Positions 1 through 64,000 of a stretch of DNA of 64,000 nt are shown in pieces (within the stretch, counting starts at the first letter, position 1; each line of letters opens with the position of its first letter). Both the position numbers and the translations under genes were made by a program. This DNA comes from a virus: IMG/VR virus record IMGVR_UViG_3300041402_000314, positions 140,150-204,149 of that record. One strand, written 5' to 3'. A model generated the notes under the pieces. That model searched no databases. It was not told the DNA's origin and worked only from the letters and a program-made list of their open reading frames with translations.

Positions 1-264
1 TGGATAATAGTTTATATATTTTCCGTTTGATGCCATAAAGGATAAATATTTCGGGTAGTGAAATCTATGAGTTACATCTTCAAAGTCCACTCCTTCAAAC
101 TGGACCTTGGTGTACTGTTTAGTTTCGTGTTTAAAGTCACTTCCTTCGAAAAACACCGAATATTTATTTTTCTTTGGAAGATATTCAACCGTAATATTAC
201 GGATGTCGCCCACCTCTATCTTTACATTTGTTGTTATATTTTCACCATCAAAAATAATCTTCAT
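1..264 (-). CDS. Hypothetical protein, 3' part cut by window edge
   Basis: An open frame starts with ATG at 264 and runs without a stop to the left edge (88 codons visible), so the C-terminus lies outside. The start is fixed by a strong GAGGAG Shine-Dalgarno (SD) that lies in the last codons of the upstream gene, whose stop is 1 nt away. The visible part begins MKIIFDGENITTNV and is rich in beta-forming and aromatic residues. I do not recognise a family. It is probably the next gene of the leftward operon that includes 266-785. Confidence 0.7.
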   Translation of the reverse strand, partial: MKIIFDGENITTNVKIEVGDIRNITVEYLPKKNKYSVFFEGSDFKHETKQYTKVQFEGVDFEDVTHRFHYPKYLSFMASNGKYINYYP

Positions 265-265
265 T

Positions 266-586
266 TTACTGCTCCTCGTCTTCTTCGTCTATCGGATTAA
301 GAACATATTCTCTAGCCAATTCGATTTGGTTAGTGATGAGATCAGATATTTTCTTATGGGTCTCTATAGTATCATGCTCTTCTTCGACTGTCAAGTAAAT
401 ATATGAGCCGAAATGACCATTATAATCAACACTATGGATACCATCTATCTTTTCGAGAGACATATAAAGACATTTACTTGACTCATCATAAGGAATATCG
501 CCCTCGTATTTATCGATGGATAGGAACTCATCAACATCCTCTATAGCAATAGCATAGCTTTTAGAAACCATTTCAAATTTAAGCAT
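266..586 (-). CDS. Hypothetical acidic protein (106 aa)
   Basis: Start chosen at 586 (MLKFEMV) because GGAG lies 8 nt upstream; an ATG at 607 has no SD and would overlap the upstream gene more. The protein is acidic and ends in an Asp/Glu run (IDEEDEEQ). No recognised domain. It overlaps the upstream gene by 8 bp, consistent with translational coupling in one leftward operon. Confidence 0.75.
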   Translation of the reverse strand: MLKFEMVSKSYAIAIEDVDEFLSIDKYEGDIPYDESSKCLYMSLEKIDGIHSVDYNGHFGSYIYLTVEEEHDTIETHKKISDLITNQIELAREYVLNPIDEEDEEQ

Positions 587-785
587 CGTATTTCTCCAAG
601 AGTTCATTTTTTATTTCCATGAGCGCATCCTGCTCTCGGATGAATTCTCTGGTTTTATGGATAAGATTTGAGGTATTGTGTAATTTCGTCTTTTCGGTTT
701 CATCTTCAGTCTTACTAGCCTTATTCGAAATCATCCAATAGAATTTTTCCAGTTCCTCTAATATCTTTTCGCCTTCGAGATTCAT
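579..785 (-). CDS. Small helical hypothetical protein (68 aa)
   Basis: ATG at 785 is preceded by GGAGG. The charged, heptad-like sequence (GEKILEELEKFYW, later REFIREQDALMEIK) predicts a helical hairpin or coiled coil. It is the first gene behind the promoter at 827-855. No function can be assigned. Confidence 0.75.
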   Translation of the reverse strand: MNLEGEKILEELEKFYWMISNKASKTEDETEKTKLHNTSNLIHKTREFIREQDALMEIKNELLEKYDA

Positions 786-826
786 GTCTTGCCTCCAATT
801 AAGATTATGTCTGACTTACTAAATAC

Positions 827-855
827 ATCATATCAGAACTAATCCTTCTTGTCAA
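827..855 (-). promoter_or_regulatory. Sigma70-type promoter P1
   Basis: On the minus strand TTGACA (855-850), a 17-bp spacer and TATGAT (832-827). The -35 box lies inside the 3' end of the upstream gene. The region after -10 (TGTATTTAGTAAGTC) recurs after P6, and related TGTAnT sequences follow P2-P4 and P9. Drives 785 to the left edge. Confidence 0.8.
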
Positions 856-1498
856 GATAAATCTCAATGTTTTCGAAACCATATTTTTCTAATTCCTTGG
901 CATAGTCTTCAGCCTCATCCCTAGTCAACCCATATTTGTCTGGTCTTAGAGATATAGGATGATCACCAGTAACATACCATTTTTCTTTTCGGTCTTTGGC
1001 TTCGTGTATTACAAGATGGAAGTTCTGGGCATTAGTCTTAGCTCTTCGCTCACCATTACAGTATTTAGGGTCACAGTTACGCACAAACCAATCGGTTATC
1101 ATATCATAATCAACCATACGACTGATTGGATGCCAGAATAATACCTTGAGGTCATCTACAGTATTCCATAGAACAGAAATGTTTACAGGCATATCATTTA
1201 CTTCACCGACCTTTACCATCAGACCAGAATTATCCTGTACCCACTCATTTTTACGTTCCTGACAATCTTTCCATAGATAGAGACTTTCACAGCTATTGGC
1301 CTCAACCACAAAATCAGTTGTTTTGAATCGAGTATCTGAATGTTTAGTTAGGTCATATTCATTCACGTCTGACGGCTTTAAGGGAACTGCAATATGTCTG
1401 GGGTCTGTGTTGATATGAAACCATAGATTCCCATTATATCGAATTTTCTCTCCACAAGCAACACAAATAGCTTCTTCACCTTTTTTAGGGTCTTTCAT
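839..1498 (-). CDS. Hypothetical protein with N-terminal zinc-binding CxxC (219 aa)
   Basis: ATG at 1498 follows GGGAG. The N-terminus carries CVACGEKI and a nearby WFHINTDPRH, which could form a Cys2His2-type zinc site. The segment AVPLKPSDVNEYDLT resembles GVPINPYDLTDLSNY in the next gene upstream, so the two may share a small common element. The remainder matches no family I know. It is the last gene before P1 in the operon starting at P2. Confidence 0.7.
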   Translation of the reverse strand: MKDPKKGEEAICVACGEKIRYNGNLWFHINTDPRHIAVPLKPSDVNEYDLTKHSDTRFKTTDFVVEANSCESLYLWKDCQERKNEWVQDNSGLMVKVGEVNDMPVNISVLWNTVDDLKVLFWHPISRMVDYDMITDWFVRNCDPKYCNGERRAKTNAQNFHLVIHEAKDRKEKWYVTGDHPISLRPDKYGLTRDEAEDYAKELEKYGFENIEIYLDKKD

Positions 1499-1499
1499 C

Positions 1500-1715
1500 T
1501 TATTTCTCCCTCTGACTTTCTAATAGGTTTTCGAAATCGATCTGATAATTAGATAAATCAGTTAGGTCATATGGGTTTATAGGTACACCATGTCTATGAC
1601 TAGAAGTAACTCTATTTATCTTCCCTAACAATTTCTGAATACCCATCATCAACTCTTTATTTTTACAAGTATGTGTAAGGGATTCGCCTTTACAGCCTAG
1701 ACAAATTTCACTCAT
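1500..1715 (-). CDS. Small Cys-containing hypothetical protein (71 aa)
   Basis: ATG at 1715 with GAGGAG upstream. CLGCKG plus a later HTC give three Cys and one His in the first 17 residues, suggesting a zinc knuckle. GVPINPYDLTDLSNY echoes the neighbouring 219-aa protein. It sits 1 bp from that gene and 2 bp from the upstream gene, so all three are probably co-translated. Confidence 0.7.
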   Translation of the reverse strand: MSEICLGCKGESLTHTCKNKELMMGIQKLLGKINRVTSSHRHGVPINPYDLTDLSNYQIDFENLLESQREK

Positions 1716-1717
1716 GA

Positions 1718-2374
1718 TTAGCTCTCCTCTCCGAGTATATTAAGGATTTCGGTCTCTTGCTCAATGAGCGTAGAGATAACTTCCTTTATCTGTTCAACAG
1801 TAAGCTCCTTATATCTGAGATATTTCGGATTCTTGCTATAATTATCATCAGAGAATTTTATTCTTTTCTCGCCATGTATGATAAAAGAATAACCTCTATA
1901 TTCGAACGTAGTCTGAAATTCTGATCTGGAATATGTTTCCAGTTCCACACCTTCGAAGTTACTGATAACGAATTTTTTGTTATCCTCTTTAATGGGTTTA
2001 TATTCTCCATCTTCTTTGAGAATCTTCGAGGCATCAGTAAGCATCTCAATGACTCTCTTATCAAGAGCGGTAACATCGACCTCGCTGAAATCCTTTCTCA
2101 GTTTATTGGCCTTGAGATCATCTAACTTACCGTTATAACCAGCTACCGCACTAACCTTTAGTCTGATAGCATGTTTATTTTCACGTATCCATGATTCTGT
2201 AAATACTCTTTCCCTGTGGATAGTGACGACAGCATTTTTTCTATAATCAATGATGTTGGTCCTGATTTCGCTACCGTCAAGCTCATAAATGTTATTGATG
2301 GCATTCAATCTTAATAGAAGGTTTTCCCATCTCAGTTGTAACGCCTCTTGTTCTGCTCTCGCTTGATCATTCAT
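1718..2374 (-). CDS. Hypothetical protein (218 aa)
   Basis: ATG at 2374 follows GGAGAATCAAA. First gene behind promoter P2. Mixed alpha/beta with a helical N-terminus (QALQLRWENLLLRLNAI) and a helical C-terminus (ELTVEQIKEVISTLIEQET). No motif recognised. Confidence 0.75.
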   Translation of the reverse strand: MNDQARAEQEALQLRWENLLLRLNAINNIYELDGSEIRTNIIDYRKNAVVTIHRERVFTESWIRENKHAIRLKVSAVAGYNGKLDDLKANKLRKDFSEVDVTALDKRVIEMLTDASKILKEDGEYKPIKEDNKKFVISNFEGVELETYSRSEFQTTFEYRGYSFIIHGEKRIKFSDDNYSKNPKYLRYKELTVEQIKEVISTLIEQETEILNILGEES

Positions 2375-2414
2375 TTTGATTCTCCATATAAAGTTAATTC
2401 CGATTTATGAATAC

Positions 2415-2443
2415 AGCATATCAGAACATAACCTAGATGTCAA
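2415..2443 (-). promoter_or_regulatory. Sigma70-type promoter P2
   Basis: TTGACA (2443-2438), 17-bp spacer, TATGCT (2420-2415) on the minus strand, followed by TGTATTCATAAATCGG. The -35 box overlaps the last codons of the 77-aa gene upstream. Confidence 0.8.
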
Positions 2444-2673
2444 GTATTATTATTTAATATTTTCTCATATTCCCTAATTGGTCTGGTAACGAGTAAATCC
2501 GCCCTGAGATTCATACCAATATTTTGTATATTATTCATAGCTTCACCAGCATATGATATATCTCCACTATCTCTCATACTACGAGCTGTACGATCAAGAT
2601 CAATCGCATAGTCTCTTAATTGGTTTGCCATACGATCAATAACTTCCGCTGTTGGTTCTACATCTATTTTCAT
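2440..2673 (-). CDS. Small helical hypothetical protein (77 aa)
   Basis: ATG at 2673 follows GGAGG that lies inside the upstream 49-aa gene, and the two overlap (TCATGA). Nearly all alpha-helical by composition (VIDRMANQLRDYAIDLDRTA). No family recognised. Confidence 0.75.
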   Translation of the reverse strand: MKIDVEPTAEVIDRMANQLRDYAIDLDRTARSMRDSGDISYAGEAMNNIQNIGMNLRADLLVTRPIREYEKILNNNT

Positions 2674-2819
2674 GATATTTCCTCCGCTTGTTCTATTAAA
2701 CGTTTAGCACGTTGTAATGATGATTCATAAAGAGAAATGAATCCTTCAGCATTAAACCATATAGCCATTTTCAATTCCTCTTTAGCTAGAATTAATAATA
2801 TGCGTTTTCTGGTAGACAT
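2670..2819 (-). CDS. Short hypothetical protein (49 aa)
   Basis: A small frame from ATG 2819 (MSTRKRILLILAKEE...) to TGA 2670. Its SD (GAGGAG) lies in the last codons of the upstream gene, the junction is TAAATG, and its stop overlaps the next ATG, so it fits an operon with no gaps. Sequence suggests a basic, helical peptide. Function unknown. Confidence 0.65.
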   Translation of the reverse strand: MSTRKRILLILAKEELKMAIWFNAEGFISLYESSLQRAKRLIEQAEEIS

Positions 2820-3092
2820 TTAAAAATGCTCCTCTGAGTCATCACCAATACAATCATATGCTTTCCTATCATAACTAGAACTAAATCCTAGAAATAAAGA
2901 ATTTAAAACAGCCGTGATGAGTATAAATGGAAATAGATAAAATAAAGATTCTAAATCTCTAACGGTAACTACATCAAAATTCATAGTTGCTAAGACAATT
3001 AAGCCTAAGATTAACCCACCGAACATTCCAAAGAAAGTGATGATAGTAAGTCTTTTAAATATCCGAGATTTATTAAGATAGTTTTCAAACAT
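2820..3092 (-). CDS. Two-helix membrane protein (90 aa)
   Basis: ATG at 3092 with AAGGAG upstream. Two hydrophobic stretches, about residues 15-38 (LTIITFFGMFGGLILG) and 50-72, separated by a short acidic loop, indicate an inner-membrane protein with both ends probably cytoplasmic. It lies 1 bp downstream of another two-helix membrane protein, which may be a partner. Confidence 0.75.
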   Translation of the reverse strand: MFENYLNKSRIFKRLTIITFFGMFGGLILGLIVLATMNFDVVTVRDLESLFYLFPFILITAVLNSLFLGFSSSYDRKAYDCIGDDSEEHF

Positions 3093-3093
3093 T

Positions 3094-3357
3094 TTATTTC
3101 TCCTTCTTTCTTTTAGATGAATATAATACTTTTTCTTGGTCTACTGTTTTCCACCATTTATTCCAATACTTTTGAAAAATATCAAGTGAGAAAAATAAGA
3201 GAACAAAAAGAAGTGTAAAGAATCCTAACATCCCAACTTCCAATATAAATGGTATATCTTTGACTTTAATTTCTCCAGCATCATTTAATATAATAATACT
3301 ACTACCAATGATTCCAGAAAGCAACCATAAAATTGCAATTAAAATAAAATCAATCAT
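3094..3357 (-). CDS. Two-helix membrane protein (87 aa)
   Basis: ATG at 3357 with GGAGG upstream. Hydrophobic segments at about 2-24 and 39-60 and a very basic C-terminal tail (SSKRKKEK) indicate an inner-membrane protein with a cytoplasmic tail. Paired with the 90-aa membrane protein. No family recognised; holin function is unlikely because it sits in an early-type operon. Confidence 0.75.
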   Translation of the reverse strand: MIDFILIAILWLLSGIIGSSIIILNDAGEIKVKDIPFILEVGMLGFFTLLFVLLFFSLDIFQKYWNKWWKTVDQEKVLYSSKRKKEK

Positions 3358-3361
3358 TGTA

Positions 3362-3715
3362 TTAATCCTCCATTAATTCAAGACATTGATTAAGTGTTAT
3401 TAAGGCAAAAGGCATATCTAATTTATATTTAGCGCAATCTCTTACTACAAGACCACGTTTAAGACAGCTCTTAGCTGGTGAACCTATTTTACAGTCATTA
3501 TCTTTGCCTCCACCTTCACAGGTATATTCTATTAATCGGTATATACCATCTGCTCTAGTCTTACCCTCTCTTATCCACCACGTAGGTATAAAAACAAGTT
3601 CTGAAGGGATTACTTCACCTGATATAAGATGAGTTGTGATACCATCTGTCAATTCGGCAAATTTAATACCAGTCAACTTACTTATCTTGATCATCTTCGT
3701 TAGTTTATCTTTCAT
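3362..3715 (-). CDS. Cys-rich hypothetical protein (117 aa)
   Basis: Start set at 3715 (MKDKLTKMIK) because GGAG sits 7 nt upstream; the longer frame to 3748 lacks an SD and overlaps its neighbour by 44 bp. A cluster of Cys (CEGGGKDNDC, KSC, RDC) in the C-terminal half could bind metal. The N-terminus contains WWIREGKTRADG. No function assigned. Confidence 0.7.
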   Translation of the reverse strand: MKDKLTKMIKISKLTGIKFAELTDGITTHLISGEVIPSELVFIPTWWIREGKTRADGIYRLIEYTCEGGGKDNDCKIGSPAKSCLKRGLVVRDCAKYKLDMPFALITLNQCLELMED

Positions 3716-4232
3716 CAGACTTCTCCTTTTCAATCGCCTGTTTGACATCTTCTTCCATCCCTAATACACATTCTTTAACAAACCTCTTCTTTAAATATAT
3801 TTCACCGCAAGGTTTCTTCATTGGTTGTACACCGACTATTTCATTTTTGTATAACTGAGGAAATACCCTTCTAACAGGTAACTCTATTAACTGCCAATGA
3901 TTGAATAGTTCTTTGAGTAATCTTATCGCCCTTTCTAAAGCCGATTCTTTATTATGTTTTCCTTTTGGCGGATAAGGTATTTCTTCATATGTACCATCTG
4001 GCAACACATTCCAAACTTTATCACTATCAAAATTGGTTTCTGATGCATCTGGATTAAGATGTATATGATTATGACCTCTAGGGTTTATCCAGAATACATG
4101 TTCTTTCGGATTCCTTAAACAAACATATACAGAATTTCCATCCATTACTCTACGCCAACTTTCTTGTCTTTCTATTAGACTTTGACAAATAGGGCAATGT
4201 CGCATACCTGTTATTCTGGAAGCTTCATTCAT
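3705..4232 (-). CDS. Hypothetical protein with N-terminal zinc ribbon-like motif (175 aa)
   Basis: ATG at 4232 follows GGGAG; stop overlaps the next gene by 11 bp. HCPICQSLIE with a later VCLRNPKEHVFW looks like a zinc ribbon, and GHNHIHLNPD is His-rich. The C-terminal half is helical and basic. No family recognised. Confidence 0.7.
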   Translation of the reverse strand: MNEASRITGMRHCPICQSLIERQESWRRVMDGNSVYVCLRNPKEHVFWINPRGHNHIHLNPDASETNFDSDKVWNVLPDGTYEEIPYPPKGKHNKESALERAIRLLKELFNHWQLIELPVRRVFPQLYKNEIVGVQPMKKPCGEIYLKKRFVKECVLGMEEDVKQAIEKEKSDER

Positions 4233-4235
4233 TTG

Positions 4236-4445
4236 TCAAGCTCCCTTAAAGATAATAGCATTGATTTCTTTAATTCGCTCCAAATACAATTCAGTCATTT
4301 TCTTTCCGTGAGCATCATCACCGAGTCCATCATGTCTCAAATCCAAAGCCATATGATTTAAAGCTGCTCTTATGGTCATGGCATGAGCATCATTTAACAC
4401 TATATTATTAACGGTGATTTTAGGTTCTTTATATATGTTACCCAT
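4236..4445 (-). CDS. Small hypothetical protein (69 aa)
   Basis: ATG at 4445 (MGNIYKEP) is preferred over an in-frame TTG two codons upstream because GGGAG is 7 nt from the ATG. The body resembles a helical regulatory or structural peptide (AMTIRAALNHMALDL). Overlaps nothing; the upstream gene stops 2 nt before its start. Confidence 0.7.
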   Translation of the reverse strand: MGNIYKEPKITVNNIVLNDAHAMTIRAALNHMALDLRHDGLGDDAHGKKMTELYLERIKEINAIIFKGA

Positions 4446-4447
4446 TT

Positions 4448-4765
4448 TCAAACTCCCTCTAACTTATCTATAAGTTTCTGGTTTTCAAATATTTCAATAT
4501 GTGGTGTTGTTTCATGTGGGCATACATCAGGAAGAATCAAAACCGAGTTACCATGTTGTTCAAGAACTGCAAGCAATGCCTCTTGATTCCTCTTTAGAGC
4601 CTCTAACAATTCCAATGCTACAAGAGCGAGTCTATCTTTACCACCAAAACAATTATCACAGTAACAATTTTCTCTTGCTATCGGTGTATCATCCTCATCG
4701 TATATGTCACTATACATTGGGTTACGTTTATCTTTATAACAAAGATCATCATATAGTTTACTCAT
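4448..4765 (-). CDS. Hypothetical protein with CYCDNC motif (105 aa)
   Basis: ATG at 4765 (MSKLYDDL) is preferred; AAGGTGG precedes it. CYCDNC in the N-terminal half suggests a metal site, followed by a helix (ALVALELLEALKRNQEALLAVL). First gene behind promoter P3. Function unknown. Confidence 0.7.
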   Translation of the reverse strand: MSKLYDDLCYKDKRNPMYSDIYDEDDTPIARENCYCDNCFGGKDRLALVALELLEALKRNQEALLAVLEQHGNSVLILPDVCPHETTPHIEIFENQKLIDKLEGV

Positions 4766-4806
4766 CACAACCACCTTTAATTAGTGTTTCAATTGATTAT
4801 GAGTAC

Positions 4807-4835
4807 AGCTTATCACAGGTAAATATGAATGTCAA
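4807..4835 (-). promoter_or_regulatory. Sigma70-type promoter P3
   Basis: TTGACA (4835-4830), 17-bp spacer, TAAGCT (4812-4807) on the minus strand. The region after -10 (TGTACTCATAAT) is the same as after P4, indicating a duplicated promoter-leader cassette. Confidence 0.8.
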
Positions 4836-4856
4836 GAACTATTTTAATTAAATTTA

Positions 4857-5009
4857 TTATTTAAGGTATGAGCCTAATAAATATGCAACGGCTATTACTG
4901 CACTGAAAATACCACCAACACATAAAGACTTCATATCCATATCCATTCCGAGACCTATGACTATTCCTGAAATGATAATCCATGCTGCTAATTTTATATA
5001 TAAATTCAT
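4857..5009 (-). CDS. Small two-helix membrane protein (50 aa)
   Basis: A short frame from ATG 5009 (MNLYIKLAAWIIISG...) to TAA 4857. AAGGAG is well placed, and the ATG overlaps the upstream stop (ATGA). Two hydrophobic stretches of about 15 residues are separated by GMDMDMK. A membrane micro-protein of unknown role. Confidence 0.65.
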   Translation of the reverse strand: MNLYIKLAAWIIISGIVIGLGMDMDMKSLCVGGIFSAVIAVAYLLGSYLK

Positions 5010-5248
5010 TTTACTCTCCTTAAAGCACTCTTTTTGATTCCCAGAAATTGAGCTGTAGACGCATTTGATTTACATACTGTCCTAAAAGATGAATCGAAGT
5101 GATGACCAACCACTTCACTATTCATAACGCCAGAAATGAGACGAACTATCGTTCCTTTCTTAACGCCCGAATGACCGTTAGTTAAAACTTCATATTCATC
5201 ATCACTTAAATTATGTAATTTACCATCATATCCCTTTATCTGTTTCAT
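5006..5248 (-). CDS. Hypothetical protein (80 aa)
   Basis: Start set at 5248 (MKQIKGYDG) because GGGAG lies 7 nt upstream; the longer frame would overlap the upstream gene by 47 bp. Compact alpha/beta protein with a basic C-terminus (KKSALRRVK). No family recognised. Confidence 0.7.
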   Translation of the reverse strand: MKQIKGYDGKLHNLSDDEYEVLTNGHSGVKKGTIVRLISGVMNSEVVGHHFDSSFRTVCKSNASTAQFLGIKKSALRRVK

Positions 5249-5249
5249 T

Positions 5250-5489
5250 TTATTCTCCCTCTCTGCCGAAGTAATCAAGGCTAAACCAACTACCATTATC
5301 CACTAACTCTGTATACAGTCCGTCTATTGATGTTTCCAAGCAATAAAGACTATCTCTTTCTGAATAGAAAAACCTTTGGCCTTTAGCACCTAATCTTTTC
5401 AACATGTTATTCGCTAACTTACATTGCTCTTCAGCATGTTCTTTGTTCTCAATCTTTACCAGTTCAATCCATACTTTAGTTTTAGTCAT
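5250..5489 (-). CDS. Hypothetical protein (79 aa)
   Basis: ATG at 5489 follows AAGGAG. Begins MTKTKVWIELVKIEN, followed by a helix; looks like a small alpha/beta domain. 1 bp from the downstream gene. No function assigned. Confidence 0.7.
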   Translation of the reverse strand: MTKTKVWIELVKIENKEHAEEQCKLANNMLKRLGAKGQRFFYSERDSLYCLETSIDGLYTELVDNGSWFSLDYFGREGE

Positions 5490-5524
5490 TTGATCGCTCC
5501 TTTATATTTGATAATTTACCAACC

Positions 5525-5701
5525 TTAGATACCATATGTCTCGATTGCTTTATTCATTTGATCTTTAGTAATCAACCGAACCTCAAAACCAGCGTCATTC
5601 CATGCCTTTACAGTTACTAATGATATTGACACATTTTTTGGGTCTGCACTGACGATTCCTAAAATTTTCTCACCCATTAGAGGGAATGCACAATAATACA
5701 T
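5525..5701 (-). CDS. Small hypothetical protein (58 aa)
   Basis: A short frame from ATG 5701 (MYYCAFPLMGEKILG...) to TAA 5525 with an AAGGAG SD. It reads like a small alpha/beta domain with a late helix (KDQMNKAIETYG). It fills the gap between the 79-aa protein and the DUF2958 gene. Confidence 0.65.
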   Translation of the reverse strand: MYYCAFPLMGEKILGIVSADPKNVSISLVTVKAWNDAGFEVRLITKDQMNKAIETYGI

Positions 5702-5713
5702 ATTATTTCTCCT

Positions 5714-6058
5714 TTATGAAGTAATTCTACCAGCTTTCGAAGCGTCTTCAGCGTATATACTGAGAGGAAAGTTAAACGATGCGTACCTATCTCTTTCGAC
5801 ACCCAGACCAAATGGTGGGAATCTCATTGCTTCGAGTTCATCCCTAGAAACGTATCCTAACTCAGGGAACCCTTGCCCAAGATCACAGAGACCGAAGAAC
5901 ATTCTGCTCTCCTCGTCATATTCCGTAATTAACCATGTACATGCTCCGCCACCGAAAAACTTAACTACTGGTATGAAGTCAGACTCCCCACCAGACTCTT
6001 GATTGATCTTAGAGTTCCTAACCAGCTTATCTTCGATTATCTTAGTCATTAGTTTCAT
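5714..6058 (-). CDS. DUF2958 family protein (114 aa)
   Basis: ATG at 6058 with AAGGAG. Contains the hallmarks of DUF2958: KFFGGGACTWLITEYD, FFGLCDLGQGFPELGYV and SRDELEAMR. DUF2958 proteins occur on plasmids and phages and have no established function. First gene behind promoter P4. Family assignment is from recalled motif pattern; biochemical role unknown. Confidence 0.8.
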   Translation of the reverse strand: MKLMTKIIEDKLVRNSKINQESGGESDFIPVVKFFGGGACTWLITEYDEESRMFFGLCDLGQGFPELGYVSRDELEAMRFPPFGLGVERDRYASFNFPLSIYAEDASKAGRITS

Positions 6059-6099
6059 TTCGATCTCCTTTAATTAATGTTTCTCTTAATTATGAGTAC

Positions 6100-6128
6100 A
6101 GCTTATCATAGGTAGATGTGGAAGTCAA
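6100..6128 (-). promoter_or_regulatory. Sigma70-type promoter P4
   Basis: TTGACT (6128-6123), 17-bp spacer, TAAGCT (6105-6100) on the minus strand. The leader is nearly the same as that of P3. It sits directly after the terminator of the operon to its right. Confidence 0.8.
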
Positions 6129-6140
6129 GAACTATTTTAT

Positions 6141-6174
6141 AAAAAAAGGTAGGCCGAATTAACGACCCACCTTT
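6141..6174 (-). terminator. Rho-independent terminator of the PspA/channel operon
   Basis: On the minus strand a 12-bp stem (6174-6163 with 6156-6145, two G-U pairs), a 6-nt loop, then seven U. Closes the four-gene unit 6198-10328. Confidence 0.85.
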
Positions 6175-6197
6175 TTGATACCATATATTTATTATTG

Positions 6198-6959
6198 TTA
6201 CTTCTTAAGAGCAGCTAAACGATCTTGAATACTCATAGTGGAAGTATCATCTCCACCACCCATAGCAGCCGTGATATTGGGGTCTTCATCGAGTCCACCA
6301 GTAGGCTTCAGAAGACGTGCTTTCATTGTTGATGCATCGGCAGACGCTTTGGCATCATCAGTACGTTTCTGCATGGCTTCGATAGCAGTATTGATACCAC
6401 CTGTCTTGCTCCTAATACCACTGGCAAGCTCGGCACGTTTCGCCTTCTTCTTAGCACGTTCCTCTGCCAGTTGTGCTTTCTGCATACCCTGTTTTGCCTT
6501 CTTAAGTTCGGCACGAGCATCTTTGAGAGTATCAGCCGCTTCAGAAGCGGTAGCTTCGAGTTCATCCAACATTTCCTTGGCATCGATAGCTTCTTGCTTC
6601 TCACGCTCGACATCATCTCCCATTTCTTCGAGAAGACCAAGAAGGGTTCCGAGACTAGCGGATAGAGAGGCAACCTTTGTATCATCGTCTCCTGCTTCTG
6701 CTATCTGATTCTGAAGAGTCTCGGCAGCTTGTAACCTCTGATTATAGAGCTTGACGATTTCATCCGCTTCCCTCTGCTCCTTTCCATGCTCGACTCTCGC
6801 CTGACCAGCTTCTTTAAGAATCTGATTTAGGTTATCATCCATCATTTTGATGGTGGCTTCAGTAGCTCCCTCGGTATCGTATCTAACGATAGCACCAGCA
6901 AGAGCCTCACCCGCATCTTCGATTTTTGTTTTTGTAAACGCTGATAGAAATTTTAACAT
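6198..6959 (-). CDS. PspA/IM30 (YjfJ-type) coiled-coil protein
   Basis: 253 aa, almost entirely long amphipathic helices with heptads (LEEMGDDVEREKQEAIDAK, DARAELKKAKQGMQKAQ), as in PspA/IM30/ESCRT-III-like proteins that bind the inner face of the cytoplasmic membrane under stress. The start MLKFLSAFTKTK gives an N-terminal amphipathic helix and KARLLKPTGG precedes a Gly/Asp-rich tail. Coupled to a DUF2491 (YjfK-like) gene, as in the yjfIJKLM group of E. coli. Family call rests on architecture plus context. Last gene before a strong terminator. Confidence 0.7.
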   Translation of the reverse strand: MLKFLSAFTKTKIEDAGEALAGAIVRYDTEGATEATIKMMDDNLNQILKEAGQARVEHGKEQREADEIVKLYNQRLQAAETLQNQIAEAGDDDTKVASLSASLGTLLGLLEEMGDDVEREKQEAIDAKEMLDELEATASEAADTLKDARAELKKAKQGMQKAQLAEERAKKKAKRAELASGIRSKTGGINTAIEAMQKRTDDAKASADASTMKARLLKPTGGLDEDPNITAAMGGGDDTSTMSIQDRLAALKK

Positions 6960-6978
6960 TTTATTTCTCCTTTTTATT

Positions 6979-7659
6979 TTAGATTATTGATAGTGACATA
7001 GGATGAATTGTAAATCCTTTATATATGACTATATTAGCAAATACCTCACCCATATCATCTTCCAGATCGAATTCGACTGCTACCAGTAGATATTCTGTTT
7101 CATCGCTGTTGAGAAACCTGTTGAATAGCATAGCATCACTATTATATTCGCCTTCTTCGGCTTCAGATTGTTCACCAGTTATTTCAATATCTTCCACAAT
7201 ACTGACTGGAGATGACCATTCACCGCTACCCCAAAGTCGTAAATAGGTTTCATCGTCTGGAGTCTCAATATCGGAATAGCCTATTAGACCGTCATCCGTA
7301 TCAAGCCAATCACTCCAATCTTCATCCGATTGAGGCTCAAACCCATAAGTCTGTTTGAAGAGAATAACTTCAGAACCATCCTTATTGAGTTGCATGAATA
7401 CTTCATTATCGTTTTCCGTATTCTTCATGTAGACTCTATAAGTCTTATCTCCGAATATCTTGAGTCGGGAAATTGCGAGGACGGTGTATTTACCGCCCTC
7501 GAACCATTCCAATTCAGGATTTAAGAGAGATGGGGTATCATCCAAAGTTATCAGGCTGTTTAATCTGATTCCTAGAGGAGCATCATCATGGACAATACCC
7601 TTTTTGGAATCCTTACGTTCCTTTAACTTATGTTTGAAGTAATCACCGACAAAACTCAT
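6979..7659 (-). CDS. DUF2491 (YjfK-like) protein
   Basis: 226 aa, acidic, starting MSFVGDYFKHKLKER. GIRLNSLITLDD near residue 30 and an all-beta, acidic body fit DUF2491, the family of E. coli YjfK, which is encoded beside the PspA-like YjfJ. Its exact function is unknown. GGGAG precedes ATG 7659; the upstream gene stops 2 bp away. Assignment is by recalled motif and by pairing with the PspA-like gene; moderate certainty. Confidence 0.6.
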   Translation of the reverse strand: MSFVGDYFKHKLKERKDSKKGIVHDDAPLGIRLNSLITLDDTPSLLNPELEWFEGGKYTVLAISRLKIFGDKTYRVYMKNTENDNEVFMQLNKDGSEVILFKQTYGFEPQSDEDWSDWLDTDDGLIGYSDIETPDDETYLRLWGSGEWSSPVSIVEDIEITGEQSEAEEGEYNSDAMLFNRFLNSDETEYLLVAVEFDLEDDMGEVFANIVIYKGFTIHPMSLSII

Positions 7660-7661
7660 GA

Positions 7662-9266
7662 TTATCTCCCACTCGCCTGATTTCTGATAGAGGGTATAAC
7701 ACTATTTATCTCTTCCAGAAGGGCATCAAATACGGCTGGATTTTTATTCTTCCATTTGTTGGAAATGATCATATCCATATCAACGGTAATGGTATCGATA
7801 TCACTGCTACCAAGCCATCCAGATTGGAGTTTACCGTAAGTACCTGCCTTGATAGTACCGAACTTATAAATTGGCTTATTACCGGGGTCTTTCAGATTAT
7901 CAAGACTACCATCTTCGATATTAGCCAATTTAAGTTCACCTCTACTACCAAGTTGTACGGCATTCCTCATGCTTCTGGCATTGATACCAGTAACAGCCAG
8001 TAAACAATCGGCTTGCCCATTAGTAACCTTAAGTACATTACCGCTCATACTCTTAGAGACCTTTACATTCACATCAGCATAATCGCTATTCTCGGCAACG
8101 AAATTTGCCCATGTCAGATAAGAACCAGAGTTTTCATAACCCACGAGAACCGTATTACCTGAGTCGAGGTCATCAATAGAATTGATATCGGCTTCAGTGT
8201 TACAAATAAGATGAGCATACTCGGTATATACAGACGGTATCCTTGAATAATTTAGCTTAGAGTTGTTCTTCTGAGCATGAATCCAGTAACCGTCTCTTTG
8301 TACAAATGCAGCATCACAATGACCAGCATCTATTTTCTTGAGGTTATCCATAGTACCTTCTGTACGAAGAACCTTTCCGTCTACGCTCATAGTAGCATTA
8401 GAAATCACGTTACCTGCATAGTAATACATACCGTCTGTTCCACCTGTACAAATAGTTAGTGTAGGCTTAACGGCATTTGTTACGTCCTGAGATAGTGCAA
8501 TATCAGCATCAACGCCTTCAGGAAGATAATTGGTATCGCGTGTACCGCTCATCTGAGATACTTCACGATCAAGACGATCAAGCTTTGCTCTTAGCTCGGC
8601 ATTCTCTCTTGCTTGCATATTAGCTTCCTGTCTCCAACCCTGATAACCAGCATTGTTATATTGGTTATATGCAAAACTATTATTTGAATTATCTAGCATC
8701 ATGTAAAGGAACATCGCATCCCACATACCGTAGCTCGAAGAACCGTAATATACATATGATGGCGCATTGTAGCCACTATAATATGAAGTCCTTCTGGTAT
8801 CATAAGTTCTCGGATTATAATTAGAAGTCCTTTGGGCAATTTTATTATTACTATATTTTCTCTTCAGCTTTGAAGTACGTACTGCTTTCTGCTTAGAGGT
8901 CTGAGTCTTCTTATTCGACTTCTTGAATTTAGAAGTATACGCAGCACTACGCTTCTTCGCTACAGTCTTCGGTGCTTTATTTTTAGCCCTTTGCTTACTA
9001 ATCTTTGTCTTAGATGAGGTAGTCTTTGAGACTGCCTTCATTTTTCTCTTCGGCCTAGAAGTTGTTACGGTCTTAGACCTTGAAGAACTTCTCTTTCTTG
9101 CGTTTGAGAAAGAGCTTTTTGAACTACCCCAACTCTTTGAACTTGAGAAGCTTTTGGATGAAGAAAAACTCCTTCCGCCTCCACCCCTCCGAGCCTCTAC
9201 TTCAACATAAGTCCATGTTGATATGAGAATCAATGCCAGTGCTATAATACTCAATTTGGTTTTCAT
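7662..9266 (-). CDS. Exported TAXI-type solute-binding protein with R/K/S-rich N-terminal region
   Basis: 534 aa. Residues 1-25 form a Sec signal peptide (LSIIALALILIS, cleavage near VEA-RR). Residues 26-150 are low-complexity Ser/Lys/Arg, then a Tyr-rich stretch (to about 185), a short coiled coil (222-238), and from about 268 a periplasmic-binding domain. That domain opens with TICTGGTDGMYYYAGN, typical of TAXI/NMT1 binding proteins of TRAP transporters. No TRAP permease is visible; instead the next gene encodes a ligand-gated channel. Probably periplasmic; the basic region might bind membrane phosphate or peptidoglycan (inference). Confidence 0.75.
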   Translation of the reverse strand: MKTKLSIIALALILISTWTYVEVEARRGGGGRSFSSSKSFSSSKSWGSSKSSFSNARKRSSSRSKTVTTSRPKRKMKAVSKTTSSKTKISKQRAKNKAPKTVAKKRSAAYTSKFKKSNKKTQTSKQKAVRTSKLKRKYSNNKIAQRTSNYNPRTYDTRRTSYYSGYNAPSYVYYGSSSYGMWDAMFLYMMLDNSNNSFAYNQYNNAGYQGWRQEANMQARENAELRAKLDRLDREVSQMSGTRDTNYLPEGVDADIALSQDVTNAVKPTLTICTGGTDGMYYYAGNVISNATMSVDGKVLRTEGTMDNLKKIDAGHCDAAFVQRDGYWIHAQKNNSKLNYSRIPSVYTEYAHLICNTEADINSIDDLDSGNTVLVGYENSGSYLTWANFVAENSDYADVNVKVSKSMSGNVLKVTNGQADCLLAVTGINARSMRNAVQLGSRGELKLANIEDGSLDNLKDPGNKPIYKFGTIKAGTYGKLQSGWLGSSDIDTITVDMDMIISNKWKNKNPAVFDALLEEINSVIPSIRNQASGR

Positions 9267-9293
9267 GTTACTTTATCCTCCTATATTTCCTTA

Positions 9294-10328
9294 TTAGTTT
9301 AAATGTAGTTTTAAAATATTGCTCCACCTTGAACATGACGTATAATCAATTACACTCCGATTCACCTCCTCCCTCAATTTACTATTCTGTTTAAATAATA
9401 TTCCATAACTTTCTATATTGAAGTTAGCTTTATGTAAGGTAACACTATTGTTATCCTTTGTCAAGTGTTTTAATGTAGCATAGTCATAAAATACCACATC
9501 ATGTAAACCTGCCTCCAGAGATTCGAGAGCATCTTCAGCGGAATCGAGACTTGAATATTGTACTCCCAGACTAGATAAAAGTTTACTACTGGCAGTATAT
9601 GACGATGTAGCTATCTTCCCTTTATTACTTAACCACTTCACTGACTTATTGGTTTCGCTGATATTACTTAATGTAGCAGTAGCCGCCAGAGTAGCTATAA
9701 ATGAACTGACTAAGATCAGTGCAATATACATCCAGACGGTAGTAGCAAGACGGCCTTTTGCTGTTTTGGGAGCTTTATCACCTAGTCCGACAGTAGTAGC
9801 TACCACATGAGTAAACCAATATGTATTGAGCCAACCCTTAAAGCCTTTTCCAAAATCAGGATTATTACGCTCAAAATACCATATAACGGTAGCGATGAAA
9901 CCGACAATAATTAAATAATTGATACAGGCGATTATAAAATCTACAGATATTAAGTTACTGATTACCATTAAGAATGTATTATCGGATTTTGTGGCTATTC
10001 CAGACGGTGAAGAAAAGTAAGGGTGTGAGAAATCATATTCCTTTTCTCTCTCGGATGTAATTGTGATAGCGGATAGACCGACATCGACCTCACCAGTTTT
10101 GATTTGAGAAAGTATATCTGTTAAAGAAAGTTCCTTTATATCGTAAGTATAACCATTCCTAGAAGCAACTGCTTTCCAGAGGTCTATTGTGATTCCATAC
10201 CAGATACCTCTCTCATCCTTCATAGAGAAAGGTGGCATCTCATCTGTAGCCACTACCAAATGGGTTTGGGCATTAGCAGTAGATGTAATGCTTAGAATTA
10301 ATAGTATGTAAATAAGTAGTCTTTTCAT
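9294..10328 (-). CDS. Ionotropic glutamate-receptor-like potassium channel (GluR0 type)
   Basis: Start at 10328 (MKRLLIYIL); signal peptide ends near ANA-Q. From there: a first ligand-binding half (VVATDEMPPFSM, about residues 24-118), helix M1 (about 128-150), a re-entrant pore with the potassium filter TTVGLGD (about 178-184), helix M2 ending in SSFIATLAATATLS, and a second ligand-binding half to the C-terminus. This S1-M1-P-M2-S2 order is that of bacterial GluR0, whose filter is TVGYGD. The protein would gate potassium across the host inner membrane on binding a periplasmic ligand. TVGLGD deviates by Tyr to Leu. Lies 5' in an operon with TAXI, DUF2491 and PspA-like genes. Confidence 0.85.
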   Translation of the reverse strand: MKRLLIYILLILSITSTANAQTHLVVATDEMPPFSMKDERGIWYGITIDLWKAVASRNGYTYDIKELSLTDILSQIKTGEVDVGLSAITITSEREKEYDFSHPYFSSPSGIATKSDNTFLMVISNLISVDFIIACINYLIIVGFIATVIWYFERNNPDFGKGFKGWLNTYWFTHVVATTVGLGDKAPKTAKGRLATTVWMYIALILVSSFIATLAATATLSNISETNKSVKWLSNKGKIATSSYTASSKLLSSLGVQYSSLDSAEDALESLEAGLHDVVFYDYATLKHLTKDNNSVTLHKANFNIESYGILFKQNSKLREEVNRSVIDYTSCSRWSNILKLHLN

Positions 10329-10338
10329 GATTGTCTCC

Positions 10339-10367
10339 ATTATACCTAATTATAATTTATTTGTCAA
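10339..10367 (-). promoter_or_regulatory. Consensus sigma70 promoter P5
   Basis: TTGACA (10367-10362), 17-bp spacer, TATAAT (10344-10339) on the minus strand: a perfect consensus. The predicted start point is only a few bases from ATG 10328, so transcripts from P5 would be nearly leaderless; GGAG just after -10 would serve read-through transcripts. Confidence 0.75.
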
Positions 10368-10729
10368 GCTTTATTTTCAATTTCCCTTATGGAATGTTCC
10401 ATACTTTTAATTCCATTATTGTTTTCTTTTCTTATCTCGAAGAAATTTTCCATCGACAAATCTCTATACATTAAAAGTCTAGCATATATTGAGGTGAAGT
10501 CATTATTAATTTTGAATACATCACCTGTTGTTTTTAAGTCCTGATTAAATCTAATTACATATATAATAGCTTGGGCAGAATATTTCTTTCTACCTGCTTT
10601 CTTCATTTTATATGCTAGTTGTTTAAATTCCTTAAAGATATGTGGATTTTCTTGGTGGAATTCTTTAAACCGTTTTAAGGTCCTTTTTGAATAATGTCCA
10701 AATAACCCATTCCATTTTTCGTCTTTCAT
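10364..10729 (-). CDS. Hypothetical protein, paralogue of the 17183-17524 gene
   Basis: 121 aa, basic. GRKKYSAQAIIYVIRFNQDLKTTG and NNDFTSIYARLLMYRDL match, position for position, GRKHYSHWAVAQRIRW and NDLIALYARLVVYRN in the second copy. This family is common in phages but has no function that I know of. The start at 10729 follows GGGAG. Its 3' end overlaps promoter P5. Confidence 0.75.
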   Translation of the reverse strand: MKDEKWNGLFGHYSKRTLKRFKEFHQENPHIFKEFKQLAYKMKKAGRKKYSAQAIIYVIRFNQDLKTTGDVFKINNDFTSIYARLLMYRDLSMENFFEIRKENNNGIKSMEHSIREIENKA

Positions 10730-10748
10730 TTTATTTCTCCCTTGGTTA

Positions 10749-10973
10749 TTAATGTTTCACATACTGATTATAATGTACTATGTCAAAATAAGGAATCCAT
10801 CTTGTAAACTCACAACCGCAATCTATTCCTATTAGTGGCAACCTCTCAGGGTCTAAACTTACAACTTTACCAATATATTCTGGCCTGTCTTGACAATCAT
10901 AAGTTTTTCTGGAAAAATGCTTTACGCTATCACCGATATTTAATTCGATGTCGTTTCTGTCTGATGTTTTCAT
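10749..10973 (-). CDS. Small hypothetical protein (74 aa)
   Basis: ATG at 10973 (MKTSDRND) is preferred to an in-frame TTG two codons upstream because AGGAG is 7 nt from the ATG. Beta-rich, with VVSLDPERLPLIGIDCGCEF. First gene behind P6. No family recognised. Confidence 0.7.
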   Translation of the reverse strand: MKTSDRNDIELNIGDSVKHFSRKTYDCQDRPEYIGKVVSLDPERLPLIGIDCGCEFTRWIPYFDIVHYNQYVKH

Positions 10974-11020
10974 TACCAATCTCCTATCTCTATTGAAGTT
11001 AACTCCGACTTACTGATTAC

Positions 11021-11049
11021 ATCATATCAAGCCCTACTAAAAAAGTCAA
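11021..11049 (-). promoter_or_regulatory. Sigma70-type promoter P6
   Basis: TTGACT (11049-11044), 17-bp spacer, TATGAT (11026-11021) on the minus strand, followed by TGTAATCAGTAAGTCGG. Divergent from the late promoter at 11066, with 16 bp between the elements. Confidence 0.8.
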
Positions 11050-11065
11050 GAAAAAAAGTTAGGTG

Positions 11066-11073
11066 TATAAATA
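11066..11073 (+). promoter_or_regulatory. T4-late-type promoter for terL
   Basis: TATAAATA followed by ATTATAG, 20 bp upstream of the terL ATG; the AGGAG site follows. In T4 this box is read by gp55-directed RNA polymerase with the gp45 clamp. Confidence 0.75.
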
Positions 11074-11093
11074 ATTATAGATTATAGGAGAAT

Positions 11094-12719
11094 ATGGCTA
11101 AAAAAGATTATTATTTGGACGAAGAGGGAAACCCTGTTTTACCGTCCAATACAACATTACTTCCCAAAATCGCGCGATACGATGGCAAGCCTAAAATCAA
11201 ACGTGCTGGCATTAAAATGGAGCTTACTAGAGATCAGCTAGAAGAGATGGCTAAATGCTCTGCTGACGTAGAATACTTCATGTCAAGATATTGTTATATC
11301 GTTCACCCAGACAAGGGTAAACATAATATAGAGCTATATCCTTTTCAGTATGACTTTGTTAATCACCTAAGAGATAATAGATTTTCTATTGTATTGGCTC
11401 CCAGACAATGCGGTAAATCTACAATTACTGCAATGTATGTACTCCACTATATTCTTTTCAATGATGATAAGAAAGCTATTATCATGGCTAACAAGCTAAA
11501 GATAGCCAAAGAGATATTCCAGAAAGTTAGGATTGCCTATGAGTATCTACCGATTTTCCTTCAGGCTGGTGTCGTAGAATGGGCAAAGACTAGCTGTACC
11601 CTAGAGAATGGTTCTGGATGTTCTGCTGAAGCGACTAGCGCAGACGGTATGAGGGGTATATCTGGAAACCTTATTATCCTTGATGAGTTTGCTTTCCTCA
11701 AGAAGAATATAGCTGATGAATTCTTTACATCCATGTATCCGACTATATCAGCATCCAAAGAGGCGAAACTTATAATCATCTCTACTCCGAATGGTATGAA
11801 CCACTATCATTCGATATGGAATAAAGCGGTTAAAAAGAAGAATACATTTGCGCCATTCAAGGTTAAATGGAATGATGTACCTGATCGTGATGAAGATTTC
11901 AAAGAAGAAACAATTAAGAATATTGGTAAGCTTAAATGGAATCAGGAATATGAGTGTTCCTTTATAGGTAGTTCTAAAACATTAATTAAACCAGAAATTC
12001 TTGAGCAGTTAGAATCCGCAGACCCTATAGAGATTATAGATAACTGTTTTAAGATATACGAACAACCTATTGCTGGAAATACCTATGTTGTAGGTGCAGA
12101 CTCCGCTAAAGGTACTGGTGGTGATTATTCTGTTTCTCAAGTCATAGATATTACAGCCTTTCCATTTAGACAAGTTGCCGTCTATAGGAATAATGAGATA
12201 AGCACAAATAAGTATGGTGATAAAGTATATGAAATAGCTATGAAGTATAATGAAGCTTTTGTCATGTGCGAGAATAACGATGTCGGTCAAGCAGTAGTGA
12301 ATAAATTATGGCATGACTTAGAATACGAGAATCTAGTCAACTATGCTGCTACTAAAGCTGGTAGAAAAGATATAGGTATTAGAGCTACCAAGAAAACTAA
12401 ATCTATGGGATGTGATCTACTTCAGGAATTCTTTGAGGATTTCTTAATAGAGATATTTGACTTAGATACCATATATGAAATATCTAAATTCGAGGAAACA
12501 TCTACTGGTATATTCAAGGCAGAAGATGGAGAACATGACGATACTGTTATGGCTCTTCTCTGGGCATTGTTTATTATAAAGACTAATTATATTGACCGAG
12601 AAGATGATATCAGGGCTTCTAGGGATAGTGATGAAGACCAATATGATGATGAACCACTAGCACCCATCATAATCGATGGGGCTGGTGAAGAAGACGGTAA
12701 TTTTTTATTCCATAACTAA
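11094..12719 (+). CDS. terL: Terminase large subunit (T4 gp17-like)
   Basis: 541 aa, packaging motor ATPase and nuclease. Walker A LAPRQCGKST (101-110), Walker B LIILDEFAF (193-201), coupling motif IISTPNG (228-234). The RNase H-like nuclease domain begins with GADSAKGTGGDYS (D336 as first acidic ligand) and has a second acidic residue in MCENNDVG and a late EHDDTVMALLWAL. Length and order match T4 gp17. AGGAG precedes the ATG. It is an isolated plus-strand gene between two early minus-strand blocks. Confidence 0.97.
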   Translation: MAKKDYYLDEEGNPVLPSNTTLLPKIARYDGKPKIKRAGIKMELTRDQLEEMAKCSADVEYFMSRYCYIVHPDKGKHNIELYPFQYDFVNHLRDNRFSIVLAPRQCGKSTITAMYVLHYILFNDDKKAIIMANKLKIAKEIFQKVRIAYEYLPIFLQAGVVEWAKTSCTLENGSGCSAEATSADGMRGISGNLIILDEFAFLKKNIADEFFTSMYPTISASKEAKLIIISTPNGMNHYHSIWNKAVKKKNTFAPFKVKWNDVPDRDEDFKEETIKNIGKLKWNQEYECSFIGSSKTLIKPEILEQLESADPIEIIDNCFKIYEQPIAGNTYVVGADSAKGTGGDYSVSQVIDITAFPFRQVAVYRNNEISTNKYGDKVYEIAMKYNEAFVMCENNDVGQAVVNKLWHDLEYENLVNYAATKAGRKDIGIRATKKTKSMGCDLLQEFFEDFLIEIFDLDTIYEISKFEETSTGIFKAEDGEHDDTVMALLWALFIIKTNYIDREDDIRASRDSDEDQYDDEPLAPIIIDGAGEEDGNFLFHN

Positions 12720-12732
12720 AAGGAGAAATAAA

Positions 12733-12831
12733 ATGTTTTATTGTAAACTATGTACAACCACTTTTAATCTGTTGGGTGACTCATCTAGTATTGCATTGAT
12801 ACTATGTGCGACTTTAACAGTATTAGGATAA
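12733..12831 (+). CDS. Micro-protein downstream of terL (32 aa)
   Basis: ATG 12733 follows AAGGAG with 7-nt spacing and runs to TAA 12829-12831 (MFYCKLCTTTFNLLGD...). CKLC at the start and a hydrophobic end (IALILCATLTVLG). Its 3' end overlaps the convergent gene by 9 bp. A good SD supports translation; no homologue recognised. Confidence 0.45.
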   Translation: MFYCKLCTTTFNLLGDSSSIALILCATLTVLG

Positions 12832-13071
12832 CGTTTTAGTTTTACTGATATGATCTTCCAATAACTCATAAGCCTTTTTTAAATTATCTAAAAGAGGCTT
12901 ATGAGATGGAGTCATAATATAGAGTTCCTTACTATCGGAAGTCTCAGGGATAACTACGTTTAACGCATTATCTGGACAGCCTTTAATTTCAGCATTAATG
13001 CTATTGGCTAGTTTCTTTAAATTAGTGATAGCTTCTAAGGCTTCACTAGCCTTTTCTTTTCCTGTTTTCAT
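12823..13071 (-). CDS. Small helical hypothetical protein (82 aa)
   Basis: ATG at 13071 follows AAGGAG and overlaps the upstream stop by 1 bp. Helical ends (KEKASEALEAITNLKKLANS; LLDNLKKAYELLEDH) around a short beta segment. Last gene of the leftward operon; its end overlaps the convergent micro-protein gene. Confidence 0.7.
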   Translation of the reverse strand: MKTGKEKASEALEAITNLKKLANSINAEIKGCPDNALNVVIPETSDSKELYIMTPSHKPLLDNLKKAYELLEDHISKTKTLS

Positions 13072-13613
13072 TACTGCTCCTTTGGTATCTTGAGAATCAC
13101 TTTCATATAGGGTGTATCTCCATCTTTACATAAAAGATTTTCCACTATATAGTCCATAGTTTCTACATTACACGCGAGATAGTTTTGTATTCCGTCAAAA
13201 AGATGAGCCTGTTCTATCACTATAGTTTCTACGTTCTCATCCTCATCTTCAACTGGCGGTCTGGTTCTCTTCCATCCATTTTTCCCATGAATGATTTCTT
13301 TATCTACTTTACTGATATATCCAGTTATTCCAATTGTACGCAAACCATTAACACTATCACAGATAGTAAATAATAGTGCGCCAGATTTTTCCCATAGTTC
13401 ACCCTCATTATCAGGTCTGATTTCTCTCTCTTTATAATAAGGTCGCCAACCAGCATTGTTTATATTACTCAATCCTATAGGTTCTCTTCTGACATCACCA
13501 AATCTATCAAACCAATATACTGCATCATTATGAAAATCTTTTCTAGCATATAGATTTTCATAATCTGATAAAATTGCCTTTCCAGTTTCTTCTAAAGCGG
13601 ATTCTATATTCAT
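13071..13613 (-). CDS. Phage paralogous family A protein (copy 1)
   Basis: Start set at 13613 (MNIESALEETGKAI), which aligns with the starts of the other copies (MNIKDALIPTGKA, MDIKDALEPTGKV); an upstream frame to 13643 does not. Shared core: W-P-Y followed by E-I-R-P, then ELWEKSGALLFTI, then IHGKNGWKRTRPP. Three other members lie at 16027, 16629 and 49889. The family has no known function to me; it may be an early protein with a virion-linked late variant. Confidence 0.75.
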   Translation of the reverse strand: MNIESALEETGKAILSDYENLYARKDFHNDAVYWFDRFGDVRREPIGLSNINNAGWRPYYKEREIRPDNEGELWEKSGALLFTICDSVNGLRTIGITGYISKVDKEIIHGKNGWKRTRPPVEDEDENVETIVIEQAHLFDGIQNYLACNVETMDYIVENLLCKDGDTPYMKVILKIPKEQ

Positions 13614-14017
13614 GATACTAATTTTTTCCTCGTAGCGTCCCAATATGAATCGCGATAACCAGTATCACAATAATAATCATTAGATTGAACTTTGGAGAAT
13701 ATCTGACTGATTTTAATATCATTCGAACCAAGGATATTGATAAACCAATTACCTTCTTTCGTTTCAGGTAGAGCAGACTCAATCTTTTTCCAAAGTAGAT
13801 ACTTATTCACATGTATATTATACTCATCGTCACGATAAGCGTCATAGAGAGCAAGTATATTCTTAACCGAGGCATCGGGTACAGTTAGAACCGTTCGGTT
13901 CTTCTCCTGCAATCTACGGGCTTCTATTTCCTGTTCCCTCTTTTCTATTCTAGCCTGTATTTCTGCTTTTTGTTTTGCTTTCTCTTTTCTCTTCTTCTGT
14001 ACATATTTAAAGATCAT
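13610..14017 (-). CDS. Hypothetical protein with basic coiled-coil N-terminus
   Basis: ATG at 14017 (MIFKYVQKKRK) is chosen because GGAGG is 10 nt away, whereas an ATG 3 codons earlier would be 1 nt from it. Residues 5-45 are Lys/Glu/Arg-rich and helical (KAKQKAEIQARIEKREQEIE), followed by a globular C-terminal domain. Overlaps coaB by 4 bp. No family recognised. Confidence 0.7.
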   Translation of the reverse strand: MIFKYVQKKRKEKAKQKAEIQARIEKREQEIEARRLQEKNRTVLTVPDASVKNILALYDAYRDDEYNIHVNKYLLWKKIESALPETKEGNWFINILGSNDIKISQIFSKVQSNDYYCDTGYRDSYWDATRKKLVS

Positions 14018-14670
14018 CGGTTCCATTCCTCCACTTGTCTTAAAATTTCAATAGCAATTCCTTCTTTTTCCATACAGGTTGTTGCGCCTTCATTAGTTAC
14101 GATATGAGCGACATGACAATTTTCTCTAATCATTTCCTCTTTATCATTGGTAACAACCATATCACAGCCATTTTTATCTATAGATTCATACCCAAGATTA
14201 ACTAGCTCTCTATAAGACGCTCCTACCTCAAACTTAAACCCAACAAGGTAAGCTTCTGGATTCCATTTCTTTATATAGGAAATCACCTTTGGAGTCTTTC
14301 TGATATTATCTCTCATATAATCTATGAAAGCATCAGCATCATTAGACTTCACCTTAACAGGATTCTCTCTATTGAATGTGAAATCGGATACAGCCATAGC
14401 ATGGATAATAACATCAGCTTTGGGAACATATCTTTCCATTTTCTCCATAAGGTCTTTAGTGTCTTTAACATCAATAAACCATAGTCTTTCATCGTTATAA
14501 TACGGGTTTGGTAATATGGAATTTCTACCATGTATAAAAAATACATCATGTCCGTCTTTCAAAAATGTTTCAGCTATAATAGCACCTAATTTCCCTGTAC
14601 TGATATTAGTAAGGACTCGGACATCATCGATATATTCAGTTGTCCCACCAGATGTAATTAATATTTTCAT
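14014..14670 (-). CDS. coaB: Phosphopantothenoylcysteine synthetase (CoaB) homologue
   Basis: 218 aa, stand-alone CoaB. TSGGTTEYIDDVRVLTN followed by STGKLGA is the nucleotide-binding signature of CoaB (TSGGT-E-DPVR-NxSSGK-G in the family), HAMAVSDF matches the conserved AxAVSDY segment, and NIRKTPKVI the loop carrying the active-site Lys. CoaB joins CTP-activated 4'-phosphopantothenate to cysteine in CoA synthesis. In most bacteria CoaB is fused behind CoaC; here coaC is a separate gene upstream, with an M23-like gene between. ATGA overlap with that gene. Confidence 0.85.
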   Translation of the reverse strand: MKILITSGGTTEYIDDVRVLTNISTGKLGAIIAETFLKDGHDVFFIHGRNSILPNPYYNDERLWFIDVKDTKDLMEKMERYVPKADVIIHAMAVSDFTFNRENPVKVKSNDADAFIDYMRDNIRKTPKVISYIKKWNPEAYLVGFKFEVGASYRELVNLGYESIDKNGCDMVVTNDKEEMIRENCHVAHIVTNEGATTCMEKEGIAIEILRQVEEWNR

Positions 14671-15212
14671 CGTTGCCTCGCTATGTCTATTAGGATTTGT
14701 GTAGGGTCTACCAGATAATCTGGTAGATGCTCACCAAGTTTCCAAGGTATACCAGTAGTCATATAGGATTTAAGAGCTAAGTGAAGCATAGTCGTAGGCC
14801 GACCCTTATCTGTTTTCAACACTCTTCTAACGTCACCTAGATATGTTCCAGTTACAACCCTATCTCCTATCTTTAACATCCTATCTATTTTTATTTCACC
14901 ATAACAGAATATACCAGACTCCCCTCTAATGTATATTCCTTCGGTCTCTTCCCACCAAGGACAATCAGCATTGGCTCCAGTGAAAGCCTCCATCAGAACT
15001 ACTGTACCGTCTTCAATAGAATATACTGGCGTATGCTCTGGACAATATAAATCTATTCCTTTATGGATATCATGTTTTCTATCGACTCCAAATGCGCCTA
15101 CATGACTATCTACAGGAATTTCTACCTCTTTCGTTATATCGATATCTTGGAAACTCATCGAATTTCCAGTAATACCCTTATATATCATATTTAGTGGAAA
15201 TGTCTTATTCAT
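14667..15212 (-). CDS. M23-like (LytM fold) protein
   Basis: Start at 15212 (MNKTFPL), 8 nt from GAGGA; overlaps the coaC stop by 8 bp. HKGIDLYCPEHTPVYSIEDG matches the M23 HxxxD zinc motif and following strand, and TTMLHLALKSY matches the HxH strand, but the first His (the catalytic one in LytM) is Met. The second His, a zinc ligand, is kept. M23 enzymes cut peptidoglycan cross-bridges; this copy has no signal peptide and may be a metal-binding non-peptidase. Lies between coaC and coaB. Confidence 0.7.
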   Translation of the reverse strand: MNKTFPLNMIYKGITGNSMSFQDIDITKEVEIPVDSHVGAFGVDRKHDIHKGIDLYCPEHTPVYSIEDGTVVLMEAFTGANADCPWWEETEGIYIRGESGIFCYGEIKIDRMLKIGDRVVTGTYLGDVRRVLKTDKGRPTTMLHLALKSYMTTGIPWKLGEHLPDYLVDPTQILIDIARQR

Positions 15213-15750
15213 AAAACTCATCCTCATTTTTCATAATTTCAGAGACTATAACATCTACTGGAGCCAACTTACCTCTCCCTATATCTCCACACGCAAGACG
15301 GCCTTCTACTGGACGAATTATAACAATCCCATCCTCGATAAGCCGATCTATATTTCTTTTATTAGCTGGAGCATAATACATAACTGTATTCATGGCAGGA
15401 CAGACTATAACAAATCTCTTTTTCATAGCCATATATGTCGTGCTGATCAGATCATCGGCTATACCATTTGCCATCTTACCGATAATATTGGCAGTAGCAG
15501 GAGCTATGACCATTTTATGCGCCCACTCTTGAGCGTATTGTATATGAGATATTTCACCGTTACTATCATCGAAGGTATTAGTAATGACACCCTCACCAGA
15601 CAATGCAGCCAAAGTACATTCACCTATCATATATTTGGCATTCTCCGACATCATAACTTTCACATTACAATCATTCTTTCTGAGTAGGTTAATAAGGTCA
15701 CATGCCTTGTATGCTGATATGCTACTGGTAACTGCTAAAAGTATGTTCAT
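15205..15750 (-). CDS. coaC: Phosphopantothenoylcysteine decarboxylase (CoaC) homologue
   Basis: 181 aa flavoprotein of the HFCD family. SISAYKACDLI at the N-terminus, the active-site His in ISHIQYAQEW, PAMNTVMYY (the PxMNxxM motif) and the reactive Cys in GRLACGDIGRGKL are all present, so the decarboxylase should be active. It converts phosphopantothenoylcysteine to phosphopantetheine in CoA synthesis and binds FMN. GAGGAG precedes ATG 15750. Works in sequence with the CoaB homologue two genes on. Confidence 0.88.
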   Translation of the reverse strand: MNILLAVTSSISAYKACDLINLLRKNDCNVKVMMSENAKYMIGECTLAALSGEGVITNTFDDSNGEISHIQYAQEWAHKMVIAPATANIIGKMANGIADDLISTTYMAMKKRFVIVCPAMNTVMYYAPANKRNIDRLIEDGIVIIRPVEGRLACGDIGRGKLAPVDVIVSEIMKNEDEFYE

Positions 15751-15752
15751 TC

Positions 15753-16034
15753 TTACTCCTCAAATAAATTATAACATTTTGGTCTGTTAGCTAGGTCTGA
15801 TAATACATCACCATGACAACTATTTGGCTTACACCAACACCCTAATATTTTACCCTCTAGTTCTGGTAAGGAATTCATGAGGTCTGGTTGATCGAGAATC
15901 CAAGCCCTATATTTATCAATGACTTCCTTTCTGGTTCCGTCCTTACCTATGATAAATGGATTACTCCACTTAGAAGGTCGGCCTATATAAAGATCGAATC
16001 TATCCTTCTCACAATGGACTACTAAATTATCCAC
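15753..16034 (-). CDS. DUF4326 family protein (93 aa, GTG start)
   Basis: DLYIGRPSKWSNPFIIGKDG and GKILGCWCKPNSCHGD are the DUF4326 signature (YIGRPSxWGNPF ... LGCWCxPxxCHG). The domain is common in phages and is biochemically uncharacterised as far as I know. The start is GTG at 16034, overlapping the upstream stop; the SD is weak, so translation is probably coupled. 2 bp upstream of coaC. Confidence 0.85.
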   Translation of the reverse strand: MDNLVVHCEKDRFDLYIGRPSKWSNPFIIGKDGTRKEVIDKYRAWILDQPDLMNSLPELEGKILGCWCKPNSCHGDVLSDLANRPKCYNLFEE

Positions 16035-16632
16035 GTTCTACTTTTTCACAATCATCGACCACTATTAAAGACACCTCATCATCTACAATATATCTATTCT
16101 TGTCTTCGAACCCCCATCCATACTCTATATCTTCTATGCCAATTATTCTATATGCTCTGCCTATTTTATCTTTATACCAAAAATTATCATTCGAACAATC
16201 TGTTATTTTTACCCAGAAAGGAAATTCAGGTTCCATATTCTCCAAAACCCTATCAGCATATTCCTTCATTGATTCCTCTACGGCTGGACAGAGACGTGTC
16301 CATCCATTTTTACCATGAATAACATCTGACCCTAACTCTTTATTATTTCCATCAACAAAGCATATGTCATCAACGCAATATTTGACAGTAAAATATTTAT
16401 TACCATCTTTCTCCCACATTTCTTCTGCATCTTCTGGCCTTATCTTTTCATCTTCGACATAAGGCAACCACTCGGTATTCATTATGGGATGTATAGATAC
16501 CCTAAACGTCTTTTCATTAGTCCCATAATTAAACCAATAAAGGTCATCTTCGAATATAGTAACATATCCACCACAATCATCATTCACTGGAATAGCTTTC
16601 CCTGTTGGTATCAGGGCATCTTTAATATTCAT
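16027..16632 (-). CDS. Phage paralogous family A protein (copy 2)
   Basis: 201 aa. MNIKDALIPTGKAI, WLPYVEDEKIRPEDAEEMWE, NKYFTVKY and VIHGKNGWTRLCP match the family core, followed by a copy-specific C-terminal extension (FPFWVKITDCSNDNFWY). GGAGG precedes ATG 16632, which overlaps the stop of copy 3 by 4 bp, so tandem duplication is likely. Function unknown. Confidence 0.8.
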   Translation of the reverse strand: MNIKDALIPTGKAIPVNDDCGGYVTIFEDDLYWFNYGTNEKTFRVSIHPIMNTEWLPYVEDEKIRPEDAEEMWEKDGNKYFTVKYCVDDICFVDGNNKELGSDVIHGKNGWTRLCPAVEESMKEYADRVLENMEPEFPFWVKITDCSNDNFWYKDKIGRAYRIIGIEDIEYGWGFEDKNRYIVDDEVSLIVVDDCEKVERG

Positions 16633-17183
16633 TTCTTCTCCTCCGCTGGTATTATGAGTATCATTTTCATAGGTGGTTTCATGGTTAATTCAGTATGTTG
16701 AAAGTAAGTCATATCACTTTTTGAATTGACTAAATCAGGATAGAAATAGACTTCATTATGGATTTCTTTTCTTTTCCATTTTACCCCTTCAATCTCTATC
16801 CTCTCCACATTCTCATCTTTTACTTTGGGATATTCACGAATCCAACCGTCTTTGCTATGAATAGCCCTTGCTATACCCGTAACGCTCTGACCACTCTCGT
16901 TAACGAACTCTAATGAAGCACCAGAAATCCGAATAGTAAAATATTTATAAGCACCTCTCTTCCATAATTCAAATGCATTCTCAGGAACTATCTCTTCGAC
17001 TTCATGGTATGGTTCCCAATCACCTTCTAAGATATCTAAGTGTCCGACTTCTCTATCACAAGCTCCTGATCTTACATCCACCCACCAAAGAGTATCATCA
17101 AACCATTTAACATATTCAACTTTTTCACCATCCAATACCAATACTACTTTCCCTGTTGGTTCTAAAGCATCTTTAATATCCAT
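16629..17183 (-). CDS. Phage paralogous family A protein (copy 3)
   Basis: 184 aa. MDIKDALEPTGKVV, WEPYHEVEEIVPENAFELWK, YKYFTIRI and AIHSKDGWIREYP align with copies 1, 2 and 4. C-terminal part (MKPPMKMILIIPAEEKK) resembles the end of copy 1 (MKVILKIPKEQ). Overlaps neighbours at both ends. Confidence 0.8.
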   Translation of the reverse strand: MDIKDALEPTGKVVLVLDGEKVEYVKWFDDTLWWVDVRSGACDREVGHLDILEGDWEPYHEVEEIVPENAFELWKRGAYKYFTIRISGASLEFVNESGQSVTGIARAIHSKDGWIREYPKVKDENVERIEIEGVKWKRKEIHNEVYFYPDLVNSKSDMTYFQHTELTMKPPMKMILIIPAEEKK

Positions 17184-17524
17184 TATTTCCCTCTCACTCT
17201 TTTCATTTTCTTAAATTTAAAGAATCCATACATTTCAGGATTTCTATATACAACCAATCTAGCATATAAGGCTATCAGATCATTAGATAGCTTGAACTCA
17301 CTACCTTGAGTCTCTATAGTCGTATACCATCTTATTCTTTGAGCAACCGCCCAATGACTATAGTGTTTCCTGCCTGTTTTAAATGCTTCTAAGGAAAACT
17401 TTTCAAATGATTTATAGATATCAGGATTCTTCTTATGATATCCCATAAAGGTTTTCATAAGCCCTTTATCTGCACCACCAAACAATTCCTGTTTTAATGT
17501 CAATCTCTCATTGGAGACTTTCAT
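17183..17524 (-). CDS. Hypothetical protein, paralogue of the 10364-10729 gene
   Basis: Start at 17524 (MKVSNERL) by GGAG 7 nt upstream. ELFGGADKGLMKTFMGYHKK, GRKHYSHWAVAQRIRWY and NDLIALYARLVVYRNPEM mirror the 121-aa protein at 10364. Duplication within the early region. The family is frequent in phages; role unknown. Confidence 0.75.
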   Translation of the reverse strand: MKVSNERLTLKQELFGGADKGLMKTFMGYHKKNPDIYKSFEKFSLEAFKTGRKHYSHWAVAQRIRWYTTIETQGSEFKLSNDLIALYARLVVYRNPEMYGFFKFKKMKRVRGK

Positions 17525-17910
17525 TTCTTCTCCAGAAGTTTTTGTGCGCCCATCCATATCTCTCTAGCCCAAAAACTCTTTTCTTTGGGGTCATGGGTAC
17601 GTACCCATTTCGCATAAGGAGATTTTCTATTTTCACAAGGCATTTCCACACATTCTATTTTAGGATAAGACCATAGCTCATAAAGAGAACAATAAGCTTT
17701 ACAATTCTTTTCATCCCCATCTACCATCGCCTTAGATTTTCTCCTTGTGAATTCACAGCAAGAGCAACTACAATTCATATAGTCATACTTTCTCCATTCA
17801 GGCCAACTACTTTTTTGAGCCACTGGATTTTCCTCTAACCATTTCCATAGCTCAATAGTTATTTCAATTGATTTCTTTTTCGTCAGTCTATATTTTATAA
17901 ATTCTTCCAT
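17521..17910 (-). CDS. Cys-rich hypothetical protein (129 aa)
   Basis: CSCSCCEFTRRKS with further Cys (NCKAYC, ECVEMPCENR) gives nine Cys, a probable zinc- or iron-binding module. GGAG precedes ATG 17910, which overlaps the upstream stop by 1 bp. No family recognised. Confidence 0.7.
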   Translation of the reverse strand: MEEFIKYRLTKKKSIEITIELWKWLEENPVAQKSSWPEWRKYDYMNCSCSCCEFTRRKSKAMVDGDEKNCKAYCSLYELWSYPKIECVEMPCENRKSPYAKWVRTHDPKEKSFWAREIWMGAQKLLEKK

Positions 17911-18134
17911 TAGTCTACTCCTTCAAAACATCCATAATCTTCCATAGCTTCTCTTAAAAGAAGATGTACCATAGGGTCAAAACTTTTATGAAGCATACCA
18001 TAATATTTTATTATCTGTTTTGCGTCCACATCGCCTTCTTCTGCCTTTAGACCAATCTTCTTACCATGTTCTATTAATATCGGAAGCGTTGATGCATCAA
18101 ACATATCCCTGTCTATTTGCCAACTTGTATTCAT
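17910..18134 (-). CDS. Small hypothetical protein (74 aa)
   Basis: ATG at 18134 with GGGAG upstream inside the preceding 50-aa gene. Helical, acidic, ending YGCFEGVD. No family recognised. Confidence 0.7.
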   Translation of the reverse strand: MNTSWQIDRDMFDASTLPILIEHGKKIGLKAEEGDVDAKQIIKYYGMLHKSFDPMVHLLLREAMEDYGCFEGVD

Positions 18135-18287
18135 TTAGTCTCCCTTCAAAGCTTTCATAATTACTTCATATTCTGCTCTGGTTATACGACAACCAGAACA
18201 CTTAATTGAATTACCCGAAGTCATTTTCTGTCTAAGGCTTTCTATTACATCTTCCTTAGTCAGTTCCTTATCTATTATATCACTCAT
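18135..18287 (-). CDS. Small CxxC protein (50 aa)
   Basis: A frame from ATG 18287 (MSDIIDKELTKEDV...) to TAA 18135; an adjacent ATG at 18290 is an alternative start. KCSGCRITRAEYEVI gives one CxxC. GAGG sits 5 nt upstream of the second ATG. First gene behind promoter P7, whose predicted start point lies within a few bases of the ATG. Confidence 0.6.
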   Translation of the reverse strand: MSDIIDKELTKEDVIESLRQKMTSGNSIKCSGCRITRAEYEVIMKALKGD

Positions 18288-18298
18288 CATAACCTCAT

Positions 18299-18327
18299 AT
18301 TATATCATTAAAAGAATTCTTTGTCAA
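18299..18327 (-). promoter_or_regulatory. Consensus sigma70 promoter P7
   Basis: TTGACA (18327-18322), 17-bp spacer, TATAAT (18304-18299) on the minus strand, overlapping the 3' end of the NADAR gene. Confidence 0.75.
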
Positions 18328-18787
18328 TAACTGTTTCACCGTCTCTGATTCCCATCAAGAGTTTACCTAATAGATTCTTACCCTCAGTAAGGAGACAATT
18401 AATACACACACAATCGCCCCAGATATTATCATGCCAGTTATTCCATTCTACTATCTCACCTTCGGTCTCATCCAGACGTTTACGCCATTCAGTACCTTCA
18501 GCGAATTTATGTCTGAGAGCCATCATCATAACACCTACTTTGATGTTCTCCCAATCATCTCTTATAATCAATTTACGTCCAGCTCTTTTAGATTTAGCTG
18601 CTGACATCTCACCAACGACTGATCTTAGATAACGGTCTTTTGTTTTCATGGACTGATAGAATGCTTCGGGAGTTTTGGATACAATACCATCATAATCCAT
18701 TGGTGTTTCAAATGGTTCAAAGTTACTAAACCAATTATATACGTAGCCATTTCTATAGGATATATTACTTGGAACTTTTCTTCTCAT
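18308..18787 (-). CDS. NADAR (YbiA/COG3236) domain protein
   Basis: 159 aa, single NADAR domain: YNWFSNFEPFETPMDYDG (family SNF-P-F), TPEAFYQSMKTKD, WENIKVGVMMMALRHKF, ETEGEIVEWNNWHDNIWGD and GKNLLGKLLMGIRD. NADAR enzymes are ADP-ribose/NAD-linked N-glycosidases; members hydrolyse riboflavin intermediates or reverse guanine ADP-ribosylation. In a phage it could undo DarT-type host defence (inference). The start at 18787 abuts the upstream gene's stop. Confidence 0.88.
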   Translation of the reverse strand: MRRKVPSNISYRNGYVYNWFSNFEPFETPMDYDGIVSKTPEAFYQSMKTKDRYLRSVVGEMSAAKSKRAGRKLIIRDDWENIKVGVMMMALRHKFAEGTEWRKRLDETEGEIVEWNNWHDNIWGDCVCINCLLTEGKNLLGKLLMGIRDGETVIDKEFF

Positions 18788-18970
18788 TCAGTCTTCTCCC
18801 ATTAACCAGCTTTTACATCTTTCCTCATCATGAATTATGACATTAAAGAAATGGTCACGATCTCTCTTATATCTCTTTTCACATTCTTCAGAACAGGCAA
18901 AGTCACCATCAACACCTAAAAGAATAGCTCCGTATTCTGGTACATCTCCTTTACATACCCAACATTTCAT
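18788..18970 (-). CDS. Small zinc-finger protein (60 aa)
   Basis: MKCWVCKGDVPEYGA with a later FACSEECEKRY gives a Cx2C...Cx3C treble-clef-like finger. GAGGAG precedes ATG 18970. Probably nucleic-acid or protein binding; target unknown. Confidence 0.7.
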   Translation of the reverse strand: MKCWVCKGDVPEYGAILLGVDGDFACSEECEKRYKRDRDHFFNVIIHDEERCKSWLMGED

Positions 18971-18972
18971 TA

Positions 18973-19395
18973 TTACTCCTCGATCACATGTCTTTCAGTA
19001 AACAGCTCCATTGCCTTGTCCTGATCTTCCTGATAGAATATGATGGAGTCAGTAATCAAAAATAGATTACAAAGGAATTGGCCTAGTCTTATTTGAGGAT
19101 GTTTAACAACATACTTAGTGAAATAAAGCTGGATAGCATCGGTATATTGTGTTTCATTGACTTTTGGATTCTCCATCATTATTCTCCATTCACAATCAGC
19201 ATAGTGATTTTCGACTATACCATTAATTTCTGGTGCAGACCTTTTACAATCGGCACATCGCTGATATGGATTACCGCCACCAATTGGCTCGGAAGGATAA
19301 TCAAAATTTAACTTTTTATCTTCAAACTTTTTGAATCTAACCTCGGCCTGATAATCATCAGGATTAAAATGTCGGCTTTCCATATCACCACTCAT
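18973..19395 (-). CDS. Hypothetical protein with CxxC (140 aa)
   Basis: Start at 19395 (MSGDMESRHF) set by GGAGG 8 nt upstream. RCADCKRSAPEINGIVENHYADCEW gives Cys/His ligands; the C-terminal third is helical (IRLGQFLCNLFLITDSIIF) and could be a small docking domain. First gene behind P8. Confidence 0.7.
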   Translation of the reverse strand: MSGDMESRHFNPDDYQAEVRFKKFEDKKLNFDYPSEPIGGGNPYQRCADCKRSAPEINGIVENHYADCEWRIMMENPKVNETQYTDAIQLYFTKYVVKHPQIRLGQFLCNLFLITDSIIFYQEDQDKAMELFTERHVIEE

Positions 19396-19422
19396 AATAC
19401 ATTCCTCCATTATTTAAACCCT

Positions 19423-19451
19423 ATTATAACAGAATGGAACTCTTCTGTCAA
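19423..19451 (-). promoter_or_regulatory. Consensus sigma70 promoter P8
   Basis: TTGACA (19451-19446), 17-bp spacer, TATAAT (19428-19423) on the minus strand. Divergent from the late promoter at 19467; 15 bp between the elements. Confidence 0.85.
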
Positions 19452-19466
19452 GAAAAATCCTGAAAG

Positions 19467-19474
19467 TATAAATA
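19467..19474 (+). promoter_or_regulatory. T4-late-type promoter for tail sheath
   Basis: TATAAATA followed by ATTAA, about 40 bp upstream of the sheath ATG, with AAGGAGA as SD. Confidence 0.75.
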
Positions 19475-19514
19475 ATTAAAACATTAAGAACTATTATTTT
19501 AAGGAGATAGATTT

Positions 19515-21155
19515 ATGCCACAATTACTTTCACCCGATGTAAACATAGTCGAAAGAGATTTAAGTGCTTTTGTTGCGTCTGTAGCTACCAGTATAGCAGT
19601 ATATGTAGGTAGGGCTACTAAAGGACCAGTATGGGAAAAGACACAGGTTTCCAATGAAAGACAGTTTGCAGAACTATTCGGTGAGCCGACATCAACTGAT
19701 TATGAGGATTTTTTTACCGCTGCTGGATTCCTTCAGTATGGTAACACCTTGTATTACACAAGAGTCGTTGATACCGCAACTGCTAAAAACTCACAATTAA
19801 ACGTAAGCACTGGTGCTGCTCCTTCTGCTGGAGATGGTGATTATGTTGCTGATTGGGAAGAATATACGCCCTCATTCGGTGCTGAGAAAATGCAAGTGTA
19901 CGCTAAGTATCCGGGAGCTTACGGTGACACTGATTTCAAAGTAGCAATGATCAGTAATACAGATTGGGCTACTATAGGTACATCACCTACTCTCTCTGGT
20001 TATGAGTCTGTCATCGATCAAGGTCCAGAGCTTGCTACAGAATTCCTTGTTATCGTATCTGCTCTACAGTCAGATGGAGAATATGAAATCCTCGAAACTT
20101 ACCTTGTTTCTGATACCGAAGGAACTAAGGACTTCGAAGGCAATAACATGTATGTCGATGAGGTCATTAATAAAGGCTCAAACTACATACTAGTATTCAA
20201 TAATACTGGCGTGTCCGCTGAACTACAGTCGTTTGCTGAGACTGCTCCTGCTAATGGTGCGGACGGTGATATAAATGAAGCCGATATCGTACTAGGATAT
20301 GATCTTTATGATAACCCTGAAGAAATCGAAATCAACTATGTGATAGGTGGTAGTCATACTACTGTTGCAACTGCAAATGCTATTCTTGCGCTATGTGTTG
20401 CAAGAGCAGACTGTTTTGCGATTCTCGATGTTCCTAAATCTGATGTTGTAGGTATTGCTAGTATTTCAACCGCTGTAAGTAATGTAGTAGACTATAGAAA
20501 GACGGAACTTAATGCTAATACTTCTTACGGTGCGCTATATGCTAACTGGCTTTATATCTATGATAAATATAACGATACAAACAGATGGGTTCCGAGTGGT
20601 GGTCATGTAGCTGGTATCTATGCCCATACTGCTAATGTAGAGGATGCATGGTTCGCTCCTGCTGGACTTAATAGAGGTATTTTGAGTAACGTTATTAAGC
20701 TGGCTATGAATCCGGGTAAATCTTATAGAGATACGCTATATAAGAATCAAATCAATCCATTGGTTAGTTTCCCCGGTCAAGGAATTAGTGTTTGGGGTCA
20801 AAAGACTCTCCAGACTAAACCTTCTGCATTCGATAGAGTTAATGTTAGATTACTCTTTCTATACATGGAAAAAGCTATTGGTAGAAGTGCAAAATATGTT
20901 GTTTTCGAACAAAATGATCAGCTTACTAGAAGTATCTTTAAGAACCAGATTGAACCATTCCTTGATGATATCAAAGGCAGAAGAGGTATATATGACTTCT
21001 TAGTATTGGTAGATGAATCCGTTAATACGCCCGAAAGAGTGGACAGAAATGAGTTTCATTGTGAAATTTTCGTAAAACCAGTTAAGAGTGCAGAATTTAT
21101 CGTACTTCGTTTCACTGCGACAAAAACTGGTGTAGACTTTAGTGAGTTAACTTAA
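19515..21155 (+). CDS. gp18: Tail sheath protein (T4 gp18-like)
   Basis: 546 aa. The N-terminal part (LLSPDVNIVERDL, AVYVGRATKGPVWE, NERQFAELFGEPT, FLQYGNTLYYTRVVD) follows T4 gp18 closely, and the C-terminal part has the sheath signature DAWFAPAGLNRGIL (about residues 378-391) and ISVWGQKTL. A variable surface insertion lies between. It forms the contractile sheath around the tail tube. A homing endonuclease gene follows immediately; a 32-nt copy of the signature segment recurs at 44616-44647. Confidence 0.97.
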   Translation: MPQLLSPDVNIVERDLSAFVASVATSIAVYVGRATKGPVWEKTQVSNERQFAELFGEPTSTDYEDFFTAAGFLQYGNTLYYTRVVDTATAKNSQLNVSTGAAPSAGDGDYVADWEEYTPSFGAEKMQVYAKYPGAYGDTDFKVAMISNTDWATIGTSPTLSGYESVIDQGPELATEFLVIVSALQSDGEYEILETYLVSDTEGTKDFEGNNMYVDEVINKGSNYILVFNNTGVSAELQSFAETAPANGADGDINEADIVLGYDLYDNPEEIEINYVIGGSHTTVATANAILALCVARADCFAILDVPKSDVVGIASISTAVSNVVDYRKTELNANTSYGALYANWLYIYDKYNDTNRWVPSGGHVAGIYAHTANVEDAWFAPAGLNRGILSNVIKLAMNPGKSYRDTLYKNQINPLVSFPGQGISVWGQKTLQTKPSAFDRVNVRLLFLYMEKAIGRSAKYVVFEQNDQLTRSIFKNQIEPFLDDIKGRRGIYDFLVLVDESVNTPERVDRNEFHCEIFVKPVKSAEFIVLRFTATKTGVDFSELT

Positions 21156-21157
21156 GA

Positions 21158-21165
21158 TATAAATA
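21158..21165 (+). promoter_or_regulatory. T4-late-type promoter upstream of homing endonuclease
   Basis: TATAAATA plus TTTAA, directly after the sheath stop. Transcripts from here carry the whole RBS-pairing hairpin at 21203-21256. Confidence 0.65.
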
Positions 21166-21202
21166 TTTAAGGAAGGACAGTGGGTAGCTCCCATTGATGA
21201 TG

Positions 21203-21256
21203 TGTTTACTCCATATCATCTTACTTCCATACATAACTTAAATAATGGAGTAAACA
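21203..21256 (+). promoter_or_regulatory. RNA hairpin covering the homing-endonuclease ribosome site
   Basis: TGTTTACTCCAT (21203-21214) is an exact 12-nt inverted copy of ATGGAGTAAACA (21245-21256), which contains the GGAG for ATG 21259. The stem would block translation. A competing 6-bp stem, GATGAT (21196-21201) with ATCATC (21215-21220), would free it. Confidence 0.6.
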
Positions 21257-21258
21257 TT

Positions 21259-22239
21259 ATGAAAGAAAAAATAATTTGTCATATTTGCTATAAAGAATTT
21301 AATTCTATTCTTAGTTTATCGAGACACATCAAACCCGCTCACAGTATATCAAGTAAAGATTATTTTGATAAATTTATCAAAAAAGAGAAAAGTGGTTTAT
21401 GCTCAGTATGTTCAAATCCTACTCGTTTTGTTAATTTCGGTATAGGATACAAAAAATATTGTTCAAATAGCTGTCATAACAGAGATAAGAAAGCTCTGAC
21501 AGATATAAGAGATGCACTTATCTATGAAGAAAAAATAAAAACCGAAACGATAGTTTTTGACTGTGAGATTTGCGGATATAAAATTTTTAATAACTATCAT
21601 GGTATTGGTTCTCATCTAAAACATAAACATAACTTATCTATACAAGAATATTATGATAAATATTATTTAGAAAATATATTAGATAAGAAATGTAACATTT
21701 GTGACCGAGAAACATCATTTCGCTCTTTAGAAGTTGGGTATACTAAATATTGCTCTATTTCTTGTAGTAACAAGGAAGAGGTTAACATATTAGCAAGAAA
21801 GAAAGGTATAAATAAGAAAGAAGTAAAGGAGAGACAGTCTCGTAATTTATCACAGAGAATTTTAAATGGGACTTTTAATCCATTCGCTAAAAAATTTAAA
21901 ACTGGATATTTTTATTCTGAGAAAAATCAGAAAGATTTGTATTACCGTTCATCATATGAATTAAAAGCATATCAAATGTTGGAACAGATGTCTTTAGTTA
22001 ACATATATGAAACTGAACCATTTAGAATACCTTATAAGGATATGAAAGGTGTAACTAGAAATTATATACCTGATATTTTGATTATCTATGAAGATGGTAT
22101 GAGAGAATTGGTAGAAGTGAAACCAGAAAATTTATTAAAGGATGAAACCATTCAAATAAAAACAGAATCTGCCAAACAGTATTGTAAAGCCAATAACATG
22201 TCCTTTAATATATGGACTGAAAAATTCCTAGAACTATAA
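21259..22239 (+). CDS. Free-standing homing endonuclease, zinc fingers plus PD-(D/E)XK nuclease
   Basis: Start at 21259 (MKEKIICHICYKEF), GGAG 8 nt upstream. Residues 1-190 hold repeated C2H2- and CxxC-type zinc modules (CHICYKEF-H-H, CSVC...YCSNSC, CEIC-H-H, CNIC...YCSISC). The C-terminal domain has YRSSYELKAYQML, YIPDILIIYEDGMRELVEVKP, where Asp and E-x-K fit a PD-(D/E)XK site. Such genes spread by cutting homologous phage genomes near their own site. It lies between sheath and tube genes, which are otherwise adjacent in T4-like phages. Confidence 0.8.
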   Translation: MKEKIICHICYKEFNSILSLSRHIKPAHSISSKDYFDKFIKKEKSGLCSVCSNPTRFVNFGIGYKKYCSNSCHNRDKKALTDIRDALIYEEKIKTETIVFDCEICGYKIFNNYHGIGSHLKHKHNLSIQEYYDKYYLENILDKKCNICDRETSFRSLEVGYTKYCSISCSNKEEVNILARKKGINKKEVKERQSRNLSQRILNGTFNPFAKKFKTGYFYSEKNQKDLYYRSSYELKAYQMLEQMSLVNIYETEPFRIPYKDMKGVTRNYIPDILIIYEDGMRELVEVKPENLLKDETIQIKTESAKQYCKANNMSFNIWTEKFLEL

Positions 22240-22242
22240 ATA
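22235..22242 (+). promoter_or_regulatory. T4-late-type promoter
   Basis: TATAAATA followed by ATTAAAAAGGAT, overlapping the stop of the homing endonuclease and only 16 bp from the next ATG (22258). Confidence 0.65.
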
Positions 22243-22257
22243 ATTAAAAAGGATAAT

Positions 22258-22512
22258 ATGAGTACCATAGATAAGATAGATAGTCTATTAGAAGCGAAGA
22301 AACCTCTAAAAGGAAAAGTGGTGGACTTAGCTAAAAAATTCAAGAAAGGTGATATTGTCAAAAGGAAAGATGGTAAGCCCTTTCTTGATACAGGAAGCCA
22401 TGAATTAAATCCAGCATATCGACTAAAAGTACGTGATGTTGAAGAAGGTAAAATATGGATTGAATATTCAATCGGGTGGATTAACCCAGAAAAATTAATA
22501 AAAACCAAATAG
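22258..22512 (+). CDS. Small late protein (84 aa)
   Basis: ATG 22258 with AAGGAT. Helical start (STIDKIDSLLEAKK), then a beta-barrel-like segment (KKGDIVKRKDGKPFLDTG) and IWIEYSIGWINPEKL. Looks like a small SH3/KOW-type domain. Lies between the sheath and tube genes and behind a late promoter, so a virion or assembly role is likely. Confidence 0.65.
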   Translation: MSTIDKIDSLLEAKKPLKGKVVDLAKKFKKGDIVKRKDGKPFLDTGSHELNPAYRLKVRDVEEGKIWIEYSIGWINPEKLIKTK

Positions 22513-22554
22513 AGTTAACATAAAAATATATAGATAAATAAGGAGAAATAAAAC

Positions 22555-23064
22555 ATGCCTTTCAATGTTTCAGAATTTAGAGCAAAAGTAAGGGATTTTG
22601 CTAGACAATACCTATTCGAGATGGAGATTCTTTTTCCACAACCAGTAGGTAAAGGCGAAATCGCTAACTGGACGGTAGAAGCGTCCGCAATACCCGGAAG
22701 AATCATCGAGCCAATTGATGTTCCTTTCATGGGACAGCAATATAAAATAGCTGGAATGGTGTCATATGACCCTTGGAATATAACCTTTAGAATGGATGAT
22801 GGCTATGAAGTATATAAGCTTTTCAGAGCATGGTCTGAGTTAGTTCATGGTACTGAGTCTAATATCGCTGCGTTCCCTGCACAATACAAGTCTAACCCGA
22901 TTGTATACCAATTGGATTCTGCTGGAAATAGACTGAATGCAATCACTCTTAACGGTGCGTGGCCTTCAACTGTTAGTGAAATCGCCATTACTCAAGGTGA
23001 TTCTGCTGTACAGACATTTGATGTAACATTCGATTATGACTTCAGTAAATTTGAAGTCCTTTAA
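22555..23064 (+). CDS. gp19: Tail tube protein (T4 gp19-like)
   Basis: 169 aa (T4 gp19: 163). RQYLFEMEILFP, ASAIPGRIIEPIDVPFMGQ, YDPWNITFRMDDGYEVYKLF and FDVTFDYDFSKFEVL follow the gp19/T4-type tube fold. Polymerises as hexamer rings inside the sheath. AAGGAG SD; GATAAATA at 22533-22540 may be a weak late promoter. Confidence 0.95.
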   Translation: MPFNVSEFRAKVRDFARQYLFEMEILFPQPVGKGEIANWTVEASAIPGRIIEPIDVPFMGQQYKIAGMVSYDPWNITFRMDDGYEVYKLFRAWSELVHGTESNIAAFPAQYKSNPIVYQLDSAGNRLNAITLNGAWPSTVSEIAITQGDSAVQTFDVTFDYDFSKFEVL

Positions 23065-23080
23065 TATCAACTAATAATTA

Positions 23081-23112
23081 CCTGTGAGGGTAGGCAATCT
23101 TACCCTCACAGG
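23081..23112 (+). terminator. Strong hairpin after tail tube gene
   Basis: Perfect 12-bp stem CCTGTGAGGGTA / TACCCTCACAGG with an 8-nt loop. No U-run follows (AATATTCTCTTCCCCCC), so it may stabilise the 3' end of the abundant tube mRNA or act as a processing site rather than a classical terminator. Confidence 0.6.
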
Positions 23113-23178
23113 AATATTCTCTTCCCCCCATTACTTCCAGCTACACCCTCTGACGTAAATCTCTGCGTCCACTACCTA

Positions 23179-23204
23179 TATAAATAATTGAAAAACTATA
23201 AATA
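23179..23204 (+). promoter_or_regulatory. Tandem T4-late-type promoters
   Basis: Two boxes, TATAAATAATTGA (23179) and TATAAATACTTAA (23197), 18 bp apart, just upstream of ATG 23226. The segment 23113-23178 shows no gene. Confidence 0.75.
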
Positions 23205-23225
23205 CTTAAAATGGGAGAACTGTAA

Positions 23226-23981
23226 ATGAGTAAACTTGATGATGTGTTAAATCATATGGAGGAAACCACCTATTCTTTTAATGTACCGCTACTTAGTAAC
23301 AAGAAAGAAAAGGTAGAGTTTAGACCTCTTAAAACTAAAGATCAGAAATTATTGGCGGTAGAAGGTGCTGATGGAACGAGTAAATTTGATAATTTCACAA
23401 TAATGCTCAAACTTCTCGATAGCTGTCTCCGTAAAAACAAAACATCTCTAGGTAGTATGCTACTGGAAGATTTTTATTGGTTGATTATAAATCTAAGAAT
23501 AAAGTCTTTGGGTAACACACTGGAATTATATGGTACTTGCGAACAATGTAATACTAATAAAATTCCTTTCGTATTAGATTTGGAAAAGGATATGGAGATA
23601 ACTTATTTAGACGGTATCAAGAATAACGAATTAAAAATATCCGATAAATTAACTTTATTCCTTAAGCACATATGCCTTGAAGACATGTTAGAAATTCTTA
23701 AAAGAGAAGAAGATACTGATGGCGGTGGTATGGAATTATCACTGGCTTACATGATTGATTATATAGAATTTAATGAAGAGATAATCGATGTAGATAATAC
23801 CGATAGTAGAATAGCATTGATGGATGAATTATCTGCTGATCAATTAAAGTATTTTAAAACATTCCTCGAAGAAAATGCTTTTGGTATGAAAGTAAAAAAG
23901 AGTTTCAAATGTACTAATGAAAAATGTGGAGAGGAAACTAAAGTAGAATTAGAAGGTTTTGATATAATTGATTTTTTTTAA
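23226..23981 (+). CDS. Tail assembly chaperone / baseplate hub protein (T4 gp26-like, 'G' role)
   Basis: 251 aa, between tube and tape measure genes, where tailed phages place the tail assembly chaperone. It has two Cys pairs (CEQCNTN; CTNEKCGEE) that could bind zinc. The end is IIDFF-stop on a run of eight T, the last sense codons being TTT TTT followed by TAA. A -1 slip there fuses it to a 60-codon frame (see 23972). Resembles T4 gp26-type hub assembly proteins in size and position. GGGAG precedes the ATG. Confidence 0.7.
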   Translation: MSKLDDVLNHMEETTYSFNVPLLSNKKEKVEFRPLKTKDQKLLAVEGADGTSKFDNFTIMLKLLDSCLRKNKTSLGSMLLEDFYWLIINLRIKSLGNTLELYGTCEQCNTNKIPFVLDLEKDMEITYLDGIKNNELKISDKLTLFLKHICLEDMLEILKREEDTDGGGMELSLAYMIDYIEFNEEIIDVDNTDSRIALMDELSADQLKYFKTFLEENAFGMKVKKSFKCTNEKCGEETKVELEGFDIIDFF

Positions 23982-24160
23982 TAACTGTTCAAGGCGAAGT
24001 GACATTTGAAGACCTCTTATATGAAATACACTATCTAAGTACCCATTGTAATATGGATTCGAGGTATGTAGAGAATCTACCTATATTCGAAAGAGAATTC
24101 CATATACACACACTAATAGCTAGATTAAAGAAGGAAGCTGATGCCAACGAAGGAAAGTAA
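23972..24160 (+). CDS. -1 frameshift extension of the tail chaperone ('T' part, gp51-like)
   Basis: A frame opened by TGA at 23969-23971 runs from the T8 tract to TAA 24158-24160 and encodes about 60 residues (LITVQGEVTFEDLL..., YVENLPIFEREFHIH). It has no ATG until codon 26 (one GTG at 23999) and no good SD, but is conserved-looking and ends 20 nt inside the tape measure gene. The best explanation is -1 ribosomal slippage on TTTTTTTT giving a 311-aa fusion, as with lambda gpG/gpGT. Start shown is the first base of the shifted frame. Confidence 0.65.
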   Translation, partial: FFLITVQGEVTFEDLLYEIHYLSTHCNMDSRYVENLPIFEREFHIHTLIARLKKEADANEGK

Positions 24161-25796
24161 AGAAATAGGGAAAGAAATTAAGAATGCCTTTAAAGTGCCG
24201 TCTGAAGAGATGGTTAAAGTCATTACTGAAATCAATAGGACTACAGAGAATAAAATTGCCGATCTATCGAAATCGCAAAAAACGTTCTTAAAGGGTTTTG
24301 TTGAAAAAGAATCTCCTCTATTAGACAAAACATTCAAATTCTTCAAAGAAGGTAAGAAGCGAGAAAAAATAAAGGCGATTCTACAGGCTAAGACTATGGG
24401 ACCAGTAATGGTGAAAGGTCTTTCTCTCGGTCTACTTAAATTCGGAATTGGTGGTGCTTTAGGCGCAGCTAAAATATTTGACGTAACTGAAAAATATCAG
24501 GATTATGTTAAAGATGCGGATGCCGAGAAAAAACAAGAAATGGTTAACCTTGTCGATGAATTGAGAAGTGGTGAAAATCCTAAGACTATGGAAGAGATCG
24601 AAAAGACCTTGAAGAAGCAAGGTGTTAAGGGCTTCGAGTTAACTGCTATCATGAAGGATTATTCTAAGATACTCGATGATCGCATGAGGGAAGTAGTTAC
24701 TCAGGGTCTTGAATCTAAAAAAGAAACAAATTCGATTCTTTCCGAACTAGTAGAAAAAGGCGTTATAAGTAAAGGAGATTTAAAAGCTCAAGAAGATGTT
24801 AAGCTAAAAGTTCAAAAGGCTAAGAAGAAACAAATACCTGCTACTAAAGTAGAACAGAAGACTTCCGATACTCTCCAGAAATTAACCAATGTAACTGGTG
24901 TTGTTGGTGACGAGAATAAAGAAAAATTAGTCGAGATAGCTCAAGCCATAGATAAGAATCGTTATGAGATTGTTAATGTACAGGAATATCTTAATTTGAT
25001 GGTCGATACTCAAAAAGATAGTAATAAAGTAGCTATCGAGAGAGCGACCATTGACGATAAGAGATTAAATCTCGAAAAGCAAGTAGAACAGAATGATCAA
25101 CTAAGACATCTCGAACTTATGAAAGCTGGTGAAGATGGTGGAGATGGTAAGGGTGGTCTATTTGAAGGCTTCAAGGGATTTAAAACAGCCTTATCAAGTG
25201 CTATTCCTCTTATAAAGGGTTTGGGTACTGCTGGTCTAGTTGCTGGTGCTGCATTTGCTGGATTTAAAATTGGTGGGGAAATCAATAAAGGTATTAATAG
25301 TATGGTCTCTTTCCTAACTGGTAAAGAAGGTGATACATTTGGTGGATGGTTATATGATATAACTCATCCTAGCGAAGATAGAGTTGAAGTAGAAGCAAAA
25401 GCTGGAAAAAAGACTACTGGTGTTATAGCTGAAATGAATGAACTTAGAAAGACATTTGGTTCTGGGTTTCAGAGAAAATTAAAGGCTCGTGGATATACAG
25501 GACCGATGACTCGCAAATCAGTTACCGAGTTCTTTGAATCTCAAAAGAAACCTTCCCTTCAGAAAGAAGTGGAGAAAGCTGAAGCAACAAAGATTAAAAT
25601 GGAAAAGGAACGCAAACAAAAGGAAATGGCTATATTTGAGAGAATGTCAGATGAAGATGCCATTAGTGCAATAACAGCAAAAGCATTGGCTGAGATGAAT
25701 ATTAATGTGGGCGGTGGCGTTAGTAAATTGGATAAGATACCTTCCAATTCTGATGATCTACCACTAGCATATGCAGCTAAAGGAGGAACTTCTTAA
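24141..25796 (+). CDS. Tape measure / baseplate hub protein (T4 gp29-like)
   Basis: 551 aa (T4 gp29: 590), mostly long charged helices, with one hydrophobic Gly/Ala-rich stretch at about 350-375 (LGTAGLVAGAAFAGFKIGG) and a helical C-terminus. It sets tail length and is threaded through the tube; the hydrophobic part could contact the host membrane. ATG 24141 follows AAGGA and overlaps the chaperone extension by 20 bp. Assigned on order, length and composition. Confidence 0.75.
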   Translation: MPTKESKEIGKEIKNAFKVPSEEMVKVITEINRTTENKIADLSKSQKTFLKGFVEKESPLLDKTFKFFKEGKKREKIKAILQAKTMGPVMVKGLSLGLLKFGIGGALGAAKIFDVTEKYQDYVKDADAEKKQEMVNLVDELRSGENPKTMEEIEKTLKKQGVKGFELTAIMKDYSKILDDRMREVVTQGLESKKETNSILSELVEKGVISKGDLKAQEDVKLKVQKAKKKQIPATKVEQKTSDTLQKLTNVTGVVGDENKEKLVEIAQAIDKNRYEIVNVQEYLNLMVDTQKDSNKVAIERATIDDKRLNLEKQVEQNDQLRHLELMKAGEDGGDGKGGLFEGFKGFKTALSSAIPLIKGLGTAGLVAGAAFAGFKIGGEINKGINSMVSFLTGKEGDTFGGWLYDITHPSEDRVEVEAKAGKKTTGVIAEMNELRKTFGSGFQRKLKARGYTGPMTRKSVTEFFESQKKPSLQKEVEKAEATKIKMEKERKQKEMAIFERMSDEDAISAITAKALAEMNINVGGGVSKLDKIPSNSDDLPLAYAAKGGTS

Positions 25797-26854
25797 TGGC
25801 AACAGCGAATAATCCTAATGAAAATAGAATAGCTACAGTTCCTAGAAATTGGAAAACCATGTTCGGAAACAAGAACGATGGTGACATTAATAATATGTTT
25901 CTGGTTATTGAAGCATGGTCCCCGCCGTCAATTAAGGTTCTCACTACCGATCTGACTAATATATATAATTATGCGTCCTCAGAGTTCCTAGAAGGCTTTA
26001 GATTCTTTTATCCGAGGGATAACATACAAGAACAGATTAAACACTCCTATAGCGAATCCTCGTCCACCTACAGCGAAGCTATAGCTGGATTCAGAGGCGG
26101 ACTTACTAAAAATCTTACTGCGGTAGTAGAAGCTAGTACAGGTGCAACAGGCGGAGCATTAACTGAAGAACCTCATATTTTTACTAAATCAGAAAGAAGA
26201 TCATTCTCTATTAATATACCACTAATAGCTTATGATGATTTGGAAAAGGATATATATGCGATAACTAAGTTTTTTAGAAAAAATTCTTATCCGAGAAGAT
26301 CAAATGATTCTGGGGGAAAAGCTCTTCTTAATACAATTCAATATCCTAGCGTATTTAAAATAAGAGGTGGTTTGTTCGATACAAACCAACCCGCGAAAGG
26401 TAGCACATTTGTATTAGAAGATTGTACGTTCGACTATAATCCAAATGTCAAGTCATTTATAAAAGGATTACCAACAGAAGTTGTTTTAACATTAGGCTTT
26501 ACTGAGTTGAATCTTTTATTTGGTGAAGATTTTGACGCTACTCCAGTGAATGTAAATATTGGAGAATCTGGTGGTGCATCTACACTACCATCCAAGAACA
26601 AATTCAATGAAGGGGCGATTGGTATGAGAGGGGAAACTGCTCTTATAACTGATGTTAGTGAATATCTCAGAAAGTCTAAATTAGCTAAGAGAATTACTAA
26701 TTTACCAGAAACAATAGAAGGTAAATTAAAGGACGAGGCAAGAAGTATAGTTCAAGAAAGTTCGTTGTATAAAAAAGTTACGGCACTGACTGATAATGAC
26801 CCTGTACATCTTGCCGAAGTAAAGGCAATATTGGGTAAGATAAGAGGATTATAA
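25796..26854 (+). CDS. Baseplate tube-cap / initiator protein (T4 gp48/gp54-like)
   Basis: 352 aa (T4 gp48: 364). SERRSFSINIPLIAYDDL, QYPSVFKIRGGLFDT, LEDCTFDYNPN and GLPTEVVLTLGFTELNLLF are typical of the gp48/gp54 tube-initiator fold. It joins the hub to the first tube ring. Overlaps the tape measure stop by 1 bp. Confidence 0.75.
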   Translation: MATANNPNENRIATVPRNWKTMFGNKNDGDINNMFLVIEAWSPPSIKVLTTDLTNIYNYASSEFLEGFRFFYPRDNIQEQIKHSYSESSSTYSEAIAGFRGGLTKNLTAVVEASTGATGGALTEEPHIFTKSERRSFSINIPLIAYDDLEKDIYAITKFFRKNSYPRRSNDSGGKALLNTIQYPSVFKIRGGLFDTNQPAKGSTFVLEDCTFDYNPNVKSFIKGLPTEVVLTLGFTELNLLFGEDFDATPVNVNIGESGGASTLPSKNKFNEGAIGMRGETALITDVSEYLRKSKLAKRITNLPETIEGKLKDEARSIVQESSLYKKVTALTDNDPVHLAEVKAILGKIRGL

Positions 26855-26855
26855 T

Positions 26856-27191
26856 ATGGCTAAAAAAATAAGAAGCGGTACAAAGTCAATTATAAATATT
26901 TTAGGGTATACGGAATATAACGGCGAGACCATTACTAATATATTCCAAAAATTTAGCATCAAGCAAAGTAATTTACTTAACGTTAACTTCTATGATGAAT
27001 ATATCGTACAAAGTAGCGATAGATGGGACAGTATTTCATATAAGTTTTACAATACTACAACTCTTTGGTGGATGATAGCTAATTATAATGGAATATTTGA
27101 CCCTTTCGAAGAATTGGTAGTAGGTGAAAAAATTAAAATAGTTAAACCAGAATTGGTATCAAGTCTAATTCTAGGATTGAGAAATAGATAA
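26856..27191 (+). CDS. LysM-containing baseplate wedge protein (T4 gp53-like)
   Basis: 111 aa. VQSSDRWDSISYKFYNTTTLWWMIANYNG... with EELVVGEKIKIVKPE is a LysM fold as in T4 gp53 and in gpX/LysM baseplate proteins. T4 gp53 (196 aa) is longer. It would clamp the wedge to the hub. Position between gp48-like and gp27-like genes supports this. A TATAAATA at 26891-26898 lies inside the gene. Confidence 0.7.
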   Translation: MAKKIRSGTKSIINILGYTEYNGETITNIFQKFSIKQSNLLNVNFYDEYIVQSSDRWDSISYKFYNTTTLWWMIANYNGIFDPFEELVVGEKIKIVKPELVSSLILGLRNR

Positions 27192-27193
27192 AA

Positions 27194-28438
27194 ATGGCAG
27201 AACATAAAATAACATATAAATTAAAGGGCATTAAACCGCCTTATGTTGGTGGAGAAATAGAAATTAATCCAACTGCGGTTGTTCAATTTTACTTCATAGA
27301 AAGTATAGAAAACATGTTTCTAACTGGTAAGATAGAAATAGAAGATATTGGAGGTCTCTTAGAAAAACTCCCATTGACAGGAGAAGAAACACTAGAAGTT
27401 ATTATAGAGCAAGACTTAAAAGGCGATACCGAAATAATTTCTCTAAAGACACTGGAATTTGAATTCTATAATATTGAATTGGGAATTACTGATAGAATTA
27501 AAACAACTAAGTATATATGTCATCTAGTGGAAAAAGGTTTTTTTGATTTTGTTAATAAGAGTTATAGTAAGTCGTATAAAGAGAAACACGTAAGCGATAT
27601 AGTTGAAGATATATGTAAAAATCAACTCGGTTTAGAAAGCGATCAATATGATGTAGAAGATACTTCAGATAAAGTAAATTTTATAATTCCGTATTGGAAA
27701 CCTCTTACTTCATTGAAATATTTTACGAGGATTGCAAGGAGAAAACAAAGCCCAACTGAAAGCGGTTATCTTTTTTACTCTACTACAGGCGATGAGGATA
27801 CTGAGAATCCTATCAAAAAATTCGTTTCTTTCGCTACTCTATTAGAAGTAAAACCAGATACAAGTGCAGAAAAAAAATATTACTTTAAGAAGAATAGTAT
27901 CAATCCTAATTTTATCAATAACTTTCAAGATGTTAAAAATCCTAATTTTAAGAATAGAAAGATACTGAAAGATGGTGTTTCTGGAAAGAAATATTACGGT
28001 GTGGATTTTGTAACTGATAAGACACTCTATACCGTTGAAAAGAAATATAGTGAATTTGTAGCCAGTGCTAAAATGTCTGGGAATGTATCATATCTTTCTA
28101 TTGGATTAGATGACGTGGATAGCGAAGTAGAATTTATGGGCTATCCAGATAGAAAATTAATAGAGGCACGACAAGATTTTAGATTTAGAATGTCTTTAGA
28201 GAGCTTTAATAAAAGAGAAGTTCTTGTTGATGGAGCATTGAATAGAAATTGCGGAAAGACCATATATGTCGAACAGGCAACCGATAATCCAGATGAGCTA
28301 CATAATGTCGAACATTCTGGTACATGGTTAATAAAAACTATTACTCATAGCTTCATGATAAAATCTTATGATCAGAAACTTGTAATATTAAAGGACGCTT
28401 ACGAGTCCACTGAAGTAGAAGGTCATGATAGTGTATAA
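27194..28438 (+). CDS. gp27: Baseplate central hub protein (T4 gp27-like)
   Basis: 414 aa (T4 gp27: 391). Opens with ITYKLKGIKPPYVGGEIEIN, then SIENMFLTGKIEIEDIGG and VNFIIPYWKPLTSLKYFTRIARR, the central tube-like domain shared with gp27 and VgrG. It forms the trimeric hub that carries the gp5-like spike encoded next. Confidence 0.85.
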   Translation: MAEHKITYKLKGIKPPYVGGEIEINPTAVVQFYFIESIENMFLTGKIEIEDIGGLLEKLPLTGEETLEVIIEQDLKGDTEIISLKTLEFEFYNIELGITDRIKTTKYICHLVEKGFFDFVNKSYSKSYKEKHVSDIVEDICKNQLGLESDQYDVEDTSDKVNFIIPYWKPLTSLKYFTRIARRKQSPTESGYLFYSTTGDEDTENPIKKFVSFATLLEVKPDTSAEKKYYFKKNSINPNFINNFQDVKNPNFKNRKILKDGVSGKKYYGVDFVTDKTLYTVEKKYSEFVASAKMSGNVSYLSIGLDDVDSEVEFMGYPDRKLIEARQDFRFRMSLESFNKREVLVDGALNRNCGKTIYVEQATDNPDELHNVEHSGTWLIKTITHSFMIKSYDQKLVILKDAYESTEVEGHDSV

Positions 28439-28441
28439 ATA
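28434..28441 (+). promoter_or_regulatory. T4-late-type promoter
   Basis: TATAAATA overlapping the stop codon of the gp27-like gene, 20 bp upstream of the spike gene ATG; AAGGAG follows. Confidence 0.7.
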
Positions 28442-28460
28442 TTCATAAGGAGAAAAAATA

Positions 28461-29444
28461 ATGTTTAGTCATGAAACTTTCAATCAGACAGAAACTAATT
28501 TCAATCATATTTATTTAGGTGTTGTAGAAGATAATAACGACCCTGATAAAGCAGGAAAGGTACAGGTAAGAATAGCTGGTTTACATACACCTAAGAAATC
28601 TCAGTCAAATACTGAGGGTATTCCAACAGAAGAATTACCTTGGGCTTTGCCGATGATGCCAATTACAAGTGGTGCGGTAAGCGGTCTAGGATATAATGGT
28701 GTTCCTGTACAGGGTGATTGGGTAGCTCTTTTCTTTATCGGTGGTAATCACAATAATCCTGTTTATTTTGGAACATTAAAAAGTAAACCTGTTACTCCTG
28801 TAGATAGTAGCAAGGGATTTAATGACCCTAAAGGTAAATATCCTCTGGAAACAGATAAAGCCGATTGGAATAAAGAGGCTAGATATGATGGCTCAGAAGA
28901 ACTAAAATCATTAAAGGATGGAAATGTTGAAACCTTTGAACCTTCATCACCAGCGGAACCAGTTTATCCGAACAACACTGTATTTGAGACTCCAGATGGC
29001 GGTATTGTTGTTGAATATGATTCAACTCCTACTAAAGAAAGATGGCATGTTTTTCATAAGGCTTCAAAGTCATATATTGAGATTGGTCCGAATGGTGATA
29101 TGGTAATGAAAAGCACTGGTGATAAATATGAGATATCAGCAAAAGGTAGAAAAATATTTGTAAAGGACAATGATGTTCAACAGATAGATGGTAATCTCAC
29201 TATAACTGTTGCTGGTGATGCTACATTAGAAGCGACTAATATTAAGCTTGATGTATCAACAGTTATAGATGCATTAGCAGCTACTATAAATTTAGGTTCG
29301 GGTGCTGAAAAGGCTGTTTTAGGTGATACCCTTGCAATTTTATATGCAGCACATACGCATTTAACAACATCACCCGGAAACCCGACAAGTATACCGAGCA
29401 ACGTCTTAACTACAGCATTATCAAACAAGGTAAATTTAGATTAA
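28461..29444 (+). CDS. gp5: Baseplate spike protein (T4 gp5/gpV-like, no lysozyme domain)
   Basis: 327 aa. An OB-fold domain (IYLGVVEDNNDPDKAGKVQVRI, ELPWALPMMPITSG, VPVQGDWVALFFIGGN, VYFGTLKS) is followed by a linker and a repetitive beta-helix (IEIGPNGDMVMKSTGDKY, NLTITVAGDATLEATNIKL) ending with AAHTHLTTSPGNPTSIPS. T4 gp5 (575 aa) has a lysozyme domain between these; it is absent here. Forms the membrane-piercing needle. Confidence 0.88.
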   Translation: MFSHETFNQTETNFNHIYLGVVEDNNDPDKAGKVQVRIAGLHTPKKSQSNTEGIPTEELPWALPMMPITSGAVSGLGYNGVPVQGDWVALFFIGGNHNNPVYFGTLKSKPVTPVDSSKGFNDPKGKYPLETDKADWNKEARYDGSEELKSLKDGNVETFEPSSPAEPVYPNNTVFETPDGGIVVEYDSTPTKERWHVFHKASKSYIEIGPNGDMVMKSTGDKYEISAKGRKIFVKDNDVQQIDGNLTITVAGDATLEATNIKLDVSTVIDALAATINLGSGAEKAVLGDTLAILYAAHTHLTTSPGNPTSIPSNVLTTALSNKVNLD

Positions 29445-29459
29445 AAAGGTATATAAGAT

Positions 29460-29954
29460 ATGACAACTAATATTTCAACAGCACATCCAACTAAATTTAG
29501 ATTAGTATTTCCTTTTCTTCCTTTCTTAGGAGAGAACGAGAAAGGAGATGCCTTAATATTATATTGTAGTGAAGTAACACTACCCGATTTAAGTATGGAA
29601 CCAGATATTATACCTAATCAAATGTATGATAGTAAATTCGCTACAAAAAATCTAAGTTATGGTGATATGGAGGTAGTATATACTATCGATGAGAAATTCA
29701 CCAACTATAAATTGCTATTTGAGTGGATGATGTATCTTAAAGACCCTGAAAGATTTGAAGTTAGAAATGAAAAGATAGATGCCAGTCTTATGATCTATAC
29801 TAATAATGATAACCCTACATTCAAGTTTAATTTGAAAAGTATATTCCCCATTAATCTTAGTGGAATTAACTTCAGCAAGAAAACTGCTGATACTGAGGAT
29901 ATGGAAAATAATGTAACATTCGCAATGGAATATTACTTAATAGAGGAAGTATAA
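29460..29954 (+). CDS. Tube-like baseplate protein (gp19/gp54 fold)
   Basis: 164 aa. KFRLVFPFLPFLGE, YCSEVTLPDLSMEPDI, NLSYGDMEVVYTIDEKFTNY and NNVTFAMEYYLIEEV resemble tail-tube fold proteins. It lies between the spike and gp25 genes, so a tube initiator or hub-tube adaptor is likely. A T4 gp3-type terminator is less likely from context. Confidence 0.6.
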   Translation: MTTNISTAHPTKFRLVFPFLPFLGENEKGDALILYCSEVTLPDLSMEPDIIPNQMYDSKFATKNLSYGDMEVVYTIDEKFTNYKLLFEWMMYLKDPERFEVRNEKIDASLMIYTNNDNPTFKFNLKSIFPINLSGINFSKKTADTEDMENNVTFAMEYYLIEEV

Positions 29955-29955
29955 T

Positions 29956-30342
29956 ATGGCTAATGGAGATAGTATATATTCTGATTTAGACATGAAATGG
30001 AGAAAGTTGACCAGCGGTGATGTTTATAAGGTGTTTGATGAGACAGCTATAAACCAAGCACTTCTTTCCCTTTTTAGTACCTTTAAGGGTGAAAGATATT
30101 TCAACCCTACATATGGCTCACGGATACCTTTTCTTCTCTTCGAACCTTTTGATTCGTTGACGGCACAGCTTATTGTAGAGGACATTCAGGAATCCGTAAG
30201 AGTATGGGAACCTAGAGTAGAAATAACAGATTTGGATATTGATATGGATTTCGATAAACAAGTTTATAACGTAACAATGGTTTATAGAATAAAATCAACT
30301 ACAGAAACAGGTCTTTTCGAAACCATACTAAAAACAAAATAA
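29956..30342 (+). CDS. gp25: Baseplate wedge protein (T4 gp25/GPW-like)
   Basis: 128 aa (T4 gp25: 132). AINQALLSLFSTFKGERYFNP, YGSRIPFLLFEP and the EPR motif in VRVWEPRVEI are diagnostic of gp25/GPW, which starts sheath polymerisation at the baseplate. Gene follows its neighbour by 1 bp. Confidence 0.93.
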   Translation: MANGDSIYSDLDMKWRKLTSGDVYKVFDETAINQALLSLFSTFKGERYFNPTYGSRIPFLLFEPFDSLTAQLIVEDIQESVRVWEPRVEITDLDIDMDFDKQVYNVTMVYRIKSTTETGLFETILKTK

Positions 30343-30350
30343 TATAAACA

Positions 30351-30358
30351 TATAAATA
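30351..30358 (+). promoter_or_regulatory. T4-late-type promoter
   Basis: TATAAATA followed by ATTACATAG, 36 bp upstream of the gp6-like ATG. Confidence 0.75.
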
Positions 30359-30394
30359 ATTACATAGATTCCAAACTATTATAAAGGATTATAC

Positions 30395-31927
30395 ATGGCA
30401 TTACAACTAAACTATTCGTCTTTCGATTTCAACACTATCAAACAAAATTTGATTACCTTACTCGAAAATGACCCTGTTTTCAAAGACTATAATTTTGGAG
30501 GGAGTAATATCAATACCTTCATCGAATTGATTTCTGGTATTGGAGACCTATTCAATTTTTACATCAATGCGATGGCTGATGAATCATACATCCAATCTTC
30601 TGAATTATATGAAACTGTGAATAAATTGGTAAACCTTATAGGTTACAATCCTAGTGGCTATACGGCTTCTTCTCTTACTGTAGATTTATCGGCATCTATA
30701 GATTTTTCTAATGATGATGACTACTTTGAGATACCCAAATGGACTGGTTTTAGTGTTTTCTCGACTTCTCCAGAAGGTGAAGATATAAAATATACCAATC
30801 CTTCTAAGGTAATATCCGTAGGTGTTGCCGGAACTAATATATTTGATGATAGTGTTTTTCTAATTCAGGGTATAAAGGAAGTATCAGACCCTTATATAGG
30901 TACAGGTAATGCCTTTCAGACTATAGAAATAGAAGAAGATAAAGCTATTGAGGGATATATAGAAGTAACTATAGATGATGTAGTATGGACTTATGTTGAA
31001 AACTTACATAGAAATGTAGATAGTACCTCGAAAGTATTCACCACTAGATATAACAAAAACAAGAAAGTCGAACTCTCTTTTGGAGATGGAGTTTTTGGCG
31101 TTATTCCTCCAATGAGTTCGGAAATTATTGTTACCTATATCAAAACATTGGGCGTGGATGGACAGATAGGAGCCAATGAAGTAACTGAAATGGACACTCC
31201 TATAGTAATTACTTTAGCTAACGGTACACCTACTGAAACAGAAATAGATTTTATTATTACTCAAACAGACGCTTCAGATGGAGGTAGGATACCTCTTAGT
31301 ATTGAAGAAGTGAGAGAGTATGGTCCTAAATCATTCAGAACTCAAGATAGAGTAGTTACATCTCAAGATCATGAAGATATATTAATTTCGGAGTTTAGTG
31401 AATATGTCTTACAGGCAATAGTATTAAGCAGTGATGATTATTTTGATTTATCGGGCGAATCTCCATCTACTAGCGGTAATTATTATAACAATGCTTATCT
31501 ATATGTTTTACCTATAACAGGAAACACCATTACAGGTAACTTACAACAAGAGATGTTAGACTTCTTAGAAGATTATAAAATGGCTACCCTACATTATAAT
31601 CTAAAGAATGTGGATTTTAGGGATATAGATACTGATATCAGCTTTAAGAGACAGCCAGAAACCGTTAGAACTGTATTGGAAGTTAGCACCGATATCGAAA
31701 CCACAGTAAAGGGATATTTTAGTAGATCAGAAAGAAAAATAAGTGAGGATTTGAAATATTCAGACCTTCTCAGTCAATTACAGAGTATAGAGGGAATATC
31801 TAGTTTAACTCTTTCACTCAGTTCTGATTTAGAAGCTGGCCTTAAGTATGAAAACATAGAGATGGGATTAGTACAATTCCCTATATTAAACAATTTAACT
31901 ATAGCCTCCGCTGGAACAGGAGAATAA
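30395..31927 (+). CDS. gp6: Baseplate wedge protein (T4 gp6 / gpJ-like)
   Basis: 510 aa (T4 gp6: 660). The N-terminal part (FNTIKQNLITLLENDPVF, GSNINTFIELISGIGDLFNF, NKLVNLIGYNPSGYTAS) is typical of gp6, and the centre has the baseplate-J core (VELSFGDGVFGVIPP, SFRTQDRVVTSQDHEDIL). Forms the wedge ring with the next protein. Confidence 0.9.
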   Translation: MALQLNYSSFDFNTIKQNLITLLENDPVFKDYNFGGSNINTFIELISGIGDLFNFYINAMADESYIQSSELYETVNKLVNLIGYNPSGYTASSLTVDLSASIDFSNDDDYFEIPKWTGFSVFSTSPEGEDIKYTNPSKVISVGVAGTNIFDDSVFLIQGIKEVSDPYIGTGNAFQTIEIEEDKAIEGYIEVTIDDVVWTYVENLHRNVDSTSKVFTTRYNKNKKVELSFGDGVFGVIPPMSSEIIVTYIKTLGVDGQIGANEVTEMDTPIVITLANGTPTETEIDFIITQTDASDGGRIPLSIEEVREYGPKSFRTQDRVVTSQDHEDILISEFSEYVLQAIVLSSDDYFDLSGESPSTSGNYYNNAYLYVLPITGNTITGNLQQEMLDFLEDYKMATLHYNLKNVDFRDIDTDISFKRQPETVRTVLEVSTDIETTVKGYFSRSERKISEDLKYSDLLSQLQSIEGISSLTLSLSSDLEAGLKYENIEMGLVQFPILNNLTIASAGTGE

Positions 31928-31937
31928 TAAATAAGAC

Positions 31938-33941
31938 ATGGCATTTAATCCTATTACAACAGGTTCACCTTTTGATGGTTTTTTCGAAGAACATCTTCCC
32001 AAATTCTTCTTCGAAAAATTCAAAGGAAATGACTTAATTAGAATTCAGAGTATCCTATCTAATTTGGAAATAGCTTTCGATAATATTTATCAGAAAACAA
32101 AAGAATTTCCAGATAATTTGGATATTGATATTGCTGAAGTAAAATATCTTTTTCATCTAGGGTCATTATTGGGCATTCCCGATATTGAGGATTTAAGTAA
32201 ATATTTCGATAGTGATGGAAATTTAGATACCGCATTAATAAATCAGAGTCAGTATGATAAGTTATATGTCCATCAAAGAACTCAAATTGCGGATGCTGTT
32301 GCTGGCTATCTATTAAAAGGAACTAAAGAAAGCATCATAAGATTATTACAAAGTTATGGAATAATTACAGATGTTAGGGAGCTATGGGCGGAGAATATCA
32401 TAGAAGGACCGTATTTTGAATATGAAAATTCATTAATAACTAGATATGGAAGTGCTATAACTGGTTCAGTATCGGGAGACGTATATACTGAAGACGAGCC
32501 TATTGATATAATTTCGGAGATTTCGGCTACGGTTCCATCGATAACAGGAATAGGCGATATTGAACAATTCGAAATGAATAACTATGGGTACAAATATTTA
32601 TTGGATGATAATAATACGCTTTATTATAAAACATCTACAGTAGCCGAAATATCTGGAAGTACAGAAGACACATGGTACGAATATGATTCATCCACATTGA
32701 CTATAAGTGGGGATATTATAGAGTTTAAATTATTAAACGATAAAATTTATCTAAGAACAGATGCCTATGATCTAGCGGTTTTAGATTATCATCTTGACGA
32801 TCTAACCATTACCCCAGATTTCAGCATTGATAATAATGATCTAATATTCTTTGATTTCATCGAAAATGGAACATATATCTTCTTGGATAGGGACTCTAAA
32901 CTAGAAGTAAGAAACGTTGATGATTATCAGCGTCTAGCTAATAGTATTGATAAGCCTGTAAGCAATACCGAAGATATCAATCAAATATTATTAAAAGAAG
33001 ATAAAGAGTATCTGATTATAAATACTAACAAGAAAGGATATATTTTAAACGTTGATACGAACGGAGGAACTTATAATCTAAATTCTCCTGCTACCGTATA
33101 TGATTTATTAATAGACTCGGACGAAATCAACTATAAAGGTTTTCGTATTGAAGACAACTCTTTCACTATTTTAAAATACAATACTTCTGATATTGCTTTA
33201 ACTGGTAGTTATTTTAGTTTTGATGACGATGATAATATGTCGATCACAACCCCAACCGTTTCAATTGCTTTCACTGAAGTAAATGATTACCACCAACATT
33301 TGGAACGTGTTTTGGTATTAGGTGACACTAATTTTGGAATTTTTAACTTAAAAGATAAATCTATAGTTGTTTATAATTATGTGACAACAGGCTACGATTA
33401 TAAAAAAGTTTTTGATTTGGATTTGTTTTACTTCTTAAGATTTAGTGGGTCTGATTTAGACCTAACAAAAATAACTGGATGGAACTCTTTTAAAGAATTT
33501 CTATACAAAACACATTATTTTGATTTAACCGTTGGTGAAGATATTTTAGATGGAGTTATCGATTTTACCATTACTACCTCTTCATTAAGAACATTTGTAG
33601 AAGATTTACTATTATTAGTTAAACCCATTCATACTGAATTAAGAGCGTTAACTACGATATTTGCTAATTATTTAGAAGATAGTATTACTGTTACTAATAA
33701 TGATTTATTATCGGAAGTTCCTGTCGTTTCGGGCGGCCCTGAATTCTCATTAATAATGTTAGCGAAATATAATGGTATACATCCTTGGAAACGAACAAAT
33801 GCACAACCTCTTAAATATAATAACGATGGGATTGGCGGAAATCCGACATTCAAATATGGTGATACCACCTTCAATTTTGAAATTGATACCGATAATACCG
33901 ATTTAGATAATTTAGTGTATTATAACACATCTTTACCATAA
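31938..33941 (+). CDS. Baseplate wedge protein (tail protein I / gp7-like)
   Basis: 667 aa. The N-terminal 160 residues (HLPKFFFEKFKGNDLIRIQ, YLFHLGSLLGIPD, VAGYLLKGTKESIIRLLQSYGI, VRELW) follow the gpI/gp7 pattern that pairs with gpJ/gp6. The middle (about 190-520) is beta-rich and repetitive (KYLLDDNNTLYY, DYHLDDLTI) and may be a propeller-like insertion, with a return to helix near LVKPIHTELRAL. The SD is 15 nt from the ATG, so coupling to gp6 is possible. Confidence 0.65.
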   Translation: MAFNPITTGSPFDGFFEEHLPKFFFEKFKGNDLIRIQSILSNLEIAFDNIYQKTKEFPDNLDIDIAEVKYLFHLGSLLGIPDIEDLSKYFDSDGNLDTALINQSQYDKLYVHQRTQIADAVAGYLLKGTKESIIRLLQSYGIITDVRELWAENIIEGPYFEYENSLITRYGSAITGSVSGDVYTEDEPIDIISEISATVPSITGIGDIEQFEMNNYGYKYLLDDNNTLYYKTSTVAEISGSTEDTWYEYDSSTLTISGDIIEFKLLNDKIYLRTDAYDLAVLDYHLDDLTITPDFSIDNNDLIFFDFIENGTYIFLDRDSKLEVRNVDDYQRLANSIDKPVSNTEDINQILLKEDKEYLIINTNKKGYILNVDTNGGTYNLNSPATVYDLLIDSDEINYKGFRIEDNSFTILKYNTSDIALTGSYFSFDDDDNMSITTPTVSIAFTEVNDYHQHLERVLVLGDTNFGIFNLKDKSIVVYNYVTTGYDYKKVFDLDLFYFLRFSGSDLDLTKITGWNSFKEFLYKTHYFDLTVGEDILDGVIDFTITTSSLRTFVEDLLLLVKPIHTELRALTTIFANYLEDSITVTNNDLLSEVPVVSGGPEFSLIMLAKYNGIHPWKRTNAQPLKYNNDGIGGNPTFKYGDTTFNFEIDTDNTDLDNLVYYNTSLP

Positions 33942-33953
33942 CAGGAGATTAAA

Positions 33954-34478
33954 ATGATAGAAATTAAAGATGAAAGCAGTTCAATATTAAAAGGCGAACT
34001 CCATATTAAAATGTTTGACCGCGATGAACTAATTTTTGAAGGCTCGGAAAGAAATTTGGTAGTGGATAATAGTCAAATAATAGTAACTGGTTTGATTGCT
34101 TCAGATTTTGCGAATTATACTATATCACAAATAGGATTCGGTGATGGTACAACTCCTGCTATATCAGGCGATGCTATACTTCAAGGAGATTATACTAGAA
34201 AGAAAGATGCTGATATAGGCGATAATGTAATATTTGGAGCTAATATAGCACAGGTTTATTGGAATGTTGACTATGATAATGATATAGGTGGAAAAACATT
34301 CGAGGGCGGTATAGGCGGTACTTGGACTGATGGCGACCCATTTACAATAAAGGAATTTGGATTATTTTCTACTAATAATAATATATTCAATAGAATTGTT
34401 TGGACAGGACCAGATTTAGTTATGGATGTGGGTATACAAATCGAAGGGCATTTCGCAATAACAGTAAACATAACTTAA
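33954..34478 (+). CDS. Putative tail/baseplate protein (174 aa)
   Basis: Beta-rich protein with ISQIGFGDGTTPAISGD and FTIKEFGLFSTNNNIFNR, patterns seen in small tail proteins encoded after gpI that connect fibres to the baseplate. ATG 33954 follows AGGAG. Not a family I can name. Confidence 0.6.
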   Translation: MIEIKDESSSILKGELHIKMFDRDELIFEGSERNLVVDNSQIIVTGLIASDFANYTISQIGFGDGTTPAISGDAILQGDYTRKKDADIGDNVIFGANIAQVYWNVDYDNDIGGKTFEGGIGGTWTDGDPFTIKEFGLFSTNNNIFNRIVWTGPDLVMDVGIQIEGHFAITVNIT

Positions 34479-34494
34479 AAATAAGGATTATAAC

Positions 34495-35637
34495 ATGGCG
34501 ATAATTAGCGATACTTCAATAACACCAATATTGAGTTCAGACGATGTAACCGCTGAGACTGCGAATACTGCTCACGATGAATTGAAAGTCCATATAGAAA
34601 CTTTAAATACTTATCTTTCTGCACAAGTCGAGGATTGGATTGTTATCGATTCCGAAGGCGATTATGCAACATTAACGGCTTATCTTGCAGATGCACCAGC
34701 GGCAGGAGATAGAATACTTGTTAAGGAAGATCAAACCGTTACCGTCCAGACGGGTATCCCTTCAGATGTAACTATAAAGTTTCTGGATGGCGCGAACCTT
34801 TTAAGCTCGACCGCAATTGCTACATCATTATTGAAGATGGGAAGCAACGTTATAATTGAAGGCGTATTAAATATTGTTATGAATCAAGCCGGAACAACTG
34901 CAAAAGCAGTTGAGTTTGATGGAGACAATGTAGTTGGTAAAATAAATGTTTCTAATGTATCGTCAGGTATAGTGACAACTGCTTATCACATCAATGGTAA
35001 TAAAACAGGAAATAGAATTGATGGGTTTGTTCAAAATACAGGAGGCGGTACATTAACAAATTACTTTATTGATAATTCTACTGAGGATTCAAACCTATTG
35101 ATACTTGTGGACGCTGCAAATAATATAATTAGAACTAACGGAACTGCTTTTGTTGATTTATTGAATCCACAAGATATTGCAGGAGAAAAAACATTGCTTT
35201 CTAGCCCCATATTAAAAGGCACGGCTCCATCTTTGAGACTTGAAGAAACTGGCGTAGCTGCGGATAATGGAAAATGGGCTATCGCTGCCAACGGTGAAAT
35301 ATTAACTTTAGCTGTGGTCAATGATGCTGAATCGAGTTCGTCTACCGCGTTAGCTATAAGCAGAACTGATACAACAGTTGATACAATTAATTTATTACCA
35401 ACTAATTTACAACACAATGGAACAAAAATACCTACTGTCAGCAGTACAGATACATTGTCAAATAAATCCTTTTCCGATTTGCCTGTATGCGATGTTGGAA
35501 TAACTCTAGTTCCGGGAGGCACTACTACCCCAACGCATAGTGCGCCGCTAGGGACTTTATGGGTTGGTTCTAATGCTACTTTATGGATAAATGAAAACGG
35601 TGCTACACAGTGGATAATTGTTGGACTTCAAAATTAA
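34495..35637 (+). CDS. Putative tail fibre / beta-helix protein
   Basis: 380 aa. An N-terminal helical part (DELKVHIETLNTYLSAQVED) is followed by WIVIDSEGDYATLTAYLAD, the usual entry of a pectate-lyase-like beta helix, and by strand repeats (VIIEGVLNIVMNQ, GKINVSNVSSG). C-terminus GTLWVGSNATLWINENGATQWI resembles phage fibre ends. Likely receptor-contact protein; no catalytic site seen. Confidence 0.65.
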   Translation: MAIISDTSITPILSSDDVTAETANTAHDELKVHIETLNTYLSAQVEDWIVIDSEGDYATLTAYLADAPAAGDRILVKEDQTVTVQTGIPSDVTIKFLDGANLLSSTAIATSLLKMGSNVIIEGVLNIVMNQAGTTAKAVEFDGDNVVGKINVSNVSSGIVTTAYHINGNKTGNRIDGFVQNTGGGTLTNYFIDNSTEDSNLLILVDAANNIIRTNGTAFVDLLNPQDIAGEKTLLSSPILKGTAPSLRLEETGVAADNGKWAIAANGEILTLAVVNDAESSSSTALAISRTDTTVDTINLLPTNLQHNGTKIPTVSSTDTLSNKSFSDLPVCDVGITLVPGGTTTPTHSAPLGTLWVGSNATLWINENGATQWIIVGLQN

Positions 35638-35649
35638 TATTTCGATTTA

Positions 35650-35772
35650 ATGGCTGTTAAAAGTGAAGATGAGAGTATAGCACATATAAATTGGCAATGT
35701 CCTAATTATATTTGTCAAGATATTCCTGCAAAATTAGTAGTGGAAACTTTTAATCAAGAAATTTTTAAATGA
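35650..35772 (+). CDS. Possible short protein (40 aa), weak support
   Basis: ATG 35650 to TGA 35772 encodes MAVKSEDESIAHINWQ... with two Cys. No SD is visible, but composition is protein-like and it sits between the fibre gene and the terminator. Could be the remnant of a longer gene. Confidence 0.3.
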   Translation: MAVKSEDESIAHINWQCPNYICQDIPAKLVVETFNQEIFK

Positions 35773-35780
35773 GTGTAAAA

Positions 35781-35816
35781 CATGAGAAGTTATCCCTAGA
35801 ACTTCTCATGTTTTTT
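35781..35816 (+). terminator. Rho-independent terminator, late tail operon
   Basis: Perfect 11-bp stem CATGAGAAGTT / AACTTCTCATG with an 8-nt loop and six T on the plus strand. On the minus strand four U follow, so it could also stop the convergent gene at 35828. Confidence 0.9.
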
Positions 35817-35827
35817 GATTTATCTTT

Positions 35828-36214
35828 TTAAAAGTTTAATCTTCCTTCAAGTATATTAAATTTACCTGCATTATTACTTGCGTACCTACCATCTACAGCG
35901 TGTTGGCATTCATGCCTAAACTTTATCTCAAAGTTACCAACTTCTTTTTTAATCCCTAAAGCATAGTTAATTTGCTTAGGGTATGCTCCACGCTCATCTA
36001 TATCTCTCATTAATGTTGTCTCTTTAATAAAGAGTGTAGGCCACTTCTTAGATTTGATCTCTATATATATTCCTGCGTAGTAAGATATGTCTCTACCCTC
36101 TAAACCGATTTTCCCATAATTAAGATACTTTCCTAAAAACAAATATCCCGATGTTTCAGCAAAACATGTAGACGGAAATAGTAGTAATAATAAAAGTAAG
36201 ATCATTTTTTTCAT
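35828..36214 (-). CDS. Exported protein with signal peptide (128 aa), lone minus-strand gene
   Basis: Signal peptide MKKMILLLLLLLFPSTCFA with a cleavage site after CFA. The mature part is strand-rich (GYLFLGKYLNYGKIGLEG, NYALGIKKEVGNFEIKFRHECQH), like a small outer-membrane or periplasmic beta protein. It has its own early-type promoter inside the 30-kb late plus-strand block, a moron-like arrangement, so superinfection exclusion or receptor masking is possible (inference). Confidence 0.75.
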   Translation of the reverse strand: MKKMILLLLLLLFPSTCFAETSGYLFLGKYLNYGKIGLEGRDISYYAGIYIEIKSKKWPTLFIKETTLMRDIDERGAYPKQINYALGIKKEVGNFEIKFRHECQHAVDGRYASNNAGKFNILEGRLNF

Positions 36215-36259
36215 TTTATCCTCTCCTCCATTAAAGTTATCTCACTCACTTATAATTAC

Positions 36260-36288
36260 ATCATACCACAACCATTCAGTAAAGTCAA
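36260..36288 (-). promoter_or_regulatory. Sigma70-type promoter P9
   Basis: TTGACT (36288-36283), 17-bp spacer, TATGAT (36265-36260) on the minus strand; GGAGGAG SD follows for ATG 36214. Confidence 0.8.
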
Positions 36289-36314
36289 TCATTTTTTCAA
36301 TAAAAAGTAAAAGA

Positions 36315-36322
36315 TATAAATA
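36315..36322 (+). promoter_or_regulatory. T4-late-type promoter for the lysis cassette
   Basis: TATAAATA plus ATTGA, about 43 bp upstream of ATG 36365. Divergent from P9. Confidence 0.75.
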
Positions 36323-36364
36323 ATTGAAAGTAATTTTATTTCATTTAAGGACAAATTATAAACC

Positions 36365-36739
36365 ATGACTGAAGAAGAAAAATTAGAAAGGAGAGAGTCA
36401 TTGAGTGAAGATGCTATCGAAGACGTAGTTAGAAAAACTTTACAGCGGATGAACGGCGAGAAAGACATCATTGCTAATAGAGCCACTGATAGAATTGTCA
36501 AGGAAATGAGTAAAAAATTCCATCTTGACTTCGAGGACGAAGAAGAAAAGAAGCAATTTAAAGCATCTATACCACAATTAATTGAACTAAATAAATATCT
36601 TAATACTACCAAAAAAAGTGCTAGATGGATAGTCCTGCTTTTATTAGCATGGGCGTTACAAGATGTTTTCGCATGGGTTTGGGAAACTTCCAAAGCTTTA
36701 TACGATTGGATAGAAGTATTAAAAATTAGCGGGAAATAA
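36365..36739 (+). CDS. Membrane protein of the lysis cassette (124 aa)
   Basis: Highly charged N-terminal 85 residues, then one hydrophobic helix with Trp-rich flank (ARWIVLLLLAWALQDVFAWVW, about 87-107). Next gene is the endolysin, so it may be a holin-associated or anchoring protein. Single helix and large cytoplasmic head make it unlike class I or II holins. Confidence 0.65.
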   Translation: MTEEEKLERRESLSEDAIEDVVRKTLQRMNGEKDIIANRATDRIVKEMSKKFHLDFEDEEEKKQFKASIPQLIELNKYLNTTKKSARWIVLLLLAWALQDVFAWVWETSKALYDWIEVLKISGK

Positions 36740-36741
36740 TT

Positions 36742-37299
36742 ATGATAGTTTATTGGAGCGTAGGACATGACGCAAAGCGAAAAGGCGCATATAATGAGAA
36801 ATATAACATATATGAATATGATGTATGTGTTGAACTAACTCAATATTGCATCGAGGAAGCACTAGGATTGGATATAGACAGCGAAAAAGTTTATTCCGAC
36901 TGTCTGGGTGCAGCAATAAAAGAAATCAATCAGAAGGCAAATACGGACGATATAGCTATAGAGGTTCATGTTAACTCCATCTCTGCTCAACATGCGGATA
37001 GAATTCATGGTTGTGAAGTCGAATACTATAAAGGCAGTAAGCGAGGAAAAAAATTAGCATATTATGTCCAGAACTCAATAAAGGCTTTTCATAAATTGAG
37101 AGATTGTAAGAACGATGCTAGAGACGATCTTGGATTTTTAGAGAAGACTAAATGTACTGCTATCATCCCAGAACCTTTCTTTCTTTCGAGTGATCAAAAT
37201 GTACAGCGATTTCTAATAGGCGATAGAGAAGCAAAATTACGAGGTCTTGCATATACGATAGCTTTAGGCGTAAAACAATTTATAGATCAGGAGACGTAA
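36742..37299 (+). CDS. Endolysin, N-acetylmuramoyl-L-alanine amidase (Amidase_3)
   Basis: 185 aa. WSVGHD gives the first zinc His, EVHVNS the second His (family xIHxN), and IIPEPFFLSSDQNVQRFL the segment with the catalytic Glu. The Zn-dependent enzyme cuts the bond between N-acetylmuramic acid and L-Ala. No signal peptide, so it needs a holin. ATG is 2 bp after the upstream stop and its end overlaps the next ATG. Confidence 0.85.
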   Translation: MIVYWSVGHDAKRKGAYNEKYNIYEYDVCVELTQYCIEEALGLDIDSEKVYSDCLGAAIKEINQKANTDDIAIEVHVNSISAQHADRIHGCEVEYYKGSKRGKKLAYYVQNSIKAFHKLRDCKNDARDDLGFLEKTKCTAIIPEPFFLSSDQNVQRFLIGDREAKLRGLAYTIALGVKQFIDQET

Positions 37300-37592
37300 T
37301 GGCTGAAGAAAAGAAATTAGGATTTTGGGGATACTTTAAACCATTGGTTTGTGATAATGATAGTGGATTGTCATTAGGGAGGATATCTTTCTGGATAGTT
37401 CTTTATAAGGCTCTAAGCATATGGGAAGTTATCGTAAGCACTAAGGGAGAGGTGTCTATAGTAGATATACCACCATATTTATTTTATCTATTAGGCGCAT
37501 TACTAGCTTATGGATGTTATAAAAAATTAACAGACCCGAAATCCATCATATTAATTAAAGCGTGGAAAGGAACGGATAAAGAAAATGTTTAG
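37299..37592 (+). CDS. Two-helix membrane protein, holin candidate
   Basis: 97 aa with hydrophobic segments at about 26-46 (ISFWIVLYKALSIWEVIV) and 58-75 (PPYLFYLLGALLAYGCY) and a short basic tail. Two helices with both ends inside fit a class II holin. Context: directly after the endolysin and before spanin-like genes. No sequence family recognised. Confidence 0.65.
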   Translation: MAEEKKLGFWGYFKPLVCDNDSGLSLGRISFWIVLYKALSIWEVIVSTKGEVSIVDIPPYLFYLLGALLAYGCYKKLTDPKSIILIKAWKGTDKENV

Positions 37593-38007
37593 TGCAATAA
37601 TAGATATTTTTAAGAACTTAACAGCCATTATAAAGAATCTGAATCTAACTAGAGAACAGACTATTATAGCCTTATGTGTCTTTGCGTTAGCGGGGAGCTT
37701 ATGGGCAGTCAGTCATTATAAAGGTGAGGCCAATAAATTTGAAATAGATTTACTTTCTACTCAAAAAGAATTGTTCATCGAAAGAAATAATCCGACAATC
37801 GATACTAATATCAAAGAGAAGAAACAGCTACAGTCTGAATTGAATAATAAGAACAAAGAATTAGTAATGCTTTATAAAAAATATAACGATCTTCTGAGTA
37901 GTGGAATCACATACACAGAAGCAATGGAGGGATTAGGTGATATCAACAATACGCAAGACATCTGTGATGCTTGGGTTCGTCTTGGTTTCTATATTTGTGA
38001 CGAATAG
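37585..38007 (+). CDS. Spanin-like inner-membrane coiled-coil protein (i-spanin candidate)
   Basis: 140 aa. One N-terminal anchor (TIIALCVFALAGSLWAV, about 26-42) then a periplasmic coiled coil (LLSTQKELFIERN, KKQLQSELNNKNKELVML). The layout is that of Rz. The next gene overlaps it by 71 bp in another frame, as Rz1 overlaps Rz. Confidence 0.65.
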   Translation: MFSAIIDIFKNLTAIIKNLNLTREQTIIALCVFALAGSLWAVSHYKGEANKFEIDLLSTQKELFIERNNPTIDTNIKEKKQLQSELNNKNKELVMLYKKYNDLLSSGITYTEAMEGLGDINNTQDICDAWVRLGFYICDE

Positions 38008-38359
38008 CGCATTTGCCGAAGAAGATAAAAAAGTACATTTAAACGTTCCACATTCTATGAATGCTCTCATAACTTTTCAACATTGTAAAGTAAATTCAAA
38101 AGTCAAAGATGAAAAGATAATTGTCCTCAGTGATATTATAGCAAAGGAAGAAGAAAAAGTCAAGAATCTTTTTGATCAGAATAGATTATCTATTGAGAAT
38201 AGTGATATGCATAAGAAGCAAGCTAAAGAATGGAAGAAAGAATATAAACAATGTACAAAGGAATTGATAGATGCTAAAGACTGGCCTATATGGAAATTCG
38301 ATTTTAAAAGTATAAGTGTAGGTTCAATATTAACATTACTTGCAATATTAGTAATTTAG
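37937..38359 (+). CDS. Exported coiled-coil protein with C-terminal membrane helix (spanin partner candidate)
   Basis: 140 aa from a GTG start supported by GGAGG six nt upstream. Signal peptide (SVMLGFVLVSIFVTNSAFA), coiled coil (KEEEKVKNLFDQNRLSIEN) and a C-terminal helix (SVGSILTLLAILVI). A lipobox Cys is absent, so it is not a classical o-spanin; the topology is closer to a second inner-membrane subunit or an unusual single-protein spanin. Confidence 0.6.
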   Translation: MISTIRKTSVMLGFVLVSIFVTNSAFAEEDKKVHLNVPHSMNALITFQHCKVNSKVKDEKIIVLSDIIAKEEEKVKNLFDQNRLSIENSDMHKKQAKEWKKEYKQCTKELIDAKDWPIWKFDFKSISVGSILTLLAILVI

Positions 38360-38370
38360 GAGATAAATAA

Positions 38371-38874
38371 ATGCTTAAAAAATCAAATGTAGAAATAGTA
38401 TATCAAATTGAAAGATATACACCAGATATCAAAACAAAGACCGTTAATGTAGAGATAGCAACGGGTACTATTTTAGATGGTATTTTCGTGTCAGATAACA
38501 GAGGACTAACTTTTCTTTCAATATCTAATATCCCCGATAAAACTATACAAAAATCAGAATCTTTGATTGTTGATGTAAATGGTCAAGTAACCCTATCAGA
38601 AACGCCAATCGATAATAATGACATAGAAGTCGGTGGAGTAGCACAAGAACCCATTACAGGCCAATTAGTAACTTGTTCTGGTTATGTAGAAAATGATATT
38701 GTGGCTGTTAGTTATTACCATATTGTGGCAGGTAGAAATTGGTTTAATGAAGCAGCTAATTTTGTTAAAGAAGATAATCCTGAATACGCAGGATTAGATG
38801 ATTATCAATATAACGCTAAAAGATTATGGTCTATACTTATTGAAATGGGATTAATATCAGGAGCGATTGTATAA
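38371..38874 (+). CDS. Putative virion protein (167 aa)
   Basis: Beta-rich N-terminal half (VEIVYQIERYTPDIKTKTV, LTFLSISNIPDKTI) and a helical C-terminus (YNAKRLWSILIEMGLISG). Opens the series of late structural-type genes after the lysis cassette. No named family. Confidence 0.55.
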   Translation: MLKKSNVEIVYQIERYTPDIKTKTVNVEIATGTILDGIFVSDNRGLTFLSISNIPDKTIQKSESLIVDVNGQVTLSETPIDNNDIEVGGVAQEPITGQLVTCSGYVENDIVAVSYYHIVAGRNWFNEAANFVKEDNPEYAGLDDYQYNAKRLWSILIEMGLISGAIV

Positions 38875-39516
38875 ATGGCAATAACTTACGCCACATGGAA
38901 TCCTGCTGATAAAGGACCGAGGATAGGTACTAGCGGGGGTGATCTTACTGCATATAAAACTGCAACTGTCCCATGGAACGCAATCAGGGCGACACAAGGG
39001 AAGTCTTCAGGAAAATGGTATTTTGAGGTAACATTAGGGGCAGGGGCTTTAGATGATGTAGTTTTGGGATTTGGGACTATTGATTCATACCTTGGTGATG
39101 CTGCTGCCATCCATGGCCTTCCGGGTTTTGATACTTCTCCTGATTATAGTTGGGGATGGTTTGCTGGAGATGGTAAGCAAAGATATTATAATAGAGTTAC
39201 CGGAGCATTAATATTTACTGCTGTAGGTAGTGATATTATTCGTTTAAAAGTTGATTTAGATAGTGGGTATGCTTATATAGCAAAAAATGGAGGAGCGTTT
39301 AGCGCAACAACACTTAACAATACGAGCATGGCAGGATTAGATATATACCCTATGGCTGGATTATATACCCAGAACCACTATTGTATCGCTAATTTCGGGG
39401 CATCATCTTTTACCTATTCTGTCCCTGATGGATATAATTCAGGATGGTATGAAGGCGAAGAACCTGCTGGAAATAGGCGAAGAAAAGTAATACAAACAAG
39501 ACAATTAGGAAATTAA
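38875..39516 (+). CDS. SPRY-domain virion protein
   Basis: 213 aa, essentially one SPRY/concanavalin-like domain: SSGKWYFEVTLGAG, VVLGFGTIDSYLGD, YSWGWFAGDGKQRYYN, IRLKVDLDSGYAYIAKNG, YPMAGLYTQN and IANFGASSFTY. Phages use such domains in fibres or head decorations for binding. Ends with a basic tail. Confidence 0.75.
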   Translation: MAITYATWNPADKGPRIGTSGGDLTAYKTATVPWNAIRATQGKSSGKWYFEVTLGAGALDDVVLGFGTIDSYLGDAAAIHGLPGFDTSPDYSWGWFAGDGKQRYYNRVTGALIFTAVGSDIIRLKVDLDSGYAYIAKNGGAFSATTLNNTSMAGLDIYPMAGLYTQNHYCIANFGASSFTYSVPDGYNSGWYEGEEPAGNRRRKVIQTRQLGN

Positions 39517-39517
39517 T

Positions 39518-40027
39518 ATGTGGAAATTACAAGCAACCGCAACAATAAATCTAAAAATTCCATTAATTAATAGTGATGGTACACAAGCTATAGGGGAGAC
39601 TTCTGGCCTATTCACTAAAATTATAGCTCCAGACGGAAGCGTTATAAGCGGATACACAGAAGCAACTTTTAGTGAGCCGAATAGCGATGGTGTATATAAT
39701 GTGTCTTTTCCTTCTAATGCTCCTACGAAAGCGTTTTTACTTGAAGATCAAGCCAATCCATATAGTGTAACTCTCGATAGTTCAACCGCAGATGTTGAAT
39801 CTATGACTATTAATGTATGGATAACCTCTGTATATCCTTGGGAAACATCTTTAGAATCTACACTAGAAAGTATTAGTGGAGATATCCAAGATATAGAATT
39901 TGATACTACTGGTTTAGCCTTAGAATCTACCTTAGAATCTGTCAGTGGTGATATAAATAGTATTAAGGGTACAGGTTATGATGAAAATATACACAGTCTT
40001 AAAGAAATTAAAAATAGAATAGGATAA
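39518..40027 (+). CDS. Putative virion protein with internal repeat (169 aa)
   Basis: Beta domain (KLQATATINLKIPLINSDG, VYNVSFPSNAPTKAFLL), then a repeated element LESTLESISGDIQD / LESTLESVSGDINS that also appears, changed, in the 41342 gene (GVSGDIEDI). Probably a trimeric stalk segment. Confidence 0.6.
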   Translation: MWKLQATATINLKIPLINSDGTQAIGETSGLFTKIIAPDGSVISGYTEATFSEPNSDGVYNVSFPSNAPTKAFLLEDQANPYSVTLDSSTADVESMTINVWITSVYPWETSLESTLESISGDIQDIEFDTTGLALESTLESVSGDINSIKGTGYDENIHSLKEIKNRIG

Positions 40028-40030
40028 TAC

Positions 40031-40588
40031 ATGGCTGGAATAAATATAGTAGATAGTGTAAAAATATTAGGCAATGATGATGCTTCTGAAGCTATCGTAG
40101 ACCAATACAATAAAGCTTTAGCTGTTATTACTACCGAACATGAAAAAATCCATGAAGGAAAGGGATATACAGTTAGTTTAGATTTTATAGTTCCTGAAAA
40201 CGGATTTGTTGATATTTTAATGGTTAATCCTGCTCTAAATTGGCCTCACTTAAGATATTATGCTAGTGAAACAACTGGTGCGCCATGTCAAATATGTTTT
40301 TTTAGAGAGCCAACTGTAAATGATAATGGTTCATTGGCATCTAGTAGAAATAATAATTTTAATTCCGACAATATATCCAATATGCAAGTGTATTCCGCTC
40401 CTGATATTGCTGATGTTGGCGATGAACAAGATTGTGATTATATTGTAGGCGGAAAGTTTGAAGGTGGGTCAGTATCACCAGCAATAAATGAATGGGTATT
40501 AGTTCCTTCAGAAAAATATTTGCTACGATTTGAAAATAAATCAGGAATACCAGTAGACTTAAATATACACCTATTTTATTATGAATAA
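40031..40588 (+). CDS. Putative virion protein (185 aa)
   Basis: Beta-sandwich-like protein: YTVSLDFIVPENGFVDILM, EWVLVPSEKYLLRFENKSG, IPVDLNIHLFYYE. The pattern is shared in outline with the next gene (KMVPANKTLYITHW). Late operon context suggests a virion or adhesin component. Confidence 0.55.
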   Translation: MAGINIVDSVKILGNDDASEAIVDQYNKALAVITTEHEKIHEGKGYTVSLDFIVPENGFVDILMVNPALNWPHLRYYASETTGAPCQICFFREPTVNDNGSLASSRNNNFNSDNISNMQVYSAPDIADVGDEQDCDYIVGGKFEGGSVSPAINEWVLVPSEKYLLRFENKSGIPVDLNIHLFYYE

Positions 40589-40600
40589 AAGGAGAATTAA

Positions 40601-41329
40601 ATGAGAGGTTGGTCAAATATACAAGCTATAGGAGAAAGAGATAGTATAGCTGTAGTTTCTCAAGGTAGTGATTTATGGCATCATCCCACTATAACTTCTA
40701 TAACTACTCCGCCTAGTGGTGGAGAGCAGATGGAAATATACAGCACTGATGATGAAGATAATATTATAGGTACTGGTATCAGACAAATTTATCTTCATTA
40801 TTTAGATTCTGCTGGTGATGCTGCTTATGAAATATTAGATATGGATGGGACTACGCCTGTTGCTACCAGTGCTGATGATATACGATTTATACAAGACATA
40901 CATTCTATATCTAATGGCGATAATGGAGTAGCAGTAGGGAATATATTTATAAGAAGCATAGCCAATCCAACAACAAACATATATGACTTTATAGAATTGG
41001 GTGGAAATATGTCATTAACTATTCAAAAAATGGTTCCTGCTAATAAGACTTTATATATAACTCATTGGCATGGTTCGGCATCTGGAAAAAATTCTGTAGC
41101 TATGAGGCTTAGAAGTACCGATCATCATGGCGAATTATTTGAAAATACATTTATATTTAAAGATACTGTCGCTCTTGAAAACTCGTCTTTTAGTAGAACT
41201 TGGAGCAAAGAAGAATGGGTTCCTATTCCAGAATTCTCTATTGTAAAGATTTCTGTTTGGACTTCTGGAGCTGGAGCAAATGTAGCTGGCGGTTGGAATG
41301 GTGTCTTAATAGATAAAACAAGCACATAA
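40601..41329 (+). CDS. Putative virion protein (242 aa)
   Basis: Beta-rich with YSTDDEDNIIGTGIRQIYLHYLD-type strands and VPANKTLYITHWHG, FEYNTF-like segments; AAGGAG SD. No enzyme motif. Similar in outline to the preceding protein, perhaps partner adhesin subunits. Confidence 0.55.
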   Translation: MRGWSNIQAIGERDSIAVVSQGSDLWHHPTITSITTPPSGGEQMEIYSTDDEDNIIGTGIRQIYLHYLDSAGDAAYEILDMDGTTPVATSADDIRFIQDIHSISNGDNGVAVGNIFIRSIANPTTNIYDFIELGGNMSLTIQKMVPANKTLYITHWHGSASGKNSVAMRLRSTDHHGELFENTFIFKDTVALENSSFSRTWSKEEWVPIPEFSIVKISVWTSGAGANVAGGWNGVLIDKTST

Positions 41330-41341
41330 AGGATATTATAA

Positions 41342-42274
41342 ATGCAATCATATTTTAAACATGGCATGGGTGATGCCTTAACACTATATTTCGAAATCTT
41401 CAGAAATAATGTTGGTCAAACTGGCGAGACACCTACTGTAGCCATCCAGAAAAAATCTAATGATGAATGGCTAAATGATACTCTCGATGGATGGCAAGCA
41501 GAATATAATGATATTGCTTTATCTGAAGCCTCTTCTGCTGATCTACCCGGTATATACAATATTAATATTTCCCATATAGATGCTACTGCCGAAACATACA
41601 ATTGCTATTTCAAAAATACTGGCGATAATGCTGGAAGTGATTTTGAAGCTCATGTATTCACTGGAGCAGTTTATGTTCCTTCAAGTTCTGCATATGCGTC
41701 TGAAACTGTTCTAGGCCACTTGGATGATATCAAACACAAAGATGGTAATAAGACCTTTGACAATACTACAGATTCCTTAGAGGCTATTGTTGATAATGGT
41801 GTGAGTTCTGCCGACTTAGACTTGATCGCTAAAGAGGCTACTCTACTTGGCGTATCTGGAGACATAGAAGATATTAATTCTGGATTATTTGATGTAGGCG
41901 GAGACATAGCCAAAGTTATCGTTCAACCAGTACAAGGTAATTTCGATTATACTAGCATCAAGAATCAGAGAGTTGAGATCAAACGTGGTTCTAGTGCCGA
42001 TATACCTTATTCTCTAAGTCAAAATATCAGTGGTTATGACGTATATTTCGGAGTTAAGAAGGACTTTAGAAGCGATACCTTTGATATCCTAGAGAAAGAC
42101 ATTACGGCATATGTATCAGACTTCGAGACTGGTACAGGAACTATAAACTTAACTGTTGCCGAAACTGACCTAGAAGATGGTGACTACATAGGTGAAATGA
42201 GACTAGAGCAAGGCGATGAAGTAGTTAAGCCTGTCGAATTCAGACTACGAATACTACCGACTATTTTCACATAA
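41342..42274 (+). CDS. BppU-like tail/adhesin protein (310 aa)
   Basis: N-terminal beta domain (LTLYFEIFRNNVGQTGETP, GIYNINISHIDATAETYN), a hinge with the GVSGDIEDINSG repeat seen at 39518, and a C-terminal Ig-like domain (RVEIKRGSSADIPYSL, SGYDVYFGVKKDF, GDYIGEMRLEQGD, VEFRLRILPTIF) resembling BppU/DUF2479 baseplate proteins. Last gene before the modification cassette. Confidence 0.65.
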   Translation: MQSYFKHGMGDALTLYFEIFRNNVGQTGETPTVAIQKKSNDEWLNDTLDGWQAEYNDIALSEASSADLPGIYNINISHIDATAETYNCYFKNTGDNAGSDFEAHVFTGAVYVPSSSAYASETVLGHLDDIKHKDGNKTFDNTTDSLEAIVDNGVSSADLDLIAKEATLLGVSGDIEDINSGLFDVGGDIAKVIVQPVQGNFDYTSIKNQRVEIKRGSSADIPYSLSQNISGYDVYFGVKKDFRSDTFDILEKDITAYVSDFETGTGTINLTVAETDLEDGDYIGEMRLEQGDEVVKPVEFRLRILPTIFT

Positions 42275-42280
42275 CTACCG

Positions 42281-42321
42281 ACTCCTTTGTGATATAAATA
42301 ATTAAAATATCACAAAGGAGT
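42281..42321 (+). promoter_or_regulatory. Hairpin with embedded late promoter controlling the glycosyltransferase start
   Basis: A perfect 15-bp inverted repeat (42281-42295 with 42307-42321) surrounds an 11-nt loop. The box TATAAATA (42293-42300) lies across the 5' arm and loop, and the 3' arm holds AAGGAG for ATG 42325. Read-through RNA would hide the SD; RNA started about 42306 would lack the 5' arm and be translatable. Confidence 0.7.
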
Positions 42322-42324
42322 CTT

Positions 42325-43080
42325 ATGTCTGATCAAAGAGTTTCCATTATTATCCCGAATAAAAATAGTTATGAAATGTTAAAGGATTGCATTGATTCTA
42401 TTTTCCTTACCACCTCTTATCCCAACTACGAGATAGTCATTGTAGAAAATGGGTCAACAGAGGAAGATATATTTGAGTATTATGAAATCTTGAAAAAGAA
42501 TCATAGTAATCTCAGAGTATTCACCTATAAAGAACCTTTCAATTTTTCCGCTATAAACAATTTTGCTGTCCGACAAACAAACAGTGAATTCCTGTTATTT
42601 CTCAATAATGATACCAAAATAATCAATGAAGATTGGCTAATCGCTATGGTTCGCATTCTTAAGAATAAAAAGAATGGCGTAGCTGGTGCTACTCTCCTTT
42701 ACGATGATGATACTGTCCAACATGCAGGAATAGCAACAGACCCTAAATGGATAGCATACCACATCAACCATAAAATTACAAGAGAAAACATTCCGACTAA
42801 ATCAATGACGGTTGATGCTGTTACTGGCGCATGTTTATTAACTACAACCGATATATTCAATAAGGTGGGTGGCTTCGATGAGAACCTTCCTATTGCATAT
42901 AATGATGTCGATTTCTGTCTAAAGGTAAGAGATAGAGGCTACAAGATTAAATGGACTCCGAATTCTCTACTATATCATTACGAATCTAAGACAAGAGGAT
43001 TGGATGACGGAACAGAGAAGAGAGCTAGACTTAAACGTGAATCTGAATACATGAGGTCAAAATGGAAGACAAAACTTTAG
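42325..43080 (+). CDS. Family 2 glycosyltransferase
   Basis: 251 aa, GT-A fold: VSIIIPNKNSYEMLKDCIDS, IVIVENGSTEED, the metal site FLLFLNNDTKI, and GGFDENLPIAYNDVDFCLKVRDRGYKI. Rhamnosyltransferase-like. Transfers a sugar from a nucleotide donor; target unknown (virion protein, DNA or host glycan). The late promoter in a hairpin points to late expression. Confidence 0.88.
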   Translation: MSDQRVSIIIPNKNSYEMLKDCIDSIFLTTSYPNYEIVIVENGSTEEDIFEYYEILKKNHSNLRVFTYKEPFNFSAINNFAVRQTNSEFLLFLNNDTKIINEDWLIAMVRILKNKKNGVAGATLLYDDDTVQHAGIATDPKWIAYHINHKITRENIPTKSMTVDAVTGACLLTTTDIFNKVGGFDENLPIAYNDVDFCLKVRDRGYKIKWTPNSLLYHYESKTRGLDDGTEKRARLKRESEYMRSKWKTKL

Positions 43081-43847
43081 TCAATTTAGTAATAGTCACA
43101 TTTAATCGTTGGGAATATACCGAACAGTGTATACCGAGTATAAGAGAAACCGCTTCTGATAATATTCCATACATAATAACCGTTGTCGATAATGGCTCGA
43201 CTGATGGGACTCCAGACAAATTAAAGGAAATGTATAATGCTGGTCTCATAGATCATCTTATATTACTCAAAGAGAATATCGGTATCTCTAAGGCTCAAAA
43301 TCTAGGGTGGAAATGTCATGAAGAAGTTCCTTTCTATGCTAAGATAGATAATGATATTATATTCAATAAAAATGGCTGGTTAAATGGCATTATAAATACT
43401 TTTGAGAAGACCACCAATATCGGTGCTTTAGGTTATCAATGCTCTGATGACGGTGCTGAATACCCTGCTGTTATAGATAACGGAGTCGAGTATAGAGTTA
43501 AGAATGGCAATATTGGCGGAGCCTGTTTCTTCGTACCGAAACATATCAATGAGGAACTAGGATATTGGTGTGAGGAATATGGCAAGTATGGTGAAGAGGA
43601 TGCCGACTATGGGATGCGTATTACCGTCTCAGGCCACTTAAATTGTTATATGATGGATAGGTCTACCATTACCCATTTACCAGACGAGAAAGGCGATTAT
43701 AGGTCTTTCAAGGATAATGAGAGAGAAGAGAACTTGAAGGGAAATTTCTGGAATCTGATCAAGGAATATAGAGCTGGAAAAAGACCTTTGAAAATAGAGA
43801 CAAATATTTTAGATGAAGCTGATATCGAAGGAGAATATATAAGATGA
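43062..43847 (+). CDS. Family 2 glycosyltransferase
   Basis: 261 aa, GT-A: VNLVIVTFNRWEYTEQCIPS, ITVVDNGSTDGTPDKL, metal site AKIDNDIIF, and EYGKYGEEDADYGMRI. The ATG overlaps the upstream gene by 19 bp and has GAGG 5 nt before it. Probably acts in the same glycan pathway as its neighbours. Confidence 0.85.
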   Translation: MEDKTLVNLVIVTFNRWEYTEQCIPSIRETASDNIPYIITVVDNGSTDGTPDKLKEMYNAGLIDHLILLKENIGISKAQNLGWKCHEEVPFYAKIDNDIIFNKNGWLNGIINTFEKTTNIGALGYQCSDDGAEYPAVIDNGVEYRVKNGNIGGACFFVPKHINEELGYWCEEYGKYGEEDADYGMRITVSGHLNCYMMDRSTITHLPDEKGDYRSFKDNEREENLKGNFWNLIKEYRAGKRPLKIETNILDEADIEGEYIR

Positions 43848-44281
43848 AAATACCTGAATTGATAGACGAATATTTTGAAATTCTTGATAGATTGATTGAA
43901 ATTAATAAATTAAGAAGAGAGGAAATCCATGTTAACATAAAAAATATGATAGGTTCCCAATATTACATTGATGAATACTGTACAATTAAATGTGATATTG
44001 GGAGACAAACTGGAAAGTCTGAATATGTTAGGAGAAGAGGTAATAAAAATACATTAGTAATTGTAACTAAGTCCGCATATAAGGCACATTATAAAGATTT
44101 TGAGGGAACGGTAATGTCACCAATAGAGATTATGAACGGTAAGATACGTGGAATTGAAAGATTCGAAACCATATTTATAGAGGAACCTTCTTTTACTCTT
44201 AAGAATGTTTCTAAAGATCAATTATATAATGAGTTGGTGGATAATACGAAAGAACAAACCTTTATTATATTAGGAATGTAA
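43844..44281 (+). CDS. Small P-loop ATPase-like protein (145 aa)
   Basis: CDIGRQTGKSEYV is a Walker A-like loop and FETIFIEEPS a Walker B-like strand, about 75 residues apart, but the protein stops right after the next strand (TFIILGM), so it is half an ATPase domain. Such short P-loop proteins are seen in other phages; role unknown. ATGA overlap with the glycosyltransferase. Confidence 0.6.
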   Translation: MKIPELIDEYFEILDRLIEINKLRREEIHVNIKNMIGSQYYIDEYCTIKCDIGRQTGKSEYVRRRGNKNTLVIVTKSAYKAHYKDFEGTVMSPIEIMNGKIRGIERFETIFIEEPSFTLKNVSKDQLYNELVDNTKEQTFIILGM

Positions 44282-44282
44282 G

Positions 44283-44660
44283 ATGAAGAAAGAATATGCT
44301 CATGAAATTGATATGACTCACCTAGTACCACCATATAAGGCAAAAGAAAGCGATCTTATTTTTAATAATAGACCTACTCAGGAAGATGTTATTAAAGCTG
44401 AAAGGGATGATAAACTTATTATTATATTATTAGAAGTTCCTGAATTGACTTGTGATGAGCTGATTGCGTTTACAAAGGGATATCTAAATTGTTTAGGAAT
44501 TGAAGAATCTAGCCTTAACATACAAACATATGTGGTATCTGAAATAATAGATTATGATGGTTGGAAAGAGAGTTTTCTTAAAAATTATTTACTGATTAAC
44601 GAAATGCATGAGCCTTGGTTTGCTCCTGCTGGATTTAATAGAGGTATGATAAAAAAATGA
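44283..44660 (+). CDS. Hypothetical protein ending in a copied tail-sheath segment
   Basis: 125 aa. The first 105 residues are of unknown type (KLIIILLEVPELTCDELI). The end, EPWFAPAGFNRGMIKK, repeats the sheath signature DAWFAPAGLNRGIL; DNA 44616-44647 matches sheath DNA 20649-20680 at 30 of 32 positions. After the stop, ATGAAAATTGGACTTGTAG (MKIGLVD) looks like a stub of another lost gene. Confidence 0.55.
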   Translation: MKKEYAHEIDMTHLVPPYKAKESDLIFNNRPTQEDVIKAERDDKLIIILLEVPELTCDELIAFTKGYLNCLGIEESSLNIQTYVVSEIIDYDGWKESFLKNYLLINEMHEPWFAPAGFNRGMIKK

Positions 44661-44696
44661 AAATTGGACTTGTAGATTAAGGCGACAAACTAACGA

Positions 44697-44704
44697 TATA
44701 AATA
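44697..44704 (+). promoter_or_regulatory. T4-late-type promoter
   Basis: TATAAATA followed by CTTAA, 32 bp upstream of ATG 44737. Confidence 0.75.
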
Positions 44705-44736
44705 CTTAAAATAATAGCTTATAGGAGAAAGAAAAA

Positions 44737-45294
44737 ATGGAATACGAATTAGGTGAACCAGCTAAAATTATATTGAAGGAACTGACTGATAGAGGACATT
44801 TAGATAAAGATAATTTACCTAAAATATGGATAGAAACAGGTACGTATAAAGGTCATAGTACAAAAAGTTTCGCAGAAGTATTTGACCATGTTTATACTAT
44901 TGAAATCAAACCAGAATTAACCGAAGAGGCTAAAGAATATTGTAAAGACTTTGATAACATTACATATTTGAATGGTCCTTCTCCCACAGTATTGAATGAG
45001 CTATTACCTACCTTAAAAGAAACTTATGCTATATTCTTAGATGCTCATCATAGTGGTGGTGATACTGGTCTTGATGAGAAATACGGAGCGCATGGAACGC
45101 CTCTTGAAGAGGAACTAGCCATTATAGGGAAATACAGTAAAGACGGTCTTATCGTAATCGATGATTGTGTAGACCTTGGCTCTTATAATTACCCAACTCC
45201 TCAAAAATTAGAAACTGTTATGAAGGGTATTAATGGTAACTATAAGGTGGAGTTCATGGAAATACTTAGACGTATAGGCGTATGCTACACGTAA
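44737..45294 (+). CDS. Class I SAM-dependent methyltransferase-like protein
   Basis: 185 aa. WIETGTYKGHSTKSFAEVF is the glycine-rich SAM loop, VYTIEIKPEL the acidic ribose-binding strand end, and YAIFLDAHHSGG and LIVIDDCVDLG the later motifs, as in Methyltransf_24/TylF-like enzymes. Probably O-methylates a sugar in this cassette. Confidence 0.75.
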   Translation: MEYELGEPAKIILKELTDRGHLDKDNLPKIWIETGTYKGHSTKSFAEVFDHVYTIEIKPELTEEAKEYCKDFDNITYLNGPSPTVLNELLPTLKETYAIFLDAHHSGGDTGLDEKYGAHGTPLEEELAIIGKYSKDGLIVIDDCVDLGSYNYPTPQKLETVMKGINGNYKVEFMEILRRIGVCYT

Positions 45295-45318
45295 GATAAA
45301 ATCTTAGGAGAATTGAAA

Positions 45319-46047
45319 ATGAAATTAGCTTTATTGTGTCCGACAAGAGAAAGAGTAGGGAGTGTTAGAAGATTAGTCGATTCTATTTTAGCGACAACTA
45401 CCGATACCAACAACATAATTCTTTATCTAGGAATAGATGATGACGACCCTACTAAAGGGGAAGTGGAAGAAATGGTTTCAGAATATTCTTTTGTTAAAGT
45501 AATCACTGTTCCTAGTGACGGCACAGGAGAATTCATAGGGTTGGGAAAAATATGGAATCATATGGTAACAGAAGTACCCGATGAAATATTTGCTATGATA
45601 GGCGATGATATGGTTTTCGAAACCAAAAATTGGGATGTCGAGATACTAGGGGAATTTGAAAGAAGTGCAGATAAGATAATTCTCGTCCATTGTAATGACG
45701 GTATGAGAGGTATCAATGAGCCTTTGGCTGTCAATTCGTTTATATCCAGAATATATTATGAAACATTTGGACAATATGTGAGAGAAGAATGGAAACATGA
45801 GTATCATGATACATGGTTACATGATGTTTTCACTAGGTTAGGAAGAAGAATCTATAGACATGATATAGTTTTATTCCATCACCATCCATGCAATCCAAAT
45901 TCAGAGGCAGTTGGTGATAAAACCACCGAAAGATTGGATTCTTCAAGAACTCATAATAATGATGCGAACCCACATAAATCGTTCGAAGACTTAATTCCAT
46001 TAAGAGTAGCAGAAGTGGCTAAATTACAGGAGATTATCAATGGTTAA
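45319..46047 (+). CDS. Glycosyltransferase-like protein (GT-A fold)
   Basis: Start at ATG 45319 (MKLALLCPTRERVGS); GGAG is 8 nt upstream, while an upstream TTG is too close to it. YLGIDDDDPTKGEVEEM and EIFAMIGDDMVFETKNWD (DxD-like) plus RIYRHDIVLFHHHP suggest a GT2-type enzyme acting with the neighbours. Confidence 0.7.
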   Translation: MKLALLCPTRERVGSVRRLVDSILATTTDTNNIILYLGIDDDDPTKGEVEEMVSEYSFVKVITVPSDGTGEFIGLGKIWNHMVTEVPDEIFAMIGDDMVFETKNWDVEILGEFERSADKIILVHCNDGMRGINEPLAVNSFISRIYYETFGQYVREEWKHEYHDTWLHDVFTRLGRRIYRHDIVLFHHHPCNPNSEAVGDKTTERLDSSRTHNNDANPHKSFEDLIPLRVAEVAKLQEIING

Positions 46048-46606
46048 ATTATCCTTATTAATATGTACATTGGAAAATCGAAAAGACTTTCTAGCTAAAT
46101 TAATGGCTTGTATTGATAAGCAAAAGACAGATGAAGTGGAGGTGCTATTTTCTCTTGATAATGGGGATAAGACAACAGGGCAGAAAAGAAACGAATTGTT
46201 AGAGCAAGCTCAAGGCGAATATACGGCTTTCTTGGACGATGATGATATGATATCAGATGACTATGTTTCGTTAGTCTTGGATGCTATCAATAAAAGCAAT
46301 CCTGATGTAATAGGTATGCATCTCTTAATGACCGTAGATGGTGAGAACGAAGAACGTACATATCATGCCCTGAAGTATGATCATTGGTGGGATGAACCAG
46401 ACCCAGAAAGACCGGGTAGAACCAGATATTTTAGAAATCCAAATCATCTCAATCCAGTAAAAAAAGAATTAGCTTTAAAAACAAAATTCATAGATACTGA
46501 TTGGGGCGAAGACCTTGAATATAGTAAAGGATTGCTCCAGTATCTCAAAACCGAAGAATATATCGAATCTCCGATATACTACTATCTCTGTAGGAGCAAT
46601 AAATGA
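46040..46606 (+). CDS. Family 2 glycosyltransferase (short)
   Basis: 188 aa: LSLLICTLENRKDFLAKLM, LFSLDNGDKTTGQKRNELL, YTAFLDDDDMISDDYV (metal site), then IDTDWGEDLEYSKGLL. Shorter than typical but with the full donor half. Overlaps its neighbours at both ends. Confidence 0.8.
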   Translation: MVKLSLLICTLENRKDFLAKLMACIDKQKTDEVEVLFSLDNGDKTTGQKRNELLEQAQGEYTAFLDDDDMISDDYVSLVLDAINKSNPDVIGMHLLMTVDGENEERTYHALKYDHWWDEPDPERPGRTRYFRNPNHLNPVKKELALKTKFIDTDWGEDLEYSKGLLQYLKTEEYIESPIYYYLCRSNK

Positions 46607-47283
46607 ACATAAGAATTGACCAGTCCGCAGGTTTTGGCGATATCTTTTTCTGTCAAAAAATAGGAAGGAGATTGATCGAGCTTGGACATACGGTATATTG
46701 GCCTATTTTTCATGGATATAGTTATGTATCCCAATATATACCTGAATTCCGTTGGTGTGAACCACCAGCGAACGAAGGTTTTGAAAATTTAAACCTCGGA
46801 CAGGCAAGCATTTTAATCGGATGGGATGACCCTAGTGATATCGATGATAAGGTCATGGAATCCAAATACGATTACGCTAATACTCTTTATGATATTGGCG
46901 ACTATTCGGATTGGCCTGATTATCTCAAAATAAACAGATATCACGACAAAGAGAAATTATTATCTGATAAGGTTCTTAAAAATGTTCCCGATGAATTTTG
47001 TGTCATAAATAGACATTTCGCAACTGAATGTTTATTTCTTGAAGAAGAGATAAAATCAGATTTGCCTATAGTAGAGATAAACAAACTACCCGGATTTACC
47101 TTATTTGATTGGTGTGGAGTCTTGGAGAAGGCGACTGAGATTAGGATTCCCGATTCCAGCTTTCCATATCTCGTAGAAATGTTAGATACTACCGATGACC
47201 TTTACATGTATAATCGTACAGGGGAACCCTATATAAGAACTAAAAAGATTTGGAAGAAAAAATGGAGGTTTATGGATTCATGA
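46603..47283 (+). CDS. Putative glycosyltransferase (GT-B/heptosyltransferase-like)
   Basis: 226 aa. MNIRIDQSAGFGDIFFCQKI recalls the start of GT9-type heptosyltransferases (GxGDIL), with VYWPIFHGYSYVSQYI and later IRIPDSSFPYLVEML. Shorter than GT9 enzymes (over 300 aa), so possibly a minimal form. Confidence 0.6.
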   Translation: MNIRIDQSAGFGDIFFCQKIGRRLIELGHTVYWPIFHGYSYVSQYIPEFRWCEPPANEGFENLNLGQASILIGWDDPSDIDDKVMESKYDYANTLYDIGDYSDWPDYLKINRYHDKEKLLSDKVLKNVPDEFCVINRHFATECLFLEEEIKSDLPIVEINKLPGFTLFDWCGVLEKATEIRIPDSSFPYLVEMLDTTDDLYMYNRTGEPYIRTKKIWKKKWRFMDS

Positions 47284-48224
47284 AATTTTTAATAACAGGC
47301 GTAGACGGATTTGTAGGTAAACATTTAGCTGATGTCCTTCTCGGAAAGGGTTGTGAAGTATATGGTCTCACCAGAAGAACGAAACACGATGAATCGAACA
47401 TAACGTATTTATTCGAAGATATAAACGATAAGGTGGGAATATATAAGCTATTCAAAGAACATTCTTTTGATGGTGTATTCCATCTAGCAGGATTAACCCA
47501 TCCACCGACATCATTTAAAGAACCAGTACAATATTTTGAGACCAATGCTTTAGGGTCTATAAATATATGTGATGCTATACAGAAGACAAATAAAGAATGT
47601 GTGTTGATGCAATGTTCTACTCCAGAAGTTTATGGTATATGTCCTAGTGATAAAGAGATAGATGAATCCTTTCCACTTAGACCTATGAACCCTTATGGAG
47701 TTTCTAAAGCAGGAGCAGATTTATATATTTTAGAAAGAGCTAGAAATAACGAGATAAAGGCATTCCTTACCAGAAGTGGTTCGCATACTGGTCCGGGTAG
47801 ACCTGCTAATTATTCAATATCTTCAGATGCTATTCAGATAGCTAAAATATTGAAAGGCGAGCAAGAGCCTAAAATAAGAGTGGGCAACTTATCATCTCAA
47901 AGAGCCGTATTGGACGTAAGAGATATAGCGGATGCTTATTACGAATTAATGGTAAGCTTTTTAGCTGGTGATATACCCAATGGAGAGATTTTCCATGTCA
48001 GCGGTAAGAATCTTCAAGAGATAGGATATTACCTAAATATCATGTTAGATGCTTATGGTCTGGAAGTTGAAAAGGTAAAAGATAGCAGACTATATAGAAA
48101 AATAGATATACCTATACAAATCTTAAATAGCGACAAGTTAACAAAATATATCGACTGGACTCCTAACATACCTATAGAGGATACCTTAAGAGATTTAGTT
48201 GAATACTGGATGGAGAGAATATAA
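47280..48224 (+). CDS. NAD-dependent epimerase/dehydratase (GDP-mannose 4,6-dehydratase-like)
   Basis: Start at 47280 (MKFLITGVDGFVGKHL); GGAGG is 11 nt upstream and the ATG overlaps the upstream stop. Rossmann GxxGFxG, VFHLAGLTHPP, and the catalytic YGVSKAGAD (YxxxK) with a Ser/Thr in QCSTPEVYG, typical of the extended SDR group. Reaction likely 4,6-dehydration or reduction of a GDP-sugar, fitting the GDP-mannose epimerase at 50318. Confidence 0.82.
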   Translation: MKFLITGVDGFVGKHLADVLLGKGCEVYGLTRRTKHDESNITYLFEDINDKVGIYKLFKEHSFDGVFHLAGLTHPPTSFKEPVQYFETNALGSINICDAIQKTNKECVLMQCSTPEVYGICPSDKEIDESFPLRPMNPYGVSKAGADLYILERARNNEIKAFLTRSGSHTGPGRPANYSISSDAIQIAKILKGEQEPKIRVGNLSSQRAVLDVRDIADAYYELMVSFLAGDIPNGEIFHVSGKNLQEIGYYLNIMLDAYGLEVEKVKDSRLYRKIDIPIQILNSDKLTKYIDWTPNIPIEDTLRDLVEYWMERI

Positions 48225-49273
48225 TGAGTGTTAAAGATGTAGATTCACATAAATTAGGTTATCATCCAGAAAGAGTTGTCGAATGGAAACAAAACGGTAT
48301 TTGTTTTCCTCTTCATATCGAAGTAGGTTTAACCAATAAATGTAATCATGCTTGTATACAATGTACATTGGATTGGATTAATCATAAAAGTGATATCATA
48401 GAGACTGAAGTATTTCTGAAGACGCTTGAAGATGCTGCTAAGATGGGTGTCAAGTCAATTTATTTTGCTGGAGAAGGTGAGCCAACATTACATAAGGACT
48501 TACCTTTATTCGTTAAAAAGGCTTATGATCTTGGTATGAAAATTTCATTGGCTACCAATGGCTCTAAATTGGATAGGGAAATGTCTGAGAAGATCATGCC
48601 TTATTTATCTTGGATAAGATTCAGCGTAGATGCTGCAACTAAAGAGACCTTCAGTAAGATACATAGAGTAGGCATCAACGAATTCGATAAGGTAGTTGAT
48701 AATATAAAGACTTGTATCGAAGTTAATGGTTCTGGGTGTCAAGTAGGTATCCAGACTTTACTTATGCCTGAGAATGTCCACGAAATAGAAGATTTGGCTA
48801 AGATGTCTAAAGAGTGGGGAGCGCATAATATTCAGGTTAAACCAGCTCATACACATCCAAAAAGCTCATATCAAGCTGGTATTTATCTTTATTCTCAAGA
48901 AGAATTACAGACACGTTTAGAAACGTTAAGTGATGAGAATTTCACTGCCATCGTAAGACTGAAGAGCATGGAGAGATTATTAGAGCCTAGAACGTATCGA
49001 GAATGCCACGCATTCCACTTTTATTGCCTAATTGATGCATATGGTCAAGTTACACCTTGTAATATCTTCTACAGCGACCCTGAGTTCATATTCGGTAATA
49101 TACATGAAGAATCTCTAACCGATATTTGGATGGGCGATAAGAAGAAAGAAGTTATAGAGAAAATAACCGAGACCAACCATTCAAGATGTGATGAATATAG
49201 ATGTAGACAAGACGTTATGAATAGGTATCTCGAAAGAGTAAAGAATCCAGAACTTAATGACGAGTTTATTTAA
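48224..49273 (+). CDS. Radical SAM protein with C-terminal SPASM-like Cys
   Basis: 349 aa. NKCNHACIQC is CxxxCxxC for the 4Fe-4S cluster, IYFAGEGEPTLHKDLP the SAM contact. The C-terminal part has CHAFHFYCLIDAYGQVTPC and CDEYRCRQD, a SPASM/twitch-like second cluster site. Such enzymes modify peptides or sugars. ATG overlaps the upstream stop. Confidence 0.88.
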   Translation: MSVKDVDSHKLGYHPERVVEWKQNGICFPLHIEVGLTNKCNHACIQCTLDWINHKSDIIETEVFLKTLEDAAKMGVKSIYFAGEGEPTLHKDLPLFVKKAYDLGMKISLATNGSKLDREMSEKIMPYLSWIRFSVDAATKETFSKIHRVGINEFDKVVDNIKTCIEVNGSGCQVGIQTLLMPENVHEIEDLAKMSKEWGAHNIQVKPAHTHPKSSYQAGIYLYSQEELQTRLETLSDENFTAIVRLKSMERLLEPRTYRECHAFHFYCLIDAYGQVTPCNIFYSDPEFIFGNIHEESLTDIWMGDKKKEVIEKITETNHSRCDEYRCRQDVMNRYLERVKNPELNDEFI

Positions 49274-49892
49274 TATGAAATTACCTGATATCATAGAAGA
49301 ATATAGAGCTGAAGAGGGCAACAAACATTTCTATAAAATAGACGATGTTTGGGTTTGGCCTATGCAGAACAACCAGATATTTCCGCTTTTCGAAAAGTTA
49401 TTTAAGGATAATAAATTTGAAAGGATTGTAGAGATAGGTACTGCATATGGTGGACTTCCGATTCTATTAAGAGCTATGGGATTCGAAGGCGATATAATCA
49501 CTTATAATATTCATGATGAATTGAAAAATGATGTAGCAACATTGTTTAATAAATTCGTCATATATCGAATAATACAAGATGTGTTTGCTAATGAGAAAGA
49601 ATTAGGTGAAAGGATTTCAGCCAAAGGCGGAACCTTGATTATCTGTGATGGTGGCGATAAACCTAGAGAGGTTAATATATTTTCAAAATATTTGAAAACA
49701 GGTGATGTCATCATAACCCATGATTATTTCGATAGCGAAGAGAAATTTGAATCAGGTGAGTTAAGTGAATATTGGGGTGTATGTGAAATCACCTATAAAG
49801 ATATTGAGCAAGCTTGTGTTGATAACGGAATAGAACAAATAGAATCAACTTTATCAGAACGTGCAGCGATGTATGTAGGGAGGAAGAAATGA
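49257..49892 (+). CDS. Class I methyltransferase-like protein (CmcI/TylF type)
   Basis: FERIVEIGTAYGGLPILLRAMG is the SAM loop, GGTLIICDGGDKPREV and DVIITHDYFD later motifs. Two starts are possible: 49257, overlapping the upstream gene, or 49275 (MKLPDIIEEY); neither has a strong SD. Probably modifies a sugar with the other cassette enzymes. Confidence 0.72.
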   Translation: MTSLFNMKLPDIIEEYRAEEGNKHFYKIDDVWVWPMQNNQIFPLFEKLFKDNKFERIVEIGTAYGGLPILLRAMGFEGDIITYNIHDELKNDVATLFNKFVIYRIIQDVFANEKELGERISAKGGTLIICDGGDKPREVNIFSKYLKTGDVIITHDYFDSEEKFESGELSEYWGVCEITYKDIEQACVDNGIEQIESTLSERAAMYVGRKK

Positions 49893-50317
49893 AAATAAAA
49901 GAAGCATTAAAGTTAGGAAATGGTAAAGCACAACTGTCTGAGTATGCAGAAGGAATATATGCAGAATTGGGTGTCAATGAGACTTTATTTTGTGGTGTCG
50001 TACCAATACCATTTAAAGATATTATCGGTGAAGATTGGCTACCCTTCTATGACGGAATTGTAGTGATTCCTAAAAATGGCGGAGAGGTCTGGAAACGCGA
50101 CTCTGGGGAAAAGCTTTTCATTTTAGAAGGAAAGGCGCAGAAAGAACCTTTCATAGCTAGTGAAGCCGTAGATTCATCTGGAAGAATTCATTGTTTAACT
50201 TCTATAAATACCTATGACGATGATGTTAGAATACTTGGTCGTGGAGGTATTCTTTTAGTTCACGGCTATGACGGTTGGACTAGAGAATACCCCATAATAG
50301 ATGAGAAGGAGCAATAA
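49889..50317 (+). CDS. Phage paralogous family A protein (copy 4, late cassette)
   Basis: 142 aa. MKIKEALKLGNGKA, EDWLPFYDGIVVIPKNGGEVWK, GEKLFILEG and VHGYDGWTREYPI match the early copies at 13071, 16027 and 16629. It is the only late, plus-strand member and lies between a methyltransferase and an epimerase, so the family may act on the same target as the sugar enzymes. Function unknown. Confidence 0.75.
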   Translation: MKIKEALKLGNGKAQLSEYAEGIYAELGVNETLFCGVVPIPFKDIIGEDWLPFYDGIVVIPKNGGEVWKRDSGEKLFILEGKAQKEPFIASEAVDSSGRIHCLTSINTYDDDVRILGRGGILLVHGYDGWTREYPIIDEKEQ

Positions 50318-51328
50318 ATGAAAAGAGCATTAGTATGTGGTGCTGGTGGATTCATCGGTAGCCATCTAGTAAAAAGACTTAAGAATGAAGGATATTGGGT
50401 TAGGGGTGTTGACCTCAAACAACCAGAATTCTCGGAGACTGAAGCAGATGATTTTTATGTCGGTGATCTTAGAAATCCTAATGTCTGTAGCACTGTTCTA
50501 CATTATAATACAACTCATGAGAAGGACTTCGATGAGGTCTATCAATTAGCTGCTGATATGGGCGGAGCTGGTTTCGTATTCTCTGGAGAAAATGATGCTG
50601 ATATCATGCATAACTCAGCACTGATCAATCTCAATATACTTAATCTGCACCATAAGTTTAAAAAGATTTTCTATAGTAGCTCGGCTTGTATGTATCCAGA
50701 ACATAATCAGCTCGACCCAGACAATCCTAATTGTACTGAGGATTCGGCATATCCAGCTAATCCAGATAGTGAATATGGATGGGAAAAACTATTCAGCGAA
50801 AGACTCTTCCTCGCATATGCTAGAAATAAAGGTGTAGATGTTAGAATAGCGAGATTCCATAATATCTTCGGTGAAGAGGGTACATGGGATGGTGGACGTG
50901 AGAAAGCTCCTGCTGCTCTATGTAGAAAGATCATAAAAACATATGGCGGAATCGAGATGTGGGGAGATGGTAAACAGACACGCTCATTCCTATATATCGA
51001 TGAGTGTGTTGAAGGAATAAGACGTTTAATGGAATCTGATTTCAAAGAACCTGTTAATATTGGTTCTGAGGAAATGGTATCTATTAAGGATTTTGCTATA
51101 CTGATAGCAACTATCGAGGATAAAGATATTGTGATTACTCATATAGACGGACCGATTGGTGTTGCTGGAAGGAATTCTGATAATACACTGATTCAGGAGA
51201 AGCTAGGTTGGAAGCCATCATTCCCATTGTTGTATGGAATTACGAAAACCTATTTCTGGATAAAAGAACAGGTACGTTTATCGGACATGGCGAAGGTAGA
51301 GATAGCTAGTGTGGATGAGAACGTATAA
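50318..51328 (+). CDS. GDP-mannose 3,5-epimerase (GME-like)
   Basis: 336 aa. CGAGGFIGSHLVKRL (NAD binding), AADMGGAGFVFSGENDA, FYSSSACMYPEHNQLD, the YGWEK catalytic YxxxK, IARFHNIFGEEGTW, GGREKAPAALCRK and MWGDGKQTRSFLYIDE follow plant and bacterial GME closely. The enzyme turns GDP-D-mannose into GDP-L-galactose and GDP-L-gulose. It starts 1 bp after the upstream stop. Confidence 0.93.
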   Translation: MKRALVCGAGGFIGSHLVKRLKNEGYWVRGVDLKQPEFSETEADDFYVGDLRNPNVCSTVLHYNTTHEKDFDEVYQLAADMGGAGFVFSGENDADIMHNSALINLNILNLHHKFKKIFYSSSACMYPEHNQLDPDNPNCTEDSAYPANPDSEYGWEKLFSERLFLAYARNKGVDVRIARFHNIFGEEGTWDGGREKAPAALCRKIIKTYGGIEMWGDGKQTRSFLYIDECVEGIRRLMESDFKEPVNIGSEEMVSIKDFAILIATIEDKDIVITHIDGPIGVAGRNSDNTLIQEKLGWKPSFPLLYGITKTYFWIKEQVRLSDMAKVEIASVDENV

Positions 51329-51389
51329 TATGATACCATCACAAAGGTTGTACTATTAAGATCGCTTAAAAGCGAAATATGAGCGTCAA

Positions 51390-51397
51390 TATAAATA
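51390..51397 (+). promoter_or_regulatory. T4-late-type promoter
   Basis: TATAAATA followed by TTTAA, 17 bp upstream of ATG 51414. A short palindromic segment (TCGCTTAAAAGCGA) precedes it. Confidence 0.7.
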
Positions 51398-51413
51398 TTT
51401 AAAAGGAGAAAAT

Positions 51414-51581
51414 ATGACAGAAAAAGAAAAAGAAATATCTGAGCTATTATTAGAAGATATTGAAAAATCTGATATGAAAGTGATAAGAGATAGTTCAACA
51501 GTTAGATATGGTCGAACGACTAGATCAATAGCTATTGAAAACTATGTATATTTTATGGAGGCCACTAAAAATACAGATTAA
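51414..51581 (+). CDS. Small late protein (55 aa)
   Basis: ATG 51414 with AAGGAG; ends at TAA 51581, 3 bp before the terminator stem. Starts MTEKEKEISELLLEDIEK, a charged helix, followed by a basic part (TVRYGRTTRSIAIENY). Own late promoter and terminator make it a single-gene unit. Function unknown. Confidence 0.65.
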   Translation: MTEKEKEISELLLEDIEKSDMKVIRDSSTVRYGRTTRSIAIENYVYFMEATKNTD

Positions 51582-51584
51582 TGA

Positions 51585-51618
51585 AAAAGGAGAGCTAAGA
51601 TAATTTAGCTCTCCTTTT
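51585..51618. terminator. Bidirectional rho-independent terminator
   Basis: Perfect 14-bp stem (51585-51598 with 51605-51618), 6-nt loop GATAAT, T-runs on both sides. Separates the late plus-strand block from the early minus-strand block. Confidence 0.92.
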
Positions 51619-51620
51619 GT

Positions 51621-51803
51621 TTATTCTTCTGGGAGAAAATGTATTGTCAAGTTCGTCAACTGCCCATCATTTTGTTTCTGCCAACTAATAGCGTCAACTG
51701 AGCATAAATTTATACCCATATGATTCGGTATTACTTCAAGTGGGAGTGGACATTTTTCTTCGCTTTCAATCAAGTCCTTTACTTTTTTGAAATAAGTTTC
51801 CAT
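51621..51803 (-). CDS. Small hypothetical protein (60 aa)
   Basis: METYFKKVKDLIESEEK..., alpha/beta, ends right before the bidirectional terminator. GGGAG precedes the ATG. No family recognised. Confidence 0.65.
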   Translation of the reverse strand: METYFKKVKDLIESEEKCPLPLEVIPNHMGINLCSVDAISWQKQNDGQLTNLTIHFLPEE

Positions 51804-51816
51804 AATATTACTCCCT

Positions 51817-52152
51817 TTATCCTTCTTCCTGTTCTTCTTCGTAATCCTCTTCTACTGGAGTTTCTTCGTTCTCGTCTGGGTCTTCTATAATCTCGGTAGA
51901 AGGCTCTTCCATAATCTCGTCATTCTGTTGCGCTGCTGTCGCTTTCTCTACTTCCAAGGTAATTCTCTCATCAATTTCTTCATTAGTCATAATACCTTTC
52001 TCGACTAGTAGATTTTTAACTGCATTGAAAGAGATTACGAGTGTATTGAAATGATTTGAGGATTCATGAGCAAACTTATTTAATGCCATATTCCCCATGA
52101 TTGTCTTTCTTTCTAATTCTCCGAACATCTGAAATATTTTCTGATCTGTCAT
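51817..52152 (-). CDS. Acidic hypothetical protein (111 aa)
   Basis: Helical N-terminal 75 residues (LERKTIMGNMALNKFAHES) and a very acidic, probably disordered tail (EDYEEEQEEG). AAGGAG SD. Could mimic nucleic acid, but no specific family is seen. Confidence 0.7.
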   Translation of the reverse strand: MTDQKIFQMFGELERKTIMGNMALNKFAHESSNHFNTLVISFNAVKNLLVEKGIMTNEEIDERITLEVEKATAAQQNDEIMEEPSTEIIEDPDENEETPVEEDYEEEQEEG

Positions 52153-52188
52153 ATTTTTCTCCTTTTGTTTTATAAAATTTTATTTTGC

Positions 52189-52440
52189 CTACATCCACTT
52201 GTCCTTTAGTTTACCCACTATAACCGAACCGTTTGTTTTATAGAAATTTATAGTATCTAATAACGTAAAATATTCTTCACAACCACAACATTTTTCACAA
52301 TCAACTAAATCGTTTATATTATCACATTCTTTTTTAAGATCGGTTATAAATTTACCTATCGCTCGATTCAATTCCTTACGATTTTCGATTTGATAAATAT
52401 CACCAAATTCTAACTTTCTACCACATAGAATATTTTCCAT
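52189..52440 (-). CDS. Small Cys-containing protein (83 aa)
   Basis: LVDCEKCCGCEEYF gives four Cys in eight residues, a compact metal site. ATG 52440 overlaps the upstream stop. Helical N-terminal half. Function unknown. Confidence 0.68.
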   Translation of the reverse strand: MENILCGRKLEFGDIYQIENRKELNRAIGKFITDLKKECDNINDLVDCEKCCGCEEYFTLLDTINFYKTNGSVIVGKLKDKWM

Positions 52441-52925
52441 TAAAGTAATTCCTGACCTAAATCAGTATTCTCCTCTACGACAACCTGTCCTTTAAGCATA
52501 TCAACCGTATTATCAAATGCTTTCTTCAGGACTTCAGGTTTTATATCCAATGGGTAAACTTCACCAGTCCTTCCCATTCCAGCCATAACACAATCCACAA
52601 TCATTTCCATTACATCAACTAGGTTTACATCTGCTGGTACTCCATCATCTTGTAATAAGTGATGACGATTTACAATCCTGTGATTATCCCACCATATTGT
52701 CTGTTTGAATCCTGTCTTGAAGTCTTCATGGAATTGATCAATATCGGTTAGCTTATCGAAATCATGCTTCTCTGCTGCTTCATCAAGCATATCTTTGAAA
52801 AGTATCATAGCTTTTTTCACATCGTTAATATGCTGTACGCTACTCTCAAATAATTGCTCTTTCGATACCTTGGAAAAATCACAGGAACGAGTATCGGCTG
52901 TCTTACTTTTTTGAATCGTTATCAT
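52440..52925 (-). CDS. Phage hypothetical protein, DUF5662-like (161 aa)
   Basis: HDFDKLTDIDQFHEDFKTG, QTIWWDNHRIVNRHHLLQD and VNLVDVMEMIVDCVMAGMGR form a His/Asp-rich helical pattern widely seen in phage proteins and like DUF5662. The His/Asp layout could bind metal as in HD-type or all-alpha NTP hydrolases (inference). ATG with GGAG. Confidence 0.65.
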   Translation of the reverse strand: MITIQKSKTADTRSCDFSKVSKEQLFESSVQHINDVKKAMILFKDMLDEAAEKHDFDKLTDIDQFHEDFKTGFKQTIWWDNHRIVNRHHLLQDDGVPADVNLVDVMEMIVDCVMAGMGRTGEVYPLDIKPEVLKKAFDNTVDMLKGQVVVEENTDLGQELL

Positions 52926-52936
52926 ATCTCTTCTCC

Positions 52937-54004
52937 TTAAAATCCGAATATTTCGCGATATTTCTTAACGCCTGCTGTTTCAAGCCAATATTTATCTAGC
53001 CATTTCCTTTGCTTTTGAATTATCTCTTCTTTCTTTTGCTTATTCTGGAAGATATCAATAATAGTATCTCTATCAGTTTTCCAATCTCCACTAAAGAATA
53101 ATTGCGATTCTTTATAAGGTGTAAGTTTAGAACTTATAGATATAATATCAGCACTGGCATAGTCCAAATTTTTTATATTCGATTTGCATTGATTAAATGC
53201 ATTATTAAGTAATGGAGCTACACCAAAATCACAATTAAGTTCTTTTAATACCGTAGGGTATTGATACATGCTACCTATCCAGCCGGGCATTTCTATTTTG
53301 TCCTCGTATGGTTTTAACCAAGTTGGACATTCACGAATACCTAATATCACCCACTCGAATTCGTCTATGGTATTTTTTATTAGATCAAAAATAATACCAA
53401 AATCACCTTTATCATATTGATTAAAATGCGTGGGCGAACCAGCGTAAAGGATTCTAGGCTTTTTATTCTCTTTCTTTATGAAATCATACGGCCTATACAT
53501 ATACTTAGCTAAATAGTTAGGCACTATTTTAACCTTACAGGAACCGCCGAATGCCTCTATTTTCTTCTTTAATGGATATGTGGAGACAGTAAAGATATCA
53601 ACTAAATTAGTTACTTTCTTCAAATTCTCTACTGAATGAGGGTCATTGTAAGTCTTTGACGCAAAGTTATAATTAGGTACTTCTCCGATAAGATCATCCA
53701 GATCATATATTATTTTATAATCTACTTGAGGTGATTTCTCTTTAATTTCACGAACTAATTCAATAAATTGTAAATGATGATCGGTAGTCTGTCTTTGGAA
53801 ATGGATAACCTTTATTTTTGGAAAAAGTCTATCTGGTATATACATCCTACTAGATACTATACCTTCATATAATTTCTTTCTGGAATGGGCAAATTGTGAA
53901 TTTAACTCGTTGTTAGGAATAATCGTTCTAAGTTGTCCGCAACCTGCGAAATCGGATTGGAATTGATATGTTAAACATGGGTCTTCGACTTTCTCTTTAT
54001 TCAT
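52937..54004 (-). CDS. GT-B glycosyltransferase (group 1-like)
   Basis: 355 aa. N-terminal half contains IKVIHFQRQTTDHHLQF and YKIIYDLDDLIGEVP; the C-terminal half has KPRILYAGSPTHFNQYDKGD, FEWVILGIRECP and CDFGVAPLLNNAFNQCKSNIKNLDYA, the E-like nucleotide-sugar region of GT4. Unlike the other glycosyltransferases it is on the early strand, just after a terminator, with GGAG but no obvious own promoter. Confidence 0.75.
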   Translation of the reverse strand: MNKEKVEDPCLTYQFQSDFAGCGQLRTIIPNNELNSQFAHSRKKLYEGIVSSRMYIPDRLFPKIKVIHFQRQTTDHHLQFIELVREIKEKSPQVDYKIIYDLDDLIGEVPNYNFASKTYNDPHSVENLKKVTNLVDIFTVSTYPLKKKIEAFGGSCKVKIVPNYLAKYMYRPYDFIKKENKKPRILYAGSPTHFNQYDKGDFGIIFDLIKNTIDEFEWVILGIRECPTWLKPYEDKIEMPGWIGSMYQYPTVLKELNCDFGVAPLLNNAFNQCKSNIKNLDYASADIISISSKLTPYKESQLFFSGDWKTDRDTIIDIFQNKQKKEEIIQKQRKWLDKYWLETAGVKKYREIFGF

Positions 54005-54041
54005 ATATTTCTCCTGAACTCTTTCAATTACTTATACCAAT

Positions 54042-54081
54042 AAAAAAAAAGGCTCGATCAGCAAATAAGCCAATCGAGCCT
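54042..54081 (-). terminator. Rho-independent terminator
   Basis: On the minus strand AGGCTCGAT ... ATCGAGCCT (54081-54073 with 54058-54050) with a 14-nt loop, then a run of U. Stops the operon 54154-55379. Just upstream (54090-54137) another inverted repeat, ACGTCTGA/TCAGACGT, forms a second possible hairpin. Confidence 0.85.
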
Positions 54082-54153
54082 ATAAAAGTACGTCTGAGAT
54101 ATTTTAACTTATGGAGGAAAAATTCTCAATCAGACGTAACGGAAACGGACTTT

Positions 54154-54447
54154 CTAAGAATATTTATTTTCTCCCCAAGCATTCCAATCAAAATCACATT
54201 CACAAAGCTGAGAGTCCATGTCGCAGTTAGGACAAAGAGGAATACTTAAAACCACCCTAGTACCTGCTGGAAATGCTTCAGGATTGAATTCTAAAGATTC
54301 CTTAAAATTTAATTGATCACTATCATGATCACCATCCACGTAAACAGACCAATATGGTTCTTTTTCGTTACACTTATCACCTTGATAGCAATCTAATTTA
54401 TTTTCAGCCCATATTATTTCTCTTAAACTATCTTTAGACAATTTCAT
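54154..54447 (-). CDS. Hypothetical protein with zinc ribbon-like C-terminus
   Basis: ATG 54447 (MKLSKDSL) is directly behind AAGGAG with no spacer, whereas TTG at 54441 has a 6-nt spacer, so the real start may be TTG. CPNCDMDSQLCECDFDW near the C-terminus is a Cys-rich metal motif. Beta-strand region ALPAGTRVVLSIPL-like precedes it. Confidence 0.65.
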   Translation of the reverse strand: MKLSKDSLREIIWAENKLDCYQGDKCNEKEPYWSVYVDGDHDSDQLNFKESLEFNPEAFPAGTRVVLSIPLCPNCDMDSQLCECDFDWNAWGENKYS

Positions 54448-54670
54448 CTCCTTCTTCAGCAAAATAAGCAAAATGTATTATTTTCGTGGTCTCGTTATAT
54501 CCGTAAATACTACGAGGTTGATCTTCTGGAGTTTCTTCGGCTATTGCTGAAACAGCATCTAGTTTCTTAAAAGAAAGACCTAGAAGCTTAAATTGTTCAT
54601 TAGATTTTAAACTTTCGAAAAATTCACATGCTCCATATTCTTCTAGGTATGAACTGTTATCAATTTTCAT
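54434..54670 (-). CDS. Small hypothetical protein (78 aa)
   Basis: MKIDNSSYLEEYGACEFF..., acidic alpha/beta protein ending FAEEGDEIV. Overlaps genes on both sides by 10-14 bp. No family recognised. Confidence 0.65.
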   Translation of the reverse strand: MKIDNSSYLEEYGACEFFESLKSNEQFKLLGLSFKKLDAVSAIAEETPEDQPRSIYGYNETTKIIHFAYFAEEGDEIV

Positions 54671-55016
54671 TCTTTATCCTTATGTTATCATAGGCATGGT
54701 CTATTGCTTCACCGAAACCACAGCCGCCATTATAATACTTGACTTCGAATTCAATAGTTCCATCTGAATATAAAACAGCTTTAAATAGGCTACTATCAGG
54801 GTCTAATTCCTTTTTCTCCACTTCATAAATTTTATCATCTAGGACAACATATCCCTGATAATAATTATCCTGAAGACATTCGAGATAATCATCATAACAA
54901 TCGTCAAATTCTATGTTGTGGTGATCTAAAATTCTTTTAGCGATGTCTTGTATTGTCTCACCTTCATTCGGCAAGACCCTAGTTAAGATGCCTTTATAAT
55001 GTACTGTTTCACTCAT
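54660..55016 (-). CDS. Hypothetical protein (118 aa)
   Basis: Acidic protein with ETIQDIAKRILDHHN, a DDCYDDYLECLQDNYY segment and a beta C-terminal part (IEFEVKYYNGGCGFGEAI). No named family. Start 55016; the weak GATAGG lies within the upstream gene. Confidence 0.68.
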   Translation of the reverse strand: MSETVHYKGILTRVLPNEGETIQDIAKRILDHHNIEFDDCYDDYLECLQDNYYQGYVVLDDKIYEVEKKELDPDSSLFKAVLYSDGTIEFEVKYYNGGCGFGEAIDHAYDNIRIKNEN

Positions 55017-55018
55017 TT

Positions 55019-55192
55019 TTACTTGCCTATCAAATATTCAGGTTTAACCATTTCACGGATAGTCTGCTCTACCATGCCTTCATAGAAGATGGCATAACTT
55101 ACTGATTTTGCTATCCAATAACAACCATAAACGGCAGATATGGCTAAAAGGACTGCGCCGATTATAAGTCCTGCTGTTTTCAAGTTTTTCAT
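55019..55192 (-). CDS. Small single-helix membrane protein (57 aa)
   Basis: A short frame from ATG 55192 with GGAG: MKNLKTAGLIIGAVLLAI... One N-terminal membrane helix and a short soluble tail ending PEYLIGK. Junctions of 1-2 bp on both sides support it as a real gene. Confidence 0.65.
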   Translation of the reverse strand: MKNLKTAGLIIGAVLLAISAVYGCYWIAKSVSYAIFYEGMVEQTIREMVKPEYLIGK

Positions 55193-55193
55193 G

Positions 55194-55379
55194 TTATATC
55201 TCCTTCAATTCAGTAATTTGTAGTTCCTTCATTTCAATATAAAGGTCAGTTCGTTCTCTATCAATCTCAGCTCTTCTTTCATCGAATCTGGTCTGAGCAT
55301 CAAATTCTTCTTTATTAAGCTGTGTTTCTTTTATATCAAGCTCTAATCCTCTTATCTCAATCTGTTTCATTGCTGCCAT
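55194..55379 (-). CDS. Small coiled-coil protein (61 aa)
   Basis: MAAMKQIEIRGLELDIKETQ..., a continuous charged helix (RFDERRAEIDRERTDLYIEM). AAGGAA precedes ATG 55379. It directly precedes the small membrane protein and may pair with it. Confidence 0.65.
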   Translation of the reverse strand: MAAMKQIEIRGLELDIKETQLNKEEFDAQTRFDERRAEIDRERTDLYIEMKELQITELKEI

Positions 55380-55419
55380 AATATTATTTCCTTATGTTAT
55401 TTTGGTAATATCCTCCAAT

Positions 55420-55456
55420 AAAAAGGCGGTGGGATAAGTGACTAGCCTATCCCACC
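55420..55456 (-). terminator. Rho-independent terminator
   Basis: On the minus strand GGTGGGATA ... TATCCCACC (9 bp, 11-nt loop) followed by GCCTTTTTATT. Ends the unit containing 55524-55913. Confidence 0.75.
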
Positions 55457-55523
55457 AATAATAAAGGAGGTGTTACACTATGAACTAAGAATATCACTGA
55501 CATTCTCAGGAATAGCCTTATTG

Positions 55524-55913
55524 TTACAGACTTTCTGCCATTTTAGTAAGCTCGTCAACACTCTTACCTTGAAGTTCCTCATTCTGCTTGGTATTGATGA
55601 TACTCAAGATTGTCGCTTTCTTGGTTTTGTTTTCCGCAGCCTTTTCAGCTACATCGGCCTCATCCATCTTGACCTTGATGATATGCTTAACAATATCAAA
55701 CTTTAGTTCAAGAACAGCATTTTTGGCGGTTCTCTTCTGAACAAAGCTTTCCTCGCCACTTTCCTTAACAGCCTTACTTAAACTCTTGGCTACGGTATCG
55801 AGGTCAAAACCATTTCTACTTGTGAGCTTTAAGTCCCACAAATCCTCTACAGTAATCAATCCTTTTGTGGTATCGAACCTTAATTGTAACCTACTCGCTT
55901 TTTCAAAATTCAT
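55524..55913 (-). CDS. Phage hypothetical protein, possibly frameshifted at its C-terminus (129 aa)
   Basis: RLQLRFDTTKGLITVEDLWDL and a Lys/Glu-rich helical C-terminal half; ends KMAESL-stop. Directly after the stop, the +1 frame continues with protein-like codons (NKAIPENVSDILSS, stop at 55478) up to the terminator, so the true C-terminus was probably longer. It is separated from the 669-aa gene by a broken HNH gene and may have formed one operon with it. Confidence 0.7.
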   Translation of the reverse strand: MNFEKASRLQLRFDTTKGLITVEDLWDLKLTSRNGFDLDTVAKSLSKAVKESGEESFVQKRTAKNAVLELKFDIVKHIIKVKMDEADVAEKAAENKTKKATILSIINTKQNEELQGKSVDELTKMAESL

Positions 55914-55939
55914 AATATATCTCCTTTATTTTTAATGTT

Positions 55940-56374
55940 TTATATATTTTTCCACGTTATATTTCTAACTACTTTATGTATTAAATTGAGACTAACCCCA
56001 TACTTTTTTGCTATATCTAATTGCGGTTCTCCATCAGAAAATAATTTTCTTATTTGTATGACTTTTTCTTCATTTAATTTTGTTGACCTTTTATTACGTG
56101 CCTGATTATTAACAGAAGCCCAAATACAATTTTCTGGAGAATAACCAAGTGAGTTATCAATACGATCTACGGAATGTTTTATTGTAGGTCTTCGACCCAT
56201 ATCTCACAAAAATGATGTATATGAATTTCGCCATCTATCACATACCTTTATACCTCTTTCTCCATAATATGAGTACATAGGATTATTGGGATTATTACAT
56301 CTCTGAATCATTCCAGCCCACGATCTATATTCAATCGTTTGTGGCCTTTTAGCCTCTCCATGCCTCTCAAACAT
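55940..56374 (-). pseudogene. HNH homing endonuclease broken by an in-frame TGA
   Basis: From ATG 56374 the frame reads MFERHGEAKRPQTIEYRSW..., RCNNPNNPMYSYYGERGI, then SFL-TGA-DMGRRP (TGA 56206-56204), then [28 protein letters not shown] and a helix-turn-helix tail ([18 protein letters not shown]). The two halves join to a full HNH endonuclease of the phage type (FLxDMGxRP...LDRIDNxxxYxPxNCxWA). TGA serves as a normal stop in other genes here, so this is a nonsense mutation. The right half might be made from ATG 56200. Confidence 0.8.
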
Positions 56375-56388
56375 TATTTGTGTTATTT

Positions 56389-58398
56389 TTAAAAGTTAAT
56401 TTTTATTGTACGGTTGAAACTTCCACCTACCTTACATAAAACATGACTCTTTTGTGTAGATGAGAATCCCAAACCGCTTAGTTGATCGTCTGATTTCTCG
56501 GTTTTCATCTTAGAACCAAGTACCTCAAATACTTTCCTGTGGTCTCTCAGTCCTTCATCAAGGAATTCATTAAAGAATCCTCTGGCCTTACTATCGTTTT
56601 TACATCCATCGAGGATAAAGAACCAGTGTTTGTTACCTGTCTTTTTTCCGTCCCAATGATTAGGTGAATTCATAATCATGGAAACTTTCCTGAATTTCTG
56701 GGTTGGTATATCCCATACTTCCTTAGATGCCTGAGTCGATGGTAATGACTTGATGAATTTGATTCCTGTCTTATGGGAATACTCGAAGGTAGCTACCGCC
56801 ACATTACTACGATTTGCTACTCTCTTATCGTAATGGAATGTATGGATAACACCATCAAATTCAATTTCGACATCAAAACCAACATCCTTTGTTTCTCTTT
56901 GAGAGTAGTTATTGACATAGATTTCATATTTACCCTCTTCCATCTTGGCTTTATTAGCCCATGTGATGTTTTCTACAGCACTTCTTGATGTACCAGAACC
57001 AGCATTCATATCAACATCTAGTTTTCCGCCTGTTGAATGTGAATGTTTACTACCATAATAAATGTGATTCCCATTAGGCTCTTTGCAGTGAATATCAAGG
57101 TCATCATGATTAAACCATGACAATGAAGCCCTGAGATCGCCAGTTACGTTTCCACCAGCTCTCTTCACACGTTCCTTGATGGAATCTGCGACTTCTCCAG
57201 TATAAGCCCATGAGAAGTTATTATCCCATTTGAAGATATGTTTAGAATCTTCATGTGCTGGAGCTATAAGACTCATCAAGTTATTAACTTGACTGTTTTC
57301 AAACATCAACTCGATACTATCAGCCTTTGGTAGTATTTTTTCAAAGAAAGTATCGGCATCAACCTCATCAACCTTCTTTAGACTCGCTGTTTTTACAGGC
57401 GCATCTTCTACCATTTCATCAAAGACATTCATTGCCTTTTTGACAGACCGATCAGCGAAGAGAACATTGGTAATTGAAATATCTTTTGCTACAGCATAAC
57501 GTCTCTGTAATGAATCACCGATACCAAGCTCTTCAACCTTCTTCTGAGCGTTTCTAATCATGGACTGAGTAACAAGAGCGGTAGTACGCTTATAATTGGT
57601 TGGAGCAACCTTTGATTCGAAGCTCTTCACTGCTTTATCAAGCTCCACACCGTCAGATATATCAGTCATCAATGTTCCGATTACAGAATTTCTCATCCTA
57701 GATGCGCCACCAAGAGTAGCAGAAGCAAGCCAACAATAGTTGTCCTTCTCTTCTTCATCTTCAATGGCATCGAATTTAGCCTTGTGAGTCTGGAGCAATT
57801 CTACAGTTGATTTATGCTCCTCTCCTCTATATATTGACTTCTGTTCAATAAGCTCAAGAACAGTTTCGATAGCTTCAGAAGAAATCTCTACTAAGCCACG
57901 CTTAAATACCTCTTTACCGCTGAAAGCTTTTGAAGTGGCTGTTCCGATATCAACTCCGCTCTTTACGAACTCCATTGGAAGTTCGATATAGAAATGTTCC
58001 CACTTTTTCAAACCGTTATCATTCATTTCATGGTTGAAGTCAGTTCCGACTTTTGACTCTCTATGAATGAAAATATTGCGTATTTTCGCAGATGTTACCA
58101 GTTCCGCCATCGCATCGGCAACAACTTGATAATGTCCACCTATCATAACATCCCAGATAGACACTTTCCTGTTATCGACAATAGCTACCATACTACCACA
58201 AGCCCTAATGAACTGCTTGCAACACTGGCAATCATGTTCGGTACGCTCACGTAAGATAGGATTACTACCTTCTGGAAAGCTATTAAGATAAGTATCCCAG
58301 ATAACATCTTTATCGATGTCAGTCTTGAATAACTTACCTCCTTTCATAGTTTTGAATTGTGCTTGTAGTGCTGTTTTGAACTTGTTAAAATCAGTCAT
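56389..58398 (-). CDS. Large phage protein with DUF2135/YfaP-like domain (669 aa)
   Basis: N-terminal part: CQCCKQFIRACGSMVAIVD (paired Cys) and a long helical region with NYKRTTALVTQSMIRNAQKKV. About residues 415-530 match a YfaP/DUF2135-like beta domain (LSWFNHDDLDIHCKEPNG, GGKLDVDMNAG, GKYEIYVNNYSQRE, HTFHYDKRV). C-terminal 130 residues: WFFILDGCKNDSKARGFFNEFL. Related proteins are found in other large phages without a known role. First gene downstream of the structured-RNA cluster. Confidence 0.65.
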   Translation of the reverse strand: MTDFNKFKTALQAQFKTMKGGKLFKTDIDKDVIWDTYLNSFPEGSNPILRERTEHDCQCCKQFIRACGSMVAIVDNRKVSIWDVMIGGHYQVVADAMAELVTSAKIRNIFIHRESKVGTDFNHEMNDNGLKKWEHFYIELPMEFVKSGVDIGTATSKAFSGKEVFKRGLVEISSEAIETVLELIEQKSIYRGEEHKSTVELLQTHKAKFDAIEDEEEKDNYCWLASATLGGASRMRNSVIGTLMTDISDGVELDKAVKSFESKVAPTNYKRTTALVTQSMIRNAQKKVEELGIGDSLQRRYAVAKDISITNVLFADRSVKKAMNVFDEMVEDAPVKTASLKKVDEVDADTFFEKILPKADSIELMFENSQVNNLMSLIAPAHEDSKHIFKWDNNFSWAYTGEVADSIKERVKRAGGNVTGDLRASLSWFNHDDLDIHCKEPNGNHIYYGSKHSHSTGGKLDVDMNAGSGTSRSAVENITWANKAKMEEGKYEIYVNNYSQRETKDVGFDVEIEFDGVIHTFHYDKRVANRSNVAVATFEYSHKTGIKFIKSLPSTQASKEVWDIPTQKFRKVSMIMNSPNHWDGKKTGNKHWFFILDGCKNDSKARGFFNEFLDEGLRDHRKVFEVLGSKMKTEKSDDQLSGLGFSSTQKSHVLCKVGGSFNRTIKINF

Positions 58399-58429
58399 TT
58401 TTACTCCTCCCTTATACTTTATTCAAAAA

Positions 58430-58504
58430 TGGTGTAGTGAACTGGATTTGATACCAATATCGCCCAAGCTGGTGCAAGGGAGTTCTAACTTAAACTACCA
58501 CTAC
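58430..58504 (-). ncRNA. tRNA-like RNA 1 with encoded ACCA end
   Basis: 75 nt. Acceptor-like stem GTAGTGG/TCACTAC followed by ACCA; T-A; D-like stem-loop GTTT-AAGTTA-GAAC; a central segment CCCTTGCACCAGCTTGG with poor pairing (two T-T mismatches) and no normal anticodon loop; GCGAT; T-like arm ATTGG-TATCAAAT-CCAGT with an 8-nt loop. No GG in the D-loop and one base too many in the T-loop. A functional tRNA is unlikely. Confidence 0.6.
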
Positions 58505-58527
58505 AAATTTGTTTAACTGCTTATTGT

Positions 58528-58642
58528 GAGAGAGGGCTTCAACAACTGGTTACTAATCGAGGCTTTCACCAGTGAATCCTATTTGCACAAAGCCTCTATA
58601 GCGACTAAGACTTCAAGTGTTATATTCGTCTAACACTCTCTC
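58528..58642 (-). ncRNA. Structured RNA 2, 115 nt with 7-bp terminal stem
   Basis: GAGAGAG/CTCTCTC closes the element; inside are hairpin TGTTA-GACGAATA-TAACA and an 8-bp stem GAGGCTTT/AAAGCCTC, with a CTGGT/ACCAG alternative. No CCA end. It has no open reading frame of note. It lies between two tRNA-like RNAs and is probably cut from the same transcript. Confidence 0.5.
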
Positions 58643-58658
58643 CCAATAAATAGTTAAA

Positions 58659-58730
58659 TGGTGTGGGAAGTTGGACTTGATACCAACATCGCTCGGTATT
58701 CTCCGACATCTTAACTTAGACGACTCCCAC
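58659..58730 (-). ncRNA. tRNA-like RNA 3 with encoded ACCA end
   Basis: 72 nt. Acceptor-like stem GTGGGAG/TTCCCAC plus ACCA; T-C; D-like arm GTCT-AAGTTA-AGAT; a 4-bp stem TCGG-AGAATA-CCGA in place of the anticodon arm; GCGAT; T-like arm GTTGG-TATCAAGT-CCAAC. It shares the loop AAGTTA, GCGAT and TTGGTATCAA with RNA 1, although the stems differ, which indicates selection on structure. Confidence 0.65.
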
Positions 58731-58740
58731 ATAAAACTAA

Positions 58741-58868
58741 TGGATAGTTGGTTCGGAAGCTTTTTTGAATTATAATCCTCGCCAATAAACTCGGATTCGG
58801 CTTTCATTAATCACTTGGTATTCTACAGTCGTAACCGATTGAACCCTAAGTGTTTCCTCTTCCAACTA
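58741..58868 (-). ncRNA. Structured RNA 4, 128 nt, 7-bp acceptor-like stem and TCCA end
   Basis: TAGTTGG/CCAACTA followed by TCCA. Inside: CACTT/AAGTG stem enclosing a hairpin around TCG-GTTA-CGA, and an AATCC/GGATT hairpin. AGAATACC also occurs in the central loop of RNA 3. It is the first element behind promoter P11. Function unknown. Confidence 0.5.
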
Positions 58869-58908
58869 CCCAAATCAAATTTTTAAAGAACTTTTACTTT
58901 ATGATACT

Positions 58909-58937
58909 ATTATAACAAATTCAGTTTCGTATGTCAA
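58909..58937 (-). promoter_or_regulatory. Consensus sigma70 promoter P11 of the tRNA-like RNA operon
   Basis: TTGACA (58937-58932), 17-bp spacer, TATAAT (58914-58909). From GAATTTGTTATAATAGTATC through AAAGTAAAAG the sequence is the same as at P10, so the promoter was duplicated. Confidence 0.88.
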
Positions 58938-58953
58938 GCTTTATTTTAAAATA

Positions 58954-59118
58954 ATTAGTGGTGTGCTATTACGCCAAAGGGAACAGGGAACAGTAACCCA
59001 AATTTACGCCTCTATACTGTTTCTTCCTTGGAGGTTCGCTGTTACGGTACGCTTCTTAATACAACATAAGAACCCACTCTTTAAAAGATGGCTGCTTCCA
59101 AGCCAACCTCCCACTAAT
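58954..59118 (-). ncRNA. 23S rRNA GTPase-associated-centre (L11-binding domain) mimic
   Basis: 165 nt closed by ATTAGTGG/CCACTAAT (as helix 42). Then GTTGGCTTGGAAGCAGCC (59107-59090), ATCTTTTAAAGA (59089-59078) and, after about 103 nt of extra sequence, GCGTAATAGC (58974-58965). These equal E. coli 23S rRNA 1060-1076, 1077-1088 and 1091-1100 (GUUGGCUUAGAAGCAGCC, AUCAUUUAAAGA, GCGUAAUAGC) with few changes. A1067 is G; A1095 is kept. The insertion sits in helix 44 and has its own stems (TTCTTA/TAAGAA; AACAGTA/TACTGTT). A full 23S gene is absent. Confidence 0.88.
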
Positions 59119-59157
59119 CAATTCAAAGAACTTTTATTACTTTTACTTTATGATACT

Positions 59158-59186
59158 ATTATAACAAATTCGATTCTGGTTGTCAA
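59158..59186 (-). promoter_or_regulatory. Consensus sigma70 promoter P10 of the GAC-like RNA
   Basis: TTGACA (59186-59181), 17-bp spacer, TATAAT (59163-59158); a start near 59151 lies about 30 nt before the RNA's terminal stem. Confidence 0.88.
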
Positions 59187-59194
59187 GTAAAATC

Positions 59195-60127
59195 TTATAA
59201 TAATTTTTCTATAGTTAATTTTCTATATTCATAGTAAGGAATTCGTATTAACCGTATATTATTATTTTTACAATATTCATCTTTTAATTTATCATTTTCT
59301 AGTTGTTTCAAAAATCTTTTTTGCCCACCAAAATATTTTATTGGTTTGTAATGCTGCTGTCCATCATACTCTATCATATGTGATATAGTATTACTACCAA
59401 AGATAGCAAAATCAAACATTAATTTCTTTTTATTTTTTAAATCTCCAAAAGAATATTGCGTTTCATATCTAATTTTATTTTCATCGAGAAGTTTTTTAAT
59501 CTTTTTTTCGCCCTTACTAAAATTACAATATATACACCCACGACTACGTAATGATCTTGCTTCCTTCTTCTCTCCACAATTTCCACATATGACACACTTA
59601 TACGCGATTGGCATGTTACCACTAATATATTCAGATGTCAATTCTATAGTATTGTTGTGTTCTATATTTATTTCTTCAAGAAACTGAGGATGCTTTTTTC
59701 TAACTTTTTTTGTCTGTGCTTCTCTACCACACTTAGAACAACCAAACCCCTGTTTTAAATATGTTGGCTTTGCTCTCCACGTGTGACGGCATATTTTACA
59801 CTTAATCTTTATATATTCATTACACCCCGTATAATCATCTATAAATTCTATCTTACTTTTTATATTATCGCCAAGTCTATCCATATATTTTTCGGTATCA
59901 AGATTCCATTTTACAGTATCTTTTGCTTTTTTTAATCCGCAAGCGGGACACCCACATCCTTTACTCTTGGTTAAAGTTGATGCAATAGGATTCCAAACAG
60001 TAGTACATTTGGTACACTTAACTTTTATTCTATCTCTACCTGTTACATATATTGTTAAAAACTTATAGATATTTCCATGAATTCTTATTACTTTTTGTTT
60101 AAATTCTTTATGTGTTAGCTTTCGCAT
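59195..60127 (-). CDS. Homing endonuclease, zinc ribbons plus EDxHD (Vsr-like) nuclease
   Basis: 310 aa. Four Cys pairs in ribbon repeats (CTKCTTVW...CPACG; CKICRHTW...CSKCG; CVICGNCG; CIYCNF) as in DUF723-type modules, then a Vsr-like core: LMFDFAIFGS, HMIEYDGQQHYKPI (E, D, H of EDxHD) and KDEYCKNNNIRLIRIPY. Same group as I-Bth0305I. No SD at ATG 60127; it follows a 5-codon frame with a strong SD by 3 nt, suggesting re-initiation. Confidence 0.82.
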   Translation of the reverse strand: MRKLTHKEFKQKVIRIHGNIYKFLTIYVTGRDRIKVKCTKCTTVWNPIASTLTKSKGCGCPACGLKKAKDTVKWNLDTEKYMDRLGDNIKSKIEFIDDYTGCNEYIKIKCKICRHTWRAKPTYLKQGFGCSKCGREAQTKKVRKKHPQFLEEINIEHNNTIELTSEYISGNMPIAYKCVICGNCGEKKEARSLRSRGCIYCNFSKGEKKIKKLLDENKIRYETQYSFGDLKNKKKLMFDFAIFGSNTISHMIEYDGQQHYKPIKYFGGQKRFLKQLENDKLKDEYCKNNNIRLIRIPYYEYRKLTIEKLL

Positions 60128-60130
60128 AGT

Positions 60131-60148
60131 TTAGATATCACAATCCAT
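60131..60148 (-). other. Five-codon leader (MDCDI) with strong SD
   Basis: GGGAGAG, 8 nt, then ATGGATTGTGATATC and TAA. The SD is the best in the area and serves only this mini-frame, which ends 3 nt before the homing endonuclease ATG. Either a leader peptide or the beginning of a gene displaced by the endonuclease. Confidence 0.4.
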
Positions 60149-60182
60149 ATTTTATTCTCTCCCTATCATTAACGGTTATTCT

Positions 60183-60211
60183 GAACAGTAACCTCCGACA
60201 CGTTACTGTTC
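60183..60211. other. Perfect 10-bp hairpin upstream of the homing endonuclease
   Basis: GAACAGTAAC / GTTACTGTTC with a 9-nt loop. GAACAGTAACC also occurs in the insertion of the GAC-like RNA (58988-58998). Lacks a U-run on the minus strand; on the plus strand it is followed by ATTTTCTTT. Role unclear. Confidence 0.45.
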
Positions 60212-60258
60212 ATTTTCTTTGTTAATTATGTATCTATAATGACATATGAGGTTTCTCC

Positions 60259-61242
60259 TTAAAATATTTTATCAATGAGTGTAGTAAGATAAGAGTCATC
60301 CAATTTCCAATCAGGCTCATCAGTTCTTTTCTTATCTATCGCACTAATCACTTCCGCAAAATATGCAGAATCGACACCCACTAGCTGATCTCTCAGAACT
60401 TCGACACTCTCTAAATCGAGTTTGCTTACTTGAAAACACATTTTAAAATACTGTCCAGCATTTATCTTCCATCCTCGTTGGATGAACTTTCTAGTTCGGA
60501 TGATAGAGGCTAGTGGGTATTTAGAACCGTTATATTTCAATTCCTTAGTGAGAGTACATTCCAAGGCATCTGCATTCACATGAACTTCCCTATCACTAGA
60601 CAACCAATAATTAGTACAATGAACGAAGTCATAGTTCTCATGTATCTCTTCAGGTTCACCATAAAAGCGTATAACGAGCTGTATATCATTACTTAAGGTG
60701 ATAGCATTGCTGGACAAGAATACTGGCCTGTATGCGTCTTCTGAGCCGTCTAACTGGTCTAATTCTTTAGCTCCAATATCATCTGCTTCAGAAATCATTA
60801 AGTCTGGAGTGGTTGCTAGAGTTTTCACTTTAGTATCTTCCAATACTTCAGTGGCAGCATCCAGATAATCGGTTCCTTTTTGTTGATCTAAGGTTTCGAA
60901 ATATCGATAAGTTCCTTCTTTATCGCCTTCACTAACCACACCAGCCGATTGAACTTTAATGGCTATTCTGCCGTTAGTATCCGTTACAAGAGCGGTCAAT
61001 TTATTGGGGTGTCTTTTAGCAAAATCTTTAGCATAATATTTCGCCACCTCTAAACATGTTTCTTTATTGGTGAAGTAATAATCATAGTCATTTACCTGTT
61101 CTCCCTGAAACATAGATACTATGGCTCCACCAGTGATGATAGAATTCTCATTTACGAGTCTTCTTACCTTCTCATCAGTAATCGAGGCTATAAATTCCTT
61201 ATGTTTTGCGAGAAGATTTTTCTCAATTCTTTTTCTATTCAT
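60259..61242 (-). CDS. Nucleotidyltransferase-like protein (pol beta fold)
   Basis: 327 aa. IITGGAIVSMFQGEQVNDYDYYF fits the GG(x)xS...DxDxx active-site pattern of pol-beta-type nucleotidyltransferases, as in CCA-adding enzymes and poly(A) polymerase, but the rest is phage-specific. Later ADDIGAKELDQLDG and HCTNYWLSSDREVHVN. Homologues are frequent in phages as putative nucleotidyltransferases. Next to a second nucleotidyltransferase and near RNA genes with CCA ends, so RNA 3'-end work is plausible (inference). Confidence 0.7.
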   Translation of the reverse strand: MNRKRIEKNLLAKHKEFIASITDEKVRRLVNENSIITGGAIVSMFQGEQVNDYDYYFTNKETCLEVAKYYAKDFAKRHPNKLTALVTDTNGRIAIKVQSAGVVSEGDKEGTYRYFETLDQQKGTDYLDAATEVLEDTKVKTLATTPDLMISEADDIGAKELDQLDGSEDAYRPVFLSSNAITLSNDIQLVIRFYGEPEEIHENYDFVHCTNYWLSSDREVHVNADALECTLTKELKYNGSKYPLASIIRTRKFIQRGWKINAGQYFKMCFQVSKLDLESVEVLRDQLVGVDSAYFAEVISAIDKKRTDEPDWKLDDSYLTTLIDKIF

Positions 61243-61254
61243 TCGTTAAACTCC

Positions 61255-62145
61255 TTAACTGTTATAATTTTCAATGACGTTTTGAATATCCTTCAGTGCT
61301 TGAGTAGCCTTATCAGGATTAACCACACATTTATCTAAAGAACCATAATACTCTTCAAGGCAGTTTAGAAGTAAATTCTTGATAGCTCCCTCATCAGGAG
61401 AATGGGGCAGCTTAGAATTAAGATACAAAGTTTCTAATTCAGCTTCTTTCTTTTGAAAATAATTTTTAATATCATCAATAGACCATTCGCCCTTTCTGAT
61501 GGCTTTCAACTGTTCTCGATTCCTTTCTAAATCTAAATCCCCTTCCATCATAATTTGTTCCACTTCTCCGAGAAGACGTGGAACGTGATAAGCAAATTTA
61601 GTGTCAAATCCATGACGGTCTACTAAATCCTTTCGCTTTCCTGCTTTGGGTTTTTTAATTTCCATTTTATGTAATTGACTATAACTATAACCTTTGAAGC
61701 GATGCCACGCTCCTTTATGAAGAAAATCCTTTCGTTTCTCTCTAATCATATTACCTATTTTAGTTGAATGTGTAATACATCTAATAGGGACGAAGAGAGC
61801 ATCTATAACATTAGGATTATTATCCATACAAAGTTGAAAGAACTTAATAATGGAAAAAACTTGAAAATCGTATTCCTTTTCTCCGTCTTGCGACTTCACA
61901 TGATGTTCTTGATAGGTGTCAAATCTTTTTATCTGCCTTCCGAAACCTTGAATTTCTCCATTGAGATGTGGAAAAATCATATCTTTATGTGGGATACATA
62001 CTCCGTATACATCTACATCAGAGGTATCATTAGAAACCCCATACGCAAAACTACCCATAATAACTTCATATACCATGCTATTAGGCAACCATTTAGGAGG
62101 ACTAATTAGTTTTTGTTTATCCAACTTTTGTACATAACTACTCAT
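61255..62145 (-). CDS. RlaP/COG3541-type nucleotidyltransferase
   Basis: 296 aa. IMGSFAYGVSNDTSDVDVYGV is the GSxAYGxxxxxSDxDxxG motif of the COG3541 (PF10127) pol-beta nucleotidyltransferases, predicted to take part in RNA repair. FQVFSIIKFFQLCMDNNPNVIDALF and GYSYSQLHKM are family features too. Has the two catalytic Asp (DVD). ATG overlaps the upstream stop by 4 bp. Confidence 0.85.
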   Translation of the reverse strand: MSSYVQKLDKQKLISPPKWLPNSMVYEVIMGSFAYGVSNDTSDVDVYGVCIPHKDMIFPHLNGEIQGFGRQIKRFDTYQEHHVKSQDGEKEYDFQVFSIIKFFQLCMDNNPNVIDALFVPIRCITHSTKIGNMIREKRKDFLHKGAWHRFKGYSYSQLHKMEIKKPKAGKRKDLVDRHGFDTKFAYHVPRLLGEVEQIMMEGDLDLERNREQLKAIRKGEWSIDDIKNYFQKKEAELETLYLNSKLPHSPDEGAIKNLLLNCLEEYYGSLDKCVVNPDKATQALKDIQNVIENYNS

Positions 62146-62510
62146 TTGCTCACCACCCTCTCATAAATTATTTCATTTCCGTTTTGTTCCTTCAGCACTC
62201 TAACATATTCCCAATATTTCTTTTCGGAAATAGTAGGAGCTTCATCATTATTGAAAATTTTATATCCTACACCCCAACCCTCTTCCGCTTGACCGCATAG
62301 GCGACAAACCTTAATAGGCGGTCTCGAATAACATACAGCCGTTTCGGGAGAATAAGCCTTCTCCATAACCTCTTCTTCTGGATGGTCACATTCGTCTATA
62401 ATGGCTTTTATTAATTCGATTCTCTGTTCTTTCAGCTTATCGATTTCCTCTGAGCATTCAAATATTTTTTCTAACAACATTCGGTTAGCTGTATATTTAA
62501 TATCACTCAT
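62142..62510 (-). CDS. Hypothetical protein with CRLCG motif (122 aa)
   Basis: Start at 62510 (MSDIKYTANR) with GGGAG 10 nt upstream. N-terminal helix (LLEKIFECSEEIDKLKEQRIEL), ECDHPEEE and VCRLCGQAEEG, together a possible zinc site. Overlaps neighbours by 4 bp. Similar small proteins occur in other phages; role unknown. Confidence 0.7.
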   Translation of the reverse strand: MSDIKYTANRMLLEKIFECSEEIDKLKEQRIELIKAIIDECDHPEEEVMEKAYSPETAVCYSRPPIKVCRLCGQAEEGWGVGYKIFNNDEAPTISEKKYWEYVRVLKEQNGNEIIYERVVSK

Positions 62511-62881
62511 ATTCTCACTTCTCCCAACCAATTATTGGTTTCACGTTGTAATATTTCCCTGATTGACCCATTCCCAACGGCCTTTTTAGCTCTTAAAAAT
62601 CCATACTGGTCGTTAGGTTGGGAACCAGCATTATCCCATTCTTCGCCAGTTATGATAATTCCTTTACCGCAACTTTTATTGTTATAATCGCAAACAAATT
62701 CACCCTCTTCGATATGACCTTCCCATGCACCATTAATCACCCACCAAGAATTATCGCTCTGCTCTCTAGCTACTATATCATCTTCGATATATAGATGTCT
62801 AGGTGTTTTATCTGGTTCGGTGTGATAACCTTCTTCATAGTCATCATATTCAAATGAATCAAACGATACTAAACTACTCAT
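62507..62881 (-). CDS. Hypothetical acidic protein (124 aa)
   Basis: Begins MSSLVSFDSFEYDDYEEGYH; contains SWWVINGAWEGHIEEGEF and CGKGIIITGEEWDNAG. Beta-rich centre. No family recognised. ATG overlaps the upstream gene's stop. Confidence 0.68.
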   Translation of the reverse strand: MSSLVSFDSFEYDDYEEGYHTEPDKTPRHLYIEDDIVAREQSDNSWWVINGAWEGHIEEGEFVCDYNNKSCGKGIIITGEEWDNAGSQPNDQYGFLRAKKAVGNGSIREILQRETNNWLGEVRI

Positions 62882-63210
62882 CTTCTCATGATCTCTTCTT
62901 CAAATTCTTCATGCTCTCGCCAGATACGCCTTGAAACCGCATCATAGTATAATATCTTCCTCTCAGACCTGAAGAATCTTTTTATTCTAGGAATACTAAA
63001 CAATGAAGATACCTTTAACCTATCTGTACCAAAATCTTGACGGTGAATAGCAGCTCGTTCTTTCATCAGACTTGCTATTTTATCCGCTACTTCCCTATCA
63101 GCACGAAGAATATATTCACATAATTCTTCTCTCTCATCCGTCCAAGGGAAGACTATGTAGCCGTCTATAATTTTATATTTAGGCTCACAATACCCATCAA
63201 TTAAAGCCAT
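62878..63210 (-). CDS. Hypothetical protein (110 aa)
   Basis: Helical centre (DREVADKIASLMKERAAIH) and basic C-terminal part (SIPRIKRFFRSERKILYYD). ATG 63210 overlaps the stop of the upstream membrane peptide (TAATG). No family recognised. Confidence 0.68.
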   Translation of the reverse strand: MALIDGYCEPKYKIIDGYIVFPWTDEREELCEYILRADREVADKIASLMKERAAIHRQDFGTDRLKVSSLFSIPRIKRFFRSERKILYYDAVSRRIWREHEEFEEEIMRR

Positions 63211-63338
63211 TATAACATCACTCCCATATCCACGCCTATTCCAGCTAATAAGGGTATTAATAATCCCTTACAATGTAGAAAAATACCAACCACAATAATC
63301 CAAAATATTAGTGATATATTTAAAGCCCATAAATCCAT
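63210..63338 (-). CDS. Membrane micro-protein (42 aa)
   Basis: ATG 63338 (MDLWALNISLIFWI...) with AGGAG 9 nt upstream; a longer frame from 63458 would overlap the 61-aa gene by over 100 bp and is rejected. One or two hydrophobic segments cover most of the length. Confidence 0.6.
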   Translation of the reverse strand: MDLWALNISLIFWIIVVGIFLHCKGLLIPLLAGIGVDMGVML

Positions 63339-63348
63339 TATAACACTC

Positions 63349-63534
63349 CTAGTCTTGTTTATTAGCCCACGCTCTAAACCTGATATAAAAATCATCGAAT
63401 TTATTTCTAGCATCTTCGAAGTCCTCCGAAGCTTCACTTGGTAATTTTTCATCCACATATAACCCTATTTCATCCAAGAGGTTCTTCACTATTTCACTAT
63501 GCGTATCAATATAAGTGGCTACATCTAATTTCAT
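63349..63534 (-). CDS. Small helical protein (61 aa)
   Basis: MKLDVATYIDTHSEIVKNLL..., acidic and helical (EASEDFEDARNKFDDFYI). GAGGA is 7 nt from ATG 63534. No family recognised. Confidence 0.68.
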   Translation of the reverse strand: MKLDVATYIDTHSEIVKNLLDEIGLYVDEKLPSEASEDFEDARNKFDDFYIRFRAWANKQD

Positions 63535-63566
63535 AATCTTATCCTCATCTCATTTTTAACACGATA

Positions 63567-64000
63567 TTAGAAGAACTCTCCCATATCGTCTTTATTGGTT
63601 TTGACACCCATCAATGGTTTCAAAGACTCGTGAATCATGGTACAATCTTCGCCTAATTTCCGAAGCTTATGTCTCATGAGAAACCTCATTAAATCCATTC
63701 CGCCTATCTGGTTTATTTCACAGTCATTATAGCGGTCTAATATCCGTTGCTGTATCTTCTTAGGGATACAACCCATGTCTATCAGTCGCTTGTTTCTGTT
63801 GTAGTTTTTCCTTACAGAATGTATTTTTCCCACCATCTCGCATTTTTCACAAGTAGCAACATCGGAATCAACACACTCATCGATTTCCCAATCATGCTTA
63901 CATTTAGTTTTCTCTTTTGGTACTACATAGAAAGAATCCAATAGTTCCTCTAGGGCTTTCTCATCATCCAGAAGCTTTATAGCGGTCTTCTCACCTATAA
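63567..64000 (-). CDS. Zinc-finger hypothetical protein, 5' part outside the window
   Basis: The frame is open to the right edge (EKTAIKLLDDEKALEELLDS before the first internal start candidate, a TTG at 63941), so the true start is probably beyond the window. CKHDWEIDECVDSDVATCEKC forms a four-ligand zinc ribbon, followed by a basic helical region (RKNYNRNKRLID). Confidence 0.7.
   Translation of the reverse strand, partial: IGEKTAIKLLDDEKALEELLDSFYVVPKEKTKCKHDWEIDECVDSDVATCEKCEMVGKIHSVRKNYNRNKRLIDMGCIPKKIQQRILDRYNDCEINQIGGMDLMRFLMRHKLRKLGEDCTMIHESLKPLMGVKTNKDDMGEFF

Follow-up and report, generated by a model that had tools for sequence, protein, structure and literature searches.

In a 204-kb viral genome that its genes place among the T4-like phages, we identified a four-gene operon predicted to encode a GluR0-type K+ channel, an exported TAXI protein, a DUF2491 (YjfK) protein and a helical protein of Vipp1/PspA-like predicted form. 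The recurrence of this unit in four large, only distantly related viruses of bacteria suggests that they monitor conditions outside the infected cell and regulate its membrane. The channel appears to be the first ionotropic-glutamate-receptor-type channel from a phage in the literature and collections searched. We read the operon as the viral form of a trans-envelope homeostasis module from bacteria, expressed early, that would join amino-acid sensing to envelope and K+ upkeep, and we give this reading a probability of about one half.

Genomic setting of the operon

The DNA analysed (the window) is the final 64 kb of a record of 204,149 bases. The terminase large subunit of the record is T4/cyanomyovirus-like (~40% identity), and its tail sheath and baseplate are of the T4 type. 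The four-gene block adjoins the terminase large subunit gene and runs in the order channel, TAXI, DUF2491, helical protein. An initial annotation of the window had placed four genes here on the minus strand, between a consensus promoter and a terminator; all four open reading frames are present on that strand, and both bracketing elements were recovered. The features are:

10339..10367, minus strand: sigma-70 promoter, TTGACA-N17-TATAAT (12/12 consensus match)
9294..10328, minus strand: predicted GluR0-type K+ channel, 344 aa (Pfam, hydropathy, structure model, alignments)
9777..9794, minus strand: codons of the selectivity filter TVGLGD (alignment with relatives)
7662..9266, minus strand: exported TAXI protein, 534 aa (Pfam NMT1_3, signal peptide, PDB profile matches)
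6979..7659, minus strand: DUF2491 (YjfK) protein, 226 aa (Pfam PF10679, 1.7e-16)
6198..6959, minus strand: helical protein, 253 aa (predicted helices 3-24, 29-88, 93-186 and 191-217)
6143..6176, minus strand: intrinsic terminator 3′ of the fourth gene, 14-bp stem plus T tail (-20.3 kcal/mol, z -7.0)

The same operon in other viruses

The initial annotation had called for a survey of phages with the same gene set and had held that occurrence of the genes apart from one another in all relatives would speak against it. Three further viral contigs, L067 (74.8 kb), L068 (363.5 kb) and L069 (41.8 kb), carry the operon, so that every viral relative found (3/3) has the full set. The channel, TAXI, DUF2491 and helical protein genes lie in identical order on one strand in 4/4 viral contigs. 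Identity to the window copy is 30-44% for the channel, 40-53% for TAXI, 34-41% for DUF2491 and 46-48% for the helical protein; over all phage pairs the operon proteins are 25-73% identical, and the frames are intact. Each of the four genes separates the window and L069 from L067 and L068. In the TAXI-domain tree the phage sequences form one clade (support 100/98), and in the helical-protein tree a moderately supported branch (89) separates the phage copies from the rest. Outside the operon, the four compared neighbourhoods share hardly any block, and their flanking genes differ (radical-SAM, 6-pyruvoyl-tetrahydropterin-synthase-type, RtcB, terminase and others). The same split from four genes, taken together with the differing flanks, indicates an old cassette that was kept as a unit. 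Transfer or persistence of the operon does not depend on the DNA around it.

The contigs were found with alignment-based scans using short peptide patterns, and the four viral copies are therefore a lower bound. With a single channel or DUF2491 sequence as query, scans of viral contigs gave no matches, alignments being required; broader alignments of these two proteins had diverged too far to scan with, and narrower ones recovered the same contigs. A tblastn search of 50,697 annotated phage records returned no match for DUF2491 or the helical protein and no full-length homologue of the channel, for which there were binding-domain matches only, at ≤38% coverage. No Band-7 family member was found in the four viral records, and DUF350 had no match near the operons of L067, L068 and L069. 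A search for glutaredoxin gave no match either and carries no information. In the window there is no ORF between the DUF2491 and helical protein genes, and no YjfI-like ORF in the operon.

Promoter, terminator and channel start

Five perfect TTGACA-17-TATAAT sites occur in the 64-kb window, all on the minus strand, where 0.08 would be expected on both strands together. They thus look like genuine host-RNA-polymerase promoters of minus-strand genes, and the genes under them are probably early genes. The operon promoter abuts an alternative channel ATG at 10340, and its -10 box ends ~10 nt upstream of the ATG at 10328. Because a start at 10340 overlaps the -10 box, it is disfavoured, and the ATG at 10328 is the likely channel start, with a leader of a few nt only. 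The promoter at 18327 is similarly near a start codon. Strong hairpins also lie directly 3′ of the fourth gene in L067 and L068, which puts a terminator at this place in three of the four phages. A near-consensus promoter precedes the channel in L067, and none was found just upstream of the channel in L068 or L069; the promoter is not conserved among the four phages.

Its own promoter and terminator and its variable flanks give the operon a moron-like appearance, which would suit a carried defence or abortive effector whose K+ channel depolarises the cell upon envelope damage by a rival phage. We regard this as quite unlikely, as the YjfJ/YjfK-type neighbourhood, with its helical protein and DUF2491, is described as protective in bacteria (PMC11237479), and PADLOC gave no match for the channel, TAXI or DUF2491 and coiled-coil matches only for the helical protein.

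A predicted channel of the GluR0 type

Pfam profiles matched ORF 9294-10340 with SBP_bac_3 (1.9e-26), Lig_chan (1.1e-10) and Ion_trans_2 (6.8e-10), the SBP_bac_3 match being split by the other two, and hydropathy gave a signal peptide plus two TM segments. The predicted protein comprises a signal peptide (residues 1-20; MKRLLIYILLILSITSTANA when read from the ATG at 10328), S1 (~22-117), M1 (131-149), a pore helix (170-180), the filter TVGLGD (179-184), M2 (202-220) and S2 (~236-344). Compared with the K+-type TxGYG, the window filter has Leu for Tyr, whereas the three relatives have TTGYGD, TTGYGD and TQGYGD. The amino-acid-binding Arg (R94, in S1) is found in 9/9 aligned phage and bacterial channels, and the acidic ligand residue in S2 (D282) in 8/9. 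By architecture and binding residues, the protein is thus predicted to be a channel of the GluR0 type. The earlier proposal of such a channel with the filter TVGLGD is supported by the binding domain split by the pore and by the filter itself, with the proviso that the filters of the relatives differ.

Structural comparison pointed in the same direction. Failure of structure prediction to give an S1-M1-P-M2-S2 fold had been named as grounds for abandoning that proposal; the AlphaFold model, built from four sequences only, has this order, though with a pLDDT of only 65.9 and a poorly predicted pore region. Foldseek with this model retrieved amino-acid binding proteins and NMDA/AMPA receptors (~1e-15, probability 1.0, low TM-score). 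The best matches in a profile search of solved structures were bacterial glutamate-receptor cores (2pyy, slr1257), amino-acid binding proteins and animal AMPA/delta receptors, and in a library of predicted viral structures the closest was the giant-virus protein E3T502.

As in Synechocystis GluR0 (slr1257) and other prokaryotic iGluR homologues, the order is signal peptide, S1, M1, pore, M2, S2, and as in the GluR0 type there is no third TM, the filter is of the K+ type, and the ligand Arg and acidic residue are conserved. Unlike the GluR0-type bacterial channels, that of the window is phage-encoded, stands in a four-gene operon and has Leu in its filter; identity to those compared is ~21-36%. 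No earlier description of a phage channel of the ionotropic-glutamate-receptor type turned up in the literature and collections searched. The K+ channels of phycodnaviruses are not known to have a ligand-binding domain. These channels are also viral, but they come from algal viruses and are among the smallest K+ channels known (PMC3369850).

The TAXI protein and a domain shared with DUF2491 proteins

The second protein consists of a signal peptide, a basic Ser/Lys/Arg-rich region, a conserved N-domain (~165-262) and a C-terminal TAXI/NMT1_3 domain (~266-522). The NMT1_3 match (3.6e-18; 66.6 bits against a cut-off of 27) and the composition of the 130 residues after the signal peptide (23% Ser, 42 K+R, 0 D+E) agree with its original description as an exported TAXI protein with a basic Ser/Lys/Arg region. 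With the NCBIfam TRAP_TAXI model it scored 75.2 bits, below the cut-off of 84.35. PDB TAXI chains match the TAXI domain, and the closest solved relative, 1us4, was deposited as 'putative GluR0 ligand binding core'. TAXI proteins of the 1us4 kind bind glutamate or glutamine.

The N-domain that precedes TAXI in the phage proteins (YGMWDAMFLYMMLDN...YQGWRQEANMQARENAELRAKLDRLDREV...NYLP) has a counterpart in a DUF2491 protein of Azospirillum, in which an exported Ser-rich stretch is followed by the N-domain (FGIWDGLFLWFLLDN...YAQWRAEAERRAQDDAELRRKLDDLDRQL...NYLP), a TM helix and then DUF2491. Identity of the N-domain between the phage TAXI fusion and the bacterial DUF2491 fusion is 37-45%. Fusion of one domain to TAXI in phages and, via a TM helix, to DUF2491 in bacteria suggests that these are parts of one trans-envelope device. 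By this Rosetta-stone link, the secreted N-domain and the cytoplasmic DUF2491 are predicted to work jointly across the inner membrane.

In bacteria, SBP_bac_3 and TAXI domains serve as binding proteins for uptake, and stand-alone TAXI genes are present in many cultured phages; the two binding proteins might accordingly aid amino-acid uptake, with the channel a degenerate anchor. However, the operon contains no TRAP or ABC permease genes (no TRAP membrane subunit adjoins TAXI in the operon of any of the four phages), the pore helix and K+-type filter are retained in all four, and in phages and bacteria alike TAXI is kept together with DUF2491 and the helical protein, which makes nutrient scavenging very unlikely. 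The stand-alone phage TAXI proteins (Bradyrhizobium BDU-MI-1, EBPR siphovirus 2, Klebsiella FBKp24, Pseudomonas Noxifer) share the TAXI domain but are ~290-325 aa long, lack the Ser-rich N-domain and have no operon partners annotated nearby.

The DUF2491 and helical proteins

The assignment of the third protein as YjfK-like was confirmed by PF10679, which scored 60.5, 87.2, 69.1 and 77.1 bits in the four phages against a cut-off of 25, and by hhalign against E. coli YjfK (probability 98.5%). DUF2491 and the helical protein were taken as cytoplasmic, since signal peptide and TM segment are absent and the DUF2491 part of the Azospirillum protein follows a TM helix ending in RRR.

For the fourth gene the picture is mixed. 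Whereas the channel, TAXI and DUF2491 families named in the initial annotation were recovered by Pfam well above cut-off, PspA was not: the PspA_IM30 profile matched 0/42 members of the helical family. In hhalign, the helical protein reached probabilities of 0.1% with E. coli PspA and 2.1% with YjfJ. The weak YjfJ match corresponds to the conserved C-terminal motif SxxDRLAALKK (SAQDVLARLQRQ in YjfJ) and is slightly above shuffled controls. The predicted structure (pLDDT 78.5, long hairpin >90) shows a helix order like that of PspA/Vipp1, and with Foldseek PDB ranks 1-6 were all Vipp1 (E 2.9e-3 to 2e-2, probability 1.0, low TM-scores). The suggestion of a PspA-like coiled-coil protein thus finds support only in the modelled fold, for which Vipp1 ranks first, and fails at the level of sequence profiles; we describe the protein as Vipp1/PspA-like in predicted form and not a PspA family member by sequence.

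Bacterial relatives

The helical protein query retrieved 52 bacterial loci, for the most part in purple sulfur bacteria and Rhodospirillales. In 48 of them the helical protein gene has those for DUF2491 and DUF350 as neighbours; of the remaining four, three are truncated where the contig ends and L054 has the helical protein by itself. The Rhodospirillales/Chromatiaceae operon (N-domain-TM-DUF2491, DUF350, helical protein) resembles that of the phages in its helical protein (~40% identity), N-domain (~40%) and DUF2491 (~27%), but carries the N-domain on DUF2491 rather than TAXI, includes DUF350 and has no channel. A second arrangement, in a Pseudomonadota class (L129, L130 and L131), has TAXI, with a Ser-rich exported part, DUF2491 and the helical protein in the phage gene order, without DUF350 and with no evident membrane-spanning partner. 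It differs in having no adjoining channel and in helical proteins that are not sister to the phage ones; an AU test rejected a sister grouping (p 0.0006), though long branches are involved. GluR0-like channels 29-36% identical to the phage channels are encoded elsewhere in two genomes of this class (L157 and L158), one of which also has the operon.

No bacterial operon with all four genes was present in the 52 loci, with flanks up to 10 kb, or among the inspected matches in 289, 399, 274 and 48 genomes, many with 1.5 kb flanks only, and the channel adjoins the module in no bacterium inspected. The combination had been thought new in a virus; given that bacteria already have TAXI, DUF2491 and the helical protein together in one operon, what looks new is confined to the viral setting and the addition of the channel.

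The neighbourhood of PspA/YjfJ and YjfK in bacteria, named in the initial annotation, is supported by the E. coli arrangement and by published operons with PspA/YjfJ, DUF350, DUF2491 and, in some, a K+ channel (Ravi et al., 2024; PMC11237479). Bacterial relatives and published operons group the same parts, so that the assembly is not random and the phage set stands as a distinctive form of a type of neighbourhood already known. The phage unit resembles two described arrangements, the third PspA/CesT-Tir operon group (PMC11237479) and E. coli yjfIJKL, an operon associated with heat tolerance (PMC12492005), in having DUF2491 beside a PspA-type helical protein, if ours counts as such. It also shares with the former the K+ channel of some bacterial versions. 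Unlike these operons (K+ channel, DUF350, DUF1190, DUF2491), it is without YjfI, DUF350, DUF1190 and ATP-grasp, its channel is predicted to sense outside rather than inside ligands, and it has a secreted TAXI sensor.

That every part has bacterial relatives might suggest host DNA, that is, a bacterial fragment misassembled onto phage DNA, or a chance mixture carried as cargo without kept function. This is extremely unlikely and largely refuted by the four viral contigs with divergent copies in intact frames, by the terminase large subunit gene adjoining the operon, and by the failure to see all four genes in one bacterial operon.

Proposed function

On the reading that we prefer, a viral trans-envelope homeostasis module, host RNA polymerase would turn the operon on early from the consensus sigma-70 promoter. 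The first product would be an inner-membrane K+ channel, presumably tetrameric and ligand-gated; the amino acid bound by its periplasmic clamshell would most likely belong to the glutamate/glutamine group. The second gene would secrete TAXI together with its basic Ser-rich part and the N-domain, both of which have relatives in the periplasmic portion of DUF2491 proteins from bacteria. From what is known of their families, channel and TAXI would both lie on the periplasmic side, with amino acids or similar acids as ligands, and DUF2491 and the Vipp1/PspA-like helical protein would act on the membrane from its cytoplasmic face. The channel may stand in for the bacterial DUF350 as membrane-spanning partner; as the bacterial TAXI operons have no evident partner of this kind, such a replacement is not required. 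The trigger may be amino acids and K+ leaking from the infected cell or a damaged neighbour. The sensors could then open the K+ pathway and, via the N-domain and DUF2491, recruit the membrane-stabilising helical protein, and turgor, membrane potential and envelope integrity might be held until virus production is done. We suggest tentatively, at less than even odds, that this early operon of a T4-like phage couples outside amino-acid sensing to ESCRT-III/PspA-like remodelling, forming an electrical and membrane signalling device with which an infected cell would detect nearby lysis or damage and adjust its own membrane. The mechanism put forward in the initial annotation, control of host membrane potential through K+ flux and membrane repair, is plausible and has partial support.

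GluR0 conducts K+, affects cell volume and has been proposed to answer released glutamate (PMC13099474). This proposal, the early-type promoter and the presence of two periplasmic binding-protein-type sensors in one operon would also fit sensing between cells, in which amino acids from lysing neighbours open the channel, and the K+ flux and change in potential delay lysis or block the injection of a second phage, the helical protein guarding only against self-damage. The four-gene unit, however, has no holin, antiholin or known superinfection-exclusion gene, and we judge this account unlikely.

Ionotropic glutamate receptors are known from animals, plants and bacteria, and the phage case would extend this range. 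Through the operon, the YjfJ/YjfK (PspA-DUF2491) envelope module, itself little understood, is tied to a K+ channel predicted to be ligand-gated, and the secreted N-domain common to TAXI and DUF2491 proteins would supply this module with a sensor and a link across the envelope. What DUF2491 does, and what TAXI genes do in phages generally, can thereby be put to direct test. Our findings raise the question of whether phages read outside amino acids to choose how they treat the membrane of their host.

Promoters and other genes of the window

Sites with the perfect sigma-70 consensus and a 17-base spacer numbered five in the window, against 0.08 expected, and all lie on the minus strand, with none found on the plus strand. 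Some of them nearly touch a start codon. These sites are probably early promoters of this T4-like phage. Their positions, and those of three other genes of the window, are as follows.

59186, minus strand, perfect sigma-70 promoter
58937, minus strand, perfect sigma-70 promoter
19451, minus strand, perfect sigma-70 promoter
18327, minus strand, perfect sigma-70 promoter
10367, minus strand, perfect sigma-70 promoter
5714-6058, DUF2958 gene, directly after the four-gene operon
14014-14670, gene for a CoaB-like flavoprotein domain
61255-62145, gene for an RlaP-type RNA-repair nucleotidyltransferase

Relatives and genomic surroundings of the operon genes

The predicted structure of the GluR0-type channel was matched at 1e-15 by the BFVD entry E3T502 of Cafeteria roenbergensis virus, a 514-aa giant-virus protein annotated as an amino acid transporter, which may be a further viral ionotropic-receptor-like protein. 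In a bacterial locus (L157, 2356-7122), a GluR0-like channel with the filter TTVGYGD directly adjoins a 1156-aa exported protein, the size of which is as in an MscK-type mechanosensitive channel. Among phages in culture, stand-alone TAXI binding-protein genes (~290-325 aa) are widely distributed (Rhizobium, Klebsiella Kp24 type, Noxifer, Vibrio and EBPR phages), and no partner genes were evident in these annotated records (L002-L008).

Near the operon in two other viral contigs, L068 (16263-17542) and L069 (13095-14172), lie genes for a small TM protein and a coiled-tail lipoprotein; the pair shows ~56% identity between the contigs and has no Pfam match, and in L069 a gene is broken into two overlapping frames. 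In the 363-kb phage, the terminase large subunit gave two adjoining matches (G004:C1:324277-326450; L113 and L114) that cover partly the same stretch of the query, and one of the two contains an in-frame TAA; the gene is duplicated, split or interrupted.

Among bacterial variants, an alphaproteobacterial operon (L107, 7499-9358) has DUF2491 followed directly by the helical protein, without DUF350 in between. In Azospirillum thermophilum (L011, 4832-14759), N-acetylglutaminylglutamine amide osmoprotectant genes lie close to the DUF2491-DUF350-helical protein operon, a proximity that hints at an osmotic role.

Follow-up and report, generated by a model that had tools for sequence, protein, structure and literature searches.

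What is a piece of the ribosome doing in a phage genome? The window analysed here (a stretch of 64,000 nt, bases 140150-204149 of a 204,149-nt virus contig) holds a short locus that the first-pass annotation had read as a phage-encoded mimic of the GTPase-associated centre (GAC) of 23S rRNA. Does its RNA have the GAC fold, is it shared by other phages, and what could it do in an infected cell? The GAC RNA is about 175 nt long, lies on the minus strand and folds as helices H42-H44 of 23S rRNA, with an additional arm (P4) of 97 nt in H44. Its features are listed below with E. coli numbering of the 23S rRNA.

59158-59186, minus strand: predicted sigma70-type promoter, TTGACA-N17-TATAAT with extended -10 TG (12/12 consensus match).
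59123-59131, minus strand: boxA-like GTTCTTTGA, within a short leader and immediately 5' of the first stem (sequence match).
59111-59119, minus strand: P1, the 5' strand of H42 (1047-1055), pairing with 58953-58961 (covariation).
59085-59109, minus strand: H43 hairpin (1057-1081), with G at 1067 (59099) and C at 1072 (59094) (Rfam match, mapping).
59076-59084, minus strand: GAC junction 1082-1090 (UUAAAGAGU), with the 1082:1086 pair (U-A, C-G and A-U alternate among relatives).
58979-59075, minus strand: extra arm P4, 97 nt, inserted between 1090 and 1091 (closed by G-C, G-C, G-C).
58975-58978, minus strand: UUUG linker joining P4 to H44 (conserved in the class).
58963-58974, minus strand: H44 hairpin 1091-1102 (GCGUAAUAGCAC), with A1095 at 58970 (mapping, conservation).
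58953-58961, minus strand: P1, the 3' strand of H42 (1104-1112) (mapping).

The E. coli numbering can be carried through the RNA without a gap, 1043-1090 corresponding to 59123-59076 and 1091-1116 to 58974-58949. The pairs formed in the window RNA are 1047-1055 with 1104-1112 in H42, 1057-1059:1079-1081 and 1062-1064:1074-1076 in H43, and 1087:1102, 1090:1101, 1091:1100 and 1092:1099 in H44. A1095 is present in the loop, position 1067 is a G, the tertiary triple is of the C|CG type and 1082:1086 is U-A. The insertion in H44 had already been noticed, at about 103 nt; it consists of a 97-nt arm plus the UUUG linker. The perfect sigma70 promoter, previously reported without a strand, was recovered at 12 of 12 positions and lies on the minus strand; from the promoter consensus alone, transcription is predicted to start at about 59151. 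A second perfect TTGACA-N17-TATAAT (12/12) is located further downstream at 58937-58909 on the minus strand, and all five perfect sigma70-type promoters of the window are on that strand. Of 161 relatives, 6 have a boxA-like box in the 150 nt upstream, against 0.4% of random stretches; this putative box is treated as a minor feature.

In a 1-kb search, the Rfam bacterial LSU model matched 59110-59067(-) with E=2.6e-4. Searching the whole contig gave E=2.6e-7 for a match restricted to model positions 1097-1144. The score at the GAC RNA was 26.6 bits, below the family cut-off of 50 bits because the P4 arm interrupts the match. At such a score the site could not be assigned to a full or split LSU rRNA gene. 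Moreover, the LSU model found no other segment in the whole contig, in agreement with the first-pass annotation, which had recognized no other part of 23S rRNA. A structure-aware scanner, combining two sequence profiles with P1 and H43 pairing and built from relatives, scored the site at 103.7 (103.4 when the window was excluded from training), and no score above 25 was obtained in 4.2 Mb of reversed sequence. The GAC RNA is present in a single copy in the contig. Neither ARAGORN nor Rfam detected a tRNA or tmRNA cloverleaf at the site, and none of the Rfam covariance models (GOLLD, ROOL, HEARO, YrlA and others) matched the GAC RNA in the window.

Of the checks initially recommended, Infernal/Rfam gave an LSU match below cut-off and fold prediction no GAC. 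The energy-only fold of the window RNA (z=-1.8) misses the GAC, and imposing the GAC pairs costs about 13.5 kcal/mol. Since the GAC was not recovered, energy-only folding was abandoned as evidence for the fold. Support for the GAC fold comes from sequence comparison of relatives rather than from folding energy.

To collect relatives, an exact 20-mer with G at 1067, which should miss normal bacterial 23S rRNA, was used as a probe and was present in 11 further viral contigs. Most of these contigs share a second half, (C/U)UUUGGCGUAAYAGCACA, 110-475 nt downstream. Scanning for this second half returned at least 119 contigs, with the H43 motif upstream in 115 of 128 places among the matches listed, and scanning for the variant UUUGGUGUAAYAACACA returned 83 contigs. 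The search for the same core in related phages finally yielded 162 non-redundant GAC RNA cores, a count that includes some related sequences. Exact-pattern scans bias the 3' motif; less biased scans with the 5' half only were used as a control and were in agreement.

The carriers include the Pseudomonas phages pf16, Astolliot, Milchi and UNO-G1W1, Aeromonas phage 4_4572, Cronobacter GAP32, Pectobacterium CBB, Serratia BF, Erwinia Kaldavass and SNUABM phages, Xanthomonas XbC2, XaC1 and XacN1, Acinetobacter ME3 and Vibrio 2.275.O, together with two megaplasmids. The class occurs in phages of several host genera, with a patchy distribution among large phages, and several carriers are isolates on ordinary hosts, such as pf16 on Pseudomonas putida. 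In the regions viewed, no RNA is annotated at these loci, and a few records call a short internal ORF. Among the one-per-species bacterial and archaeal genomes of GTDB, an H43-like match was found upstream of 15 of 48 17-mer hits. We judged 14 of these 15 to be real, several of them MAG contigs, the pattern being otherwise mostly due to chance. In a Flintibacter muris isolate, where the RNA probably lies in a prophage, its ends are the same as in viral contig L028. E. coli genomes gave no match.

Some variant forms were also observed. Pseudomonas phage Astolliot has, just upstream of its first GAC RNA, another GAC-like RNA that has diverged and carries U1072 and U1092:A1099-type bases (L135, 2680-3000). 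Two contigs, of 159 and 322 kb, hold compact GAC-like RNAs that stand alone, have G1067 and lack the extra arm (L011, 2610-2680, and L003, minus strand, near 2000, respectively).

In a set of 97 cores, the pairs from 1055:1104 to 1049:1110 are kept in 80-97 cores, with shuffled means of 40-80. Covariation support for H43 comes from pairs 1057:1081 and 1058:1080, the latter being kept in 96 of 97 cores (GC 37, UA 34, AU 20, CG 3) against 41.6 in shuffles. The 1082:1086 pair is kept in 86 of 97 (UA 48, CG 24, AU 14) against 51.9. When 13 full-length RNAs were compared with an explicit structure, 95.5% of cells paired, compared with 78.1% in shuffles, while every slid register failed, with at most 51.8% of cells pairing. 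Changes on both sides of a pair were found in 48 cells against 12.3 in shuffles, and none of 500 shuffles reached the observed value for pairing or for two-sided changes.

Shuffles ignore relatedness. For this reason, more weight was given to two other observations. The triple C1072-C1092:G1099 is a known tertiary contact of the ribosomal GAC (PMC8614978). In our collection, the triple 1072|1092:1099 is C|CG in 104 members, U|UA in 57 and C|UA in one, so that 161 of 162 are concordant. This test is conservative, because the search pattern did not include 1072 and the 5' profile was biased towards C. In addition, Erwinia phage Kaldavass and viral contig L281 carry near-identical RNAs separated by 12 substitutions, seven of which are compensatory (C1072U+C1092U+G1099A, A1082U+U1086A and G1054A+C1105U).

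Thus, the secondary and tertiary contacts of the GAC are under selection. The compensatory changes at these contacts indicate that the RNA adopts the GAC tertiary fold, and we have hardly any doubt that the class is a real GAC-fold RNA. The original reading of the locus as a phage-encoded GAC mimic is strongly supported by the covariation and the triple switch in relatives, where the H42, H43 and H44 pairs show none of the decay that was looked for. Hardly any variation is seen in the class at A1095, A1098 and the loop-loop contacts, or at the bases required for the fold. Position 1067 behaves differently: it is A in 80% of C|CG-type and 47% of U|UA-type members, and G in 15-50%. The G reported at this position is correct for the window RNA; it is no special feature, and G1067 was ruled out as a signature of the class since most members have A.

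P4 begins directly after U1090 and ends directly before UUUG. Its closing pairs 1 to 3 are kept in 161, 159 and 150 of the 162 members (expected 87, 86 and 66), and its length ranges from 22 to 441 nt. One sub-type has a small GNRA-type hairpin between GGCAC and GGUAAGGC, another ends ACCCUUAGAG, and some members have an additional hairpin inserted after 1077. P1 pairs continuously, so the retained unit is 1051-1108 and no L10/L12 stalk site is evident. The phage RNA shares with the 23S rRNA GAC (E. coli 1051-1108; RF02541, LSU_rRNA_bacteria) H42, H43 and H44, the 1082:1086 and 1072-1092:1099 contacts, the A1095 loop, A1103 and a numbering without gap. It differs in being stand-alone, in the 22-441 nt P4 and UUUG between 1090 and 1091, in its phage-specific P1 ends, in having A or G at 1067 and in scoring far under the Rfam cut-off; moreover, 1101 is an A able to pair with U1090, whereas E. 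coli has U1101. The same H42-closed unit is excised in the 58-nt GAC RNA of the laboratory, which binds L11 and thiostrepton; Draper and colleagues reportedly found that this 1051-1108 58-mer binds L11 on its own. The latter is a construct, whereas the phage RNA is a natural excision with P4 added, spread among phages.

The genomic context was then compared among members. Of the 162 members, 70 have a same-strand tRNA gene no more than 200 nt away, and one has such a neighbour on the opposite strand. The corresponding count among the first 97 members is 50, compared with 13% of positions chosen at random in these loci. Within 150 nt, tRNAs flank the RNA on both sides (41 downstream, 45 upstream). 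tRNA genes are present in 44 of 47 carrier records, often 20-70 of them; about 40% of members showed no tRNA up to 1 kb away, some of these loci being short. In the window phage, nearly all of the 32 tRNA genes are more than 170 kb distant on the contig. An L11 gene was found in none of 49 carrier records, while the same search was positive in all 14 control genomes. No neighbouring protein family recurs apart from HNH-like endonucleases (10 loci), and no ribosomal-protein gene lies behind the GAC RNA, as it would behind a leader. The LSU model matched the GAC region in 16 of 51 carrier records, at model positions ~1071-1169 and always below the cut-off, and found no other 23S segment in these 51 records.

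In the window, the GAC RNA belongs to a cluster of RNAs that appear structured, with a 669-aa DUF2135-like gene downstream. A link to this gene, or to a 327-aa gene beside an RlaP-like gene, was rejected. Relatives of the two genes had no GAC RNA within 4-6 kb, two pattern hits near them missed the 5' half, and none of 17 larger DUF2135-bearing records contained the RNA. Pfam assigns the product encoded at 61255-62145 (minus strand) to the RlaP family of nucleotidyltransferases (E=6e-20), whose name refers to RNA-repair pathways.

These comparisons suggest that phages make a decoy of the host ribosomal GAC. The first-pass proposal of a decoy or effector RNA that would bind L11 or GTPase factors is reasonable as a hypothesis. 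The GAC RNA would be a stand-alone, trans-acting phage RNA with the fold of the uL11-binding domain and P4 inserted in H44, probably produced as a stable RNA and, in many phages, together with the phage tRNAs. In the infected cell it would bind host uL11 and possibly also capture, through uL11, a factor that docks on the GAC. The uL11-dependent work at the ribosomal factor site would be reduced, above all the activation of RelA-type alarmone synthetases, whose response to uncharged tRNA would be weakened much as by a relC mutation. In the simplest case, the stringent response would be weakened and factor-dependent translation altered. P4 would set the stability of the RNA or supply a second contact. 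A trans-acting decoy capturing uL11 is the best mechanism that we can propose from the sequences, with a chance of being right that we place somewhat short of even. The fuller proposal, in which the GAC copy captures uL11 (or factors with uL11) and so blinds the stringent response or retunes translation, a counter-defence by rRNA mimicry, is put forward a shade more tentatively.

We infer that the partner is a host component, because the 49 carriers have no L11 gene and no recurrent neighbour except HNH-like endonucleases. Capture of uL11 is favoured over direct capture of a factor because the retained unit is the 58-mer, no stalk site is evident, 1067 is free to vary and the bases required for the fold hardly change. 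RelA activation, like Rel function in Caulobacter, requires uL11 (PMC7058999), which together with H43/H44 constitutes the factor-binding site (PMC5960728). The weak point of the decoy model is its stoichiometry relative to ribosomal uL11: as this protein is abundant and ribosome-bound, the decoy would need either to reach very high levels or to catch uL11 that is newly made or exchanging. A factor, a tRNA elbow or an enzyme as ligand would also leave much the same traces of selection on the fold, and the conservation of P4 in differing sub-types hints at a role beyond simple capture. If uL11 is captured, phages would possess an RNA-based means of disturbing factor recruitment and RelA, and what uL11 does during infection could be tested directly.

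Other ligands have to be weighed against uL11. The loops (1067 and 1095 regions) might directly dock translational GTPases or RelA/SpoT-type proteins, uL11 binding being incidental. Isolated GAC RNA is said to bind EF-G (Munishkin and Wool, in 1997), the class hardly varies at A1095, A1098 and the loop-loop contacts, and H43/H44 with uL11 do form the factor site (PMC5960728). However, 1067, the base contacted by factors and thiostrepton, is not restricted to A (G in 15-50%), and P1 shows no break for the factor-recruiting L10/L12 stalk site, which makes direct docking unlikely in our opinion, though worth keeping in mind. The RNA might also act as a sponge for whatever attacks or modifies the GAC (a host or rival toxin, nuclease, methyltransferase or thiopeptide), thereby protecting translation during infection. 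It is a close copy of the target shape and is often found among phage tRNA genes, whose presumed role is to make up for the tRNAs that host defences destroy. Against such a sponge, we know of no widespread anti-phage toxin aimed at the GAC, and a thiopeptide sponge predicts a fixed A1067, whereas this base varies; we regard it as rather improbable. Slightly more improbable again is a role as tRNA helper, with P4 and the GAC surface that meets the tRNA elbow binding phage tRNAs or assisting their processing. Tight clustering with tRNAs on the same strand (70 vs 1 of 162) and two chimeras of tRNA-like RNA and compact GAC (L015 and L019) speak for this role, but position 1067, which stacks on the elbow, is variable, about 40% of members have no tRNA within 1 kb, and those of the window phage are nearly all more than 170 kb away.

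Two further explanations fare worse. Control by rRNA mimicry in cis is well established, and the RNA could be an autoregulatory GAC mimic preceding a gene, as in the leaders of ribosomal-protein operons. This reading is disfavoured and in our view very improbable, since no downstream gene family recurs, tRNAs occur on both sides and carriers have no ribosomal L11 gene. The RNA could finally be a relic or the product of chance: a captured 23S fragment, a chimeric assembly or a functionless convergence. Real 23S pieces do occur in some phage records, for example in that of Paenibacillus phage Pd_22F (L188, MZ092003.1), which contains genuine host-like 23S rRNA sequence, probably an artefact of assembly or packaging. 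For the class, a relic or chance origin is refuted, with next to no probability left, by the covariation, the compensatory substitutions between close relatives and the triple switch, by conservation across phages of several host genera with a scanner null of zero, and by the fact that the carriers tested never contain another 23S piece. Chimeric assembly or a host 23S piece was excluded for the class by the scanner null and the LSU searches of carriers; an exact match to host 23S, looked for as a sign of chimerism, was not found.

How does this decoy reading, with uL11 as the favoured ligand, relate to known RNAs? The leaders of L1, L10, S8 and L20 mimic rRNA and act in cis on the host ribosomal-protein gene. 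They and other ribosomal-protein mRNA leaders likewise imitate the binding site of a ribosomal protein, but the phage GAC RNA has no such gene nearby. YrlA and bacterial Y RNAs (RF02553) are also non-coding mimics of a translation RNA, in their case tRNA; the YrlA fold is different, and there is no YrlA match to the GAC RNA itself. Identity with YrlA, tmRNA or tRNA was rejected for want of Rfam or ARAGORN support. GOLLD, ROOL and HEARO are structured RNAs of phages or mobile elements, often near tRNAs; as they gave no Rfam match in the window or relatives, they were rejected too. The stable RNAs C and D of phage T4 (rnaC and rnaD; L136, 1909-2172), whose function is unknown (PMC3014915), are also small stable RNAs inside a phage tRNA cluster. 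They are not members of the class, the scanner finding no GAC core in T4 69000-75000.

Rfam has no family for the GAC RNA, only sub-threshold LSU fragments, and no description of such an RNA was found in a full-text search of mostly open-access papers. Both results are consistent with the initial statement that no phage RNA of this kind had been described. Mimicry of rRNA by cis leaders, of tRNA by YrlA and the sponging of proteins by RNAs are known in principle. To our knowledge, no free phage RNA copying a functional centre of the ribosome is known. Here, a ribosomal functional centre, among the oldest RNA structures known, appears to have been excised and reused by phages as a free RNA that went unannotated. 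Its natural covariation, including the switch from C-C:G to U-U:A, also provides a new body of data for this model RNA fold.

Several other RNAs were noticed near members of the class. In viral contigs L015 (~1030-1200) and L019 (~255-440), a compact armless GAC lies inside an apparent tRNA-like RNA with an acceptor-like stem, L015 also having a T arm, GUGGUUCGAAACCAC. Virus contig L075 (376 kb) has at 1253-1479 (minus strand), next to its GAC RNA, a pair of YrlA-like RNAs whose Rfam hits are below threshold. In the window, two cloverleaf RNAs missed by ARAGORN and Rfam are located at 58427-58506 and 58656-58732 (minus strand). They have acceptor stems of 7-8 bp followed by CCA, a D-like arm, a short anticodon-like arm and 8-nt T loops (UAUCAAAU and UAUCAAGU), and look like tRNA mimics rather than tRNAs. 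Two more structured RNAs with long closing stems are found at 58512-58658 and 58741-58877 (minus strand), the latter preceded by a perfect promoter of its own (58937-58909) and by a GTTCTTTAA box resembling that of the GAC RNA.
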